Source: Candidatus Saccharimonadota bacterium (GTDB taxonomy: Bacteria; Patescibacteriota; Saccharimonadia; Saccharimonadales; Saccharimonadaceae). From it: a DNA stretch of 51,443 nucleotides. Every line of letters starts with the position of its first letter. The first letter of the stretch is position 1. The notes beneath the pieces were generated by a model. It saw only the letters and a program-made list of their open reading frames with translations. It made no database searches and was not told where the DNA came from. Shown one piece after another: positions 1 to 51,443 of this stretch. The DNA is taken from positions 1 to 51,443 of the forward strand of contig JAFRLS010000042.1 of the NCBI GenBank assembly GCA_017431105.1. The letters run 5' to 3'. The position numbers and the translations under genes are program-made.

Positions 1-139
1 CGGGGCGCCCCGCCGGAGCGGCTTCGCCGCAAGGGGGCTTTTAGTCGGGCTGCCCCCATTTCAGCCCACTAAAAGCCACCTTCCTTCTACTCTGCTTTTG
101 TGCTAAAATAGGTTCTAGTGATATCGTAAAGTCGCACCA
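1..139. repeat. GC-rich palindromic intergenic element, cut by window edge
   Basis: No gene is visible. The stretch is far more GC-rich than its surroundings and full of inverted repeats. Positions 36-45 pair with 68-77 and 47-52 with 62-67, giving a 16-bp interrupted stem. Positions 33-38 can instead pair with 52-57, so the two folds exclude each other. A GCGGC-TTC-GCCGC hairpin lies at about 18-30 and GGGGCGCCCC at 2-11. It lies just downstream of the minus-strand gene ending at 140. I looked for tmRNA, RNase P and SRP RNA signatures and saw none. The segment GCGCCCC(gcc)GGAGCGGC resembles the core of the palindrome inside murB. Confidence 0.5.
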
Positions 140-1048
140 TTAATTATTTAGTGTCTTAATTTTTGAAAATTTTACCGACTCCGCCGCTTTTCTTAATTCT
201 ACCTCATTGCCATAATGCGTTTTTGTACCCGGCGAATCAGACAACATATGCTGTGCATACGGAAAACTCACCACTCTTTCCAAAATCGCGCCGAACTTCC
301 CCGCCGTAGCACTTGCCACACTCGCAAATTTTACGTCTTCCATCGGAATCTCTAACGCTTGTTTCATTTCTTCCGGCATAAATGTAAGCGAAAACAAATC
401 ACCGTCCGGTTCCCCCACCAATCGTCCGTAAGCTATCGACGTGTTACCCTCTATCCATAATCTTTGGTTTAATAGTTTCATTTTTGCTCGCGTCAAATTT
501 GCCAAACATTCTACTTTTTTCTTACCATCCAGACTTTTCATTTCGCATACAAAATCACCCTCACAAGTCGTAGTCATCACGGCCTTTTTACAATCCGGCG
601 ATTTCAACCCATGCATTTCGTCATATGAAATCGAGTCACTAATATAATCCATCATCACCCACGACAAAAGTCCAGTTTTCGTATTCTCGGCTACTAAATA
701 ATATTCCGCTCGCGACCCCCAAAACACGCTCGTATGAATTCTAAACATTGAAACAATACCATAATATTTTTCTGATCCTGTTTCAAAAATTTTCGACTTT
801 GCCGGCCGAAAACCTTCCGGCATAAATTTCTGTACTTTACTTGGATCTGGAATTTCATAAAACAAAAACGTGCAATATGGTTCCACCACGAATGGCATTT
901 TATCTGCTTTTTTGGTCGCCGATGTCACAATTTTCTTTTGTAACCACACCGGCATTTTCGATAATTTCGTTTGCAAATAATGCGTCTTCCCGACCATCAT
1001 CGGGTCCACTAATTTTTCTACACCTTTTGCATATTCCAAAACGTTCAT
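140..1048 (-). CDS. Acetoacetate decarboxylase-like fold protein (uncertain)
   Basis: Protein of 302 aa with no signal peptide and no membrane segment. The beta-rich middle (about residues 60-250) resembles the acetoacetate decarboxylase-like/DUF2071 fold in general pattern. I did not identify a convincing catalytic lysine, so no activity is assigned. Start: the frame opens upstream at 1072, but TATAAT (1055-1060, minus) lies exactly 6 nt before the ATG at 1048, the leaderless arrangement of this window, so 1048 is preferred. The -10 box contains the TAA stop of the upstream aminopeptidase gene (1056-1058). The upstream alternative start would overlap that gene by 17 bp. Confidence 0.6.
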   Translation of the reverse strand: MNVLEYAKGVEKLVDPMMVGKTHYLQTKLSKMPVWLQKKIVTSATKKADKMPFVVEPYCTFLFYEIPDPSKVQKFMPEGFRPAKSKIFETGSEKYYGIVSMFRIHTSVFWGSRAEYYLVAENTKTGLLSWVMMDYISDSISYDEMHGLKSPDCKKAVMTTTCEGDFVCEMKSLDGKKKVECLANLTRAKMKLLNQRLWIEGNTSIAYGRLVGEPDGDLFSLTFMPEEMKQALEIPMEDVKFASVASATAGKFGAILERVVSFPYAQHMLSDSPGTKTHYGNEVELRKAAESVKFSKIKTLNN

Positions 1049-1054
1049 GTTTAA

Positions 1055-1060
1055 ATTATA
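1055..1060 (-). promoter_or_regulatory. -10 box containing the pepN stop codon
   Basis: TATAAT on the minus strand, 6 nt upstream of the ATG at 1048. The TAA of the upstream aminopeptidase gene is three of its six bases. Confidence 0.6.
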
Positions 1061-3437
1061 AACACGAATCAAGCTCTTTGTAAACCGAAGCCTTATCCAG
1101 CTTTATCAACTTAAGTTGTGCCCTAATTTCATTCTCGCCCACTTTAATAGCTCGTAAAAGCGCTGGATTTTTTTTCATCGGCTTAAAGAATTCACAATAA
1201 TTTTCAAATTCTTTTTCAGTTTTTATCGTAGTCGCAATGTAGCGTGGATAATTATCTAGCGATTTATCACCTACCATTTTTGCCACATAATTCCAGTGTT
1301 CTGTTAACCACAAAAACACCTTCTCTCTCGCTACGGGATTTCGGTACAAATACATAAACAAATAAAATTGATCCTGTGGCTTCACGATTTCTGGCTTTTC
1401 CAAAAGCTTCATTGATTTTTTTACGTTTTCTTTATTGCGCGACAAAGTCATCGCTAATATCAGATCAGATTTTAATTCTGGGTCCGCCAACTTTTGATAC
1501 GCTTCCAAATATTCATCATAAACTTCTGGCTCTACATAAATTTTTGCATCCAAAATATCCATCCGGATTTCCGCATCAAGTTTCGAAAAATCGTCTTCAT
1601 ATAATTCGGCCAATTTAATCAAATTTTCCTTCGTTTCCGCATAGTAATCCAAAGCTAGAAGTGTCGATCTTAATCGTACGGCATTTTCATCATCATTCTT
1701 TCGTGTCTTAATTCCAATCTCCCTTAGCTTCGGCGCTACCAACTTACCCACAAATTTTTTAAACTTCTTTTCTTCCTCCGAACCAAACTTAAAGAAAATC
1801 TTTAAACTATTAACAATCGTTAAAATAATTCCCCATACCGCCGCGCTTGATTCATTTTTGAACTTATCAACTAATGGCAAAAGTGACGCGCTCGAGGCTA
1901 AATCGGTTTTAGCGACCAAACTACGATCAATCAAAAGTCGTAACTTTTCTTCCAAACTCAAACTTTCAAATTTCTTTAACCGCTCATTAAATTCTTTTTC
2001 CGATAAATTCAAAATATAATGTCCAGACATATCCTCATTAATTTCCGGCAACGGCCAATCGGATTCTATCATTTCCCCATCCAACAAAAATCTCTTTTGT
2101 AAAAATTTCCCACTATCATTCATAATCACTGGATACCCAGGCTGATCAATAAAGGAATGCATCATTTTATGCGGGTCAAAATCAGCATACGGTTTCAAGC
2201 TCTTCCATAAATCATCACCCACTGTATTTTCATATTTATATTTTTCAAAATAGTCCGTAATACCTTTGCAGAAATTTTTCCAACCCATCGCTCGAATTAG
2301 CATCAACATCAATCTCGCGCCTTTTGCATATACAATCGCCGGATCAAACAACGTTGCGATTTCTTCCGGATTTTCTACGTCCTGGTGCACCGACTGCACC
2401 CCGCTATATGCATCACGCTTCAAGGCTACCAACGCATCACCCATAAAGAAATTCTCAAAAATCTTATATTCCGGATGAATAAAATCTACCGCATAATACT
2501 CCATTACACTTGCAAACGATTCGTTTAACCATAAATCATTCCACCACTGCATTGTCACCAAATCGCCAAACCATTGGTGTGAAAGTTCGTGCGCTACTGT
2601 CAGCGCCACACCTTTTTTAGTATCTAACGTAGCGGTCTTACCAGCTAGCAGCATTGACTCACGATAAGTTACTAATCCCCAGTTTTCCATCGCACCGGCC
2701 TCAAAATCCGGCAACGCTACTTGGTCTAACTTTTCCAGAGGATACGATACACCAAAATTATAATCGTAGAATTCCAACGATTTTGCCGCAATATCATTCG
2801 CAAAATCCACTGTGTCTAACTCTTGATTCAACGCCGCATAAGTTGTAATTTTCGTGCCATGCGCGTTAGTCACGCTTCTACCATGAAATCTCCCAATCAC
2901 CCACGCCAACAAATATGTACTCATCCTTGGCGTCGGCTCAAAAACTGTTGTATTTTTTACGACAGTTTTTATTGATGTATTTGCTATCACTAAATCTTCA
3001 GATTTTTCTGGCAACGTCAAACTTAATTCAAACACCGCTTTTGCCGCCGGCTCATCAATACAAGGGAACGCTTCGCGCGCATAATGACTCTCAAATTGTG
3101 TCGCCACAATAATTTCCATCTTACCATTATGTTCATATGTTGATAAATATGCCCCCTGCATATTCTCATTCAATTTACCATCATACTCAATTTTAATCTC
3201 GTGCTTTCCTAGCACAACTTTCGTAATTTTCAGCACATCATCTTCGCATAAAAAATCCGTCTTTTTATCATCAACCAAAACACTTTTAATCTTCAAACTC
3301 ACCACATGAAACTTTACCGTTTCAGCTTTCGCTACACCTTTAATCACAACCATTCCGCCGATAGTTTTTTTAAACTTATCGATCACTAAATCCAACTTGT
3401 AATTTTCTGGTACAAAATAATCCAAAAATCTTTCCAC
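1056..3437 (-). CDS. pepN: M1 family zinc aminopeptidase
   Basis: Gluzincin aminopeptidase that removes N-terminal residues from peptides. Counting from the upstream alternative start at 3449, the exopeptidase motif GAMEN is at residues 252-256, the zinc motif HELSH at 287-291 and the third zinc ligand Glu at 310, the exact HEXXH-X18-E spacing. The N-terminal beta domain (1-190) and C-terminal helical domain (450-797) are present and length is typical of M1. There is no signal peptide, so it should act in the cytoplasm on imported or recycled peptides. Two in-frame GTG starts exist; the one at 3437 has GGAGG five bases upstream and is chosen. It follows ftsH by about 20 nt and is probably co-transcribed with it. 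Confidence 0.92.
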   Translation of the reverse strand: MERFLDYFVPENYKLDLVIDKFKKTIGGMVVIKGVAKAETVKFHVVSLKIKSVLVDDKKTDFLCEDDVLKITKVVLGKHEIKIEYDGKLNENMQGAYLSTYEHNGKMEIIVATQFESHYAREAFPCIDEPAAKAVFELSLTLPEKSEDLVIANTSIKTVVKNTTVFEPTPRMSTYLLAWVIGRFHGRSVTNAHGTKITTYAALNQELDTVDFANDIAAKSLEFYDYNFGVSYPLEKLDQVALPDFEAGAMENWGLVTYRESMLLAGKTATLDTKKGVALTVAHELSHQWFGDLVTMQWWNDLWLNESFASVMEYYAVDFIHPEYKIFENFFMGDALVALKRDAYSGVQSVHQDVENPEEIATLFDPAIVYAKGARLMLMLIRAMGWKNFCKGITDYFEKYKYENTVGDDLWKSLKPYADFDPHKMMHSFIDQPGYPVIMNDSGKFLQKRFLLDGEMIESDWPLPEINEDMSGHYILNLSEKEFNERLKKFESLSLEEKLRLLIDRSLVAKTDLASSASLLPLVDKFKNESSAAVWGIILTIVNSLKIFFKFGSEEEKKFKKFVGKLVAPKLREIGIKTRKNDDENAVRLRSTLLALDYYAETKENLIKLAELYEDDFSKLDAEIRMDILDAKIYVEPEVYDEYLEAYQKLADPELKSDLILAMTLSRNKENVKKSMKLLEKPEIVKPQDQFYLFMYLYRNPVAREKVFLWLTEHWNYVAKMVGDKSLDNYPRYIATTIKTEKEFENYCEFFKPMKKNPALLRAIKVGENEIRAQLKLIKLDKASVYKELDSCL

Positions 3438-3458
3438 GTTTACCTCCACTTTTTTAAA

Positions 3459-5384
3459 TTATTTATATAACTTTGCGGTTATCGGTAATTTTGCATTTTT
3501 CAAAATCGGCTCAAGTTCTTTTTCTTCCAAGGTTTCATGTTTCAAGAGCTCTTCTGCCAAAGCGTCCAAGACTTTTTTATTTGCTTTCAAAACTTCTTCC
3601 GCTCGCCTCGCCGCTTCATCAGAAAGCTTCTTCACTTCTGCATCAATCAATTCAGCAGTTTTTTCTGAATATGGTTTCTCAGTCGTAATTGTGTAATATC
3701 CGGTTGCCTCACTAGGGAATACCAAGTTACGTGTGTGTTCACCCATACCCTCTTCAATAATCATTGACTTAGAAAGTTCTGCTACATTTTTAAGATCCGA
3801 AGACGCGCCAGTCGTCACCGCATCTGCACCAAAAATCAACTTTTCCGCTACACGTCCACCCATCGCTCGCGCCAAAATATCTTTGAGCTCGTAAATACTC
3901 TTGTAACTTCTGTCCTCTGGCGGTAAGAACCAAGTTACACCACCAGTAGCACCGCGTGGGATAATTGTAACTTTGTGTACTGGATCAGAATCTGGCAACA
4001 CATGGCCTACAACTGCATGCCCAGCTTCGTGATAAGCCGTAATCTTACGTTCTTTTTCGTTCATGACTTTTGATTTTCTTTCCGGCCCAATTGCTACACG
4101 CTCAAACGCTTCCGTCACATCTGCATTCGAAATCGCTTTATGCCCTTCGCGTGCTGCCGTAATTGCTGCTTCGTTTGCGATATTTGCAAGATCCGCACCA
4201 GAAGAACCAGCCGTCTTTTTAGCCAAAGCTTCCAAATCCACATCCGCTTCAACTGGTTTACCTTTAAAATGTACTTTCAAAATTTCCAAACGATCTTTGC
4301 GTTCTGGTAAAGCCACGTTCACGTGACGATCAAATCGCCCCGGACGAAGCAATGCTTTGTCTAACATATCTACGCGGTTTGTAGCCGCCATCACAATCAC
4401 GCCAGAATCATTATCAAACCCGTCCATTTCCACCAAAATCTGGTTTAAGGTTTGTTCATCTTCACGTCCAGCACCACCCCGTGCATCACGTTTGTGCGCC
4501 ACCGCATCAATTTCATCAATAAAGATAATCGAAGGTGAATTTTTCTTTGCTTTGCTAAACAAATCGCGCACCCTCGAAGCACCTACGCCCACAAACATTT
4601 CTGCAAACTCTGAACCCGAAATCGAGAAGAATGGCACATCCGCTTCACCCGCTACTGCACGTGCCATCAAAGTCTTACCAGTACCAGGATCACCGGCAAG
4701 TAACACGCCACGTGGAATTTTTGCACCTAGTTTTTCATATTTCTTCGGGTTCTTCAAGAAATCTACAATTTCCATCAAATCTTGCTTCGCCGACTCATTC
4801 CCGGCTACATCTTTAAATGTTACTTTCTTTTTATCCGGGCCATAAAGTTGTGCTTTTGCTTTGCCAAATCCCATCGATTGACTATTTGCCGCATTTGCCT
4901 GCTTCATCATCCAAGACAAGAAAATCACAATCGCGACAATCGGCAAAACCGTCAACGCTACATCCAGTATAATTCCAGTTACATTCACATCTTCTTTATA
5001 TTCAATTACAGGATATTTTTCTTCACATACAGTTAACTCTTCATTAACTAAACCTTCACAATTATTTACTAAACCTTGGTCATATAATGTGCCAGAACCA
5101 TCTTTCCGAGAAGTCTCGGTTGGCTTTTCTTCACCCTTTAAAGTAATTTCTAAATTATCACCAGTCACCGTAATCTTAGCAATATTACCATCAGGATCAT
5201 TGGCGCGTTTAATTACATCCGAAATCGGCACTTCGGTCTTCTCGACGCCACCACTATTCATATTTGCAATAAAAAACATTGCAAGGCACATCAACAAAAA
5301 CATAAATAATATACTGCGTACAGTATTAGATCGGCCCGCATTACTCGGCCGTCCCACATTTTTCTTAGGCGTATTTTCTGTCAC
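3459..5384 (-). CDS. ftsH: ATP-dependent zinc metalloprotease FtsH
   Basis: Membrane-anchored AAA+ protease for quality control of membrane and short-lived cytosolic proteins. Of 641 aa: TM1 about 23-42, an extracytoplasmic loop, TM2 about 136-158, Walker A GDPGTGKT at 231-238, Walker B IIFIDEID at 286-293, the second region of homology around 333-352 with RPGRFDR, and the protease site HEAGH at 452-456. The loop between the TMs has two cysteines (about 109 and 120), possibly a disulfide. The start is GTG at 5384 with SD AAGGAG eight bases upstream, and a TATAAT lies at 5409-5414, so this is an SD-led, leadered mRNA unlike many neighbours. Confidence 0.97.
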
Positions 5385-5408
5385 TTTTTTATCTCCTTAA
5401 GCAAGACA

Positions 5409-5414
5409 ATTATA
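5409..5414 (-). promoter_or_regulatory. -10 box of the ftsH-pepN unit
   Basis: Extended TGT-TATAAT on the minus strand, about 24 nt upstream of the GTG start, leaving room for the AAGGAG ribosome-binding site. Confidence 0.6.
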
Positions 5415-5455
5415 ACACAAATCACAGATAGCACCAACAAATACAGTTTAAAAAA

Positions 5456-6934
5456 TTACAAAGCAGCAACTAGGGCAGAACGATCATCATATTTCTTCGC
5501 ATAATTTATCAGACCAGAAGCAGCTTCGCTACAAGCAGTTGCGCTATTTACAATTTTAGCAATTTCTGCCTCACTTAAAGCATCAGGCTTTAAACCACGC
5601 GCAATGTCGTCTTGATCAAGATCACTACCCTTTATGTCTCCGCTCACTCCGTCCGAACAGAGTACTATCTTATCGCCACGGCGCAATAAAACGTACCCAC
5701 TATTACCAGGCAAACTACCATGAAAATTACCACCACCAATACTGTTCGAAATCCCATGCAGCAAGAGATTTTTACGTCTAACCGGATCGGTCACTCCATT
5801 CTGGTCAAGTGCTTCTTTTGTAACACTATCATCCTTAGTAATTTGGTATGCATTATCACCACGCACAATATACAAACGCGAATCACCAACGGAAACATAA
5901 TACAGCGTAAATGAACCATCGGGATTCTTTTCCGTTTTTGTAATTACGCATGTCGTGGCACTAGTACTAGGAACCTTCTTATTCAAACTAGCTATCAGCT
6001 TTTCTCTACCATTTGGCGTTTTAAAATCGACCTCATTTAAGAGCCCTTCCAAAGAATCTCTACAAATAGAGGATGCAACTTCGCCACCTTCAAAACCACC
6101 AACGCCATCAAATACTGCCATCACTCCATTTTCGTCAATATAAATCGAATCTTCACTTGGTTTTCCATTAACTTCACCACTTAATAATGATTTCGAAACA
6201 ACCAAACTGCCAGTATCTGAGAAAGGATTCTCATTTTGCTTTTCAGACTCAAAACTTCGCAAAACTCTACCACCACTCATCCTATTTTTAAGATATTTAC
6301 CAGCGGCCGCATTGAGTTCTTGGAGACGCTCATAATATTCTTGACGCTTCCCATAAATATCTTTACAAAATTGATCCATATCTCTCACATATTCTTGATA
6401 TTTTTCTCTGGAATTATTTATTTTAATACTATTCAGAAAGCTTGCCTTTGTCTTCTCAAAATCAATTGGCGTAGGAAATTTATCCATAAAACTCGAAACA
6501 TACGAGGAATCAAAACGCCCTAAATCTAAGGAAGAAACATATGATAAAATTTTACGCTCATGGCTATTTTTCACGATTGTACTAGCGACATCGCCAACAC
6601 TACTACGATCAACAGGACTAGCGATGCGCCCAAGTAACATCCTTTCATCATCAACAGTGACAGAGCCGTCCGCTATTTTCTTAATCAAAGTGTCCATATC
6701 GCCAGGACGAACTTTTATTGGCCCTCTCTGCCTCAATACTGGATAATCGCCATAGAGCAAAACACGCGTAATTATATTACGTTGATTATTCTTATGTTCT
6801 TCTTCTATGTTATGTTCTTGTCCCACAGAAGAGTCGACATTCTTTGTTAAATTGTCCCATCCATCAGTATCAATGCCATCATTACGCCGAGACCGACCAC
6901 TAAACTCATTTTTTTGGCTAGGCCTATTAAACAT
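5456..6934 (-). CDS. PP2C-family serine/threonine phosphatase with long N-terminal extension
   Basis: 492 aa. The C-terminal half (about 245-492) is a metal-dependent PP2C (PPM) phosphatase: the metal-binding motif AVFDGVGG is at 273-280 followed by FEGGE, then a VGDSR motif and the second metal motif LCSDGVSGD. The first 240 residues are not recognised; they are charged, with a probable coiled coil at about 175-215, and could be a sensory or scaffolding region. There is no TM, so it is cytoplasmic. No serine/threonine kinase partner occurs in the window. TGC-TATAAT sits 6 nt before the ATG with no SD, predicting a leaderless mRNA. Confidence 0.85.
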   Translation of the reverse strand: MFNRPSQKNEFSGRSRRNDGIDTDGWDNLTKNVDSSVGQEHNIEEEHKNNQRNIITRVLLYGDYPVLRQRGPIKVRPGDMDTLIKKIADGSVTVDDERMLLGRIASPVDRSSVGDVASTIVKNSHERKILSYVSSLDLGRFDSSYVSSFMDKFPTPIDFEKTKASFLNSIKINNSREKYQEYVRDMDQFCKDIYGKRQEYYERLQELNAAAGKYLKNRMSGGRVLRSFESEKQNENPFSDTGSLVVSKSLLSGEVNGKPSEDSIYIDENGVMAVFDGVGGFEGGEVASSICRDSLEGLLNEVDFKTPNGREKLIASLNKKVPSTSATTCVITKTEKNPDGSFTLYYVSVGDSRLYIVRGDNAYQITKDDSVTKEALDQNGVTDPVRRKNLLLHGISNSIGGGNFHGSLPGNSGYVLLRRGDKIVLCSDGVSGDIKGSDLDQDDIARGLKPDALSEAEIAKIVNSATACSEAASGLINYAKKYDDRSALVAAL

Positions 6935-7005
6935 AACTATATTATAGCATACGTCACATATTATCGCTCACTCCCTTTAAAACGTCAAAACTACAAGATA
7001 TAATA

Positions 7006-7034
7006 ATGACAAGAATTGTAGTTCATGGTATAAT
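7006..7034 (+). promoter_or_regulatory. Promoter of the tRNA-Pro cluster
   Basis: ATGACA (7006-7011), 17-bp spacer, then extended -10 TGG-TATAAT (7029-7034), about 10 nt before the first tRNA. The PP2C promoter diverges from the same intergenic region. Confidence 0.6.
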
Positions 7035-7044
7035 GATACTGCGT

Positions 7045-7120
7045 CTGGGTGTAGCACAGTTGGTAGCGCGCGACGTTTGGGACGTCGAGGTCGCAGGTTC
7101 AAGTCCTGTCACCCAGACCA
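7045..7120 (+). tRNA. tRNA-Pro(UGG)
   Basis: Full cloverleaf of 76 nt with encoded CCA. Acceptor CTGGGTG pairs with CACCCAG; the anticodon stem CGACG/CGTCG encloses loop TTTGGGA, giving anticodon TGG. First of three tandem proline tRNAs. Confidence 0.95.
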
Positions 7121-7129
7121 TTTTCATGA

Positions 7130-7204
7130 CTGGGATTGGCGCAGTGGTAGCGCGCACGCCTGGGGGGCGTGAGGTCGCCAGTTCGACCCTGGTATCCCAG
7201 ACCA
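7130..7204 (+). tRNA. tRNA-Pro(GGG)
   Basis: 75-nt cloverleaf with encoded CCA. Acceptor CTGGGAT pairs with ATCCCAG; the anticodon stem CACGC/GCGTG encloses loop CTGGGGG, giving anticodon GGG. It starts 9 nt after the previous tRNA. Confidence 0.95.
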
Positions 7205-7214
7205 TATAATATTT

Positions 7215-7290
7215 CTGGGTGTGGCGCAGTTGGTAGCGCGCAGCGTTCGGGACGCTGAGGTCGCCTGTTCAAGTCAGGTCACCCAGACCA
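7215..7290 (+). tRNA. tRNA-Pro(CGG)
   Basis: 76-nt cloverleaf with encoded CCA. Acceptor CTGGGTG is identical to the first copy; the anticodon stem CAGCG/CGCTG encloses loop TTCGGGA, giving anticodon CGG. It completes the proline set in one operon. Confidence 0.95.
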
Positions 7291-7294
7291 TTTT

Positions 7295-7621
7295 TTATAT
7301 GCCAAATCTTTCGTCGCTCAAGGCCGCCGCATCAAACGGGCCAACATAATCATCCAAAGCTTTGATTTCTTCTTCTAATCTATTCGCATATTCATTCAAA
7401 ATATCCCTATTAATCGTGCCACTCTTAGGAAATTCATAATCCTCTTCTCCATCATCGTCCTGTTTTATCTCTTCCTCATCCGGCAAATAGCCAGGGCGCG
7501 AGCGATCCAGATAAATGTCACCCGAATTATGGTACCACGCCAACGAAATACCAGTAGTAGTAAGCGCAATCATTACTGATACTGTGCCCAAAATAATTAA
7601 ATTTCTACTTCCTTTCGTCAT
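7295..7621 (-). CDS. Small single-pass membrane protein, unknown function
   Basis: 108 aa. One TM at about 7-29 is followed by a very acidic, Asp/Glu-rich linker (about 48-65) and a C-terminal amphipathic stretch. No family recognised. Its ATG overlaps the stop codon of the upstream secreted-protein gene (ATGA, 7618-7621), which implies translational coupling and a shared task at the cell envelope. It is convergent with the tRNA-Pro cluster and ends only 5 nt from it; no terminator is visible between them. Confidence 0.7.
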   Translation of the reverse strand: MTKGSRNLIILGTVSVMIALTTTGISLAWYHNSGDIYLDRSRPGYLPDEEEIKQDDDGEEDYEFPKSGTINRDILNEYANRLEEEIKALDDYVGPFDAAALSDERFGI

Positions 7622-8124
7622 AAAGTCCCTTTCAGAACATCAACTAAGTTGAGTTGCTCTCCTGCCAATGCTCTCAACTTAGACACATCTTTAGATACTA
7701 TTCCTCGTTTTAGTCTCGCGCTTTCCAGTCTTTCGTAAAATTTAGCTGGCTCATTTTTACAATCTGTTGCCACCAAGTTTTCTAAAACCTTTTGGTATTC
7801 AATGTAATCGATAATAAAATTCGTCCGCGTTTTCGCAAAATTATCTTGGTTACCTATCAAATCATTATTAACCAAATTATTTTCTACTAAACGCATATTT
7901 AGTGGCGTAATAAATTTATTTAAAATATTTTCATAATATCTGCCAAGATATATTCGCGCGCGCGAATCCCGGTGCTGCAAATTTTTTAAATCATCTTTAA
8001 TGATATCGCAACGCGTTACAATCGCATTTTTTCGTTCACTAGAAATTTCTAATGCCTTTACTTGCGCGACAAAAAACATGGCACCAATCACAACCACACC
8101 AACGATCATTACCATTTTCTTCAT
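7618..8124 (-). CDS. Secreted or membrane-anchored helical protein, unknown function
   Basis: 168 aa. The N-terminus has a lysine pair, a hydrophobic core (about 5-22) and a possible signal-peptidase site near AQVKALE. The rest is charged and predicted helical, with two cysteines (about 38 and 119) that could form a disulfide outside the cell. The frame opens upstream at 8142, but TGG-TATAAT (8131-8136) lies exactly 6 nt before the ATG at 8124, so 8124 is taken as a leaderless start. It is coupled to the downstream 108-aa membrane protein. Confidence 0.72.
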   Translation of the reverse strand: MKKMVMIVGVVVIGAMFFVAQVKALEISSERKNAIVTRCDIIKDDLKNLQHRDSRARIYLGRYYENILNKFITPLNMRLVENNLVNNDLIGNQDNFAKTRTNFIIDYIEYQKVLENLVATDCKNEPAKFYERLESARLKRGIVSKDVSKLRALAGEQLNLVDVLKGTL

Positions 8125-8168
8125 ATCAACATTATACCACACAAAAAGAGTCGATTTCTTAGCTCCTT

Positions 8169-9392
8169 TTAGTCTCGTTTTAACATCACCGTAAACGCCT
8201 CGCTCGGAATATCAATTTTACCAAATCGCTTCATTCGCGCTTTGCCGCGTTTTTGTTTTTCAAGTAATTTCGCTTTACGGTCACGGTCACCAGTATGAAT
8301 TTTTACCGTCACATCCTTGCGATACGCACCAATCGTCTCACGCGCAATAATCCTTGCACCAATCGCCGCCTGAAGAGCCACTTCAAAATTCTGCCGTGGA
8401 ATCACTTCTTTTAACTTCTTTGTCACTTCACGCCCAATCGCATCAGCCTCACTACGATGCGCCATCACTGAAAGCGCATCCATTTTATTGCCAGCCACCA
8501 AAAAATCTACTCGCACCAAATCTTCTGCCCGGTAACCATTCAACTCATAATTAAACGATGCATAACCACTTGTCGCAGACTTCAGCTGATCATAAAACTC
8601 CGTCAACAAATTCGCCATCGGTGCTTCGAAATCTATTATTGCTCGCTCTTCAATATATGACAAATTCGTTTGATGACCACGTTTCTCATTAATCAAATTT
8701 AACACATTCCCAATCATAGTAGAGGGAACTATGATTTCCCCTTTCACCCACGGCTCCCGGATTTCTTTAACTTCACTCGCATCTGGCAAATCCGCTGCCG
8801 ATTTAATTTCAATAACTTCGCCATTATTCATCACGACTTCATAGTTTGTCGAAGGATTCGTCACAATTAAATCTAGCCCAAATTCCCTCTCCAATCTCTC
8901 ACGAATAATATCCATATGAAGAAGTCCCAAAAATCCAATCCGAAGCCCAAAACCAAGAACTGGCGAATTTTCTGGCTCAAATCGAAGCGCCGAATCTGAC
9001 AATGCTAATTTTTCAATCGCTTCTTTTAAATCCTTATATTGATCATTCGAAACGGGGAAAAACCCTGCATACACAAACGGCAATACGTTTTTGTAACCTG
9101 GCAATGCTTCTACTGCTGGATTTTTTACTAGCGTCACGGTATCACCAACTTTCGCTTCGCGCGTAGTCTTTAAATTAGTCACGATATAACCAATCTCACC
9201 TTCACTCAACTTTTCACGTGGTGACATTTTTGGCGTCAAAATCCCAACTTCGAGCGCTAAGCCTTTCGTGCCTGCCGCCATCATCAAAATTTCTGCATTC
9301 TTAGGAATTTCCCCATCAAAAATCCGCACATAAAGTACCACTCCGCGATAATCATCAAAATATGAATCAAATATCAACGCTCTAGTAGACAT
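8169..9392 (-). CDS. lepA: Elongation factor 4 (LepA), C-terminal part: domains II to CTD
   Basis: 407 aa matching EF4/LepA from domain II to the end: the domain II opening ALIFDSYFDDYRGVV, then domains III and V and the LepA-specific C-terminal domain ending in GKARMKRFGKIDIPSEAF. The GTPase domain is missing here and is a separate gene at 10080-10631. Together the two encode about 590 aa, the normal length of LepA, so little or nothing is lost. The frame extends upstream to 9473, but ATG 9392 is preferred because TGT-TATAAT (9399-9404) lies 6 nt before it and aligned homology begins there. This half has its own leaderless promoter, just after the terminator of the intervening gene. Confidence 0.9.
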   Translation of the reverse strand: MSTRALIFDSYFDDYRGVVLYVRIFDGEIPKNAEILMMAAGTKGLALEVGILTPKMSPREKLSEGEIGYIVTNLKTTREAKVGDTVTLVKNPAVEALPGYKNVLPFVYAGFFPVSNDQYKDLKEAIEKLALSDSALRFEPENSPVLGFGLRIGFLGLLHMDIIRERLEREFGLDLIVTNPSTNYEVVMNNGEVIEIKSAADLPDASEVKEIREPWVKGEIIVPSTMIGNVLNLINEKRGHQTNLSYIEERAIIDFEAPMANLLTEFYDQLKSATSGYASFNYELNGYRAEDLVRVDFLVAGNKMDALSVMAHRSEADAIGREVTKKLKEVIPRQNFEVALQAAIGARIIARETIGAYRKDVTVKIHTGDRDRKAKLLEKQKRGKARMKRFGKIDIPSEAFTVMLKRD

Positions 9393-9417
9393 AAAAATAT
9401 TATAACACAAAAATAGA

Positions 9418-9434
9418 CCCGGCGCTATGCCGGG
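9418..9434 (-). terminator. Rho-independent terminator of the histidine phosphatase gene
   Basis: CCCGGC-ATAGC-GCCGGG hairpin followed on the minus strand by TCTATTTTT. It starts 9 nt after the phosphatase stop codon and directly precedes the -10 box of the downstream lepA fragment. Confidence 0.8.
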
Positions 9435-9442
9435 CCCATGTG

Positions 9443-10009
9443 TCACTTTAGATCGAATATTTCCATTTCGCAATTTTTTAATAGTCGTAAATCATACATA
9501 CTACCAGATGCCGGCCGTCCATATACTACAGTATACACCGCCAGACCAAGCACACCATGCGAAAACACTAAAATATTTCCTGCGTCATATCTGGCTTTCA
9601 GTTCTTCAATAAAACTTCTCGCTCTATTCTCCATATGATCAAGAGTTTCCACTCCTAACCTTTCAGGCGAATCAGAACTATAGTCATAAAGTTCTATATA
9701 CTGTTCCCGAAGAATCCTCTCTCCAAACAATCCATCAAACTGTCGTTCCATCAGTCTGTCATCACATTTAAACTCGCAACCTTCCATACCGGCAGCTTTT
9801 AAGGCAATTTTGCAAGTACTTTTGGCTCGCTCATACGGCGAACAATAAATCGCTGCAAACTTCACGCCTAAATTTTTAATTAACACGCCAGCTTCCGCTG
9901 CCTGAACTTCACCTTTTTCTGTCAACTTAGCTCCCGAGTCATCATAAAAACTATAGCGCAGATTTGCTTCAGATTGTCCATGCCGCACAAAATACAACTT
10001 CAGTGACAT
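9443..10009 (-). CDS. Histidine phosphatase (phosphoglycerate mutase-like) family protein
   Basis: 188 aa with the branch-1 histidine phosphatase signature FVRHGQSEAN at about 7-16 (catalytic His), the YCSPYERAKST motif, and the distal FSHGVLG motif (second His). Substrate cannot be told; family members are mutases, sugar phosphatases or cobalamin-type phosphatases. It lies between the two halves of lepA and is built as an independent unit: TTGACT-17-TATAAT promoter, about 50-nt leader, extended SD GGGGGTGAG 5 nt before the ATG, and its own terminator. This differs from the leaderless lepA genes on both sides and suggests insertion. Confidence 0.88.
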   Translation of the reverse strand: MSLKLYFVRHGQSEANLRYSFYDDSGAKLTEKGEVQAAEAGVLIKNLGVKFAAIYCSPYERAKSTCKIALKAAGMEGCEFKCDDRLMERQFDGLFGERILREQYIELYDYSSDSPERLGVETLDHMENRARSFIEELKARYDAGNILVFSHGVLGLAVYTVVYGRPASGSMYDLRLLKNCEMEIFDLK

Positions 10010-10062
10010 ATTCTCACCCCCTTCAAAAAAATAATCTACTTTCTTTTTTAAGAACTATATAT

Positions 10063-10091
10063 ATTATATAATAGTACCCCTATCTAGTCAA
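10063..10091 (-). promoter_or_regulatory. Consensus promoter of the phosphatase gene
   Basis: TTGACT (10086-10091), 17-bp spacer, TATAAT (10063-10068), minus strand. The -35 hexamer forms the Leu-Thr codons near the end of the lepA GTPase fragment, so the end of that coding frame appears to come from the promoter segment. Confidence 0.7.
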
Positions 10092-10631
10092 TCTGCGCGG
10101 CGCTGGGCCTACTGCAACTATCTCATCCAATACTTTTTCCACATTTAACCCTGTTTTTGCCGACACTCCAATAATATCCTCACGTTTGCAACCCAGCAAA
10201 TTCATAATCTGCGCTGCCACACCCTCAACGTCCGCTGCTGGTAAATCTACTTTATTAATCACCGGGATAATCGTCAAATCTTGCTCCAACGCCAAGTACA
10301 CGTTCGCGAGCGTCTGTGCCTGAATCCCTTGCGTTGCATCCACTACTAACACCGCCGCCTCCACTGCTTGCAGGCTCCGTGAAACTTCGTACGAAAAATC
10401 TACGTGCCCCGGCGTATCAATCAGATTCAAAGTATAGCCTTTCCAATGCATCGTTACTGGCGTCAGTTTAATTGTGATACCTTTTTCACGTTCCAATTCC
10501 ATCGAATCGAGCAATTGGTCCTTCATTTCTCGCTTTTCAACCGTCCCCGTTAGCTCCATCATCCGATCCGCCAACGTAGACTTTCCATGATCAATATGCG
10601 CAATAATACAAAAATTTCGGATTTTTTCCAT
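10080..10631 (-). CDS. lepA: Elongation factor 4 (LepA), N-terminal GTPase domain as a separate gene
   Basis: 183 aa matching only the G domain of EF4: [19 protein letters not shown] (P-loop) at 1-19, switch I with [16 protein letters not shown] (G3), NKVD (G4) and GVSAKTG (G5). It stops at PAPRRLTR, at the linker where intact LepA continues into domain II. The remaining domains are encoded at 8169-9392. No frameshift remnant of domain II follows, so this is a clean split, not a decayed gene. TGG-TATAAT lies 8 nt before the ATG. Whether the halves assemble into a working factor cannot be told from sequence. Confidence 0.9.
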
Positions 10632-10689
10632 ACCCCTACATTATACCACATCACCCCTTTAATCCCAATCTTAAATACTCCCATTATTC

Positions 10690-10718
10690 TTGACTAAAAT
10701 TACAATATATGATATAAT
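10690..10718 (+). promoter_or_regulatory. Consensus promoter of the 153-aa protein gene
   Basis: TTGACT (10690-10695), 17-bp spacer, TATAAT (10713-10718). The roughly 70-nt leader that follows has a TTTGCC-GGCG-GGCAAA hairpin just upstream of the AGGAGG ribosome-binding site. Confidence 0.75.
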
Positions 10719-10793
10719 AGAAAGGGAGTCCGGAGTTTATTCTCTTACGCTCCAAAAAATTTGCCGGCGGGCAAACGCAGGAGGTACAACCCT

Positions 10794-11255
10794 ATGTTGT
10801 ACAAGAACCTTTCAGTTAAGGAGCTTTACGCTTCAATCCCAGACGCCAAGATCATCGCTGATTTTTTTGAGATCGGCCTAGAAATCGGCAGCAGCCAATT
10901 GGCCGTTTCAGCTATGGAAGAGCTGATGTTCCGTGGCAACGCGGATATCATCATTGCCAAGCTAAACAAAAGTCAGCTTCGACCTGGCAATTCCCTCACT
11001 AGTATGATCGCCAGATCTCTGGTAGAGTACCGCGAAAATCCAATTCTCCATAAATATGGAAAGGCTCTTCTTCAAGGGCACGGAAATGAAGGTATTCTAA
11101 AATGGCTACACACGCCCAGAGAGGAGGACTTGTCTCTAAGCGAGAAATCACCGGGACAAGATAGAGTAAATGGTCAAAAACTCTCCGAGAATGAAGGGCT
11201 GGACGAAGCTATCATTGATGCTATCAATGAAGGTTTTGAGCCTCAGGGCTTCTAA
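10794..11255 (+). CDS. Cytoplasmic helical protein, unknown function
   Basis: 153 aa, no TM or signal, predicted mostly helical, with an acidic C-terminal third. No family recognised. The start at 10794 is set by a strong SD (AGGAGG, 8 nt upstream); the frame is open further up to 10761 but without a ribosome-binding site. It forms a self-contained unit with a TTGACT-17-TATAAT promoter, a structured leader and a bidirectional terminator shared with pnp. This SD-led organisation differs from the leaderless housekeeping genes around it. Confidence 0.75.
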   Translation: MLYKNLSVKELYASIPDAKIIADFFEIGLEIGSSQLAVSAMEELMFRGNADIIIAKLNKSQLRPGNSLTSMIARSLVEYRENPILHKYGKALLQGHGNEGILKWLHTPREEDLSLSEKSPGQDRVNGQKLSENEGLDEAIIDAINEGFEPQGF

Positions 11256-11262
11256 ACACCAA

Positions 11263-11290
11263 AAACCCCGTTTATTTCCAAACGGGGTTT
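11263..11290. terminator. Bidirectional terminator between the 153-aa gene and pnp
   Basis: Perfect 11-bp stem (11263-11273 with 11280-11290) of the form AAACCCCGTTT, with T-rich sequence after it on the plus strand and A/T-rich sequence on the other side, serving both converging genes. Confidence 0.85.
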
Positions 11291-11294
11291 CTTT

Positions 11295-13472
11295 TTATTT
11301 ATCTACGCCAATCATCGATAGCGACAACTTACCGTTATCAATCGCAACCAATCTCACACGTACTTTATCACCTACATGTAAAACTTCATCAACTTTCTTA
11401 AGCCTACGACCTTCTACAATTTGTGAAATGTGAAGCATGCCATCAATACCTGGCATAATATTCACAAATGCGCCAAAATCTTTAATTGTTACCACGGTAC
11501 CATTGTAAATTTTTCCAACTTCCGGCTCTTCAGTTAAGCTCTTAATCCACTCAACGGCCTTGGCAATTTTTTCCGGATCGTTGCCAGCAATTGTTACCAA
11601 ACCATCGTCTTCAATATTTACTTCTGCACCAGTTTCCGTGGTAATTTTATTAATCATTTCACCACCCTTACCAATCACGGCGCCGATTTTATCAGGATTA
11701 ATCATTAATTTCTCAATTCGTGGAGCATATTTTGAAATCTCTGCACGTGGTTTATCAATCACTTCCATAATATGATTCAAAATAAACATTCTACCATCAT
11801 GTGATTGCTTCAAAGCCTTCTCCATAATTTCTACCGGCAAACCATGCACCTTCATATCCATTTGTAAAGCTGTAATACCTTCTGTTGTACCAGTTACTTT
11901 AAAATCCATATCACCCGCAAAATCTTCTGCATCCATCAAATCGGTCAAGACATACGCCTTATCGATATCCGATGCCTCAATCGGCTGACCCTTAGGCACG
12001 TCTACCATGAGTCCCATCGCTACACCAGATACTGGACGTTTCAGAGGCACACCCGCATCCATCAAAGCCATACAAGACGAACATGTTGCCGCCATCGAGG
12101 TCGAACCATTTTGCGACATAATTTCGGTCACCGAACGAATTGCATAAGGGAATTCCTCTTCCGATGGAAGCACAGGTAGCAATGCTCGCTCTGCCAAATA
12201 TCCATGGCCAATTTCACGACGCCCTGGCGAACCAATGCGGCCCGGCTCACCCACCGTATAAGATGGGGCATTGTAATGATGCATATAACGACGCTTGCCG
12301 TCCGTCACTTCCATTGTGTCAACTTCTTGCGCATAAGACAAAGGCGCCAATGTCACAATATTCATTGCCTGTGTCACACCGCGTGTAAAGAGGGAAGAAC
12401 CATGTGTACGTGGCAAAATCCCAACTTGTGAACTAAGTGGTCTCACCTCATCTAATTTCCTACCATCCGGTCTTATGCCTTCCTCCAAAATTCCCCGCCT
12501 CACCTCTTTGTGTACAGCCAACTCAAATGCCTGATCATATACGTCACGCAAATTCTCGTCATACCACGCCACCTTCTCATTATCCGTTTCACCTTCGCCA
12601 TGAAGAAGTGCCATTTCGTCATGCATTGCATATTTAATATCATCTAAAATGTGCGCACGTTCCATTACATTACCACGAACTTTTGAACCAAACTTTCCAT
12701 CAGTCCATTTTGCCACCTCTTCCATCACGGCATCATCCGGTAAAACTAATTCATACTCCTGTTCTGGTGCTGCTACCTGCTTCGAAAGCTCTCTCTGAAG
12801 ATCTAGTACTAGTTGTACATTTGAAACTGCCCAATGCATCGCCTCAATAATCGTATCTTCTGGTACTTCTTTTGCACCAGCTTCTACCATCATCACTTTG
12901 CCATCTTTACATGCTACCACCAAATCTAGCGGGGAAATATCACGTTCTTCAGCATTAAGGAAACCTTTAAACTCTCCACCAATCCTACCGATTCTAATTC
13001 CAGCCACTGGTCCATCAAATGGCACGCCAGCATTCATAAGCGCAGCAGATGCCGCAATCATTGCAACACAGTCCGGCCTAAATTCTGGGTCCATTGATAA
13101 TACCGTACATACTACCTGCACCTCTTGACGATAACCTTTTGGAAACAGTGGACGAATTGGTCGATCAATCAAGCGTCCAACCAAAACCGCTTCATCTGCT
13201 GGTTTACCTTCGCGCTTAATAAATTTCGAACCACTAATTTTCCCTGCCGCATAGAACTTTTCTTCATAGTCAATCGAGAGCGGGAAGAAATCTTGCACCA
13301 CCGATTTCGTACCTACCACCACCGAACCAAGCACTACGGTATCACCATAAGTGACCAAAACCGAAGAAGTCGTCCTAAACCCTACACGATTTACTTCGAG
13401 CGTCAATTTTCGCCCCAGCCAATCAGTGGAGACTTGGACAGTCTTCTTGCCATTAGGATTAATAATATCCAT
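11295..13472 (-). CDS. pnp: Polyribonucleotide nucleotidyltransferase (PNPase)
   Basis: 725 aa, full length. Phosphorolytic 3'-5' exoribonuclease of mRNA decay. Two RNase PH-like domains with a helical linker come first (about 1-560), then a KH domain (about 580-640, with IGAVIGKGGEMI) and an S1 domain (about 650-722, with GFGAFV-type DFGAFVNI). The start is ATG at 13472 with SD AAAGGA six bases upstream. The leader is about 75 nt long and holds imperfect repeats around GGCAGATA, which may fold into the kind of leader hairpin used for PNPase autoregulation in other bacteria; that is inference. The promoter overlaps a divergent one. Confidence 0.97.
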   Translation of the reverse strand: MDIINPNGKKTVQVSTDWLGRKLTLEVNRVGFRTTSSVLVTYGDTVVLGSVVVGTKSVVQDFFPLSIDYEEKFYAAGKISGSKFIKREGKPADEAVLVGRLIDRPIRPLFPKGYRQEVQVVCTVLSMDPEFRPDCVAMIAASAALMNAGVPFDGPVAGIRIGRIGGEFKGFLNAEERDISPLDLVVACKDGKVMMVEAGAKEVPEDTIIEAMHWAVSNVQLVLDLQRELSKQVAAPEQEYELVLPDDAVMEEVAKWTDGKFGSKVRGNVMERAHILDDIKYAMHDEMALLHGEGETDNEKVAWYDENLRDVYDQAFELAVHKEVRRGILEEGIRPDGRKLDEVRPLSSQVGILPRTHGSSLFTRGVTQAMNIVTLAPLSYAQEVDTMEVTDGKRRYMHHYNAPSYTVGEPGRIGSPGRREIGHGYLAERALLPVLPSEEEFPYAIRSVTEIMSQNGSTSMAATCSSCMALMDAGVPLKRPVSGVAMGLMVDVPKGQPIEASDIDKAYVLTDLMDAEDFAGDMDFKVTGTTEGITALQMDMKVHGLPVEIMEKALKQSHDGRMFILNHIMEVIDKPRAEISKYAPRIEKLMINPDKIGAVIGKGGEMINKITTETGAEVNIEDDGLVTIAGNDPEKIAKAVEWIKSLTEEPEVGKIYNGTVVTIKDFGAFVNIMPGIDGMLHISQIVEGRRLKKVDEVLHVGDKVRVRLVAIDNGKLSLSMIGVDK

Positions 13473-13552
13473 AAAAAATCCTTTCTCGGGAAAACATCAG
13501 ATATCTGCCCCCAGCAAGTATCTGCCGTCTTCCCTTTGTTAATGTCTTATTA

Positions 13553-13581
13553 ATTGTATCACGAATTGACTTTTTTGCCAA
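13553..13581 (-). promoter_or_regulatory. pnp promoter
   Basis: Minus strand TTGGCA (13576-13581), 17-bp spacer, TACAAT (13553-13558). It physically overlaps the plus-strand promoter at 13566-13594. Confidence 0.65.
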
Positions 13582-13594
13582 TCTGTGCTATAAT
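13566..13594 (+). promoter_or_regulatory. Promoter of the 178-aa protein gene, overlapping the pnp promoter
   Basis: TTGACT (13566-13571), 17-bp spacer, extended -10 TGC-TATAAT (13589-13594). The two polymerases could not bind together, so pnp and this gene may be reciprocally expressed. Confidence 0.7.
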
Positions 13595-13639
13595 TATAGA
13601 TGAAGTTGTGCCAAAAAATAAAAAAGGGGGGGATGATTT

Positions 13640-14176
13640 ATGGAAACCAAAGACATCAGCTTCGAAGAAGAGTTATACGAAGGCGTAGGGGGAGCTCTAA
13701 TCATTAACAATTTAGTAGCACCCTACATATACTACGACCCGATCGCAAGGATTATTGTATCCTGGCGCAGAAGAATCCGCGAAAAATACGACATCAACGC
13801 CGCCGCATATGCCCTTTATAATGGGCTTGAACAGAGAATCATCGTAAAATTCTGTCTGGAACATTCATGGGCAGAAAAGAAAGGCGAAGACCCCAGAATT
13901 TATGCCGCTCGGTATAACGATACTTTTCAGAAACAAATGCAAGACCTGGAAGACATACTGATTGCATTTGTAGATGATGAAGAAAACGGACTCGGTGCCT
14001 ACAAAAAACTTTACGAAAAATGCTTCGCGAACAAGGTCAGTCCTTCAGCGCAAGAAGATTTAGACGATCTTCTGAATGCCTTCTTACTTTCTATCGGCGC
14101 AAGAACACCCAAGGAGCAAAAAAGAACTTTAAAAAACCGCGCCAAAGCCAAAGAACAGGCTACAACCGCACATTAA
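13640..14176 (+). CDS. Cytoplasmic helical protein, unknown function
   Basis: 178 aa, no TM, rich in charged and aromatic residues and predicted helical; a basic C-terminal tail (about 158-175) might bind nucleic acid, but no family is recognised. The ATG follows a G-rich SD (GGGGGGGATGA). It is a stand-alone unit with a TTGACT-17-TATAAT promoter and terminator, inserted between pnp and rpsO on the opposite strand. rpsO-pnp are neighbours in many bacteria, so this unit may have been added between them. Confidence 0.75.
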   Translation: METKDISFEEELYEGVGGALIINNLVAPYIYYDPIARIIVSWRRRIREKYDINAAAYALYNGLEQRIIVKFCLEHSWAEKKGEDPRIYAARYNDTFQKQMQDLEDILIAFVDDEENGLGAYKKLYEKCFANKVSPSAQEDLDDLLNAFLLSIGARTPKEQKRTLKNRAKAKEQATTAH

Positions 14177-14184
14177 CCAAAAAA

Positions 14185-14206
14185 CCACCCTTCGGGGTGG
14201 TTTTTT
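14185..14206. terminator. Bidirectional terminator
   Basis: CCACCC-TTCG-GGGTGG stem flanked by A6 and T6, with a stable UUCG tetraloop. It serves the 178-aa gene (+) and rpsO (-), which ends at 14208. Confidence 0.9.
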
Positions 14207-14207
14207 C

Positions 14208-14474
14208 TTATTTTCTTAGACCTAGCTTCGCCACAGTCTTTTTGTAAAGCTCAAAATCGGTTGTTTCGAGGTATTTTAGCAATTTCTTACGTTTCCCCAC
14301 CATCTGCATCAAACCTCTTTTAGCCATAAAGTCATGTTTATTATTCTTCACATGCTCAGTCACTTCTTTGATGCGCTCTGTGAGAATAGCCACTTGAACT
14401 TCAGGAGAACCGACGTCGTTCTTATTACGAGCGACCTTGGCAATAGCTTTATCCTTATTCTCTTTTGTTATCAT
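14208..14474 (-). CDS. rpsO: 30S ribosomal protein uS15
   Basis: 88 aa, the normal length, with the S15 pattern from the N-terminal helix through GSPEVQVAILTERI and HMKNNKHD-like region to the C-terminal YLETTDFELYKK stretch. It binds the 16S rRNA central domain early in 30S assembly. TGA-TATAAT (14481-14486) lies exactly 6 nt before the ATG and there is no SD, so even a ribosomal protein gene here appears leaderless. It is divergent from truB, with only 35 nt between the two start codons. Confidence 0.96.
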   Translation of the reverse strand: MITKENKDKAIAKVARNKNDVGSPEVQVAILTERIKEVTEHVKNNKHDFMAKRGLMQMVGKRKKLLKYLETTDFELYKKTVAKLGLRK

Positions 14475-14509
14475 TGCCCCATTATATCACATCTGTTATA
14501 ATAACGCAA

Positions 14510-15220
14510 ATGGAAGATCAGATTATTCTTATTGACAAACCAACTGGCATATCTAGCTTTGGTGTTGTAGCGAAAGTTCGTCGGCAATTACGCGATGAAT
14601 TTACTCACAAAGTCAAAGTTGGCCACACCGGCACTTTAGATCCCTTCGCTACCGGTCTTCTCATTTTACTTTCTGGTAAAATGACTAAAAAATCCAATGA
14701 ATTTCTAAAACTGGATAAAGTTTACGAAGCCACCTTGAGGCTCGGTTACACTTCCACTACTGGTGACCCTGAAGGGGAGATTCAACCTTATCCCAATTCA
14801 GGGGATTCCGGAAGCTGCTGCCGAGGATTAGCGCCCGAGCCCCGTGAAGACGGGCGCGAGGGACGCGACCCCGAATGGGACAAGGTTGAATCTACCCTCA
14901 AGTCGTTCATTGGTGAGATTGAGCAAACTCCACCAAAATTCAGCGCCATCAAAATCAACGGCGAACGCGCCTATAAACTCGCTCGCAAAAACCAAGATTT
15001 CGAAATTCCCTCCCGCAAAATCACTATCTATAGCATAGAAATACTAGAATACAACTACCCCGAACTCAAAATCCGCTGTCACGTCTCTTCCGGCACTTAC
15101 ATCCGCACTTTAGCCGAAGACATCGGCAAAGCACTAGATACCGGCGCCTATCTCATCGCACTTCGCCGCACTAAAATCGGCAATTTCGATATCAAAAACG
15201 CCACTAAACTTGTGCTATAA
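14510..15220 (+). CDS. truB: tRNA pseudouridine(55) synthase TruB with in-frame palindromic insert
   Basis: 236 aa. Makes pseudouridine 55 in the T-loop of tRNAs. Catalytic motif VGHTGTLDPFATG (Asp about 48) is intact, as are the TSTTGDPEGEI, GEIEQTPPKFSAIKINGERAY and SSGTYIRTLAEDIG motifs. Between GDPEGEI and the ESTLKSF helix there are about 20 extra residues (about 95-125, with SCCRGLAPEPRE), encoded by a GC-rich palindrome. The C-terminal PUA domain is absent. Start at 14510: TGT-TATAAT 7 nt upstream, no SD. The frame extends to 14465 but that part overlaps the rpsO promoter. Confidence 0.93.
   Translation: MEDQIILIDKPTGISSFGVVAKVRRQLRDEFTHKVKVGHTGTLDPFATGLLILLSGKMTKKSNEFLKLDKVYEATLRLGYTSTTGDPEGEIQPYPNSGDSGSCCRGLAPEPREDGREGRDPEWDKVESTLKSFIGEIEQTPPKFSAIKINGERAYKLARKNQDFEIPSRKITIYSIEILEYNYPELKIRCHVSSGTYIRTLAEDIGKALDTGAYLIALRRTKIGNFDIKNATKLVL
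14770..14901. repeat. GC-rich palindromic element in frame within truB
   Basis: Outer arms about 14778-14804 and 14869-14892 are near-perfect reverse complements (one substitution-type and few indel differences), and pairing continues weakly outwards. A second hairpin inside pairs GCGCCCG (14831-14837) with CGGGCGC (14850-14856). The reading frame stays open through it. Base composition is much more GC-rich than the rest of the gene. Confidence 0.75.
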
Positions 15221-15221
15221 T
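15216..15221 (+). promoter_or_regulatory. -10 box containing the truB stop codon
   Basis: Extended -10 TGC-TATAAT. The TAA stop of truB (15218-15220) lies inside it, and the ATG of the next gene follows after 6 nt. Confidence 0.65.
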
Positions 15222-15227
15222 ATACGT

Positions 15228-15836
15228 ATGTTAGTTAATAGTGATAAACTCATTAATACGCCAATTCTTAGTATGCAAACCACTAGTAGTATCGGTAATG
15301 TCTCTTCTGCTATTATTAACCCAGATAATTTCAAGATTGTTGCTTTCTATCTCTCTGGCGGCATCATTGATAAATCCGCCAACATCCTCGCGACCTCTTC
15401 CATCCGTGAATACTCTCACTACGGCATTGTAGTCGACTCCATTGACGAAGTTGTCGGGAAAGATGATGTAGTCAAGATAAGCAAAATCATCGATCTTCAT
15501 TTCGGTCTCACTGGTCTTAAAGTCGAAACCAAAAAAGGATCCAAACTCGGCAAAGTTTCAGGCTTCACCTTTACTAGTGACGATTTCACAATTCAACAGA
15601 TTATCGTTAAGCGTCCACTCATCAAAAGCTTCACTGATTCAGAATTAGTAATTCACCGCAACGAAATCGTCGAAGTTGATGATTACAAAATTATTGTTAA
15701 AGACGAAGAAAAAACCATCAAGCAAAAATCCATGAATGAAGATTTTGTCCCCAACTTCGTTAATCCTTTCCGTAAGACTGAACAAGATTTTGTACCAACT
15801 CATACGAAAACCCCTGCCGACAAAGATATTGAGTAA
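15228..15836 (+). CDS. PRC-barrel domain protein
   Basis: 202 aa. Two PRC-barrel-like units (about 1-80 and 85-155) with the patterns KIVAFYLSGG and VIHRNEIVEVDDYKI; such domains occur in RimM and in photosynthetic and RNA-processing proteins, so function is open. The C-terminal tail (about 165-202) is charged and probably disordered. The frame extends to 15210, but the leaderless -10/ATG spacing sets 15228. Its last 77 bp overlap the convergent recX gene, so both proteins share antisense coding DNA. Confidence 0.8.
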   Translation: MLVNSDKLINTPILSMQTTSSIGNVSSAIINPDNFKIVAFYLSGGIIDKSANILATSSIREYSHYGIVVDSIDEVVGKDDVVKISKIIDLHFGLTGLKVETKKGSKLGKVSGFTFTSDDFTIQQIIVKRPLIKSFTDSELVIHRNEIVEVDDYKIIVKDEEKTIKQKSMNEDFVPNFVNPFRKTEQDFVPTHTKTPADKDIE

Positions 15837-16422
15837 GTTTTTCATCATCATATCTAGCACGTTTTTTTGCAATTATTTTTAAAATCTCATCTTCGTCGTT
15901 ACGCACAGAGTCGCTCAAAACTTTTTCGATAATTTCCTTCTTAATTCCCTTTTTCATGAGTTCCATTTTTAATCGTCGCGCCGAAATCCCTTTCTTTACG
16001 AACCGGTTTTCTACATAATAATCTGCAAATTTTTTATCATCTAAATACTTTTTGTCTTTCAATTTTTCTATTATTTTATATATATAATCTTTATCTAATT
16101 TTTTCTCATATACTTTTTTGTATAAATAATCGTTAGTTTCTTTTTCTGACCTCGGCCTCACCAACACCCACTCTAACGTCCTTTGGTATAATTTCCCAAA
16201 TTCCGACAGTTTTTTATATTCCGCCAACTCGTCCTTAGTTATACCTGTGCCAACCTTTAATTTCAAATCTACTAGCTGCGCCACATCCAACGAAAAACTA
16301 TATTTTTTATTCACAAAAACATTTACGCGATTTTCGTTTTTTACCGCCTGCCGAATATCTGTGATCTTTAGTGTCTCATCAGAATCGTTAGACGCCTCAT
16401 CGTTTAATTTATAAATCTCCAT
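15760..16422 (-). CDS. recX: Regulatory protein RecX
   Basis: 220 aa, matching RecX, which modulates RecA filaments: the three-helix repeat modules are seen as RPRSEKETNDYL, LKDKKYLDDKKFADYYVENR and the KGISARRLKMELMKKGI segment. It ends the recA-nudix-recX unit. The start at 16422 lies within the end of the nudix gene (14-bp overlap), with no SD, so translation is probably coupled; a TTG at 16452 is an alternative. The 3' end overlaps the convergent PRC-barrel gene by 77 bp. Confidence 0.88.
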   Translation of the reverse strand: MEIYKLNDEASNDSDETLKITDIRQAVKNENRVNVFVNKKYSFSLDVAQLVDLKLKVGTGITKDELAEYKKLSEFGKLYQRTLEWVLVRPRSEKETNDYLYKKVYEKKLDKDYIYKIIEKLKDKKYLDDKKFADYYVENRFVKKGISARRLKMELMKKGIKKEIIEKVLSDSVRNDEDEILKIIAKKRARYDDEKLTQYLCRQGFSYELVQNLVQSYGKD

Positions 16423-16963
16423 ACTGCGAAGACCATTGTTTGATACATTCAAAAGTTATATTATCCTTTTTTAATGGAGCTTTTGCACATTCTAATCGAA
16501 ACTCATCAAGTTTATCAAGTGGCACCCACTTCACTTCCGAAACTTCTTCGTCATCAAAATGAAAATTTTCTTCTTTCCCAGTAAAATCCACCAAATAAAC
16601 CCAAGCGAAACGGTCTTTACTAAACGGGCGCATCGTTACAAAATGCAAGTCTTCAGCTGAAACTTCTACACCAATTTCTTCATGTGTCTCTCGTATAGCC
16701 GCCTCAACCGCTGATTCACCTAAATTTATGTGCCCGCCCGCCGAAAAATCATAATCTCCCGGATAACGATCAATTTTATCTGACCTTTTCTGCCATAAAA
16801 ATTCTAAACCATTTTCTGTATGACGATACAAAAATACTATAGCTATACCCACTATCACATTAGATCCAGTTTCTTCTGGTTCATTTAAAAAAGCATCCCA
16901 ACCCTCGCCAATTATCGATTCACCATTCGGATAATAAGTTTGCCAAATTTCGTCTTTATGCAT
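16409..16963 (-). CDS. NUDIX hydrolase
   Basis: 184 aa with a Nudix box starting [21 protein letters not shown] and continuing IGV (consensus GX5EX7REUXEEXGU), at about 96-119. The preceding [14 protein letters not shown] fits the IDI/Nudix group that includes isopentenyl-diphosphate isomerase-like and YfcD-like enzymes. Substrate unknown; candidates are damaged nucleotides or a prenyl diphosphate. Its ATG overlaps the recA stop by 8 bp and recX overlaps its end, so it is translationally locked into the recA operon. That context favours nucleotide-pool cleaning, by inference. Confidence 0.87.
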
Positions 16964-17981
16964 CTTCTACTGTAGCCCTTTCACGCACCTGTTTTTCAAT
17001 TTCTGCCATCAGCTCTGGCTTCTCACGGAATAATTTCTTCACTGCTTCACGCCCTTGCCCCAAAGTTTCACCATTATACTTAAAAAATGCGCCCGCCTTG
17101 TCAATCACACCATATTGCACACCAAGATCCAACACGTCACCAGACTTTGAGATGCCTTCGTTATACATAATATCGAATTCTGCCGTGCGGAAAGGTGCTG
17201 CAATCTTGTTTTTTACTACTTTAATCTTAGTACGATTACCCGCAATATTATCGCCTTCCTTAATTTGTCCAATTCTACGAATATCAATTCTTACCGACGC
17301 ATAAAACTTCAACGCATTCCCGCCAGTCGTAGTCTCTGGATTGCCAAACATTACGCCAATCTTCATACGAATCTGGTTAATAAATATCACTGTCGCACGA
17401 GATTTGCTGATAATACCGGTAAGTTTACGCATTGCCTGTGACATTAGTCTCGCTTGCAAACCCATTTGCGCTTCACCCATATCACCATCAATTTCAGCCT
17501 GTGGTACCAACGCCGCCACTGAATCTACGACGATCAAGTCTACTGCATTCGAACGCACCAAAGTTTCACATATTTCCAAAGCCTGTTCACCATTATCCGG
17601 CTGCGAAATCAGCAAATTCGCCGTATCTACACCAATTTTCTTTGCATAAGCTGGGTCCAAAGCATGCTCTGCATCAATAAATGCTGCTTGCCCGCCTTGT
17701 TTTTGTATCTCGGCAATTGCATGCAAAGCCAGAGTCGTTTTACCAGAAGATTCCGGACCATAAATTTCAATTATCCTACCCTTCGGGTAACCACCACCTA
17801 AAGCCAAATCAAGCGACAAAGATCCAGAAGGCAAAAGCTCCACATCCATCTTCGGCGTCTCACCAAGCTTCATAATCGAACCATCACCAAATTGTTTAGT
17901 AATTTGTGCGATCGCAAGCTTCAACGCTTCACTTTTTCCGTCATTGTTGGTTTTTTCTTCCACCACATCCTTTTTTGCCAT
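16956..17981 (-). CDS. recA: Recombinase RecA
   Basis: 341 aa. Walker [10 protein letters not shown] at about 74-82, Walker [11 protein letters not shown], the L2 loop region with [21 protein letters not shown] and the conserved [12 protein letters not shown] segment are all present. Forms ATP-dependent filaments for recombination and the SOS response. First gene of recA-nudix-recX. TATAAT lies about 25 nt upstream and a weak SD (GAAAGG) precedes the ATG. No clear LexA box was seen in the 320-bp upstream region. Confidence 0.98.
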
Positions 17982-18079
17982 AATAGTATTACCTTTCTTG
18001 TATCTATTATATAATATTTCTTGCTGGAAATAGGGTTGATTTTCTTAATAGCGTATGGTAGAGTCAAGTTAAGGTTTTG

Positions 18080-18148
18080 TTAGATTTCTTCTTTATTAGA
18101 AGAAATCTTTTTTAGTTTAACGGTAATTTTTATTTCGTTAACTTCCAT
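18080..18148 (-). CDS. Possible 22-aa leader peptide or small protein upstream of recA
   Basis: ATG at 18148 preceded by GGAGGAAAGGAGGG, one of the strongest SD sites in the window; the peptide begins MEVNEIKITVKL and is lysine-rich. Its 3' half is the 11-bp inverted repeat that acts as a terminator on the other strand. It lies in the recA leader direction, 100 nt upstream of recA. It could be a leader peptide, a small protein, or chance. Confidence 0.35.
   Translation of the reverse strand: MEVNEIKITVKLKKISSNKEEI
18082..18113 (+). terminator. Orphan rho-independent terminator, plus strand
   Basis: 11-bp perfect stem AGATTTCTTCT/AGAAGAAATCT with loop TTATT and a T-tract. No plus-strand gene lies upstream within 200 bp, so it may end a small RNA. 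Confidence 0.7.
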
Positions 18149-18301
18149 AACCCTCCTTTCCTCCATCACATTTTATTAAACAGCTGTCACCCTATTTCCT
18201 GCGGTTTTTCTAACATGACTAAGTACCATTTGCAACCCGCCACAACTGGTCCAATCCCGCCTAGGCTTTATTTCCCTGCCTAAAAATGTTATAATTAAAC
18301 A

Positions 18302-19381
18302 ATGAAAATTCGCGAAAATATCCCCATTTCTACTCTTACTACCATGCGACTTGGCGGCCCCGCCCGCTATGTTATTGATGTCGAAAAACCCGAAGAAATT
18401 CCCGAAGCTTATAACTTTGCTAAATCCAAAAGCCTCCCCACCTTCATCTTAGGCGGTGGCGCCAACACTATCGGTCACGACGAAGGCTTCGACGGCGTCA
18501 TCATCAAATCCAATCTAAAGGGCATTATTGAAGCGGGTGGCGCTCAATACTCTTTCGAAGGGCCTAAGACTCGGGCGAGCGCCCCGGAGCGGCCCGAGAA
18601 AGAGTATGAGCGACAGGCCCCGCTTCAAATTACTGCTTTTTCGGGCGAGGAATGGGACGCCGTCGTCGCCTACGCCTGCGAGCGTGGTCTTACCGGCATC
18701 GAAGCCCTCAGTAAAATCCCCGGTCTCGCCGGCGCCGCCCCAGTTCAAAACATTGGTGCCTACGGCCAAGACATTTCTCAGACTCTCGTAAGTATCGAAG
18801 TCTACGACACGCTCGAAAACAAATTCAAAACTTTAGATAAAAACGATCTTCAATTCTCTTACCGCAAAAGCATTCTAAACACTACCGCCAAAAATCGTTA
18901 TTTCGTAATTTCTATTACTTTAGAATTAAAACCCGGCACCATGTCGCATCCGTTCTATAATTCAATCGAAAAATACATCATAGCCAACAATTGTACTGAT
19001 TTTTCGCCCGCCGGTGTCCGCGATATTGTCAGTAAAATCCGCGCCGACAAGCTCCCAGACCCTAAAGAAAAAGCCAGCGCTGGTTCATTTTTCAAGAATG
19101 TTTATCTTACCGAAAAAGAAGCTACCGAAGCCGAAAAGAAAGACTATCCAGTTTATCGTGGCCATGATGGTCTCAAAATCAATTCTGGTTGGCTTATTGA
19201 ACAAGCCGGTTTTTCCGACCAACTCATCCACGGCATACGCGTTAATAAAAAAGCCGCTCTTGTCTTAATCAACGAATCCGCCAAATCTTATGCCGACCTC
19301 GCCGCCGCCCGCCAAGAAATCATCGACAAAATCCAGAAAGACTTCGGCTATAAACTTGAACAGGAACCTGTAGAAATATGA
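18302..19381 (+). CDS. murB: UDP-N-acetylenolpyruvoylglucosamine reductase MurB with in-frame palindromic insert
   Basis: 359 aa. FAD-dependent reduction of the enolpyruvyl group to give UDP-MurNAc for peptidoglycan. FAD-binding motifs ILGGGANT and IPGLAGAAPVQNIGAYG and the catalytic-region motif KASAGSFFKNV are present. Residues about 76-109 (with SFEGPKTRASAPERPEKEYE) are an insertion compared with ordinary MurB, where the strand before AGENW-like EEWDAVV follows directly; they are encoded by a palindrome. TGT-TATAAT lies 6 nt before the ATG, no SD. Its stop overlaps the folD start (ATGA). Confidence 0.95.
   Translation: MKIRENIPISTLTTMRLGGPARYVIDVEKPEEIPEAYNFAKSKSLPTFILGGGANTIGHDEGFDGVIIKSNLKGIIEAGGAQYSFEGPKTRASAPERPEKEYERQAPLQITAFSGEEWDAVVAYACERGLTGIEALSKIPGLAGAAPVQNIGAYGQDISQTLVSIEVYDTLENKFKTLDKNDLQFSYRKSILNTTAKNRYFVISITLELKPGTMSHPFYNSIEKYIIANNCTDFSPAGVRDIVSKIRADKLPDPKEKASAGSFFKNVYLTEKEATEAEKKDYPVYRGHDGLKINSGWLIEQAGFSDQLIHGIRVNKKAALVLINESAKSYADLAAARQEIIDKIQKDFGYKLEQEPVEI
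18530..18626. repeat. GC-rich palindromic element in frame within murB
   Basis: Outer arms GAAGCGGG/CCCCGCTTC, then CGCTCA(a)TACTCTTTC pairing with GAAAGAGTATGAGCG, and an inner CTCGGGC/GCCCGAG pair. The core contains GCGCCCCGGAGCGGC, similar to the element at the window start. The reading frame is preserved across about 97 bp. Confidence 0.78.
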
Positions 19382-20169
19382 AGATTCTAAATGGCCGCGA
19401 ATTAGCCGATTTTATCAAAGAACGCCAAACTCACCAAGTTAGAAGTATGGCTAAAAAACCAACTCTTCTAATTATTCGTAATAGTGATAACCCAGTCATC
19501 ACTAAGTACGTTAATCTTAAAATCAAATACGGTGAAGATATCGGCGTCAAAGTTATCGACTACCGTGCCGAAAATTCTGAAGATATCAAAAATAAAATCC
19601 TCTCCGCCAACCAAGATTCTGAAATTTCCGGCATCATTTTACAACTCCCTATTATCGAAAAAGACAAAACCAATGAGCTCACTAATTTAATCGCACCAGA
19701 AAAGGACGTCGATGGTTTATCCGAAAACGGTAATTTCGATTCTGCTACTGCCACCGCAATTAATTGGCTACTAACTGGTTATGACATTGAGCTAAAAAAC
19801 CGTAAAATTGCTATCGTTGGACGCGGTAAATTAGTAGGCGCACCATTGTATAAAATGTTCACAAAATCCAATTTAAATGTTACGCTTTTTCATCGTGGCG
19901 ATAACCTAAATGAACTTATAAATTATGATATTATCATCACCGCCACCGGTGTTCCGGGACTTATTAAATCCGAAATGATAAAACCCGGCTGTGTTATTAT
20001 CGACGCCGGCACCGCTTCCGAAAAAGGCATCCTAGTCGGCGACGTCGACGAAGCGGTGCGTAACCGTACCGATCTTTCTGCTATTTCCCCCAAAATCGGC
20101 GGCGTCGGCCCACTCACAGTCACTTGTTTATTTGATCACGTTATTCAAATTGTCAACCACCCTAATTAA
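19378..20169 (+). CDS. folD: Bifunctional methylene-THF dehydrogenase/cyclohydrolase FolD
   Basis: 263 aa, slightly short. Interconverts 5,10-methylene-THF and 10-formyl-THF with NAD(P). Signature segments: YVNLKIKYGEDIGV (catalytic Tyr/Lys), ILQLPI, the nucleotide-binding GRGKLVGAPLYKMF and GGVGPLTVTCL near the end. The ATGA overlap with murB suggests translational coupling. It indicates some folate-dependent one-carbon metabolism in a genome that is probably reduced. Ends 27 nt from the convergent VirB6-like gene with no clear terminator between. Confidence 0.95.
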   Translation: MKILNGRELADFIKERQTHQVRSMAKKPTLLIIRNSDNPVITKYVNLKIKYGEDIGVKVIDYRAENSEDIKNKILSANQDSEISGIILQLPIIEKDKTNELTNLIAPEKDVDGLSENGNFDSATATAINWLLTGYDIELKNRKIAIVGRGKLVGAPLYKMFTKSNLNVTLFHRGDNLNELINYDIIITATGVPGLIKSEMIKPGCVIIDAGTASEKGILVGDVDEAVRNRTDLSAISPKIGGVGPLTVTCLFDHVIQIVNHPN

Positions 20170-20196
20170 CCACCGAATGTAAATTTCCACCCTGGA

Positions 20197-23100
20197 TTAT
20201 CTGTTCCATTCTGGGTCACCTGGCCCAAAACCCTCTGCCCTTAACTCCTCTTCCCGCAATCGCCTTGCCTCCCTAACTGGATCACTAGAGTTATGCTCTA
20301 CGTGAAATTCTCCCTCAACACCTAGCCTATCAGTCTGCGAATGTCGACCCTGGGCATCACGAAGGCGGACATCCTCAATAACCGTATTTGTAGCCGCCCT
20401 TTCAGTATACGCGGCAACTTGTTCAGCAGACATAATAGTTGGATTTGTTAACTCACTTTGGGCCTGTGCTTTCGTCAAAACCCTCCCTTCACTACCATAT
20501 GCCCCCAACATCAATCTATTAGTATCATCCATATTACCATTAGCTGCCCATACACGTTGCGCCTGAGGTTGAGTAATTTTCCCAGCCGCAATAAAATCAG
20601 CTAATCTATCAGAGCTAAGTGCAGCGACATCCTCATCTTTCATATCGTCTATCGCAATATTTGATTGCATCCACTGTTCACCAGCCCCAACAAGCGCCAC
20701 ATTGGCACCACTGCTGCTGATACCACCTTTTCGGGCCCAATCAAGCTGCTCAAAATCTTTTTTCAAGAAATCCCCACCATAAGTTTTAGCAAATCGTTCC
20801 AAGAAGTTTTTATTCATAGTTCTTGAACCTAAAATACTACGCGTAGCCTGCGCTATATGAGAAGCCTGCATATTTGATCCTCTCATCTGATCGATCACGG
20901 CAAAAATTGAGTCCTCGTTGCCACTGTTCACGGCGTCCTCAAGCTGGTTCCTCAAATAATTCTCGGTGGACATATTCGGACGTCGATTATTTTCATATTC
21001 AAGTTGTAAATTCCTTAAAGCAGTTTCACCCTCTATTCCTTCTGCCTGGGCCTTTTTAGCAGCTTTTACTCTCGAATTTTGCAGCCCAGCATAACCCACC
21101 GCTCTACCAAACCTAGACCTAGCAACCCTTGCCTTCATATTACCAATAGCGGTAGGCTTATAGTTTCTGTCCAACCCAGCCTTTATACGATTTTTTCTGG
21201 CTTGGCTCCTAACTTGAGCCGCCTTATAACCTTCAGTAGATCTTAACTTAGATGTAGTTTTACCTCGCATCCTATCGCCAAACCCAGAAATCTTCGCCCC
21301 AATGCTACCTATTGCTGCAAAAGCACCTTTAAGTACGGTCGGAATAAAGAATATAGGCAAAACTCCTACTATCATTGCGGTAAATGCCGCAATAAAACCA
21401 CCGCCGGCAAAACCAGATGACAATAATAACCTTGATACATAATCGCCACCACCTACAAGTGCGCCAGCAATCGGATACACGAGCAAGAGTCCTTCTCCAA
21501 ATTTCAGCCATTTATCAAAAAATTTCTTCGTATTTGGTAGAGTATAACAAGCAAAAGCAATCGGCGATACCACTACTAAAATTACAATTGCAGCTTCCCG
21601 TGCAGCCAATAAAACAAACAAGAAAAATATGGCAATCACTACACCCAGAGCCGCAACCAGGAGCGATAGTAATATCGCTGGGTTCTTCCAGACCATCCCA
21701 AACATCACCACTAGAATACCCAACACCGCCACACCAGTTAAAGCAGTAGTGTCAACAGCACGACCAGTAATATCAGAATCGGGTATAGTAAGCGTTGGCG
21801 ATCCACTAATGGGTAAGCCATTGAACAATGCCTGAAGACCATTGCCAAGGATATTAGATAAATCCACACAAATCAAACAGATATAGTATGAAAGATTTAC
21901 TAAAATTGCCACAACTATTAATTTCGGTAAAATTTTCTTAATCCCATAGTTATCTATACCATAGCCTGTAAGCTGTGAAAAAATCACCACCATAAATAGT
22001 ATCACAAACAATACATTCGCAATCCCTTGGAACACCCCCCACCCGAATTTCGTACCTTGGTCATTATCTTCAGAAAACAGTTTTGTTTTAATTTGTAAGC
22101 TAGGCTCAACATACTTAGAATATACTTCGTCTGCAGCATGACCCATCCACTCTAGAAGCGGACACACAATCCACCCAAGCGATTCTGCTCCACCAGAGTT
22201 TGCACAAGACAATTTAACTTCAGGGGGCCCGGAAGTACCAGGAGAAACAGAATTAGGGTCAATATACGCAGACGGATCAAAACTCCCATCTATATCTGGA
22301 GCACCAGGAAGATTTTTTTTGAAATTACTCCAATCATTAGCCAATTCTTCCTTGCCCTTGCACTGCATATTTACCCCGTCTTCTTCATAGCTTACCAGAT
22401 CTTCATTACCTGCTTTTTCTTGCCTAAATGCTACCATATCTTGACGATTCTTATCTATCGTAGCCAGCTGTGCATTCGCCTCATCAATCCATTCCTGCAA
22501 TGGCCCCAAATCATCCACCGTAGATTTGACTTCCCACCACCCAGTTCCTTCAGCAAGCTCCCCACCTATTTCGGTCTGAGACAACACACTTTTAGCCGCC
22601 TCCGCTAATTGTTTGAAAGCATTCTCCTTAAATAAAGTTTCCCCGTTAATTTTGGCATTAACCACTTGCGATAATTGATTATCTATATATTCTGTCAACC
22701 CTTCTATTACAGACGAAGAAATAATACGACTATCTGTTGAGCTATTCCCATCATAAACTGTCGATAGCAAATATTTTTCATCACTAGGAAACTCCGAAAA
22801 CATTCCTTCAATCGTCCTCACAAAATTTTTGCCATACATATAAGCCTTATAGTAATCCAATATGTATTTACCAATCACATTTTCCAACATAGCATCATAT
22901 TCTTTTTCGCATTCTTCCTCTGCCTTTTCATTCAAATAATCTCTATAAGCCTCAAAATTGTGGCCCTCATGCATATCCCAAGCAAGATCTTTACACTTCT
23001 CTTTTTGCCAGTGGAAATATATAACCTCAGTATCTTCACCTTTTTTTGCATACCACGAAACCTCTTTCCATTTTTTCCCATCATAATCCCACACCTTATA

Positions 23101-23865
23101 ACCACTACTTCCTATATTGTTCGAATCTGCACAAGTAGTTTCAAAACTCTTTCTCTTTAAAAAATATCCTTCTAGGTCCGTAAGTTCCCATAAGCTCCCG
23201 GCCGGAACATTATTATTGAAGGCTTTATCTGCAACCATTTCATACCAATAATCGCTTCTTTCCTTATACAAATAATAATGAAACCACCTTTTATTGGAAT
23301 CGTGAAGATTTTGCATACAGTCACCAGCATCCGTATCCCACCCCATTATGCCGTTCTGTCCTCCATATTTATTGTCTCCACAGATTACATACTCAGTAGT
23401 AAGGTTTAACGGTTTCGTACCCCCAAAAACAATCTCTTTTAAAAGCTTGTTTTCATTCTCTCCGCACCAAAGCTTACCATCCGGACTCCCTTCGTCAGGG
23501 TGGACCAAGTATTCGAGATAAGTACCTGGACCAGTCGTATCAGCATTACCTTGGCCCCAACTCGAAAACCACTGACCCTCAAGCAAATCTGAACTCGTCC
23601 AATAATAATCATCAGTAAGTCCACCACTACTTGGGTTTATTCTATACCACCAGCCATGAGCTGCTTCGTGTTTTCCTGCTATCTTATCATTCCCCCCTCC
23701 CTTATCAATACAATCATGCACAGCGGTATACAAAAGTTTCTTCCATGCCGTATCCCACGACCCCATATTTTCTTCTGCAAAGACATTTGACACGAAAAAC
23801 CACTTAGATGCAAAAGTCACAATCAACCCAAAAATAATAAAACGAACTATTCTAGCTCTCTTCAT
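20197..23865 (-). CDS. VirB6/TrbL-like type IV secretion polytopic membrane protein
   Basis: 1222 aa. A signal peptide (1-30) precedes a large, cysteine-containing, tryptophan-rich extracytoplasmic region (about 30-600). About six TMs follow at roughly 605-845, in the arrangement of VirB6/TrbL inner-membrane channel proteins. The last 370 residues are a basic, charged cytoplasmic tail (GFGDRMRGKTTSKLR onward) with helical repeats. No VirB4 or coupling ATPase lies in the window. SD GGAGG six bases before the ATG; the start overlaps the upstream membrane-anchored gene by 14 bp, so the two are translated together and may act together. VirB6-like proteins of Saccharibacteria are proposed to take part in DNA or protein transfer at the host contact. 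Confidence 0.75.
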   Translation of the reverse strand: MKRARIVRFIIFGLIVTFASKWFFVSNVFAEENMGSWDTAWKKLLYTAVHDCIDKGGGNDKIAGKHEAAHGWWYRINPSSGGLTDDYYWTSSDLLEGQWFSSWGQGNADTTGPGTYLEYLVHPDEGSPDGKLWCGENENKLLKEIVFGGTKPLNLTTEYVICGDNKYGGQNGIMGWDTDAGDCMQNLHDSNKRWFHYYLYKERSDYWYEMVADKAFNNNVPAGSLWELTDLEGYFLKRKSFETTCADSNNIGSSGYKVWDYDGKKWKEVSWYAKKGEDTEVIYFHWQKEKCKDLAWDMHEGHNFEAYRDYLNEKAEEECEKEYDAMLENVIGKYILDYYKAYMYGKNFVRTIEGMFSEFPSDEKYLLSTVYDGNSSTDSRIISSSVIEGLTEYIDNQLSQVVNAKINGETLFKENAFKQLAEAAKSVLSQTEIGGELAEGTGWWEVKSTVDDLGPLQEWIDEANAQLATIDKNRQDMVAFRQEKAGNEDLVSYEEDGVNMQCKGKEELANDWSNFKKNLPGAPDIDGSFDPSAYIDPNSVSPGTSGPPEVKLSCANSGGAESLGWIVCPLLEWMGHAADEVYSKYVEPSLQIKTKLFSEDNDQGTKFGWGVFQGIANVLFVILFMVVIFSQLTGYGIDNYGIKKILPKLIVVAILVNLSYYICLICVDLSNILGNGLQALFNGLPISGSPTLTIPDSDITGRAVDTTALTGVAVLGILVVMFGMVWKNPAILLSLLVAALGVVIAIFFLFVLLAAREAAIVILVVVSPIAFACYTLPNTKKFFDKWLKFGEGLLLVYPIAGALVGGGDYVSRLLLSSGFAGGGFIAAFTAMIVGVLPIFFIPTVLKGAFAAIGSIGAKISGFGDRMRGKTTSKLRSTEGYKAAQVRSQARKNRIKAGLDRNYKPTAIGNMKARVARSRFGRAVGYAGLQNSRVKAAKKAQAEGIEGETALRNLQLEYENNRRPNMSTENYLRNQLEDAVNSGNEDSIFAVIDQMRGSNMQASHIAQATRSILGSRTMNKNFLERFAKTYGGDFLKKDFEQLDWARKGGISSSGANVALVGAGEQWMQSNIAIDDMKDEDVAALSSDRLADFIAAGKITQPQAQRVWAANGNMDDTNRLMLGAYGSEGRVLTKAQAQSELTNPTIMSAEQVAAYTERAATNTVIEDVRLRDAQGRHSQTDRLGVEGEFHVEHNSSDPVREARRLREEELRAEGFGPGDPEWNR

Positions 23866-24739
23866 CTGGCGCCTCCAAATAATCTATTAGTGTTTGTATT
23901 TCATCATTATGATAATTATCTATATCTATCACAACATCATCAAAAGCATCAATGAAATCCTGTGCTAAAGCAAGAAATTCTTCCGGCAAAACGTCTGCTT
24001 CAATCATCTTGCAAAAAACAGAAAAGTATTTCTCAGCCATATCGTTATCAGAATAACTCTCTATCAACGCCTGTACGTCATTTGTTTTTTTACAAGACGT
24101 CAGCTTTTCTTCATCACGCAAAACCGTCAATGGCCCAACAAAGCCATTATAAAAATCAGCAATAGCGTCTGTGTTTTTCTGTATAGTATTCAATGTATTG
24201 TCTACGTTTTTTATCATCAAATTAAATTTTTCTCTTTGTTCATTGGGTAAACGCCCTGGATTGAGTCTTTTAAGCTTCTCATAGGCCGTCTGCGAAAATT
24301 CTAGTTCTTGGCTAATAGAGTTAACAAAATCTTCGTTAACAATATAAATGAAACCCGCCGGTTGGTCTTTTCTCTTTAAATCCATCCCTTTTAATATTTC
24401 CGTCATATCCTTATAGGATGCCGTAACGTAAAAATCTCTCAACGCCGAATAAATCTCTTCTTTCGGCGAACCTTGATTTTTTATTATTGTCACGGCAACA
24501 ATCGCGCCACCAACCAATATTACCAAACCAACAATAATAGCTATAATTTTGCCAAACCGCTTCTTTGGTGATACAGGAGAAGCTATTACTATATCGCCTT
24601 GTGGCGCACCTACGCTGGAAACGTTAAAACTTCCAGTTCCAGAACTCCCAACTCCATAACCACCTGTAATCACACCCCCCTCAGGAAAACCACTACCAGT
24701 ACTAACTCTATCAAAAGAATTATTGTATGACGGATCCAT
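23852..24739 (-). CDS. Membrane-anchored protein, co-translated with the VirB6-like gene
   Basis: 295 aa. An N-terminal Gly/Ser-rich cytoplasmic segment (about 1-60), one TM (about 65-85) and a helical, acidic extracytoplasmic domain with two cysteines. No family recognised. TGG-TATAAT lies 9 nt before ATG 24739; a GTG at 24745 is only 3 nt from the box and is less likely. Overlap with the next gene suggests both belong to the same envelope complex. Confidence 0.72.
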   Translation of the reverse strand: MDPSYNNSFDRVSTGSGFPEGGVITGGYGVGSSGTGSFNVSSVGAPQGDIVIASPVSPKKRFGKIIAIIVGLVILVGGAIVAVTIIKNQGSPKEEIYSALRDFYVTASYKDMTEILKGMDLKRKDQPAGFIYIVNEDFVNSISQELEFSQTAYEKLKRLNPGRLPNEQREKFNLMIKNVDNTLNTIQKNTDAIADFYNGFVGPLTVLRDEEKLTSCKKTNDVQALIESYSDNDMAEKYFSVFCKMIEADVLPEEFLALAQDFIDAFDDVVIDIDNYHNDEIQTLIDYLEAPDEES

Positions 24740-24826
24740 ATACACTTCATTATACCATAAGCACTTTCAAAAGCAACAAAAAATCAGCCCAAAGAATCAG
24801 CTCACACAACGGACTCGCACCACAAA

Positions 24827-24860
24827 AAACGAGCCAGGCTCAAAGAACCCAGCTCGTTTT
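24827..24860 (-). terminator. Terminator of the surface-protein gene
   Basis: AAAACGAGC (ends 24834) pairs with GCTCGTTTT (from 24852), with a partly paired interior. On the minus strand it follows the surface-protein gene by about 40 nt and runs into a T-rich end. Confidence 0.65.
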
Positions 24861-24897
24861 CTTAACCACCCAAGCACCAGAGTGCGAAGCGGTCTAA

Positions 24898-26154
24898 TTA
24901 CATTAACTTTTTACGGCTAGCAATATAGTAACCAAGCGCAGTTACGGTTGAACCCACGCCAAGCGCACCAAGTACTATGTCCGAAGCACCCGTGTTTACG
25001 ATTGTGCTTGGAGTTGAACCTGGATTATCTGGAGTTGGATTTTCAGGAGTTGGTTCTTCTTTACAAGAAGCATCATTCCTTTCAACCATCACAGAAGCGT
25101 CATCCTTAGTTACTTTTGAGTTAACAGTTGAGCTAGCCCAGTTCACCAATTGGTTAGAACCGCAAGCGAGCGTCTTGTTAACAACTTTAGCAGTAAAGCG
25201 AACATACGCGTTGCCGTTTACGCCGTAGCTACCGATATTAATACCAGTCGTAGTCACAGTATTTTCGACAACTTGTACACCACTCTGATAATTAGAGTTA
25301 TAAAGACGAGTAGAATCGGCCACATATTCCATATTGGTTGGCAAAACGTCACGAATCATGACGTTGTCAACAGTTTCGCTAGTCAAGTTGACATACTCAA
25401 TTTGGAATTCAACTTCATCACCAATCTTTGCATCTACTGATTCGCTCCAGTCCTTAGTGCCTTTAAGGCGCACGGTCTTAGAAAGCTTAGCGGATACAGA
25501 GCTGTGTACTTTTACCTCGATAGTCACCTGGCCATCATATGCATAACAACCTGGGATCTTACCATCGAGAGCTTCGTAACCAAGAGTAGCACCAGCGGTG
25601 ATTACTTCATCAGCAAGCGCCACGGTACCCATTTTAGCGTTAGTATACTTAGCAGAACCTTCTACGTACTCAATATAAAAATCATCATCAGAAACAAATT
25701 TAACTTCGTCCCAGTAACGATTTGGAGTAGCATTTGAAGAGTTCAAATAACCAATCACGGTATGAGAATTACTTACCGTAGTTGGAAGAGAGAAACTTGC
25801 CGAAACGTTTTCAGCAATAGCACTAGTCCCAAGTGGGCTGTTGTTATGGACATAAAGACGAATCGTATAAGTTTCACCATCTTTTACGTTAATCTCGTTA
25901 GCGTTCCAAGTTTCGCTGTTTGAAGAGCTGAGCTTAGCACCTACGAAATTACGTTCATCACCGATTTTACCATCAGTAATTGAGTTAAAGGTAATGGTGT
26001 CACCAAGTGCACCATCGTTAATTTGTGCGATCGTATAAGTAGTACGACCATTGTTTGAATCACCCCAAGCGTTTACAACTGCTGGGGTCATTGTCGCGCC
26101 AGCCACAATCGCTGCAGCCGCTACCGACAAAATAGTTTTATAAACTTTATTCAT
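24898..26154 (-). CDS. Cell-wall surface protein, DUF11-like, with variant sortase signal
   Basis: 418 aa. Signal peptide (about 1-29, cleavage after VVNA), a Ser/Thr/Asn-rich beta-domain region, and a DUF11-like repeat at about 225-345 (VRLKGTKDWSESVDAKIGDE, then VMIRDVLPTNMEYV). A Pro/Thr/Glu linker (about 365-385) leads to VNTGASD, a hydrophobic stretch and a basic tail RKKLM. That is sortase-substrate architecture, with IVNTG in place of LPXTG. SD AAAGGA precedes the ATG. The 187-nt upstream region is highly structured. Likely abundant at the cell surface. Confidence 0.82.
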   Translation of the reverse strand: MNKVYKTILSVAAAAIVAGATMTPAVVNAWGDSNNGRTTYTIAQINDGALGDTITFNSITDGKIGDERNFVGAKLSSSNSETWNANEINVKDGETYTIRLYVHNNSPLGTSAIAENVSASFSLPTTVSNSHTVIGYLNSSNATPNRYWDEVKFVSDDDFYIEYVEGSAKYTNAKMGTVALADEVITAGATLGYEALDGKIPGCYAYDGQVTIEVKVHSSVSAKLSKTVRLKGTKDWSESVDAKIGDEVEFQIEYVNLTSETVDNVMIRDVLPTNMEYVADSTRLYNSNYQSGVQVVENTVTTTGINIGSYGVNGNAYVRFTAKVVNKTLACGSNQLVNWASSTVNSKVTKDDASVMVERNDASCKEEPTPENPTPDNPGSTPSTIVNTGASDIVLGALGVGSTVTALGYYIASRKKLM

Positions 26155-26174
26155 AATATTCCTTTCAAATTAAA

Positions 26175-26341
26175 ATAAATAAAATTCTCTTGGTTTTGCT
26201 AGCCGAATTGTTAATATTCGTCTGCAACCGAATCATCTCAGCTTTCAATCGTGGATGAAGCCCGGCAACCGAAGTTGCCGGACTCTTGCTAAGGTACTTG
26301 GCTGTCCAGCCAGGGCTCCACCCATCTATCTATATATCTTC
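26175..26341 (-). promoter_or_regulatory. Structured leader upstream of the surface-protein gene
   Basis: On the minus strand this folds as a three-way junction: outer helix GTGGAGCCC/GGGCTTCAT, a hairpin TGGCTGGACAGCCA, and CCGGCAAC-TTCG-GTTGCCGG with a stable UUCG loop (about 26265-26284). No T-tract follows, so it is not a simple terminator. It resembles no riboswitch class I can name. Near its 3' side is one copy of an inverted repeat (26225-26248). Confidence 0.5.
26225..26248 (+). repeat. Inverted repeat flanking the polytopic-protein gene, left copy
   Basis: 24 bp starting CAACCGAATCATCTCAG. The reverse complement occurs at 28227-28250 with one mismatch. The pair encloses about 2 kb holding one complete gene. 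Confidence 0.8.
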
Positions 26342-28129
26342 TTAGTCCACAGGACCGCCCCACGCAGTCCCAGGATCAGTAGATAACTCTTCGGTTTCTC
26401 CATCAGGAGTAACCACGTGTACCGGCTCCTGTTCAGGCGTCGGTGCATCAATACCGTCATTACTATTGTTACCGCTGTCGGCATTATTGTCGACATTAGT
26501 ACCAGGCTCTGGCGTTATCGTCGGGGTATTCGGATCCCCGCCCTGTTTTTGAGTTTCATTGGTCTTTTCCAGCTCTTCCATAGCCTCTTTGTACTCATCA
26601 TAGGACTTATAAGTCGAATTCGTCGGCTTCTCCTCAGTTGAATACTGAGCACCAACACCGTTATTGGTGTTGGGGCCTGGACCAGGGTCGTCGTTCTTGC
26701 CAACAGGAGTCCCTTGAGTCGGGTCCTTCTTGGGCTTTTCTGGTTCAGGTGTAGGCGTAGGCGTCGGTGTCGGCGTAGGCGTAGGCGTCGGTGTAGGCGT
26801 CGGCTCCGTCTCAGGAGTCGTCGTTGCAGGCGGCGTCCACGTCGGAGTAGAAGTCGGATTTTCTTGCGGCGTAATCTCCATTATTTCGGATACATCACAA
26901 GGCTGGAATCCGCATTCAATTCGGAACGACAATTCAAAAATTTTGTCCTTAATGACAAACGTATACGTAAGGAAATGTCCAGTATGGTCCTCCGTTTTCA
27001 TCACGATTACATCAGGGATACCATCTTCCGTATATGGATACATATACATTTGGTCATTAATGCCCTTAGCATACGTAACTTCGATTTTGTCGGCCCTACT
27101 CAGAAACGTAATATAAGCGTCTACGAGCCTATAATACTCGACCTGGTGGTTTAGGTAGTATTTTATGGCGCATTCAATAGTTGCAACCCAACTATGCGGG
27201 TTTTTATCACGAAACGGGCCCAACCAGCGCGTTCCGAGCATTGCATCAGTGTACGCCATAATACCAATACCAAGCGCAGGATCTTTTGGTATTCTCCTCA
27301 CTTGTTCTTTGAAGTAATCCTTCGCCGTTTTCGATTCCTCATACGGGTCAGGCCCAAAATTGTAGTCATTCTTGGGATCCTCATCCTTCAGCATGTTCAG
27401 GTTATAAAACCCGTACCAGCTGACCGACTCCGTAGTTTTTGTGGTGGTCTGCGTATCAGTAGTAGTCGAGTCGTTCGATCCCCAGATAATCGCATCCCAC
27501 CTTACGTTAAAAACCAGTATCAGGATAATCGCCAAAATGGTCAAAAGCTTTACTACCCAAGCAGAGATATGCGCCAACTTGGCTTTCTTTTCTTCTGCGT
27601 ATCCGCAATAGAAGAAAAGGGCCTCTACGATAAAGAAGCCTATGCAGAGATGGAACAGAATCAGTGGAATTTTGGCAATAAGAGACATCCAAAAGACATT
27701 CTTAACCAAAATATACATCATCTGCACAATCGCCCTGGTAACTGAATAAAACAAATACACCAGAACCGAAAAACATAGTACTTCTTTCCAGTTGGAACCA
27801 TCTCGATGCCACCAGACCATCAGATAGACCATCAGGCCCAGCATCGTCAACAGGAAAATCGGCGCCAGCCATATGACATTTCTTATCATCGGTGTAAAGA
27901 AATTAATTGCACCGACAACGAAACCAATGGCTGCAGCTTTTATCCAACCTCCCTGTCCAGGCGCCATTATAGCGTCTGCGATTCGGAATCTGAACTTCTT
28001 TCGTCCGTTGTCATCCTCATCTCCTTCGATAAGTTTTACTCCAACGAACATTCTTTCCGCCGTAGCGACTAAAAATGCCACTACGATAGCAAGAACCAAA
28101 GACAAAAAAAACAAAACTGTGTTTTTCAA
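26342..28129 (-). CDS. Polytopic membrane protein with extracellular domain and Pro-Thr tract
   Basis: 595 aa. About six TMs in the first 220 residues, a Thr-rich segment, a folded region to about residue 400 with two close cysteines (CGFQPC), then a (Pro-Thr)n linker encoded by 6-bp tandem repeats, and an acidic C-terminus. No family recognised. The long frame opens at a TTG at 28168, but AAAGGAGG lies 7 nt before a TTG at 28129, directly ahead of the first TM, so 28129 is preferred. A consensus promoter drives a leader of about 160 nt that can sequester this SD. The gene is bracketed by a 24-bp inverted repeat. Confidence 0.72.
   Translation of the reverse strand: MKNTVLFFLSLVLAIVVAFLVATAERMFVGVKLIEGDEDDNGRKKFRFRIADAIMAPGQGGWIKAAAIGFVVGAINFFTPMIRNVIWLAPIFLLTMLGLMVYLMVWWHRDGSNWKEVLCFSVLVYLFYSVTRAIVQMMYILVKNVFWMSLIAKIPLILFHLCIGFFIVEALFFYCGYAEEKKAKLAHISAWVVKLLTILAIILILVFNVRWDAIIWGSNDSTTTDTQTTTKTTESVSWYGFYNLNMLKDEDPKNDYNFGPDPYEESKTAKDYFKEQVRRIPKDPALGIGIMAYTDAMLGTRWLGPFRDKNPHSWVATIECAIKYYLNHQVEYYRLVDAYITFLSRADKIEVTYAKGINDQMYMYPYTEDGIPDVIVMKTEDHTGHFLTYTFVIKDKIFELSFRIECGFQPCDVSEIMEITPQENPTSTPTWTPPATTTPETEPTPTPTPTPTPTPTPTPTPEPEKPKKDPTQGTPVGKNDDPGPGPNTNNGVGAQYSTEEKPTNSTYKSYDEYKEAMEELEKTNETQKQGGDPNTPTITPEPGTNVDNNADSGNNSNDGIDAPTPEQEPVHVVTPDGETEELSTDPGTAWGGPVD
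26746..26805. repeat. Hexanucleotide tandem repeat coding a Pro-Thr tract
   Basis: Degenerate GT(A/C)GG(C/T) units, about nine copies, encode alternating Thr-Pro on the minus strand. Such tracts can change length by slippage without a frameshift. Confidence 0.85.
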
Positions 28130-28136
28130 GGCTTTC

Positions 28137-28176
28137 GCCTCCTTTTCAAAAAATTTGTTTGGAGGCAAACGCCTCC
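28137..28176 (-). promoter_or_regulatory. Alternative-pairing ribosome-binding-site switch
   Basis: In transcript order: GGAGGC (28171-28176), GTTT loop, GCCTCC (28161-28166), A/U-rich linker, GGAGGC (28137-28142), then TTG start 28129. The middle GCCTCC can pair perfectly with either GGAGGC, one of which is the SD, so the site is open or closed depending on the fold. Confidence 0.6.
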
Positions 28177-28226
28177 AGTTTGTGGGGACGTTTGGGATAG
28201 ATATATAGAATATATATAAATCAGGT

Positions 28227-28250
28227 TTGAAACCTGAGATGATTCGGTTG
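28227..28250 (+). repeat. Inverted repeat flanking the polytopic-protein gene, right copy
   Basis: Partner of 26225-26248 in opposite orientation. It is part of the leader; a TCAGGTTTgAAACCTGA palindrome overlaps it at 28221-28237. Confidence 0.8.
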
Positions 28251-28298
28251 TTAATGGTCTTCTTGTCTTAGAACAACACCTCGACTCAGACTACCTAC

Positions 28299-28327
28299 AT
28301 TGTATCACACTTTAGCTTTTTTGTCAA
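28299..28327 (-). promoter_or_regulatory. Consensus promoter of the polytopic-protein gene
   Basis: TTGACA (28322-28327), 17-bp spacer ending TAAAGTGTGA, TACAAT (28299-28304). The spacer motif recurs in two other promoters (28971-28999 and 31281-31309). It lies outside the inverted-repeat pair. Confidence 0.78.
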
Positions 28328-28377
28328 TATATATATCATCTATTTTGCTTATGGTAAACTCATTAAAAATAAGAAAG

Positions 28378-28396
28378 GCTCGGCGTAAAGCCGAGC
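28378..28396 (-). terminator. Terminator of the coiled-coil repeat gene
   Basis: GCTCGGC-TTTAC-GCCGAGC followed on the minus strand by CTTTCTTATTTTT. Confidence 0.88.
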
Positions 28397-28424
28397 TACT
28401 TCCTTAATGTACGAGGAACTCGGG

Positions 28425-28916
28425 TCATTTGGCAAAAGTCTTGCGCATCTCCTCAGAAGAGAGAAGCTGTTTGACCTGGCATTCAACCATGGCATAGGCC
28501 TTGAAAGTACCACCTCCAATAGCAGTTTCGGACTTTTCCGAAGCTTTCTTAGTGGTGTCTTTCTTGGCAGAATCCGAGACACCGTCAGTCGAATCGGCTT
28601 TCTTTTCCTTCTTAGGGTCAGGGTCTCCGCCGACTGGCTTCTTGATGCCAATCGATTCTTCAACCCTGCTCAAGCGAACATCGAGCCCATCGATCTTATT
28701 CGTCTGGGCGTCGATCTTATTCGTCTGGGCGTCGATCTTATTCGTCTGGGCGTCGATCTTATTCGTCTGGGCATCCATAGCCTTTTGGAAGCTTGTTTGT
28801 AAAGACTCAATATCGCTGAGTACTTTGTCCAGAGCTTCTTTAGTCGAGGGGGAGATGACGTCGGCCTCTCCCTTTTTGGCCTTTTCGAGTTCCTGCTTAA
28901 TGAGTGCTTTAGACAT
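28425..28916 (-). CDS. Coiled-coil protein with perfect heptad tandem repeats
   Basis: 163 aa, cytoplasmic. Residues about 48-75 are four copies of the heptad DAQTNKI within a coiled coil that continues as DGLDVRLSRVEESIG. A Lys/Asp/Ser-rich disordered stretch and a short C-terminal fold follow. No family recognised. Start: the frame opens at 28982, but MSKALIKQEL at 28916 has SD GAAGGAGG 11 nt upstream, brought closer by an AGGAT-ACAA-ATCCT hairpin that also covers part of the SD. A self-contained unit with consensus promoter and terminator. Confidence 0.78.
   Translation of the reverse strand: MSKALIKQELEKAKKGEADVISPSTKEALDKVLSDIESLQTSFQKAMDAQTNKIDAQTNKIDAQTNKIDAQTNKIDGLDVRLSRVEESIGIKKPVGGDPDPKKEKKADSTDGVSDSAKKDTTKKASEKSETAIGGGTFKAYAMVECQVKQLLSSEEMRKTFAK
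28690..28773. repeat. Four 21-bp tandem repeats within the coiled-coil gene
   Basis: Four consecutive copies of a 21-bp unit starting TCGATCTTATTCGTCTGGGC; only the last base of the last copy differs. Each codes one heptad. The identity at DNA level implies recent expansion. Confidence 0.95.
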
Positions 28917-28970
28917 AGGATTTGTATCCTCCTTCAAAAATTCTAGCCCGTCTAATAGACCAGTAGCTAA

Positions 28971-28999
28971 ATTATAGCACACTTCATTAAAAATGTCAA
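28971..28999 (-). promoter_or_regulatory. Perfect consensus promoter of the coiled-coil gene
   Basis: TTGACA (28994-28999), 17-bp spacer ending TGAAGTGTGC, TATAAT (28971-28976); a full match to the housekeeping consensus. Confidence 0.85.
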
Positions 29000-29015
29000 T
29001 GGTTATATAATAATC

Positions 29016-29044
29016 TTGCTTTTTTAAGGGCTAGGCTATATAAT
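29016..29044 (+). promoter_or_regulatory. Promoter of tRNA-His and tRNA-Gly
   Basis: TTGCTT (29016-29021), 17-bp spacer, TATAAT (29039-29044), 9 nt before the first tRNA. Confidence 0.65.
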
Positions 29045-29053
29045 AATCCCTAT

Positions 29054-29131
29054 GGTGGGATTAGCTCAGATGGTTAGAGCGTCTGATTGTGGTCCAGAAG
29101 GTCACCAGTTCGATCCTGGTATCCCACCCCA
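29054..29131 (+). tRNA. tRNA-His(GUG)
   Basis: Cloverleaf with anticodon GTG and encoded CCA. The extra G-1 (29054) faces discriminator C (29128), the His identity pair. The innermost anticodon-stem pair is an A-C mismatch. Confidence 0.93.
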
Positions 29132-29136
29132 TAAAA

Positions 29137-29211
29137 GCGGGTATAGTACAGTGGTTAGTATGCAAGTTTTCCAAACTTGAGATGAGAGTTCAATTCTCTC
29201 TACCCGCACCA
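29137..29211 (+). tRNA. tRNA-Gly(UCC)
   Basis: 75 nt, acceptor GCGGGTA/TACCCGC, anticodon stem CAAGT/ACTTG with loop TTTCCAA, anticodon TCC, encoded CCA. The 3' end CCCGCACCA is duplicated 70-80 nt downstream. Confidence 0.94.
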
Positions 29212-29220
29212 ACGAGACAA

Positions 29221-29290
29221 AGAATGAATACTTGTATTCATTCTTCGACGAGTGCCGAAGGGAAAGATGCGAAGCATCTTGCCCGCACCA
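29221..29290 (+). repeat. Hairpin-rich segment ending in a duplicated tRNA 3' end
   Basis: GAATGAATA-CTTG-TATTCATTC hairpin, then GGG-A-AAGATGC-GAA-GCATCTT-G-CCC and GCACCA. The second hairpin with its tail looks like a tRNA acceptor minihelix and repeats the last bases of the tRNA-Gly just upstream. Confidence 0.5.
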
Positions 29291-29305
29291 GTACACACAA
29301 AAAAA

Positions 29306-29327
29306 GAGGGCCAATCCCTCGTTTTTT
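29306..29327. terminator. Bidirectional terminator
   Basis: GAGGG-CCAAT-CCCTC followed by GTTTTTTATTT on plus and T7 on minus. It ends the tRNA unit and the tail-anchored protein gene. Confidence 0.85.
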
Positions 29328-29336
29328 ATTTACTCT

Positions 29337-29951
29337 CTATTTTGGTAGTAACAAGAACGCTACCGTACCAGCTGCCGCACCCAAAATAATCGTAATAATA
29401 ATCGTTACGATCAACCCCGCACGGGAATCTTTCTCTGGTTTATTAATAATTGTCACTGGGCCAGTTGCCTCTTCTTTTGGCGCTACCACTTTCTTCTGAT
29501 ACACATTCTTCGATAATGGACGCTTCGATACCTTTGTTGCATTCACAAACGGATTTTTCTTTGGAACTTTCAAAGTTTCAGGTTTTTCCTCTTTTGGCGC
29601 CACAACAGCCTCTTCCCCTGTATCTTCCTTCTTCACAGCCTTCTTCATCACAGGTATTTTCTCAATTTTTTTCGCCTTAACCTCTCTTGCCTCCTCTTTA
29701 GCTGTTTTTTGCCCACTTAACGGACGCTTTTCTACCTCAGCTTTTACGAATTTCGGTTGATAATCCTCAATTACGCCATAATTTGGCTCTTTTTTGCTAG
29801 CTGAAACTCCCGCCTGCAGTTTTGCTTCTCTAGCTTCAAACATTTCATTAATTTCAATTTCATCCACCTCGGCAACCTTTGGAGCTCGTACAACAGGTCT
29901 AGGCTTCGCGACCTTATTTACTGGGACAAAATCCATGTACCTTTTATTCAT
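29337..29951 (-). CDS. Lys/Glu-rich tail-anchored membrane protein, unknown function
   Basis: 204 aa. Residues 1-175 are low-complexity, Lys/Glu/Pro/Val-rich and probably disordered, with the motif KRPLS twice (about 76 and 144). One TM at about 180-202 leaves almost nothing beyond, so it should be anchored by its C-terminus with the bulk in the cytoplasm. The ATG overlaps the tpiA stop (ATGA), so it is co-translated with triosephosphate isomerase; a link to glycolysis is possible but unproven. Confidence 0.72.
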   Translation of the reverse strand: MNKRYMDFVPVNKVAKPRPVVRAPKVAEVDEIEINEMFEAREAKLQAGVSASKKEPNYGVIEDYQPKFVKAEVEKRPLSGQKTAKEEAREVKAKKIEKIPVMKKAVKKEDTGEEAVVAPKEEKPETLKVPKKNPFVNATKVSKRPLSKNVYQKKVVAPKEEATGPVTIINKPEKDSRAGLIVTIIITIILGAAAGTVAFLLLPK

Positions 29952-30718
29952 GATTTCACTCTTTTAGCTATCTCTATTATATCAGTGAATTCGCTAAGAA
30001 TCAAGCTTGCACCACCTACCAGTAAACCACTTATACCCGGCACCGTCAGATAAGCGCCCGCATTAGATGGATTCACGCTCCCACCAAACAAAATCGGCGC
30101 TTTATCCTCGATTTTCGCCCCGTAGATCTCTTTCAGTGTCTTCTGGATCAGTTTTACTACTTCGCCTACCTCATCTGGGGTAGCCAACTTAGCTGCCTTA
30201 GTACTCGAAATCGCCCAAACTGGCTCGTAGGCGATAATTACTTTATCAATATCTTCATCTGATACATCAGCCAAACCACCCATCAATTGATCTCTAATCA
30301 CATCTGCCGTCTCGCCAAAGGCCCTCTCTGATTCAGTCTCTCCAATACAGAGAATTGGCGTAATCTTATTCCGAACTGCTGCCGCTACTTTTTTCTGCAC
30401 CATCTTATCATCTTCACCAAAAATATGTCGCCTCTCTGAATGACCAATAATACAATAATCTACCACACCCCTGAGCTGAGCAAACGACACCTCACCTGTA
30501 AAAGCCCCAAAATCCCGATAAAAAGCGTTCTGAGCTGCTAATTTCATCTTATGGCGATCAACCTGTAAAGACAACGATTGCAAAGCCATCGTTGACGGTG
30601 CCACCACTACTTCTATGTCCCTATAATTCGGTAGTTTTTTCTGGAGCTTATGAAGATAAATTGAAGCTTCCCCTACTGTAAAGTTTAATTTCCAGTTGCC
30701 CACGATATAAGATTTCAT
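29948..30718 (-). CDS. tpiA: Triosephosphate isomerase
   Basis: 256 aa, normal length. Interconverts dihydroxyacetone phosphate and glyceraldehyde 3-phosphate. GNWKLN (active-site Lys) at about 6-11, IIGHSERR (His) around 94-101, the catalytic-Glu motif AYEPVWAIS around 168-176, and the phosphate loop GGSVNPSNA are all present. TGC-TATAAT lies 6 nt before ATG 30718; the frame is open to 30748 but that part contains the promoter. No SD. Confidence 0.97.
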   Translation of the reverse strand: MKSYIVGNWKLNFTVGEASIYLHKLQKKLPNYRDIEVVVAPSTMALQSLSLQVDRHKMKLAAQNAFYRDFGAFTGEVSFAQLRGVVDYCIIGHSERRHIFGEDDKMVQKKVAAAVRNKITPILCIGETESERAFGETADVIRDQLMGGLADVSDEDIDKVIIAYEPVWAISSTKAAKLATPDEVGEVVKLIQKTLKEIYGAKIEDKAPILFGGSVNPSNAGAYLTVPGISGLLVGGASLILSEFTDIIEIAKRVKS

Positions 30719-30763
30719 ATGCCCATTATAGCATATATTTTTTATCAATTTAGATAAAAAATT

Positions 30764-30802
30764 CCCCGGCTTTTACCCACGCTAATCGCGTGGAAGCCGG
30801 GG
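30764..30802 (-). terminator. Terminator of the two-TM protein gene
   Basis: Long nested hairpin: CCCCGGCTT/AAGCCGGGG outside and CCACGC/GCGTGG inside, followed on the minus strand by AATTTTTT. It insulates this gene from tpiA. Confidence 0.9.
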
Positions 30803-30820
30803 ACAATTCTTGTAGAAGTG

Positions 30821-31228
30821 TCAGTTTATCAATTGAATGTCTTCGTAATACTGGTCGTGAATCACGCCAAAACGTGAATCTAGCCTCACCAGTTTCACTG
30901 TAATCTCATCTCCTTCATTCAGACGAGCAAAGATATCGTCATCATGAAAATCTATTTTTGAGATGTTCCCATATTCGTCTTCCGCCCAGATAACATACCA
31001 AGATTTTTGAACCTCAGACCTGACAACCGTCAAGTTTAAAGTCTCGACCTCAGTATTTAGTGTTATCACGCTAAGAAGAAACAAGACAACAGCAACTACA
31101 ATCAAAACTATTATGACAATCCTTCGCACAAACGAATCCAAATCAAAAAGCGAAGAAATCAAGCACCACATTCCAATTGTCGCCACTGTAATTACAAGTG
31201 TTAAAAAAGCTACTAATACAATTATCAC
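30821..31228 (-). CDS. Two-TM membrane protein with C-terminal beta domain, unknown function
   Basis: 135 aa. Two TMs (about 2-28 and 35-58), then a soluble domain of about 75 residues predicted as beta strands (WYVIWAEDEYGNISKIDF, then GDEITVKLVRLDSRFG), resembling small OB-like folds. No family recognised. The start is GTG at 31228 with extended SD GGGGGTGA, as in the phosphatase unit. It has its own consensus promoter and terminator. The leader shares an AGTTCTT-A-rich segment with the phosphatase leader at 10044-10056. Confidence 0.72.
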   Translation of the reverse strand: MIIVLVAFLTLVITVATIGMWCLISSLFDLDSFVRRIVIIVLIVVAVVLFLLSVITLNTEVETLNLTVVRSEVQKSWYVIWAEDEYGNISKIDFHDDDIFARLNEGDEITVKLVRLDSRFGVIHDQYYEDIQLIN

Positions 31229-31280
31229 TTCTTCACCCCCTTTTTTTTAAAGAACTTTAGCCTTTTCCTAACCATTTTTA

Positions 31281-31309
31281 ATTATAGAACACTTTATCAT
31301 TTTTGTCAA
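31281..31309 (-). promoter_or_regulatory. Perfect consensus promoter of the two-TM protein gene
   Basis: TTGACA (31304-31309), 17-bp spacer ending TAAAGTGTTC, TATAAT (31281-31286). Confidence 0.85.
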
Positions 31310-31365
31310 TATAACCCCTATACTCTATCCACTTTTGAATCAAAATCCTATGTTATAATAACAAT

Positions 31366-32130
31366 ATGAAAAAAGTTTTAGCATTCGATGTAGACCAAAC
31401 TCTAAACGTGGCAAAAACCCCTATTACCAATGATATTGCCGAACTTTTAGTAAAATGTCTTGACCATTTTGAGGTTTGTCCGATTTCTGGTCAAAAATTC
31501 GACCAATTTTTGATTCAAATCGTTGACCAACTCCCTAATCCTACCACCGAACAACTCACACATCTCCATCTGTTTGTAGCTCAGGGTACCCAATATTACC
31601 GCTATAATCCAGAGAAAAAAGATTGGGAACAAGTCTATAATTACCCCCTATCCGACGAACAAGTTGCCAAAATTACCGCCACAATTAAACAGGCTGCCAA
31701 AGAATTAGGTTATTGGGAAGAAGATAAGCTCGCCGAAGGTGATGAAATTATTGAAAATCGCCTCTCTCAAGTCACTTTCTCCGCTCTTGGACAAAAAGCC
31801 GGCACTGAGGCCAAGTACGCCTGGGACCCAGACCATGAAAAACGTAAAAAAATCGTTGCTCGCTGCAAAGAGCTCGCCCCTGAATTCGAGTATGAAATTG
31901 GTGGCACTACCTCTATTAATGCCGTCACTCCTGGCATGAATAAGGTATTCGGTATGACTCATCTATTAGAAGAATTAAGTGTGTCAAAAGAAGATATTCT
32001 TTATTTTGGCGATATGACGCAGCCTGGTGGTAACGATTATCCAGTCGTCCAGATGGGTATTGACACCATTGCTGTCCGCAACCACGAAGATACCGCCTAC
32101 GCCCTACGTGGTATTCTAGGTATTTTGTGA
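31366..32130 (+). CDS. HAD-IIB phosphatase, phosphomannomutase-like
   Basis: 254 aa. HAD motif I FDVDQTLN at 6-13 (nucleophile Asp), motif II around PISGQ, and the motif IV region FGDMTQPGGNDYPV near 221-234. The latter, with QVTFSALGQKA in the cap, resembles eukaryotic-type phosphomannomutase, so a sugar-phosphate substrate is likely. In motif I the second Asp is kept (DxD), as needed for phosphatase or mutase activity. TGT-TATAAT lies 6 nt before the ATG. Its TGA stop is the TGn of the next gene's extended -10. Confidence 0.82.
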   Translation: MKKVLAFDVDQTLNVAKTPITNDIAELLVKCLDHFEVCPISGQKFDQFLIQIVDQLPNPTTEQLTHLHLFVAQGTQYYRYNPEKKDWEQVYNYPLSDEQVAKITATIKQAAKELGYWEEDKLAEGDEIIENRLSQVTFSALGQKAGTEAKYAWDPDHEKRKKIVARCKELAPEFEYEIGGTTSINAVTPGMNKVFGMTHLLEELSVSKEDILYFGDMTQPGGNDYPVVQMGIDTIAVRNHEDTAYALRGILGIL

Positions 32131-32136
32131 TATAAT
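32128..32136 (+). promoter_or_regulatory. Extended -10 made partly of the HAD gene's stop codon
   Basis: The TGA stop (32128-32130) is followed directly by TATAAT; the next ATG comes 6 nt later at 32143. Confidence 0.65.
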
Positions 32137-32142
32137 AAACTT

Positions 32143-33984
32143 ATGCATATTCTTATCGTGGGCAACGTCTTAAAAGATGTCTATCTCAATCTCGACTCTC
32201 GTTTCGAGCGCTTCGAAACCGATAAAAATAATGTCAAATGGCTCGATATTAGTTTTAATACCTCTGAGCATCATTACTTTAATCGCCACAGCAGTTTTGG
32301 CGGCGCCGCTGTTTCCCTAGAAGTCTTGCAAAAAATGGGCATTTCCGCAGAAATCTCTGATTCTGACTTCTCTTTTTCTGAAGATAGCCCCGCCAAACAA
32401 ACCCCAGCCAAATCCTACCGATATATTTTAATTTCAGATGATGGCGTGAGCTATTTAACATCTAGTGATTTCAAAACTACTACCTTTATCAAACCTACCA
32501 CCTCAATTGACTACCTCTATATCGACCGTTCCGCTCACTTATCCGAAACTTCTATAAAACAGGTCGAGGCCTATCTCGACAGTAATCCCAACGTCAAACT
32601 CATTATCTATCTAAAAGACCCTATTTTAAATTCACTAGCATCTCGCGCCAGTCTCGTTTTTTCTGAAATTAACAATGGTATTTCGGAAAAACGTTACGCG
32701 CTCCAATCAAGTACTATTAAGCCACCCGTTCTGGATTTTAAAAACACAATATATATTTCTCAAGACGCTCTCTCTTATCGTAATTTTACCGAACCTATCA
32801 CTATAGAAAGAATTGATAAGCTCACTCATCTGTCTGCTTATTCTATTGCCGCCGCCACCATTCTTGGCGGGTTCATCTTAGGCGAATCCGTCGAAAAAAG
32901 TTTGAAACTTGCTCGCGCTAATGTTGAAAACTCCAACCTCAATTCCGTTCTAAGCCTCACCGAACTTAAAACCCTCTCCGTTGAAGAAGATAGTCTAGAT
33001 CTAATTGCTGCCAATCTGATGTACAGAAATAAAGGTATCCTTGCCGCCGACGAGTCAGGTGGTAGCATCAAAAAGAAATTCGCTAATCTCGATATCCCGG
33101 ACACTTTCGAAAACCGCCATAACTATCGCAATATTTTCTTCACTACCCCAGATATCGAAAAATATATTAATGGTGTCATTCTTTTCGATGAGACCGCTCG
33201 CGATTACGCCGACAATGGCCAAACTTATGTAGATTTTCTAACTTCACACCGCATCATTCCTGGCATCAAAGTCGACCAAGGTCTCGTTAATTTCCCAGAT
33301 TCCGACGAAACTTATACTAAAGGCCTAGATGATTTACCAAAGCGCCTCCGTGAATATCGCGAAATGGGGCTTCGTTTCGCTAAATGGCGTGCCGCTTTTA
33401 ATCTCACGCTCTCTGATTCTGGCGAAATCTTGACCCCTACCACCCATGCTATAGAAGAAAATTGCCGTATTTTAGCCGAATACGCTAAATCCTGCCAATC
33501 TGCTGGTCTCGTACCAATTGTCGAACCAGAGTTAGTCTATGACGGTTATTACTCAATTGAAAAATGTGCCGAAACTACAAGTAAAATCCTCGACTGCCTC
33601 TTTAAAAAGCTCGCTGACTTTAAAGTTAATCTTCGCGCTACTATTCTAAAGGTAAATATGGTCTTGGCCGGTAAACAATTTGAAACCCAATCTACGCCCG
33701 AAGAAGTCGGCGCGACTACCGCTAAAGTTCTCAGAGAGCATGTTCCACACGAACTCGCCGGTATAGTATTCCTTTCTGGTGGCCAAACCGTCGAACAGGC
33801 AACCGATAATTTAAGAGAAATCACCAAAAATGGCTCCTTTCCTTGGCCAGTAACTTTTTCATTCGCCCGCGCACTTCAAGACCCTGCCCTCTACGCTTGG
33901 CAAGGCAACAACGCTTACCAAGAAAAAGCCAGGGAAGCCTTTCTCGCCTGCCTTATAGCTAATACTGAAGCCCTAAAAAAATAA
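32143..33984 (+). CDS. Fusion of PfkB/ribokinase-like domain and class I fructose-bisphosphate aldolase
   Basis: 613 aa. Residues about 1-285 have the ribokinase/PfkB pattern (GGAAVSLEVLQKMG near 53-66 and the late helix ATILGGFILGESVEKSLKLA), but the expected catalytic GAGD motif before that helix is missing (LTHLSAYSIAA instead). Residues about 290-613 are class I aldolase: LAADESGGSIKK, PIVEPELV, the Schiff-base Lys503 in LKVNMVLAGK, FLSGGQ and SFARALQ. The aldolase should split fructose 1,6-bisphosphate; the N-terminal part may be a non-catalytic sugar-phosphate-binding domain. Leaderless start, 12 nt after the HAD stop. Confidence 0.88.
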   Translation: MHILIVGNVLKDVYLNLDSRFERFETDKNNVKWLDISFNTSEHHYFNRHSSFGGAAVSLEVLQKMGISAEISDSDFSFSEDSPAKQTPAKSYRYILISDDGVSYLTSSDFKTTTFIKPTTSIDYLYIDRSAHLSETSIKQVEAYLDSNPNVKLIIYLKDPILNSLASRASLVFSEINNGISEKRYALQSSTIKPPVLDFKNTIYISQDALSYRNFTEPITIERIDKLTHLSAYSIAAATILGGFILGESVEKSLKLARANVENSNLNSVLSLTELKTLSVEEDSLDLIAANLMYRNKGILAADESGGSIKKKFANLDIPDTFENRHNYRNIFFTTPDIEKYINGVILFDETARDYADNGQTYVDFLTSHRIIPGIKVDQGLVNFPDSDETYTKGLDDLPKRLREYREMGLRFAKWRAAFNLTLSDSGEILTPTTHAIEENCRILAEYAKSCQSAGLVPIVEPELVYDGYYSIEKCAETTSKILDCLFKKLADFKVNLRATILKVNMVLAGKQFETQSTPEEVGATTAKVLREHVPHELAGIVFLSGGQTVEQATDNLREITKNGSFPWPVTFSFARALQDPALYAWQGNNAYQEKAREAFLACLIANTEALKK

Positions 33985-34003
33985 CTCCTTCAACGGAGTT
34001 ATT
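33980..34003. terminator. Hairpin between the aldolase and rplY genes
   Basis: AATAACTCC-TTCAAC-GGAGTTATT, 9-bp stem with A-rich and T-rich sides, between converging genes. Confidence 0.65.
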
Positions 34004-34014
34004 TCAATAGGCTA

Positions 34015-34704
34015 TTATTCTGCTTCTGCTGGCTGCTCTTCTTCTGGTTTACTACCATTATCAGATGGGACATCTGCCGCTGATACTTCTTCAGCCTCAG
34101 CCGCAGCTTTCTCTTCAGCTTCACGCGCAGCCGCTTCTGCTGCTGGGTCATAAAGCGATGCCACTACTTGCTCTGAATCCATCTCCTTATCGGCAAATTC
34201 CACACCAGCTGGCAACTTAATATCTGAGATGGTAATCTTATCGTCAATCTCTTTCAAACTACCAGCATCAACCGTCAATTCGTTTGGCAAATCAGACGGT
34301 TTTGCCTTTACTTCAATTTCTTCTAAAGCCTGAGTCAAAGCAAAATGATAAATCTTTGAAGCTTCCGATGCTTCGAAATTCACAATTGTAATTGGAGTAG
34401 TAGCTTCCACTACAGCATTCGCTGAAATTGCATGGAATTCAATGTTCACAATCTTGCGTGTAACAGGATCTATTTGAACATCCTTTACGATAGCAAGCTG
34501 CTTCTTACCTGCAACATCAAGGTCAATTGGTGAATGATAGCCAGCTTTTTCCAAAACTTTCTCAGTAGCTACATATTCAGACATGCCAAGTACTGGCTCC
34601 TTGCCACCATAAACCACCGAAGGGATCATCCCCTTTTCTCTTAAACTTTTCAACTTTTTGCCAGCGATTTCACGCTTCTCTAAAGCCAATTTATATTCAG
34701 CCAT
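34015..34704 (-). CDS. rplY: 50S ribosomal protein bL25, long (CTC/TL5) form
   Basis: 229 aa. The N-terminal bL25 domain (about 1-92) binds 5S rRNA; the C-terminal TL5/CTC domain (about 93-185) follows; then a Glu/Ala-rich acidic tail of about 40 residues. Start at 34704 with SD AAAGGA, so this ribosomal gene is leadered, unlike rpsO. The order hrcA-grpE-rplY continues on the minus strand, but a 50-bp gap suggests separate transcription of rplY. Confidence 0.93.
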   Translation of the reverse strand: MAEYKLALEKREIAGKKLKSLREKGMIPSVVYGGKEPVLGMSEYVATEKVLEKAGYHSPIDLDVAGKKQLAIVKDVQIDPVTRKIVNIEFHAISANAVVEATTPITIVNFEASEASKIYHFALTQALEEIEVKAKPSDLPNELTVDAGSLKEIDDKITISDIKLPAGVEFADKEMDSEQVVASLYDPAAEAAAREAEEKAAAEAEEVSAADVPSDNGSKPEEEQPAEAE

Positions 34705-34756
34705 TTTAATCCTTTTTCTACTAATTTATATTATTTTATCACTTTATAAGATTTTT

Positions 34757-35188
34757 TCAAGGGGTTCGCTTCACCTTTACCATCGCTGGGCGCAAAACTT
34801 CGCCCTCATAATAGTAACCAGCTCGCAAAGTCTCCGCAATTACTTCTTTCTCACCCTCACCATCAACCATCATTGCATCATGAATATCCGGATTAAATTC
34901 TTGTCCCTCTTTAGATTCGATTCTTTTAAGTCCCAAATCATTCATGGTCTTCTCTAGCGATTTTTCAAGCGGCTTCAACTCCGCATAGTTGTCAATTGCC
35001 CTATCCACATCGTCTAAAAGCGATAACACCTTGTAGACAGTTCTAAGTCGCGCAGTCTTCTTTTCATTCTCTTTCTGTGCATCAATTTGTTTTCTAAAAT
35101 TTTCAAAATCCGCCCGCGTCCTCTGTAAATCATTTGTTAATTCCGTAATCTTTGCATTTAACGCTTCTATATTTGCATCTTTTTTCAT
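34757..35188 (-). CDS. grpE: Nucleotide exchange factor GrpE
   Basis: 143 aa, short. A long coiled coil (about 5-50) with TRADFENFRKQIDAQKENEKK leads into the GrpE core (VLSLLDDVDRAID, then GQEFNPDIHDAMM) and the beta wing ending LRPAMVKV. It releases ADP from DnaK; dnaK is not in the window. The start overlaps the hrcA stop by 4 bp, so the two are co-translated under CIRCE control. Confidence 0.94.
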   Translation of the reverse strand: MKKDANIEALNAKITELTNDLQRTRADFENFRKQIDAQKENEKKTARLRTVYKVLSLLDDVDRAIDNYAELKPLEKSLEKTMNDLGLKRIESKEGQEFNPDIHDAMMVDGEGEKEVIAETLRAGYYYEGEVLRPAMVKVKRTP

Positions 35189-35898
35189 AAAATTTCCTCC
35201 AACATATTACCGGCATGTCTCACTAGAGCCATCACTCTCGAATAGTTTTGCCTAGTTGGACCCAGCACGCCGATATAGCTTCTATCCGAAAAAGGCGACC
35301 TAAACTTCGAAATAATTAAAGACACTTCAGAATTTTTACCAATCGGATTCTCGTGGCCAATAAAAATATTCAGTGCTTCACCTGGTGCAGCCTCTCGTAA
35401 CCACGGCTCTAAATTATCCAACAATTTTGCCACCGATTGCACACGTCTAGTGTCACCAAATTCTGGTTGTGTAAAGAGTCGTGAAATACCAGAAAGATAC
35501 AATTGCCCGCCAATCGTAGCTAAACCTAAATTACCAGTTAACTCCACTAAAGAATCTACCGCTCCACGAATCGCCGCATCTGCACGTGATTGCGAAGTTA
35601 CTCTTACCTCCAAAGCATGTGCACCACGGTCTAAAGCCAGCTCTGGTTCACCATTTTCACGATTTTCAAGATTATTCACATAAAATCTATACCCAGCATC
35701 AGTCGGCACTCGTCCTGCGGAAGTATGTGGTTGTGCAATTAATCCCAAGACCTCCAAGCGCGCCATCTCTGCCCGTATCGTAGCCGGTGACACATTAAAA
35801 AGTTTTGCCAAAGTTACACTTCCTACTGGGGATGCCGTCTCGGCATACTCCTCTATAATTTGACATAAAATACCCTTTTGTCGCTCGGTAATTTCCAT
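35185..35898 (-). CDS. hrcA: Heat-inducible transcription repressor HrcA, short form
   Basis: 237 aa against about 340 in typical HrcA. The N-terminal winged helix (1-75, with LFNVSPATIRAEMARLEVLGLI and PHTSAGRVPTDAGYRFYV) is fully conserved. The C-terminal part is shortened but keeps the end motif SYIGVLGPTRQNYSRVM. The loss lies in the middle, in the insert and GAF-like region, so ligand or chaperone sensing may differ. ACTATAAT lies 7 nt before the ATG, and a CIRCE operator covers the region just upstream, so the gene is autoregulated. Confidence 0.93.
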   Translation of the reverse strand: MEITERQKGILCQIIEEYAETASPVGSVTLAKLFNVSPATIRAEMARLEVLGLIAQPHTSAGRVPTDAGYRFYVNNLENRENGEPELALDRGAHALEVRVTSQSRADAAIRGAVDSLVELTGNLGLATIGGQLYLSGISRLFTQPEFGDTRRVQSVAKLLDNLEPWLREAAPGEALNIFIGHENPIGKNSEVSLIISKFRSPFSDRSYIGVLGPTRQNYSRVMALVRHAGNMLEEIL

Positions 35899-35916
35899 GC
35901 TACATATTATAGTAAA

Positions 35917-35943
35917 TTAGCAGTAAAATAGCAAGAGTGCTAA
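35917..35943. promoter_or_regulatory. CIRCE operator upstream of hrcA-grpE
   Basis: TTAGCAgTa (35917-35925), 9-nt spacer, GAGTGCTAA (35935-35943). The right arm is perfect and the left differs at two positions from TTAGCACTC-N9-GAGTGCTAA. It lies 5 bp from the -10 box, where HrcA binding would block polymerase. Confidence 0.92.
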
Positions 35944-35977
35944 TTTTTCAAAAATCTTCTTCTCGTCGTTAAAAATC

Positions 35978-36060
35978 ATGCTATAATAAAAACCCAATCC
36001 CAAAATTGGGAAATTTTAGTCGAGCCAAATCTCGATGCACATTTTAAAGGAGGTTTCTTT
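35978..36060 (+). promoter_or_regulatory. Promoter and structured leader of the 74-aa protein gene
   Basis: Extended -10 TGC-TATAAT at about 35981-35989, then a leader with two hairpins (CCCAAT/ATTGGG and TCGAG/CTCGA) and SD AAAGGAGG 8 nt before the ATG. Confidence 0.6.
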
Positions 36061-36285
36061 ATGGGAAACAAAAATCGAACGCAAAAAAGAGTTGAATACC
36101 GAGGCAGCACTTTCATCGGTACATTAAAAGGCGGTAAAGTTGCCGTCCGCGTTCAACGCACTGCTCGCGGACAGGCTTTACTCGCTGGCATCTTTGATGT
36201 ACAAAATCGTTCCTGGCAAAACGAAAATCACAGTGCTCCACTCCCGTCTTTCGTTAAAAACGAAATCGAGGAAAATTTTGCTTAA
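36061..36285 (+). CDS. Small basic protein, unknown function
   Basis: 74 aa, Arg/Lys/Gln-rich, predicted beta in the first 50 residues (VEYRGSTFIGTLKGGKVAVRVQ). Small size, basic charge, strong SD and structured leader suggest an abundant nucleic-acid- or ribosome-associated protein, but no family is recognised. It lies between hrcA (divergent) and an NMP-kinase-like gene; stress control through the nearby CIRCE is possible because the operator lies about 40 bp upstream of its -10. Confidence 0.72.
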   Translation: MGNKNRTQKRVEYRGSTFIGTLKGGKVAVRVQRTARGQALLAGIFDVQNRSWQNENHSAPLPSFVKNEIEENFA

Positions 36286-36358
36286 CCCATATCACTTTAA
36301 CCCTTCCTATCCCCAGCAACCAGCTGGGGATTTATTTGTTTAATGTTATAATATTTTT

Positions 36359-36982
36359 ATGGAAGAAAAAATCTCTATAGTCAAAACTTGGCTTGGCACT
36401 GGATCCATCAATATTTTCGGCTTACCAATGTCTGGAAAAGACACTCAGGGTATCAAATTAGCTGAATCCCTCAATGCCAAATTTTTATCCTCCGGACTTA
36501 TTATTCGTACTAAAGAAGCCGAAACCAAACAAAGCTATTCCGAGCATGGCGCACTAATTCCTACCAATGTCTTTTATGAATGGGTGTTACCTTATTTTGA
36601 ACGCCCAGACTTATTTAAATATCCGCTCGTTCTTTCTTCCATTGGCCGCTGGGCAGGTGAAGAAAATGAGGTCATGTCCATTGCCGCTAGCGCTGGACAC
36701 GCCATCAAAGCCGCTATCCTTCTTAATATTTCTGAAAACGACGTCAAAAAACGCTTTGAAGTTGCCAAAACTTTAAACGATCGTGGCGAGCGCAAAGACG
36801 ACAACAATATCGAAACCTTTCATACTCGTTTGGAAGAATTCCGCACCAAAACTATGCCGGTTTTAGAACGCTATCGCGATCTTGGTCTCCTTATTGTCGT
36901 AAACGGCAATCAATCTCGCGAAACCGTTTTTAACGAGATCGTCGAAAAACTCTATGAAAAAGCCTCGCAATCTCACGCCTAA
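36359..36982 (+). CDS. Adenylate kinase-like nucleoside monophosphate kinase
   Basis: 207 aa. P-loop GLPMSGKDTQG at about 21-31 corresponds to the adenylate-kinase GxPGSGKGTQ with two changes (Gly to Met, Gly to Asp). The LID is reduced; RGERKDDN (about 141-148) matches the R-x-DD region. It probably phosphorylates a nucleoside monophosphate or is a diverged paralogue; the main adk would be elsewhere. TGT-TATAAT lies 6 nt before the ATG. The last 53 bp overlap the convergent surface-protein gene. Confidence 0.75.
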   Translation: MEEKISIVKTWLGTGSINIFGLPMSGKDTQGIKLAESLNAKFLSSGLIIRTKEAETKQSYSEHGALIPTNVFYEWVLPYFERPDLFKYPLVLSSIGRWAGEENEVMSIAASAGHAIKAAILLNISENDVKKRFEVAKTLNDRGERKDDNNIETFHTRLEEFRTKTMPVLERYRDLGLLIVVNGNQSRETVFNEIVEKLYEKASQSHA

Positions 36983-38306
36983 ATTCATAAATCACATATC
37001 CTAATCCTACTACTACCACGCCAATAATGGCATAAAGTGCCACAAAAGATGATTTTTCCTCATAAACTTCTTTTACTAAACTATAGTCTGCGCCAGTATT
37101 TTCAATCATCTTTTTACAGCGTCCCGTCTCCTCATTCAATACATAACCATCTTTACAGGTTTTAGCTTTCGTAGCTTCGATTTTTTTACATCTCCCAGTC
37201 AAAGGGTTCAAATATTGTCCTTCCTCACAAACTTTCTCTGATACTGTTGTAATTTTTACACAATTTCCAGTAGCTTCATTTATTACTTTACCAACTTCGC
37301 AAGTCCTAAATTCCTGATAATTATTTGGTTCCCCCGGCGTCGGCGCATAAGTACTTCGCCAAATCGCCTTGCCGTCCGCACCGTAGCCAATAAATGCATA
37401 TGCGGTTCCCTTCCTCTGCCCATTAAAATATTCCAACTTGTCAATTACCGCTCCGTCTATGTCCACTAACTCTAGTACATTTAAATTATTCGGATTTTTT
37501 GTAATGCTAAAATCAGTCAAATATCTCGCAAAATATCCTTCTGGCTTAATAATCCCAGCTAATGGATAAAATTTATTTTTATATTTAATTTGGCAGCCAG
37601 TCATCAAAATTTGTTCCGCATTAGAATTATAAAATTCTATAAATTGTTCCGCCTGAGAATCATCATAATAACTTAAAATTTCTGAAAACTTTAAGCCTTT
37701 GCATTGACTCTTTACTTCACCATGACCACTATCATCATTTTCTACCATGTAATTATCATTTTTGTAGACCGGTCCATAATCTACTGCATGCTCGAAATTC
37801 CCAGTTTTTTCATTCCTAACTAGTGTCGTAGGATTTGCAGATTTAAATTCTGGCAAACAATCATTATTCCCAGTCCAACAAACACTGTCAATAATTTTCT
37901 CGCCTCGCATAATTACTAAAGGTCCCGCTTTAAACGCCAAGGTCTTTGCGTAATTCATGTTTGCCAGCTCGTGCTCCGGCGAGCTGGCCAAGCGAAGGAG
38001 GATGCTCTCGCCAGTCATCCAACTGTGCTCGGGAAATTCCACTATTGTAGTTAAGTTCCCGCTTGCATTAGTATAGCCTATGGTAAGACCAGCGAGCGAA
38101 ATCGGTGCGTCGGATTTTTGTCTGCCTATCTCAATCATTTCTCCGACATTACTAACCCCATCAATCGTATAACCAGGGTTAACAGCTTTTATATAAATTT
38201 CAGGCAAAATATTATCTTCTTCCGCGTAAATCAAATCTACATTTAAAACACATCCGCCTATCACTATGCCTAAAATTATTTTTGTAAAAACTAAAAATTT
38301 TTTCAT
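36930..38306 (-). CDS. Surface protein with lamin-tail domains and cysteine repeats
   Basis: 458 aa. Signal peptide (1-28), two lamin-tail-like beta domains (about 33-180 and 205-335; PEIYIKAVNPG and FSEILSYYDDSQAEQFIEFYN), then three cysteine repeats of the form C-x2-G-x3-N-x2-TG-x-C (about 340-415), one TM (about 427-445) and a basic tail. It should face outwards, anchored by its C-terminus. A palindrome at about 37965-37990 encodes the loop ASSPEHEL in the first domain. No clear promoter; TGT-TAGTGT lies 7 nt before the ATG. The 3' end overlaps the convergent kinase-like gene. Confidence 0.8.
   Translation of the reverse strand: MKKFLVFTKIILGIVIGGCVLNVDLIYAEEDNILPEIYIKAVNPGYTIDGVSNVGEMIEIGRQKSDAPISLAGLTIGYTNASGNLTTIVEFPEHSWMTGESILLRLASSPEHELANMNYAKTLAFKAGPLVIMRGEKIIDSVCWTGNNDCLPEFKSANPTTLVRNEKTGNFEHAVDYGPVYKNDNYMVENDDSGHGEVKSQCKGLKFSEILSYYDDSQAEQFIEFYNSNAEQILMTGCQIKYKNKFYPLAGIIKPEGYFARYLTDFSITKNPNNLNVLELVDIDGAVIDKLEYFNGQRKGTAYAFIGYGADGKAIWRSTYAPTPGEPNNYQEFRTCEVGKVINEATGNCVKITTVSEKVCEEGQYLNPLTGRCKKIEATKAKTCKDGYVLNEETGRCKKMIENTGADYSLVKEVYEEKSSFVALYAIIGVVVVGLGYVIYEFRREIARLFHRVFRRSR
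37965..37990. repeat. Small palindrome within the lamin-tail gene
   Basis: GCCAGCTCG-8 nt-CGAGCTGGC, GC-rich, in frame, in a predicted surface loop. The loop GTGCTCCGG resembles the core of the murB element in reverse orientation. Confidence 0.5.
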
Positions 38307-38366
38307 GCCTCGAACACTAACAGGAACTTGCTAGAAATACAACCCTTCCCATGTTATAATAAAACC

Positions 38367-39074
38367 ATGAGCTTTTTTATATCTGTCATTATTCTCGTCT
38401 TGGCTATGCTTATTCAAGCTTCAATGCAACTTGCACCTGGTACCTTTGCTCTTTTTTACCATTATGCTCTTGGCAAAAATTCCCGCACTAAAGCCGACAA
38501 CCTTAGTCTCTATTTCACGCTCGGCATTATTACGTTTATGGCCACTATTTGGCTTTTTGTTTACACATTCATTTTTGGATTTTTCTGCGACAAGGCAGAA
38601 CTTTGCCTAAACTTCGTACCTTGGCTCATGGTCGGCGTTCTTCTAGCCGAAAGCATTGCTAGCTTATTTTTCTACTACCGCAAAGGTAAATTTACCGCTC
38701 TATATGTTCCTCGCCTAGCCGCCAAAAATCTCGACCTTCACGCTCAAAAAGTTAAAAATCGTTCAGATGCTTTCGTTCTCGGACTTTTTTCTGGATCTCT
38801 CGAATTAATTTTTACCTTACCGCTTTATGTCGTGTCAGTTATTGAGCTCATGAAAATTAACTTCTCTTTCCGCCCACTTTTCATTATTCTTTACATTATA
38901 GCTTCTATCATCCCACTCTTTGCCATGCGTACGCTTTATCGTCACGATTACAATCTTGCCACAATCGAGCAACTTCGTGTTCGCACCAAAACATCCACAC
39001 GTATTTTTATTAGTGTTGGCTTTTTACTTTTAGCTATCGCCATTACATATGTCGGAGTTTTTTATCATGGATGA
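38367..39074 (+). CDS. Six-TM integral membrane protein, unknown function
   Basis: 235 aa with about six TMs and a basic cytoplasmic loop (about 115-135). The topology and the N-terminal pattern ASMQLAPGTFALFYHYALGK faintly recall the LysE/GAP or CcdA-type transporters, too weak to assign. Leaderless: TATAAT 6 nt before ATG 38367. The next small gene starts inside its last codons, and a flavin reductase follows, so a redox role of the three-gene set is possible. Confidence 0.7.
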   Translation: MSFFISVIILVLAMLIQASMQLAPGTFALFYHYALGKNSRTKADNLSLYFTLGIITFMATIWLFVYTFIFGFFCDKAELCLNFVPWLMVGVLLAESIASLFFYYRKGKFTALYVPRLAAKNLDLHAQKVKNRSDAFVLGLFSGSLELIFTLPLYVVSVIELMKINFSFRPLFIILYIIASIIPLFAMRTLYRHDYNLATIEQLRVRTKTSTRIFISVGFLLLAIAITYVGVFYHG

Positions 39075-39306
39075 AACCATTAGGAAACAATTATCTAAAG
39101 AGCTAAAAATCCATGCACACGCAATTGGTTTACCAGAAGGCTCCGCTGAATCATTTATTAAGGCCACAATTAATGCTGTCCAAAAATCACTTAAGGGTAA
39201 GTCCACCATTACAGATTCAGACCTTACCCGCCTTGTCGCTAAAGAACTCAAAAAGTACAATCAAGATTTAGCTTATGTTTACCAAAACCATGATAAAATA
39301 ATATAG
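39067..39306 (+). CDS. ATP-cone-like small protein
   Basis: 79 aa. Pattern SAESFIKATINAVQKSLK, then TDSDLTRLVAKELKKYNQDLAYVY and a final NHDKII resembles the ATP-cone found at the start of ribonucleotide reductases and in NrdR, as a stand-alone domain. It overlaps the upstream gene by 8 bp (ATGGATGA) with a GGAG 9 nt before, so it is coupled. It may be a nucleotide sensor for the adjacent oxidoreductase; that is inference. Confidence 0.68.
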   Translation: MDETIRKQLSKELKIHAHAIGLPEGSAESFIKATINAVQKSLKGKSTITDSDLTRLVAKELKKYNQDLAYVYQNHDKII

Positions 39307-39315
39307 AGGTATAGT

Positions 39316-40683
39316 ATGGGAAAAAAATATGATTTTGACTACATCATCATCGGTAGTGGTCCAGCCGGCAGTACAATGGCCCTAAAACTTGCTAAAAAAA
39401 CTAAGAAACGCGTCGCTATGATTGAAAGCCATATTTTTGGTGGCAGTAACCTTAATACTCGCGATATTCCCTATGCCGTAAGTTTAGGTTTTTCACATAC
39501 GTTTGCCAAACTTTCTAATTACCCCGAAATTGGTGGGCAAGAATTGCATTATAATTTCCCTACCGTCGTTTCACACCAAGAACACACTACTTCTCTTCTC
39601 GCTAAAGAAAGTTTTAAAAAATTCGATTCCACCAACATTACTTGCATTTCTGGCCAAGGTCAACTTATCGATGAACACACAGTCGCAGTTGGCAAAAAAC
39701 AATATACTACAGCTAACTTTATTTTAGCCACTGGCTCCAAACTAGATACCGGTAAAATCATCGGGTTAGATTCTGTCAATTATCTTACTCCAGACACCGC
39801 TCTCAAAGTTCGTCGCTTACCTAAATTTGCCCTCATTGTTGGTGGTGGCCCCACTGGCTGCGAAATTGCTGAATATTTTGCTGAACTCGGCGCCAAGGTC
39901 ATCATCATGGAAAGTGCTAGCCGCCTACTTCCAAAGGAGGATGAAGAAGTTAGCGAAGCTATCACCGAATACTTCACTACCGAACTAGGAATTATGGTCA
40001 CTGCTAATTCTAAAGTTGTAGCCTTGGAACAAGACAATATTAGCAAAAGAGTCATTTTTAGCACCAATCATCAAGAAAAATTCGTTCGTATTGACTGTGT
40101 TGTGCTGGCTACCGGTACCAAACCCTACACTGATTACGGTCTCGAAAATGCCAACGTAAAATACGATTCGGATGGCATCATCGTTAATAAATTTTTCCAA
40201 ACTTCCTCTAAGAATATTTACGCTGTTGGCGATGCCATCGGCGAAGGATCTTCCACTGAGCTTGCAAAATACCAAGCTTCGCTCCTTGCCTCCAACCTAA
40301 TCGAAAAAACCAAAAATTACGCCAACTATAAAGGCTTTATCCGCCTGGTTAATACCTATCCAGAAATTGCTACTATTGGCTCCACCGAAGCTGAGCTCAA
40401 TAAACAAAAAATTAAACACAAAAAAATCGTCGTATATCTCAAAGAACTTCCCGCCAGCAAGACTGAACGCCTAGATTATGGCTTCATTAAATTCCTCACC
40501 GATCACAACAATCACATCCTCGGCGCTACAATCGTGGCTCCAAACGCTGGATTAATGGCTGAAGAGATTTCTATCGCTATCCGCCACCGCCTAACTGCTC
40601 TCGAAATCGCCAGCACACCACACATTGCAAACAGTTTCAATTATGCCATCAAACTAGCCGCCAAACGTATTATTAAAAAATAA
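39316..40683 (+). CDS. FAD-dependent pyridine nucleotide-disulfide oxidoreductase family protein lacking the redox cysteines
   Basis: 455 aa with the fold of dihydrolipoamide dehydrogenase/mercuric reductase: FAD motif GSGPAG at 13-18, NAD(P) motif VGGGPTGCEIAEYF near 175-188, the AVGDAIGE FAD motif near 298-305 and a dimerisation domain. The active-site CxxxxC of GGTCLNVGCIP is replaced by GGSNLNTRDIP, with Asn45 and Asp50 at the cysteine positions. The C-terminal His-Glu dyad is also missing (TPHIANSFNY). It cannot do disulfide chemistry in the normal way and may be an NAD(P)H oxidase or quinone reductase. SD GAGGT; follows the ATP-cone-like gene by 9 nt. Confidence 0.9.
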   Translation: MGKKYDFDYIIIGSGPAGSTMALKLAKKTKKRVAMIESHIFGGSNLNTRDIPYAVSLGFSHTFAKLSNYPEIGGQELHYNFPTVVSHQEHTTSLLAKESFKKFDSTNITCISGQGQLIDEHTVAVGKKQYTTANFILATGSKLDTGKIIGLDSVNYLTPDTALKVRRLPKFALIVGGGPTGCEIAEYFAELGAKVIIMESASRLLPKEDEEVSEAITEYFTTELGIMVTANSKVVALEQDNISKRVIFSTNHQEKFVRIDCVVLATGTKPYTDYGLENANVKYDSDGIIVNKFFQTSSKNIYAVGDAIGEGSSTELAKYQASLLASNLIEKTKNYANYKGFIRLVNTYPEIATIGSTEAELNKQKIKHKKIVVYLKELPASKTERLDYGFIKFLTDHNNHILGATIVAPNAGLMAEEISIAIRHRLTALEIASTPHIANSFNYAIKLAAKRIIKK

Positions 40684-40723
40684 AAATCGACCTAAGTTAG
40701 GGGGGTAACTTAGGTCGATTTTT
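40682..40723 (+). terminator. 18-bp perfect-stem terminator with G6 loop
   Basis: Positions 40682-40699 pair perfectly with 40706-40723 around GGGGGG; A5 on one side, T5 on the other. It separates the oxidoreductase gene from the convergent initiator tRNA. Confidence 0.9.
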
Positions 40724-40749
40724 ATTCTAAAACGCTCAATTTTAGAACG

Positions 40750-40826
40750 TGGTGGCGGGGGTTGGATTTGAACCAACGACCTTTTGGTTATGAGCCAAAC
40801 GAGCTACCAGGCTGCTCTACCCCGCG
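40750..40826 (-). tRNA. Initiator tRNA-fMet(CAU)
   Basis: 77 nt, anticodon CAT in loop CTCATAA, D-arm AGCAGCCTGG as in known initiators, encoded CCA. The first acceptor pair is a C1-C72 mismatch; initiators are marked by an unpaired 1-72, usually C-A. Three G-C pairs of the anticodon stem are not fully kept (TTTGG/CCAAA). Confidence 0.9.
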
Positions 40827-40847
40827 ATATCATCCTGACACACCACT

Positions 40848-40876
40848 ATTATACAGCAAAAAGCAACTTTTGTAAA
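40848..40876 (-). promoter_or_regulatory. Promoter of initiator tRNA
   Basis: Minus strand TTTACA (40871-40876), 17-bp spacer, TATAAT (40848-40853). Confidence 0.65.
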
Positions 40877-40881
40877 CTATT

Positions 40882-42192
40882 TTACAGACCCCACTCTTTT
40901 GTTACGACTTTACTTTTATCAATTGCCGTCTTCCCCTTATCGCCAAAAGCTTGTATTGCGTACAACGAAAGCGCATTCGTATTCGTATCTTCAGAAGATT
41001 CAAGCACCACCTCTACGCGTCGATAGAGATCATTGGCTCGTCCAGTCGAATCAATTGAAATCCGCCCCTTCAAGTTTGCACTATTATTATTTTGATACTC
41101 CCCTCTATCATTTGGCTCAATATCTTCACGCCCACATGGATTATTACTTGCACAGAAAAACTCTAATGAAACATCTGTATCTGGCTGGCCATAGGGCAAA
41201 GAAATCACAAACATAAAAGTATCGTTGCTACGTGCACCATTGATTGGTTGCGGTAAATTCAGCATCGCTGAACATGCAAACTCATTGGTTGAATCAGGTT
41301 GACAATATACTACATATGGCAAATCTTTATGTTGATCATTAGTTCGTGCAAGTTGACTAGCCGACAATATATTATTGTTGCCATCGTAAGCCCCTGTGTA
41401 GCTTTCGCCTGACACCTCCGCCATATCTTCATTATCAGTCGGAACCAGATATACCGTTGCCCTATCCGTAGTATCACCATCGCTTGAGCCATTTAAATTT
41501 GCTAAACTAAAACTTTCGGCAGTTTGCAAGAGTTGTAACGCAAGAGTTGGTGGCGTTGCTGTTTTGGTGCTTGTTAATGACCGAAATGCAACATTCGTAC
41601 CCATAACATTAGAGTAATTCATCTGTATACTATCGTTCCCTTGGTACCAGCTAACTCTTACCGATTGTATTTCAGATGCTGCCACATCTTCCAAATTAAC
41701 TTTTATTACTTTGTATGGGTTCGACGAAGACAAGGTAACCCGATAATCACTTAAATGCGTATTGATCATTGCACATGTATAAGCTTGGTTCATTTCATTA
41801 GAGCCTTCGGTTGTCTCCTCAATCAAAACCTCCCCACCCTCATCCGCACTCATCCTGCCTAAAATATGCGCTACCATGTCACAATCTGGATGTTCCATCC
41901 AATAGATAATGTCCGCACAAGTAATTTCTGTGCTCCCCTCCGCAGGTCTATAAGTTTCACTTATCGTTGCGCCATTCCTTATACAATTTTGATAATTCAT
42001 AAACGCTAGTTTGGCGTCCTCAACTCCAGCCAAAGCTGCATCATAGGCCGACTGAGACAAATCATCATTAGCAGTACGCGTGATTTCAGCCACAATTGCT
42101 GTAGCAAAACTTGCAGCAATAATCGTCAAAATCAAGGTCGAAAACGCCACCACATAAAACGATGCCGCGCCAGACTTAAATTTTGCTTTCAT
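40882..42192 (-). CDS. PilX-like type IV pilus assembly protein
   Basis: 436 aa. One N-terminal TM (about 8-32) begins SGAASFYVVAFSTLILTIIA, followed by the AYDAALAGVEDAK segment found in PilX-type minor pilins, then a large beta-rich Ser/Thr/Asn-rich domain with about eight cysteines. It lacks the GFTLxE cleavage motif, which fits PilX-like proteins. It follows the PilW-like gene by 2 nt; GGAGG inside the end of that gene serves as SD. Likely part of the minor-pilin complex at the pilus tip. Confidence 0.78.
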   Translation of the reverse strand: MKAKFKSGAASFYVVAFSTLILTIIAASFATAIVAEITRTANDDLSQSAYDAALAGVEDAKLAFMNYQNCIRNGATISETYRPAEGSTEITCADIIYWMEHPDCDMVAHILGRMSADEGGEVLIEETTEGSNEMNQAYTCAMINTHLSDYRVTLSSSNPYKVIKVNLEDVAASEIQSVRVSWYQGNDSIQMNYSNVMGTNVAFRSLTSTKTATPPTLALQLLQTAESFSLANLNGSSDGDTTDRATVYLVPTDNEDMAEVSGESYTGAYDGNNNILSASQLARTNDQHKDLPYVVYCQPDSTNEFACSAMLNLPQPINGARSNDTFMFVISLPYGQPDTDVSLEFFCASNNPCGREDIEPNDRGEYQNNNSANLKGRISIDSTGRANDLYRRVEVVLESSEDTNTNALSLYAIQAFGDKGKTAIDKSKVVTKEWGL

Positions 42193-42194
42193 CC

Positions 42195-43112
42195 CTATAT
42201 TCCTCCATTTACCTGTACGGCAAAATTAAATTTATTAATCGCACAATAATCAAAATTTTCGTTTTCATAATCAGCTGGTGTAGCACATGCATTACCCTGT
42301 GCCTTTACATTAATGCCACCAGTTATAGTCCCCAAAATAAATGATACCGAATAGAATGCATTACTTCCACTCGGACTCTCTACCGGCTGTGCAACATCTA
42401 AATCATAGATTGCCAAACTATTGCTATTGTCGGCAACCAAAATATCTTCAGGCTCACTATTTATCATACCAATCTCTACATTATTTGTAGCCATAACCCC
42501 AGTATAATTAGACCCCATAGCCACCGCACAAACAGAACGGGAATTGTCTTCCACTTTTAATAACCTAAATGGTTTATTTTCATCTTCAGCGCTGCTAGCA
42601 ATCGTTTTTACAATATCATTTCCGTATTCATCTTTTTCCCCATTCTTATAACTTAATTTAGCCCAAGTCCTATTAGTCTTCGCGTCAAACGTAGCCTTAT
42701 CTGAATCGAAATAACCACTATTCCAAATGTAAGAATATGTACCAGTGCAAAACGCCCCATAAATCGGCGCCCTTATTCTTTTGCCATCACTAAGATTTAC
42801 ATTATCTATCTTTTTTACTAGCACCAGACCATAAGCATTATTATTCAAACAATTCTGATTATTATAACTATCGTAAAACAATGCACAACTTCCTCTCAAA
42901 GTTCTTACCGATGAATTTTGAACTGCAGCTCTCATATCGTCTACCAAACCCATACCAGTAGTATTAATCTGGCTCAGCGCTAATCCTCTTCTATAGGCGG
43001 CCATCGTATTATTGATGATCAAGACAACAGAAATCGACAATATCCCGATAAACACCATCGAGAGTGATAGCTCAACCAAAGTAAAACCTTCCATGAAAGT
43101 TTTTCTTAACAT
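42195..43112 (-). CDS. Type IV minor pseudopilin, PilW-like
   Basis: 305 aa. Prepilin signature MEGFTLVELSLS at about 7-18: cleavage after Gly and Glu at position +5, then a hydrophobic helix to about 32. The remainder is a beta-rich domain with cysteine pairs. TGC-TATAAT lies 6 nt before ATG 43112. It is the middle gene of a three-pilin set; assembly ATPase, platform and prepilin peptidase genes are not in the window. Confidence 0.87.
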   Translation of the reverse strand: MLRKTFMEGFTLVELSLSMVFIGILSISVVLIINNTMAAYRRGLALSQINTTGMGLVDDMRAAVQNSSVRTLRGSCALFYDSYNNQNCLNNNAYGLVLVKKIDNVNLSDGKRIRAPIYGAFCTGTYSYIWNSGYFDSDKATFDAKTNRTWAKLSYKNGEKDEYGNDIVKTIASSAEDENKPFRLLKVEDNSRSVCAVAMGSNYTGVMATNNVEIGMINSEPEDILVADNSNSLAIYDLDVAQPVESPSGSNAFYSVSFILGTITGGINVKAQGNACATPADYENENFDYCAINKFNFAVQVNGGI

Positions 43113-43150
43113 AATACTATTATAGCATAATCGATTTAAAATTCGCTATA

Positions 43151-43969
43151 TCAATCTGAGCATTTGTTATCGTCATCGTCAAGATTAACAATCTCAACTC
43201 CAGACGCATTACGCGCATTTTTAATAATCCTAATATCTCGCTCCAAGTTGCCACTTTCCCCTATACCATATGGATTTACGCAAAAATTTACTTCTGCTAG
43301 CCCAAATGAAGTACTAAGTTTACTAGTCAACATTGTGCCAATATTATTATAAATACCACTACTATTTGCTTCTGCGATTTCCTTATTTACTTCAATCACA
43401 TCCTTGCTGGTTAAGGTATTAATCGTACCAGAACGCGGATGCCGAACTATTATAATAGAACCTTTATATAAACCATCTCCATCCCCTGGAGTCGCTTCAA
43501 CTACCGAACTCCATAGCGGAGAATAGCTTTCAACAATACCAGCTGGCACCACATTAATTATTTTGCCACTATCATCTTTTTCTTCTATTATTACGTTTGC
43601 TTTCAAATTTCCCAACGTTTCAACCACTGAACCAGTCCCTGTACCAACTGCATCTCCTACCACGTCGTATACAAAAATTTTCTGCTCATCATCAGACAAT
43701 TCATTACCATCAAGCCCATACGTTTGTCCAAAGCTAATCAACTTGCCATAAATCGCTTGGTCGCTTCTCCCCTCACCTAAACTCTGCGGATTCGAAACTT
43801 CAGAATAGACATTCCTTAAGAAATTCGCGAAATTTTGCACTGTGTCGTTATAGCGTTGCTGCCAAATCGAATTCTGCGTACCTATCATAATCCCTGCAAA
43901 CAATGCACCGGTCACCGCTAAAAACAGCGCTATTTCTATCAAAGTAAATCCGCGTCGCACTTTGCTCAT
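43151..43969 (-). CDS. Type IV pseudopilin
   Basis: 272 aa. Prepilin signature RRGFTLIEIALFLAVTG at about 5-21 with Glu at +5, then a long alpha-1 helix and an extracellular domain with two cysteines near the end. An acidic Asp-rich C-terminus is unusual. TGA-TATAAT lies 6 nt before the ATG. First gene of the pilin set, although each of the first two has its own leaderless promoter. Confidence 0.87.
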   Translation of the reverse strand: MSKVRRGFTLIEIALFLAVTGALFAGIMIGTQNSIWQQRYNDTVQNFANFLRNVYSEVSNPQSLGEGRSDQAIYGKLISFGQTYGLDGNELSDDEQKIFVYDVVGDAVGTGTGSVVETLGNLKANVIIEEKDDSGKIINVVPAGIVESYSPLWSSVVEATPGDGDGLYKGSIIIVRHPRSGTINTLTSKDVIEVNKEIAEANSSGIYNNIGTMLTSKLSTSFGLAEVNFCVNPYGIGESGNLERDIRIIKNARNASGVEIVNLDDDDNKCSD

Positions 43970-43991
43970 GCTTTTATTATATCATAAATTA

Positions 43992-44420
43992 TTAGCGATT
44001 CGGAAATAGATACATCCACCACTTTTCCGCATTCGAATATTCTTTTTCTTCTTTTGCCACTGTCACCACCTTGTGCTTATTTTTTGCAACTTCAGAATTC
44101 TCCGGCAAGGCCACCATGTTCTCGCCTGGCAGCTGCTTATTAGCAAACTTCCGTGCCGCCAATTCTTGATATTCACTTGAAACATAATATTCGTTTTCCA
44201 ATTCTGCTGTCTCTACTTCAACTTCCAAAAGCTCCAATGTCTTTTTATCAGTATTCAATCTATCACTAAGCTCCCAATTTCTAGACATCGCCTCAATCGA
44301 CTGATATGTCCACGTAAGACACATTGCTATCGCAATTACCAAAACTACATTTTCAATCGAGAAAAAATCATGCCTCAACCGATATTTAAGTCTTCGAAAA
44401 GCTGTTTTTATCCCGTTCAC
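43992..44420 (-). CDS. FtsB/DivIC-like single-TM coiled-coil protein
   Basis: 142 aa. A basic cytoplasmic N-terminus (1-22), one TM (about 23-43) and a periplasmic-side coiled coil (about 50-80, LNTDKKTLELLEVEVETAELENEYY) followed by an aromatic C-terminus with WWMYLF. This is the layout of the septum initiators FtsB, FtsL and DivIC, and the YYVSSEYQELAARKF segment resembles their conserved motif. GTG start with TGC-TATAAT 7 nt upstream. Assigned from architecture, so moderate certainty. Confidence 0.68.
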   Translation of the reverse strand: MNGIKTAFRRLKYRLRHDFFSIENVVLVIAIAMCLTWTYQSIEAMSRNWELSDRLNTDKKTLELLEVEVETAELENEYYVSSEYQELAARKFANKQLPGENMVALPENSEVAKNKHKVVTVAKEEKEYSNAEKWWMYLFPNR

Positions 44421-44458
44421 GCTTACTATTATAGCATTTTATGATAGAATAAAGAAGC

Positions 44459-44535
44459 GGGGGTATAGCTCAGTTGGTCAGAGCATGCGTCTTATACACG
44501 CAGTGTCCTTGGTTCGAGTCCAAGTACCCCCACCA
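44459..44535 (+). tRNA. tRNA-Ile(UAU)
   Basis: 77 nt, acceptor GGGGGTA/TACCCCC, anticodon stem TGCGT/ACGCA with loop CTTATAC, anticodon TAT, T-loop TTCGAGT, encoded CCA. Reads AUA directly. TGA-TAGAAT at 44442-44450 is a likely -10. Confidence 0.93.
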
Positions 44536-44549
44536 AAACGCACAACAAG

Positions 44550-44577
44550 AAAAGATACCGCTTTCGCGGTATCTTTT
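44550..44577. terminator. Terminator after tRNA-Ile
   Basis: GATACCGC-TTTC-GCGGTATC with A4 before and T4 after; usable in both directions, also ending the small gene at 44603. Confidence 0.88.
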
Positions 44578-44602
44578 GCACCTAATTAACTTTGCGCGCG
44601 GA

Positions 44603-44806
44603 TTATTTCTTCTTGAGAGTCAAGAAACCGTTGCGTGGATTTTCACAAACTACACGATCTGCTGGGAGATCACATGGGGTGCCTTTGCCACCTTTTTCAT
44701 CTTTAGTGAAGAAATAGATAGTCTGCGGTTTGCCGCCACGGAGAGTAACTTCAGATTTATGAAGGTAGTACTTTACTCCCTTGCCGTTGGTATGTTCGTA
44801 AGCCAT
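44603..44806 (-). CDS. Small conserved basic protein, unknown function
   Basis: 67 aa, lysine-rich, beginning MAYEHTNGKGVKYYLHK and containing GGKPQTIYFFTKD and CENPRNGFLTLKKK. It has the look of small proteins seen in many Patescibacteria genomes, but I cannot name the family. The strong SD GGAGGAAAG upstream of the ATG suggests high expression. Two cysteines could bind metal or form a disulfide. Confidence 0.75.
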   Translation of the reverse strand: MAYEHTNGKGVKYYLHKSEVTLRGGKPQTIYFFTKDEKGGKGTPCDLPADRVVCENPRNGFLTLKKK

Positions 44807-44893
44807 TTAAGCTTTCCTCCTTAAGTTAATATAATTCTATCTTATGACTAGGGTAGACGATTGTCAAGAGGTTTTCTAGGGATTTCCAAAGTT

Positions 44894-45583
44894 TTAAATA
44901 AACAACAGAGATAACCTCAATATAATCCAGATAAAACCCCTGATAAAAATTACAACAATAACAATAAGTGTTAAGAGCAACATAAACCCAGTGAAAGATG
45001 GCGCCCACAAAGGCGAAGCATAATTTCGTCTATATAATTCAGTTGATGGTAAACTTGCAACAATCTTATCTTGTAGCTCATTTGCCGCCGGATATTTTTG
45101 GATTTCCGTCAACATACAATTAATATATTCGGGGCTATCCCACGACCATCCATTCTCAATTGCTTGTGGTTGGCAAATTTCCCCCGCCATTCCATAAACG
45201 TTTCCGTTCGGATTCGTGTCCGTCGCTATCGTCTTTTCTGCCTCTTCCAAAGCCTTCTTTGCCGCCCTCAGATATTGGTGTTCTAAATAAAACGGCCCCG
45301 TACCAAAAGTAACGCGCTGCACTCCGTTCTCTTCCACAATATTTATCACGATATTTGAAAAAACAAATTCTTTTAGTTCTGTTAAGGCCTTGGCTAACTT
45401 CTCGTCGTCTTCCTCCACATCAGCTGACAACACCGCATCACGTAACTCCGTCATCTTTACATGATCAATTCGCAGCAGAGTCGCATCTATCGGCAACAAA
45501 ACTACCAAAATCAAAATCAAAACCCAAGTCTTAATCTTAAGCTTTCCCCTCTTTTTAACCAATTCTTTCAGCTTGCCACCCAT
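44894..45583 (-). CDS. Two-TM membrane protein, unknown function
   Basis: 229 aa. A basic N-terminus, TM1 about 17-38, a helical extracytoplasmic domain of about 150 residues with two cysteines, TM2 about 198-222. No family recognised. TGT-TATAAT lies 9 nt before the ATG, and a second TATAAT abuts the start codon. A 140-aa exposed domain held by two anchors suggests envelope structure or secretion. Confidence 0.7.
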   Translation of the reverse strand: MGGKLKELVKKRGKLKIKTWVLILILVVLLPIDATLLRIDHVKMTELRDAVLSADVEEDDEKLAKALTELKEFVFSNIVINIVEENGVQRVTFGTGPFYLEHQYLRAAKKALEEAEKTIATDTNPNGNVYGMAGEICQPQAIENGWSWDSPEYINCMLTEIQKYPAANELQDKIVASLPSTELYRRNYASPLWAPSFTGFMLLLTLIVIVVIFIRGFIWIILRLSLLFI

Positions 45584-45635
45584 ATATTATATATATTATA
45601 ACATAAACACTTTTAACCCCAATAATCAGCAAAAA

Positions 45636-48600
45636 CTAGCTACTGCGCATACAGCGCACAGAATATTCGTACGACTTTGGATGGTCATAATTACGACCAG
45701 TGGTAAGAACCCCGCTGTTTTTATAAAGATTCAAAGCATACGCACTATCATCTTGATCACTTTTTCTACTACTAGACCACCACTCCCCTGTATAATCAAA
45801 TTGACTACCAGCACTAGCATAACCAGTGGTGCTCAACATGCCAGGATTAGCTCCACTATCCCATAAATCAGTCGGTGTGATATCACTATAAGTCGGTAAT
45901 GTCCAGTTCTTAGGACAGATTGACCCCAGTGAAGCATTATCGTATGTCTCAGTAGCACAGTCTTCAGAGCTTGTAAGCCCTGTGGTAGGATTAGCCTTAG
46001 CGGCATACCAGTTGTAATAATACTCGCCATTGATATAATTCATTCTAGCTTCACAATAATGAATTTGCGAAGTGCCAGTTCCACTCTGGCTTGGCAACGT
46101 AAAGGTATTTGCAGAAACATCAGATGTTGTACTATTAAGAGCCGTTTCACCTTCCAATCTCAAATTGCTCAACATATAACAATAATTGCCAATTTTGGCC
46201 ACCGTATAAGACCTATTATTGCGTTCATCAGTAACATTAACTCCTGTCGTACTACAATTAGCTAGCGTAAGATCCTTCATGCTGGTGTAAGAGCCAACTG
46301 CTCCATTTGCCGTCAAAAACTCTGAGCCATTAGGAGTAAACGTGGTGGTAAGTAACGAATCACTCCCAAACGTGCCATTATTCGTACTCCTGGTCCAACT
46401 CTGCAACTTAGCGCTTGGCTCCGGAACCACCGTCACAATAAACGGACCAACTCCTGTATCAAGAGCCTGAGAGCTATCAATATAATACGGTTTATAATCC
46501 TCGCCCGCTGCTGCCACAATAATCATGGCTATATTGTTTCCAGCGGTAAAAGTCACTGCTTGTTTCCATTGTGCATAAAGCGTAACTGTTTGATTATCAC
46601 TACCAGCACGATAGAATTTTGATCCATCCGCATACGAAACACCCGTCCCATCTGCCGCCGTATTCCAACCACCAAAAACACTGCCAGTTTGTGCATATGT
46701 ATTAGAAGTAAGAGTCCCAATAGTATTCGTATTAATACTCTGATTACTCATAGTCCCAGAAGTACTACCATTACCATTGAAAACAATCGTGGTCGTACCG
46801 CCAGTATTGGTTTGTCTGGCTATGCAGCGTACGGATTTGCCCTGACTTCTCGTACCAGAATTACTACCCCTAGAACCCGGATATAAACCAGTGCTATTAA
46901 AGTAAGGAGCATAGCTATAATTGGTAGCATTATAATTTGTGTTGGTCCAATAATAACCATACGACAATTTATATGTTGCATTAGCATTAGTATTATTACG
47001 GTGCCCCGCTCTCGTCGTGTAGAGTGGCGCTGTACGAATAATAGAGAACCCGTCGGTCCCATAAACAGCGTTTCTGGTTGAGGTTGTAAAACCCTCAGTT
47101 GCATCTTCAGCATACCAGAGATAATTAATTTCAGAATAATATCCCACGCTAGTCGAGCTAGAACTTGTTTGACCTTGTGGCAGCCTCCATCCGGCTGGAC
47201 AAATCGAATTACCCATCATAGATCTATTGCTAAGGGTAGCGTTCTCAACGGTATTAGAAGCCACCGCGGCAGCAAAGTTATAGTAATTGCCAACATGATA
47301 ATGTGTGCACTCCGCCGTAGAATGTCCATTATTTGTACACTGCGCCATAGTGTAATTATAATCCGAGCTATCATCACTAGAAGGATAAAGATAATAATCT
47401 CCCCCATCCCAAGAGTAGGATAGCGTATTGCTAGTTCCCCAGTTACCATAATCTGATTCAGCCAATGTCGCTCTAGCTGGCGTCCAAGTAATAATCTCGC
47501 CAGAATTGGCACAGTTAGTAGAATCAGTATTAGAACAGCTATAGCCCTCGTTAGTAGTATAGGCTCCTGTGCCATAAACATTAAGATCCGTGTTTTCGGA
47601 AGTTAATGCCACCGTGGGGCTAGTTTCTAGGTCTAAATCCAAGTTTTGTGTCATCCACACTTTTCCGTCTCGCATCCTAGCAACATAATATTGTTTATCA
47701 TCGCGGTTATCTCTTAGCCGATACTGAGTGCCAACCACCATAGAATTAATCACCGTGTTATTCATGTCTTGCATGCAAACCGCACTATCTATCGTTGTAG
47801 CGCTGGGGTTACAAGCATCAGGGCCAGATTCATCCCACATCGCATAAAGCGTAGTAACGTTCTGCACAGTCTGATCTATACCATAACTACCACCTGGCTG
47901 ATAGGTAGTACCACTACAGGTATCGATCGAGCCAGACTTAGTTGTCGCCACACTACACCAACCCAGGAAAGTAGCATCATCCCGGATCGGTGTGTTAGAA
48001 CTTAATGTTATTGACGTACTCGTCACATCACTGGCAGCTTGTGGATTCGGGCTTGGCATATTAGTAACCGTATCGGTAGTATTTGCGTTATACGTAATGC
48101 TATAAGCTACCGGATTTGCTACATAGTATATCCATATGTAAGTGTTATTAATATATGCACCAGCAGGCCTGGTGTAATCTGCCCTTACTGCCATATCTAT
48201 CGTATAGGAATGTGCACTGCTATTAGCTGCGCTCGTATTTCTTAACAAAATGCTGCCATATGTCCCCCCAAAACCATAAATCATAGTAGAATTAGCACTG
48301 GAATTATAATAATTTGGTATCACTCCCCACTTATTATTATATGCAGTACCAGATGCTGCCATAAAATCAGTTTTCGAGACTGGAGTTCCACTAGCCAAAG
48401 TCCCTATAGTGTCATCATCGTCATTTGTTAACTTAGTCGAGTCGGCATTTAAATAAACCTTATAACCTGTATAGTTGTTAGTGGCAATTGAAAACTTAAT
48501 CTGATGCGACGAATCACTAATCGCTGCTGTCCCATTCGCCGAATCTACAGAAAAATCCACACTAGCTGTATTGCTAGTACTCGTAAAAGTCATTGTAGAT

Positions 48601-48755
48601 TCAGTGGCAGTACCAGTGGCCGCTTCAATATCTTTCGGTTTCAAATAGAATGGCGTAATTATACCCATGAAGAAAAACGCCAACAAAATCATCGAGACAT
48701 ACGACGAAATACGTAGACGCCTAATAACGCCAATGCTACGCTTTATCCTTGACAC
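45636..48755 (-). CDS. Large surface protein with InlB-type repeats and two FISUMP domains
   Basis: 1039 aa. N-terminal TM/signal (about 20-40) ending before KDIEAATG; a Ser/Thr-rich beta domain (about 45-210); an InlB B-repeat/flagellin-like Listeria-Bacteroides repeat (about 215-310, ending TLYAMWDE); a FISUMP domain (about 330-655, with VWMTQNLDLDL); a second InlB-like repeat (about 660-735, ending TLYAQWK); and a second FISUMP unit (about 835-1039, ending SVRCMRSS). No sortase motif at the C-terminus. Such proteins are adhesin-like. The start is GTG at 48755 with SD GAGAGG. Confidence 0.82.
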   Translation of the reverse strand: MSRIKRSIGVIRRLRISSYVSMILLAFFFMGIITPFYLKPKDIEAATGTATESTMTFTSTSNTASVDFSVDSANGTAAISDSSHQIKFSIATNNYTGYKVYLNADSTKLTNDDDDTIGTLASGTPVSKTDFMAASGTAYNNKWGVIPNYYNSSANSTMIYGFGGTYGSILLRNTSAANSSAHSYTIDMAVRADYTRPAGAYINNTYIWIYYVANPVAYSITYNANTTDTVTNMPSPNPQAASDVTSTSITLSSNTPIRDDATFLGWCSVATTKSGSIDTCSGTTYQPGGSYGIDQTVQNVTTLYAMWDESGPDACNPSATTIDSAVCMQDMNNTVINSMVVGTQYRLRDNRDDKQYYVARMRDGKVWMTQNLDLDLETSPTVALTSENTDLNVYGTGAYTTNEGYSCSNTDSTNCANSGEIITWTPARATLAESDYGNWGTSNTLSYSWDGGDYYLYPSSDDSSDYNYTMAQCTNNGHSTAECTHYHVGNYYNFAAAVASNTVENATLSNRSMMGNSICPAGWRLPQGQTSSSSTSVGYYSEINYLWYAEDATEGFTTSTRNAVYGTDGFSIIRTAPLYTTRAGHRNNTNANATYKLSYGYYWTNTNYNATNYSYAPYFNSTGLYPGSRGSNSGTRSQGKSVRCIARQTNTGGTTTIVFNGNGSTSGTMSNQSINTNTIGTLTSNTYAQTGSVFGGWNTAADGTGVSYADGSKFYRAGSDNQTVTLYAQWKQAVTFTAGNNIAMIIVAAAGEDYKPYYIDSSQALDTGVGPFIVTVVPEPSAKLQSWTRSTNNGTFGSDSLLTTTFTPNGSEFLTANGAVGSYTSMKDLTLANCSTTGVNVTDERNNRSYTVAKIGNYCYMLSNLRLEGETALNSTTSDVSANTFTLPSQSGTGTSQIHYCEARMNYINGEYYYNWYAAKANPTTGLTSSEDCATETYDNASLGSICPKNWTLPTYSDITPTDLWDSGANPGMLSTTGYASAGSQFDYTGEWWSSSRKSDQDDSAYALNLYKNSGVLTTGRNYDHPKSYEYSVRCMRSS

Positions 48756-48805
48756 ATTTCCTCTCTTTGTTTTAAGGCATCCCCATATTAGGGTATACCA
48801 TTACC

Positions 48806-48836
48806 ATTATAGCATAAGTATTTCTTTTTATGTCAA
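48806..48836 (-). promoter_or_regulatory. Promoter of the FISUMP surface-protein gene
   Basis: TTGACA (48831-48836), 19-bp spacer, extended -10 TGC-TATAAT (48806-48811); leader about 45 nt. Confidence 0.6.
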
Positions 48837-48895
48837 TATTCTATTACTATTTTCACAAAAAAGTACTCCTTTTAAAATGGATACTTTTACACAAG

Positions 48896-50656
48896 TTATT
48901 CTTCAGGAATAATTGCCAAATGTGCTTCATCTAGTTGTATCTGGTCCACGACAGACGGTGAATTCATCATTAAATCTACTCCGTTACCATTCTTCGGGAA
49001 CGCCACAATGTCACGAATATTCTCAGTATCCTCAAGTACCATAAAAATCCGGTCAATCCCAAATGCGCAACCCGCATGCGGTGGTGCCCCAAACTTAAAC
49101 GCCGACAACATTCCACCAAATCTCGCCTCTACATATTCTTTATTGTAACCTAAAATATTGAACACCTTATACATTATCTCAGGGTTATAATTTCTTACAG
49201 CTCCCGAACAAATCTCATACCCATTCATTACCATATCGTACTGATCTGCCACTATTGTCAACTTCTCTTCTGTTGTCTGCGCCTCTTCCAATGCTCTTAT
49301 CCCGCCCTTTGGCATACTAAATGGATTATGTCCGAAATCTAATTTTTTATTTTTTTCATCCCATTCATAAAACGGAAAATCAACAATCCAACATAAAGCC
49401 ACTATATTCGGATCTTTCAATCCAAAGTGGTCCGCAAATGCAATTCTAAGCTGTCCTAAAACCTTATTCACCTTATCACGCTCATCTGCACCAAAGAATA
49501 CTGCATCGCCATCTTTCGCGCCAGTTTTTTCGCGCACCGCCTTAATCTCGGCTTCACTCATAAACTTCAAAATTGGAGATTTTGCTTCACCTTCGCTATA
49601 AAGTATATAGGCTAACCCGCCAGCACCCAACTTCTTCGCCCGCTCCGTAAATTCATCAATTTCACGTCGCGTCAAATTTGCACCACCCTTTACACAAATT
49701 GCCTTTACGCACGATGCTTTAAACACCTTAAAATCAGTGTCTTTAAAGGCTTCCGTCAGTTCAACCAGCTCCATTCCATAACGCAAATCTGGTTTGTCTA
49801 CACCATATTTTTCCATCGATTCAATATAAGAAATTCGTGGCACATTTTCAGATAATAATTTCTTTCCTGCAAAATCTTTTACCAATGATTTAATCAGCGG
49901 TTCCACTTCAGTACGCACTACTTCCCCATCATTTACGAATGCCATTTCAAGATCTAGCTGATAAAAATCCCCATATAGCCTATCTGCCCTTGGGTCTTCA
50001 TCTCTAAAGCACGGTGCAATCTGATAATAACGTGGCACCCCACCCACCATCAAAAGCTGTTTAAATTGCTGTGGCGCCTGTGGCAACGCATAAAACTGCC
50101 CTGGATGCAAACGTGAAGGAATCAAGAAATCTCTTGCTCCCTCCGGCGATGAGTTTGCCAAAATCGGCGTCGTCACTTCAATAAATTCATGCTTCTCCAT
50201 GTAGGCTCGCATAAAACTATAGTATTTCGCTCGATCAGCCAAAAGTTTTTGCATCGAAGGTCTTCTTAAATCCAAGAAACGATATTTGAGTCGCATCTCT
50301 TCAGATGATTTTTCGCCATCATCATGCGTATTTACAGGTAAAGGCTCGCTACGGTTTAATAATTCTAACCTTGACACCACTAACTCAATTTTACCAGTCG
50401 GAATGTTTGGATTCACTAATTCCGGCTCGCGCTCACGCATTTTGCCAACCGCCTTCAAGACAAACTCATCGCGTACAGTTTCCGCCAACTTAAATGCTTC
50501 TTCAGTTCCTGGTGTCACAACTAACTGTATAATACCAGTGTGGTCTCTAAGATCAATAAAAATCAACCCACCATGATCACGTCTCGAGTTCACCCAACCT
50601 TCTACTTCAACTTCTTTACCCAAAAAATCATTTAATTTATCAGTTAGAATTCTCAT
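48896..50656 (-). CDS. aspS: Aspartyl-tRNA synthetase
   Basis: 586 aa, bacterial-type length. Class II synthetase with an OB anticodon-binding domain (about 1-105), motif 2 CFRDEDPRADR near 215-225, a GAD insertion domain (about 290-410) and motif 3 GCAFGIDRIFM near 530-540. TGG-TATAAT lies 7 nt before the ATG, no SD. Whether it is discriminating for tRNA-Asp or also charges tRNA-Asn cannot be decided here. Confidence 0.97.
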   Translation of the reverse strand: MRILTDKLNDFLGKEVEVEGWVNSRRDHGGLIFIDLRDHTGIIQLVVTPGTEEAFKLAETVRDEFVLKAVGKMREREPELVNPNIPTGKIELVVSRLELLNRSEPLPVNTHDDGEKSSEEMRLKYRFLDLRRPSMQKLLADRAKYYSFMRAYMEKHEFIEVTTPILANSSPEGARDFLIPSRLHPGQFYALPQAPQQFKQLLMVGGVPRYYQIAPCFRDEDPRADRLYGDFYQLDLEMAFVNDGEVVRTEVEPLIKSLVKDFAGKKLLSENVPRISYIESMEKYGVDKPDLRYGMELVELTEAFKDTDFKVFKASCVKAICVKGGANLTRREIDEFTERAKKLGAGGLAYILYSEGEAKSPILKFMSEAEIKAVREKTGAKDGDAVFFGADERDKVNKVLGQLRIAFADHFGLKDPNIVALCWIVDFPFYEWDEKNKKLDFGHNPFSMPKGGIRALEEAQTTEEKLTIVADQYDMVMNGYEICSGAVRNYNPEIMYKVFNILGYNKEYVEARFGGMLSAFKFGAPPHAGCAFGIDRIFMVLEDTENIRDIVAFPKNGNGVDLMMNSPSVVDQIQLDEAHLAIIPEE

Positions 50657-50676
50657 AAAACATATTATACCACATT

Positions 50677-51246
50677 CTAGCGGGTTAGGTAATCTAGCAA
50701 CATCTGTACAGTGAAGAACCCAACCAAATCTTCATTTCTATCTAGCACAAAGAAATAATAGCTATTTGTTCTCTCGATTTCTTCCACTGCAAATTTCAAT
50801 GAGTCCTCCGCATGTAAATAGTTTACTTTCTTATCTACATATTTCTCTGCTCGATCAGTTTTTTTTATTTCCAGCATATTTAAAGCCTCAGTATGTATTA
50901 CGCCAATCACTTTTTCCTTACTGTTCACTACCGGAAAATTTTTAAAACCAGATTTATATAATTTATCCAAAACTAGTGGCCCCAAAACTTCTTTATCTTT
51001 TACGAACACTATTTTACTTTTTGGCGCCATCAAATTCTCTACCTTTCGTTCATCAAAACTCATCACCGCCGCAATTCTATCACGATCTTCACTACTCAAT
51101 ACGCTTCGTGGCGTCCGACGTAGTACATCAATAAATTCCTCCAAAGTTTTTGGCGCATATTTTGGTTCCGGCTTTTTACGTTCACGATATTTTTCCAGCT
51201 TCGGATCCAACATCTTCACGATTCTTTGCAAAATCTTTCGCCACAT
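50677..51246 (-). CDS. CBS-domain pair protein, CorC/HlyC-like without the transporter domain
   Basis: 189 aa. A basic N-terminal helix, then VENLMAPKSKIVFVKDKEVL and the rest of a CBS pair (about 70-189), as in the cytoplasmic part of CNNM/CorC proteins; the TM (DUF21) and the C-terminal CorC domain are absent. CBS pairs bind adenine nucleotides. TGC-TATAAT lies 8 nt before the ATG, and aspS follows after 20 nt. Confidence 0.78.
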   Translation of the reverse strand: MWRKILQRIVKMLDPKLEKYRERKKPEPKYAPKTLEEFIDVLRRTPRSVLSSEDRDRIAAVMSFDERKVENLMAPKSKIVFVKDKEVLGPLVLDKLYKSGFKNFPVVNSKEKVIGVIHTEALNMLEIKKTDRAEKYVDKKVNYLHAEDSLKFAVEEIERTNSYYFFVLDRNEDLVGFFTVQMLLDYLTR

Positions 51247-51265
51247 ACTTTTACATTATAGCATA

Positions 51266-51443
51266 TTACTGTCTTGGCGCCATTTCGTGTTGGTACACAA
51301 TGGTCATGTTGGAATAGTCATCTGTAGTTGTTTGGCTTGTAGACCAAAGAATAGTAGAGGCATCATAGTTAACTATTTCAGCTGGAATGCCAGAGTTTGT
51401 GCCTGTAGCAGCACCATAGGTGCGGTTTAAATCTAATGTATTA
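51266..51443 (-). CDS. 3' end of a surface protein gene, truncated by the window
   Basis: An open minus-strand frame enters from the window end and stops at TAA 51266-51268, giving about 58 residues rich in Asn, Thr and Ser and ending YQHEMAPRQ. Composition and preference resemble the Ser/Thr-rich domains of the FISUMP surface protein. The stop lies only 5 nt from the next gene's -10 box. Confidence 0.55.
   Translation of the reverse strand, partial: NTLDLNRTYGAATGTNSGIPAEIVNYDASTILWSTSQTTTDDYSNMTIVYQHEMAPRQ

Follow-up and report, generated by a model that had tools for sequence, protein, structure and literature searches.

Palindromic elements within coding sequence

Rickettsia palindromic elements (RPEs) are multi-copy palindromes of about 150 bp that are found in frame in unrelated genes and are apparently tolerated by the proteins concerned, and MITEs are short, non-autonomous, repeated elements capable of in-frame fusions (PMC10969869). 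The REP sequences and the GTAG- and CGTC-tagged palindromic repeats associated with RAYT transposases are small palindromes, some of which lie inside genes (PMC3733652). The window analysed here, the whole 51,443-nucleotide contig JAFRLS010000042.1 of a Candidatus Saccharimonadota bacterium, contains within its murB gene a palindrome whose family can be compared with each of these. It shares with the RPEs the presence of a multi-copy palindrome in frame in unrelated protein-coding genes (42 of 42 in frame), but only its ~41-nt core is conserved and its arms are locus-specific, whereas RPEs are conserved in sequence along their length and have a conserved peptide; also unlike RPEs, its core is open in three antisense frames and one sense frame, and its copies occur in two phyla. 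Like the REPs, it is a small palindrome following the logic of a hairpin, with inverted dimers and tag-like flanks in Bifidobacterium, but no Y1/RAYT gene was found in the carriers tested, its stems are locus-specific and its Saccharibacteria copies have no tag. Like the MITEs, it is short, non-autonomous, repeated and in frame, but its centre is conserved and its ends are variable, conserved terminal inverted repeats are lacking, and no partner transposase was found. Integron attC sites conserve structure over sequence, fold in a strand-specific manner and carry extrahelical bases. These features recur in the present element, but attC sites keep their ends and vary the middle, the reverse of the present arrangement, in which variable ends enclose a fixed middle. 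Since the family, like the RPEs, lands in frame in housekeeping genes, without conservation along its length, and forms a REP-like hairpin with no Y1 transposase in the genomes tested, we file it under protein-coding palindromic repeats, where the RPEs are the closest known kind and the combination of a constant core with variable arms is new.

The palindrome in murB

The murB ORF (18302–19381, + strand, 359 aa), assigned by ORF calling and MurB homology, carries the element in frame, with the core-sense strand coinciding with the murB sense strand. The first-pass annotation had placed an imperfect palindrome at 18530–18626; the palindrome and its frame stand, but folding puts its extent at 18528–18628, and it belongs to the 'class 2' subtype of family A. 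From the outside inwards it comprises, all on the + strand, i) an outermost variable arm, TTGAAGCGGG (18528–18537), which pairs in the fold with CCCGCTTCAA (18619–18628), ii) an inner variable arm with one bulged base, CGCTC-a-ATACTCTTTC (18541–18556, from sequence and fold), paired with GAAAGAGTAT-GAGCG (18598–18612), and iii) a conserved core of ~41 nt, GAAGGGCCTAAGACTCGGGCGAGCGCCCCGGAGCGGCCCGA (18557–18597), recognized by comparison with other copies and bearing an apical GGGC-GAGC-GCCC hairpin. The core string described earlier, GCGCCCCGGAGCGGC, was found inside this palindrome, and the arms, given as 20–25 bp, turned out to be longer, with about 10 + 5 + 10 paired bases per side, bulged, around the ~41-nt core. 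The predicted DNA fold of the element has an energy of -35.5 kcal/mol against a shuffle mean of -17.1 (z = -6.5), and the RNA fold -59.9 kcal/mol against -35.4 (z = -6.6), with 0 of 200 shuffles matching either. The covariance model matched murB at 18548–18606 (+) with E = 7.5e-11, the runner-up in the window having E = 0.18. The murB core had also been said to match an element at the window start; with a best E of only 0.18, the latter is not a detectable family member.

MurB homologs were present in 25 of the 26 genomes searched. The segment GVIIK..EEWD spans 165 nt here, 177 nt in genome G004 and 81 nt in most members of the genus, which marks the murB insert as a gain. The net gain relative to most genus members is 84 nt, in frame, so the ~30 added residues proposed at first are real but number 28, and they are missing from almost all relatives compared; the insert is thus not a conserved feature of Saccharibacteria MurB. 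The insert of G004 is a different palindrome with a family-B-like core (see below) in the same loop, and, judging from these sequences, the loop appears to have been hit twice. In an AlphaFold2 model of MurB (overall pLDDT 90.4), residues 87–93 and 95–102 have pLDDT values below 50, and the insert is predicted to be a disordered loop between two strands; such modelling had been suggested in the first-pass annotation.

A repeat family with a constant core and variable arms

A BLAST search with the murB element yielded five more core matches in its own genome, and the covariance model, built from 46 distinct loci and covering the ~41-nt core and the inner arms, found 13 family A copies there; core searches showed dozens more across the genus (the sequence examined included ~530 kb of this genome and 694 kb of genome G001). 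The family is multi-copy, and the insert in murB is one of its members. The proposal that the repeat family is, or once was, active and tolerates being translated, for which a profile scan had been suggested, is borne out by these copies and by the in-frame inserts described below. A consensus-core search of 40 relatives detected copies throughout the genus and nothing convincing outside it. Among 60 copies compared, the ~41-nt core is often identical between copies, and the arms of ~20–25 bp pair with each other in nearly every copy while differing from those of other loci. The murB core is near-identical to those of two other loci (L087 and L088) and related to the core of most copies, GAGGACCGTAAGCTTGGGCGAGCGCCCTTGAGCGTGTCCGA.

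Only tRNAs reached the Rfam gathering threshold in the window, 14 element loci gave no match at E ≤ 1, and Bifidobacterium copies gave only sub-threshold miRNA matches, read as chance. With no match at gathering score, identity with a known RNA family was rejected. A literature search, mostly of papers available without subscription, found no description of this repeat in Saccharibacteria or Bifidobacterium.

A second family in truB and other repeats of the window

The truB ORF (14465–15220, +) also harbours a palindromic element; its core is another one, and it belongs to a second family, designated family B. Detected as an inverted repeat (I2) and by nhmmer, it spans 14773–14898 (+), with arms at 14773–14795 and 14876–14898 and a two-hairpin core at 14799–14873; the nhmmer match to this copy, which belonged to the training set, had E = 8.4e-13. 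The family B core is ~78 nt long. The truB and murB elements had been regarded as the same sort of insert in a single family. The former holds, but the latter does not, as the truB core of ~78 nt is distinct and the palindrome was not reported by the family A core model even with filters off at E ≤ 10. The truB element was therefore rejected as a family A member, and the AAGAC-(TC)-GGGCG string common to both is no evidence for a single family. The truB gene of G001 likewise carries a family B element. Family B is essentially missing from Bifidobacterium, where two weak matches were obtained.

Three further regions of the window were inspected. A GC-rich inverted repeat lies at 31–82, at the very start of the contig, which likely broke at this repeat. 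At 8169–10631 (-), lepA is split into two ORFs of 183 and 434 aa; the ~720-bp stretch between the halves carries a 188-aa ORF, followed by fresh promoter-like sequence and an ATG. In G001, lepA is intact and has a family A element at the corresponding place. Considered as an autonomous relative of the element, the 188-aa ORF was rejected, as its translation suggests a histidine phosphatase that has a start of its own. A perfect 21-bp inverted repeat with a 6-nt loop (40679–40726), at the end of the ORF 39316–40683 and adjoining a tRNA gene, is probably a bidirectional terminator.

Maintenance of reading frame in host genes

Of the 77 elements in the first set, 42 are located in genes having a homolog in another sampled genome; for the remaining 35, no homolog spans the site. 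In each of the 42, one alignment runs through the element in frame, and the absence of frame-breaking copies among them is expected if selection removes such copies. The host genes, named from their translations, include those for MurB, TopA, MetK, IleRS and TsaD. On the core-sense strand, the consensus core can be read through in a single frame, EDRKLGRAPLSVSE, the other two being interrupted by stops, and on the antisense strand all three frames are open. Many insertion sites are not common between species.

Structure and covariation

In the alignment of 46 loci, 96.3% of the cells in stem columns are paired, compared with 77.0% after shuffling, and the covariation score is 0.557 against 0.181, with 0 of 500 shuffles reaching the observed values. 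Double changes occur in 220 stem cells (75 expected), and stem covariation collapses when the partners are slid by 1–3 columns. A further pair links the apical loop (R31) to the internal loop (Y42), being GC in 29 loci and AU in 17 with no exception, and covaries in both backgrounds of the adjoining stem pair; it is not strict in Bifidobacterium, where L341 and L350 have A:C. The core folds into a small hairpin with a probable contact between its loop and the internal loop. Since covarying arms are compatible both with selection and with the copying of one arm from the other, covariation alone is not decisive as to mechanism. Identical cores at different loci are flanked by unrelated yet self-complementary arms, and differences between orthologous Bifidobacterium copies are largely compensatory or wobble changes.

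The mismatches are strand-biased. On the core-sense strand of the Saccharibacteria copies there are 79 G.T against 29 A.C mismatches after de-duplication (p 1.6e-6), or 51 against 15 when counted per element, and Bifidobacterium copies have 14 against 3. Genes antisense to the core give 29 G.T and 2 A.C, and in genes running in the same direction the bias is weak (12 and 8). The bias on the core-sense strand in antisense genes argues against an mRNA structure and for a fold of that strand, and from these counts it seems to be the single-stranded fold of the core-sense strand, not the mRNA, that matters; the bias could instead have come from mutation during hairpin replication rather than from selection. 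Single unpaired bases number 60 in the 5' arm and 23 in the 3' arm and are typically several bp inside the outer end.

Origin of the arms

For 24 coding copies, the medians are 72 nt (net insert) and 85 nt (palindrome). On average the two lengths differ by 14.8 ± 2.6 nt, close to the median outer helix of 11 bp, the boundaries being taken from orthologs at ~70–80% DNA identity rather than from same-species empty sites. For the copies in TopA and RluB-like genes, orthologs free of the element align with the outer arm on the downstream side, leaving the upstream one as extra sequence; the MetK copy and one in TsaD have two arms that both seem to be new. A native outer arm is also visible in promoter copies, and several intergenic copies end within a -10 box that continues on one side only. 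In six intergenic copies (L199, L222, L255, L079, L063 and L064), a host promoter follows immediately downstream, and the right arm continues into its -10 box, TGTTATAAT or similar. In GC content, the outer arms follow the host, with 0.41 in Saccharibacteria and 0.61 in Bifidobacterium, whereas the core is fixed at 0.61–0.65.

From a net insert shorter than the palindrome by about one outer helix, the alignment of the downstream arm and the GC pattern, we infer that one outer arm would belong to the host sequence and would have been copied in inverted orientation to give the other. In murB, where a net insert of 84 nt stands against a palindrome of ~100 nt, the pair 18528–18537/18619–18628 is probably host sequence on one side. 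Insertion of the whole unit, with both arms new, is disfavoured on average by the size of the net insert, though not at every locus. No direct target-site duplication was noticed in the flanks listed. Bifidobacterium copies have GGAG-like left and GGTC-like right flanks outside the variable arms, and no flanking tag was found in the Saccharibacteria copies; a tag lying outside the arms suggests that in Bifidobacterium the arms may be internal to the element instead of being copied from the target.

Distribution

Of the 27 genomes sampled from this genus of gut Saccharibacteria, 17 gave family A matches with the covariance model, against 0 of 220 other Saccharimonadales. In Bifidobacterium, 69 of 112 species were positive, with as many as 49 copies; among 346 Actinomycetes the sole match was the Bifidobacterium query genome itself. 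An exact core scan of 84,980 species, one genome per species, returned, among the matches listed, Saccharibacteria, with many ruminant gut samples, and at least four Bifidobacterium species, and no Rickettsia. Cores from Saccharibacteria and Bifidobacterium are in some cases the same along 37 nt, and the simplest reading of these sequences is an exchange of the element between the two. The Bifidobacterium copies often form divergent inverted pairs ~115–185 bp apart that are reminiscent of REP dimers (e.g. G041:C11:141587/141708, G042:C12:269967/270112 and G342:C12:160707/160833).

No copies were present in the viral_contigs or plasmids sets. One copy (L371; MT837054.1, 9089–9123) lies close to the end of a 9.2-kb scaffold from human faeces, which is unannotated and was deposited as a bacteriophage. 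Spread by phage or plasmid was rejected, this single scaffold copy providing no convincing vector.

Mechanism and alternative explanations

We regard it as probable, on balance, that the family is a non-autonomous, multi-copy palindromic element that moves as a single strand, has an arm copied from its target and was acquired by exchange with Bifidobacterium. Its copies have three layers: a near-invariant ~41-nt core forming a small hairpin, inner arms of ~10–13 bp that may be of any sequence so long as they pair, and an outermost arm of ~6–11 bp, which on the 5' side is often set off by a single bulged base. Movement would take place through the single-stranded folded form of the core-sense strand, which at insertion would snap back and copy a short stretch of the target, giving each copy its own arm. 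The survivors would be in-frame, stop-free copies in loops, where the host protein would tolerate a disordered loop. The family probably reached the Saccharibacteria genus through horizontal exchange with Bifidobacterium. That the element is an inverted target-copying mobile element, inserted by snap-back synthesis with an enzyme common to Bifidobacterium and the one Saccharibacteria genus, is put forward tentatively.

The conserved loops, variable covarying helices and probable loop contact would also suit a structured RNA, i.e. a riboswitch-like regulatory motif or small ribozyme whose arms diverged by compensatory evolution without target copying, and the way in which orthologous Bifidobacterium copies differ, by compensatory and wobble changes, points in the same direction. 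However, in antisense genes the wobble bias tracks the core strand, opposite to the mRNA (29 G.T against 2 A.C), identical cores carry wholly unrelated arms, many insertion sites are species-specific, and Rfam returned no match in the Saccharibacteria loci and only the sub-threshold chance matches to miRNAs in Bifidobacterium, all of which make such an RNA unlikely. A strand-specific folded hairpin with a bulged base in its stem, together with the GGAG-like tag and the inverted dimers of Bifidobacterium, recalls instead the hairpins of REP/RAYT or IS200/IS605-type systems, which a Y1 (HUH) transposase mobilizes in the form of single-stranded DNA. This is improbable here, as PF01797 was found in 0 of 22 carrier genomes (18 Saccharibacteria and 4 Bifidobacterium; 6 of 14 controls positive), which led us to reject this enzyme as the motor, and as the stems are locus-specific, whereas REP families are sorted by sequence content and structure (PMC3733652). 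A reverse transcriptase was also rejected as the motor, PF00078 being missing from several carriers (G018, G010 and four Bifidobacterium genomes). We give little credence to insertion of the core into the loop of short palindromes already in the genome, which would leave both outer arms native: it agrees with a net insert smaller than the palindrome, but a single outer arm accounts for the difference of 14.8 nt better than two would (22 nt), and orthologs free of the element match the downstream arm alone of the copies in TopA and RluB-like genes.

Significance

Protein-coding palindromes are rare and chiefly known from Rickettsia, and they are now extended to Saccharibacteria. The design of a constant core with variable arms makes the mode of insertion testable, since each copy appears to record its own target, and the cultured Bifidobacterium species with up to dozens of copies open the element to laboratory study. 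Restriction to one Saccharibacteria genus and Bifidobacterium provides a sequence clue to the host of these uncultured gut Saccharibacteria. The sharing may be a sign that these tiny gut parasites and a possible host have exchanged genes; the direction of exchange and a host–epibiont link between the two would be inferred from it. If true, the common element would be a genetic footprint of a host–epibiont relationship between Bifidobacterium and Saccharibacteria.
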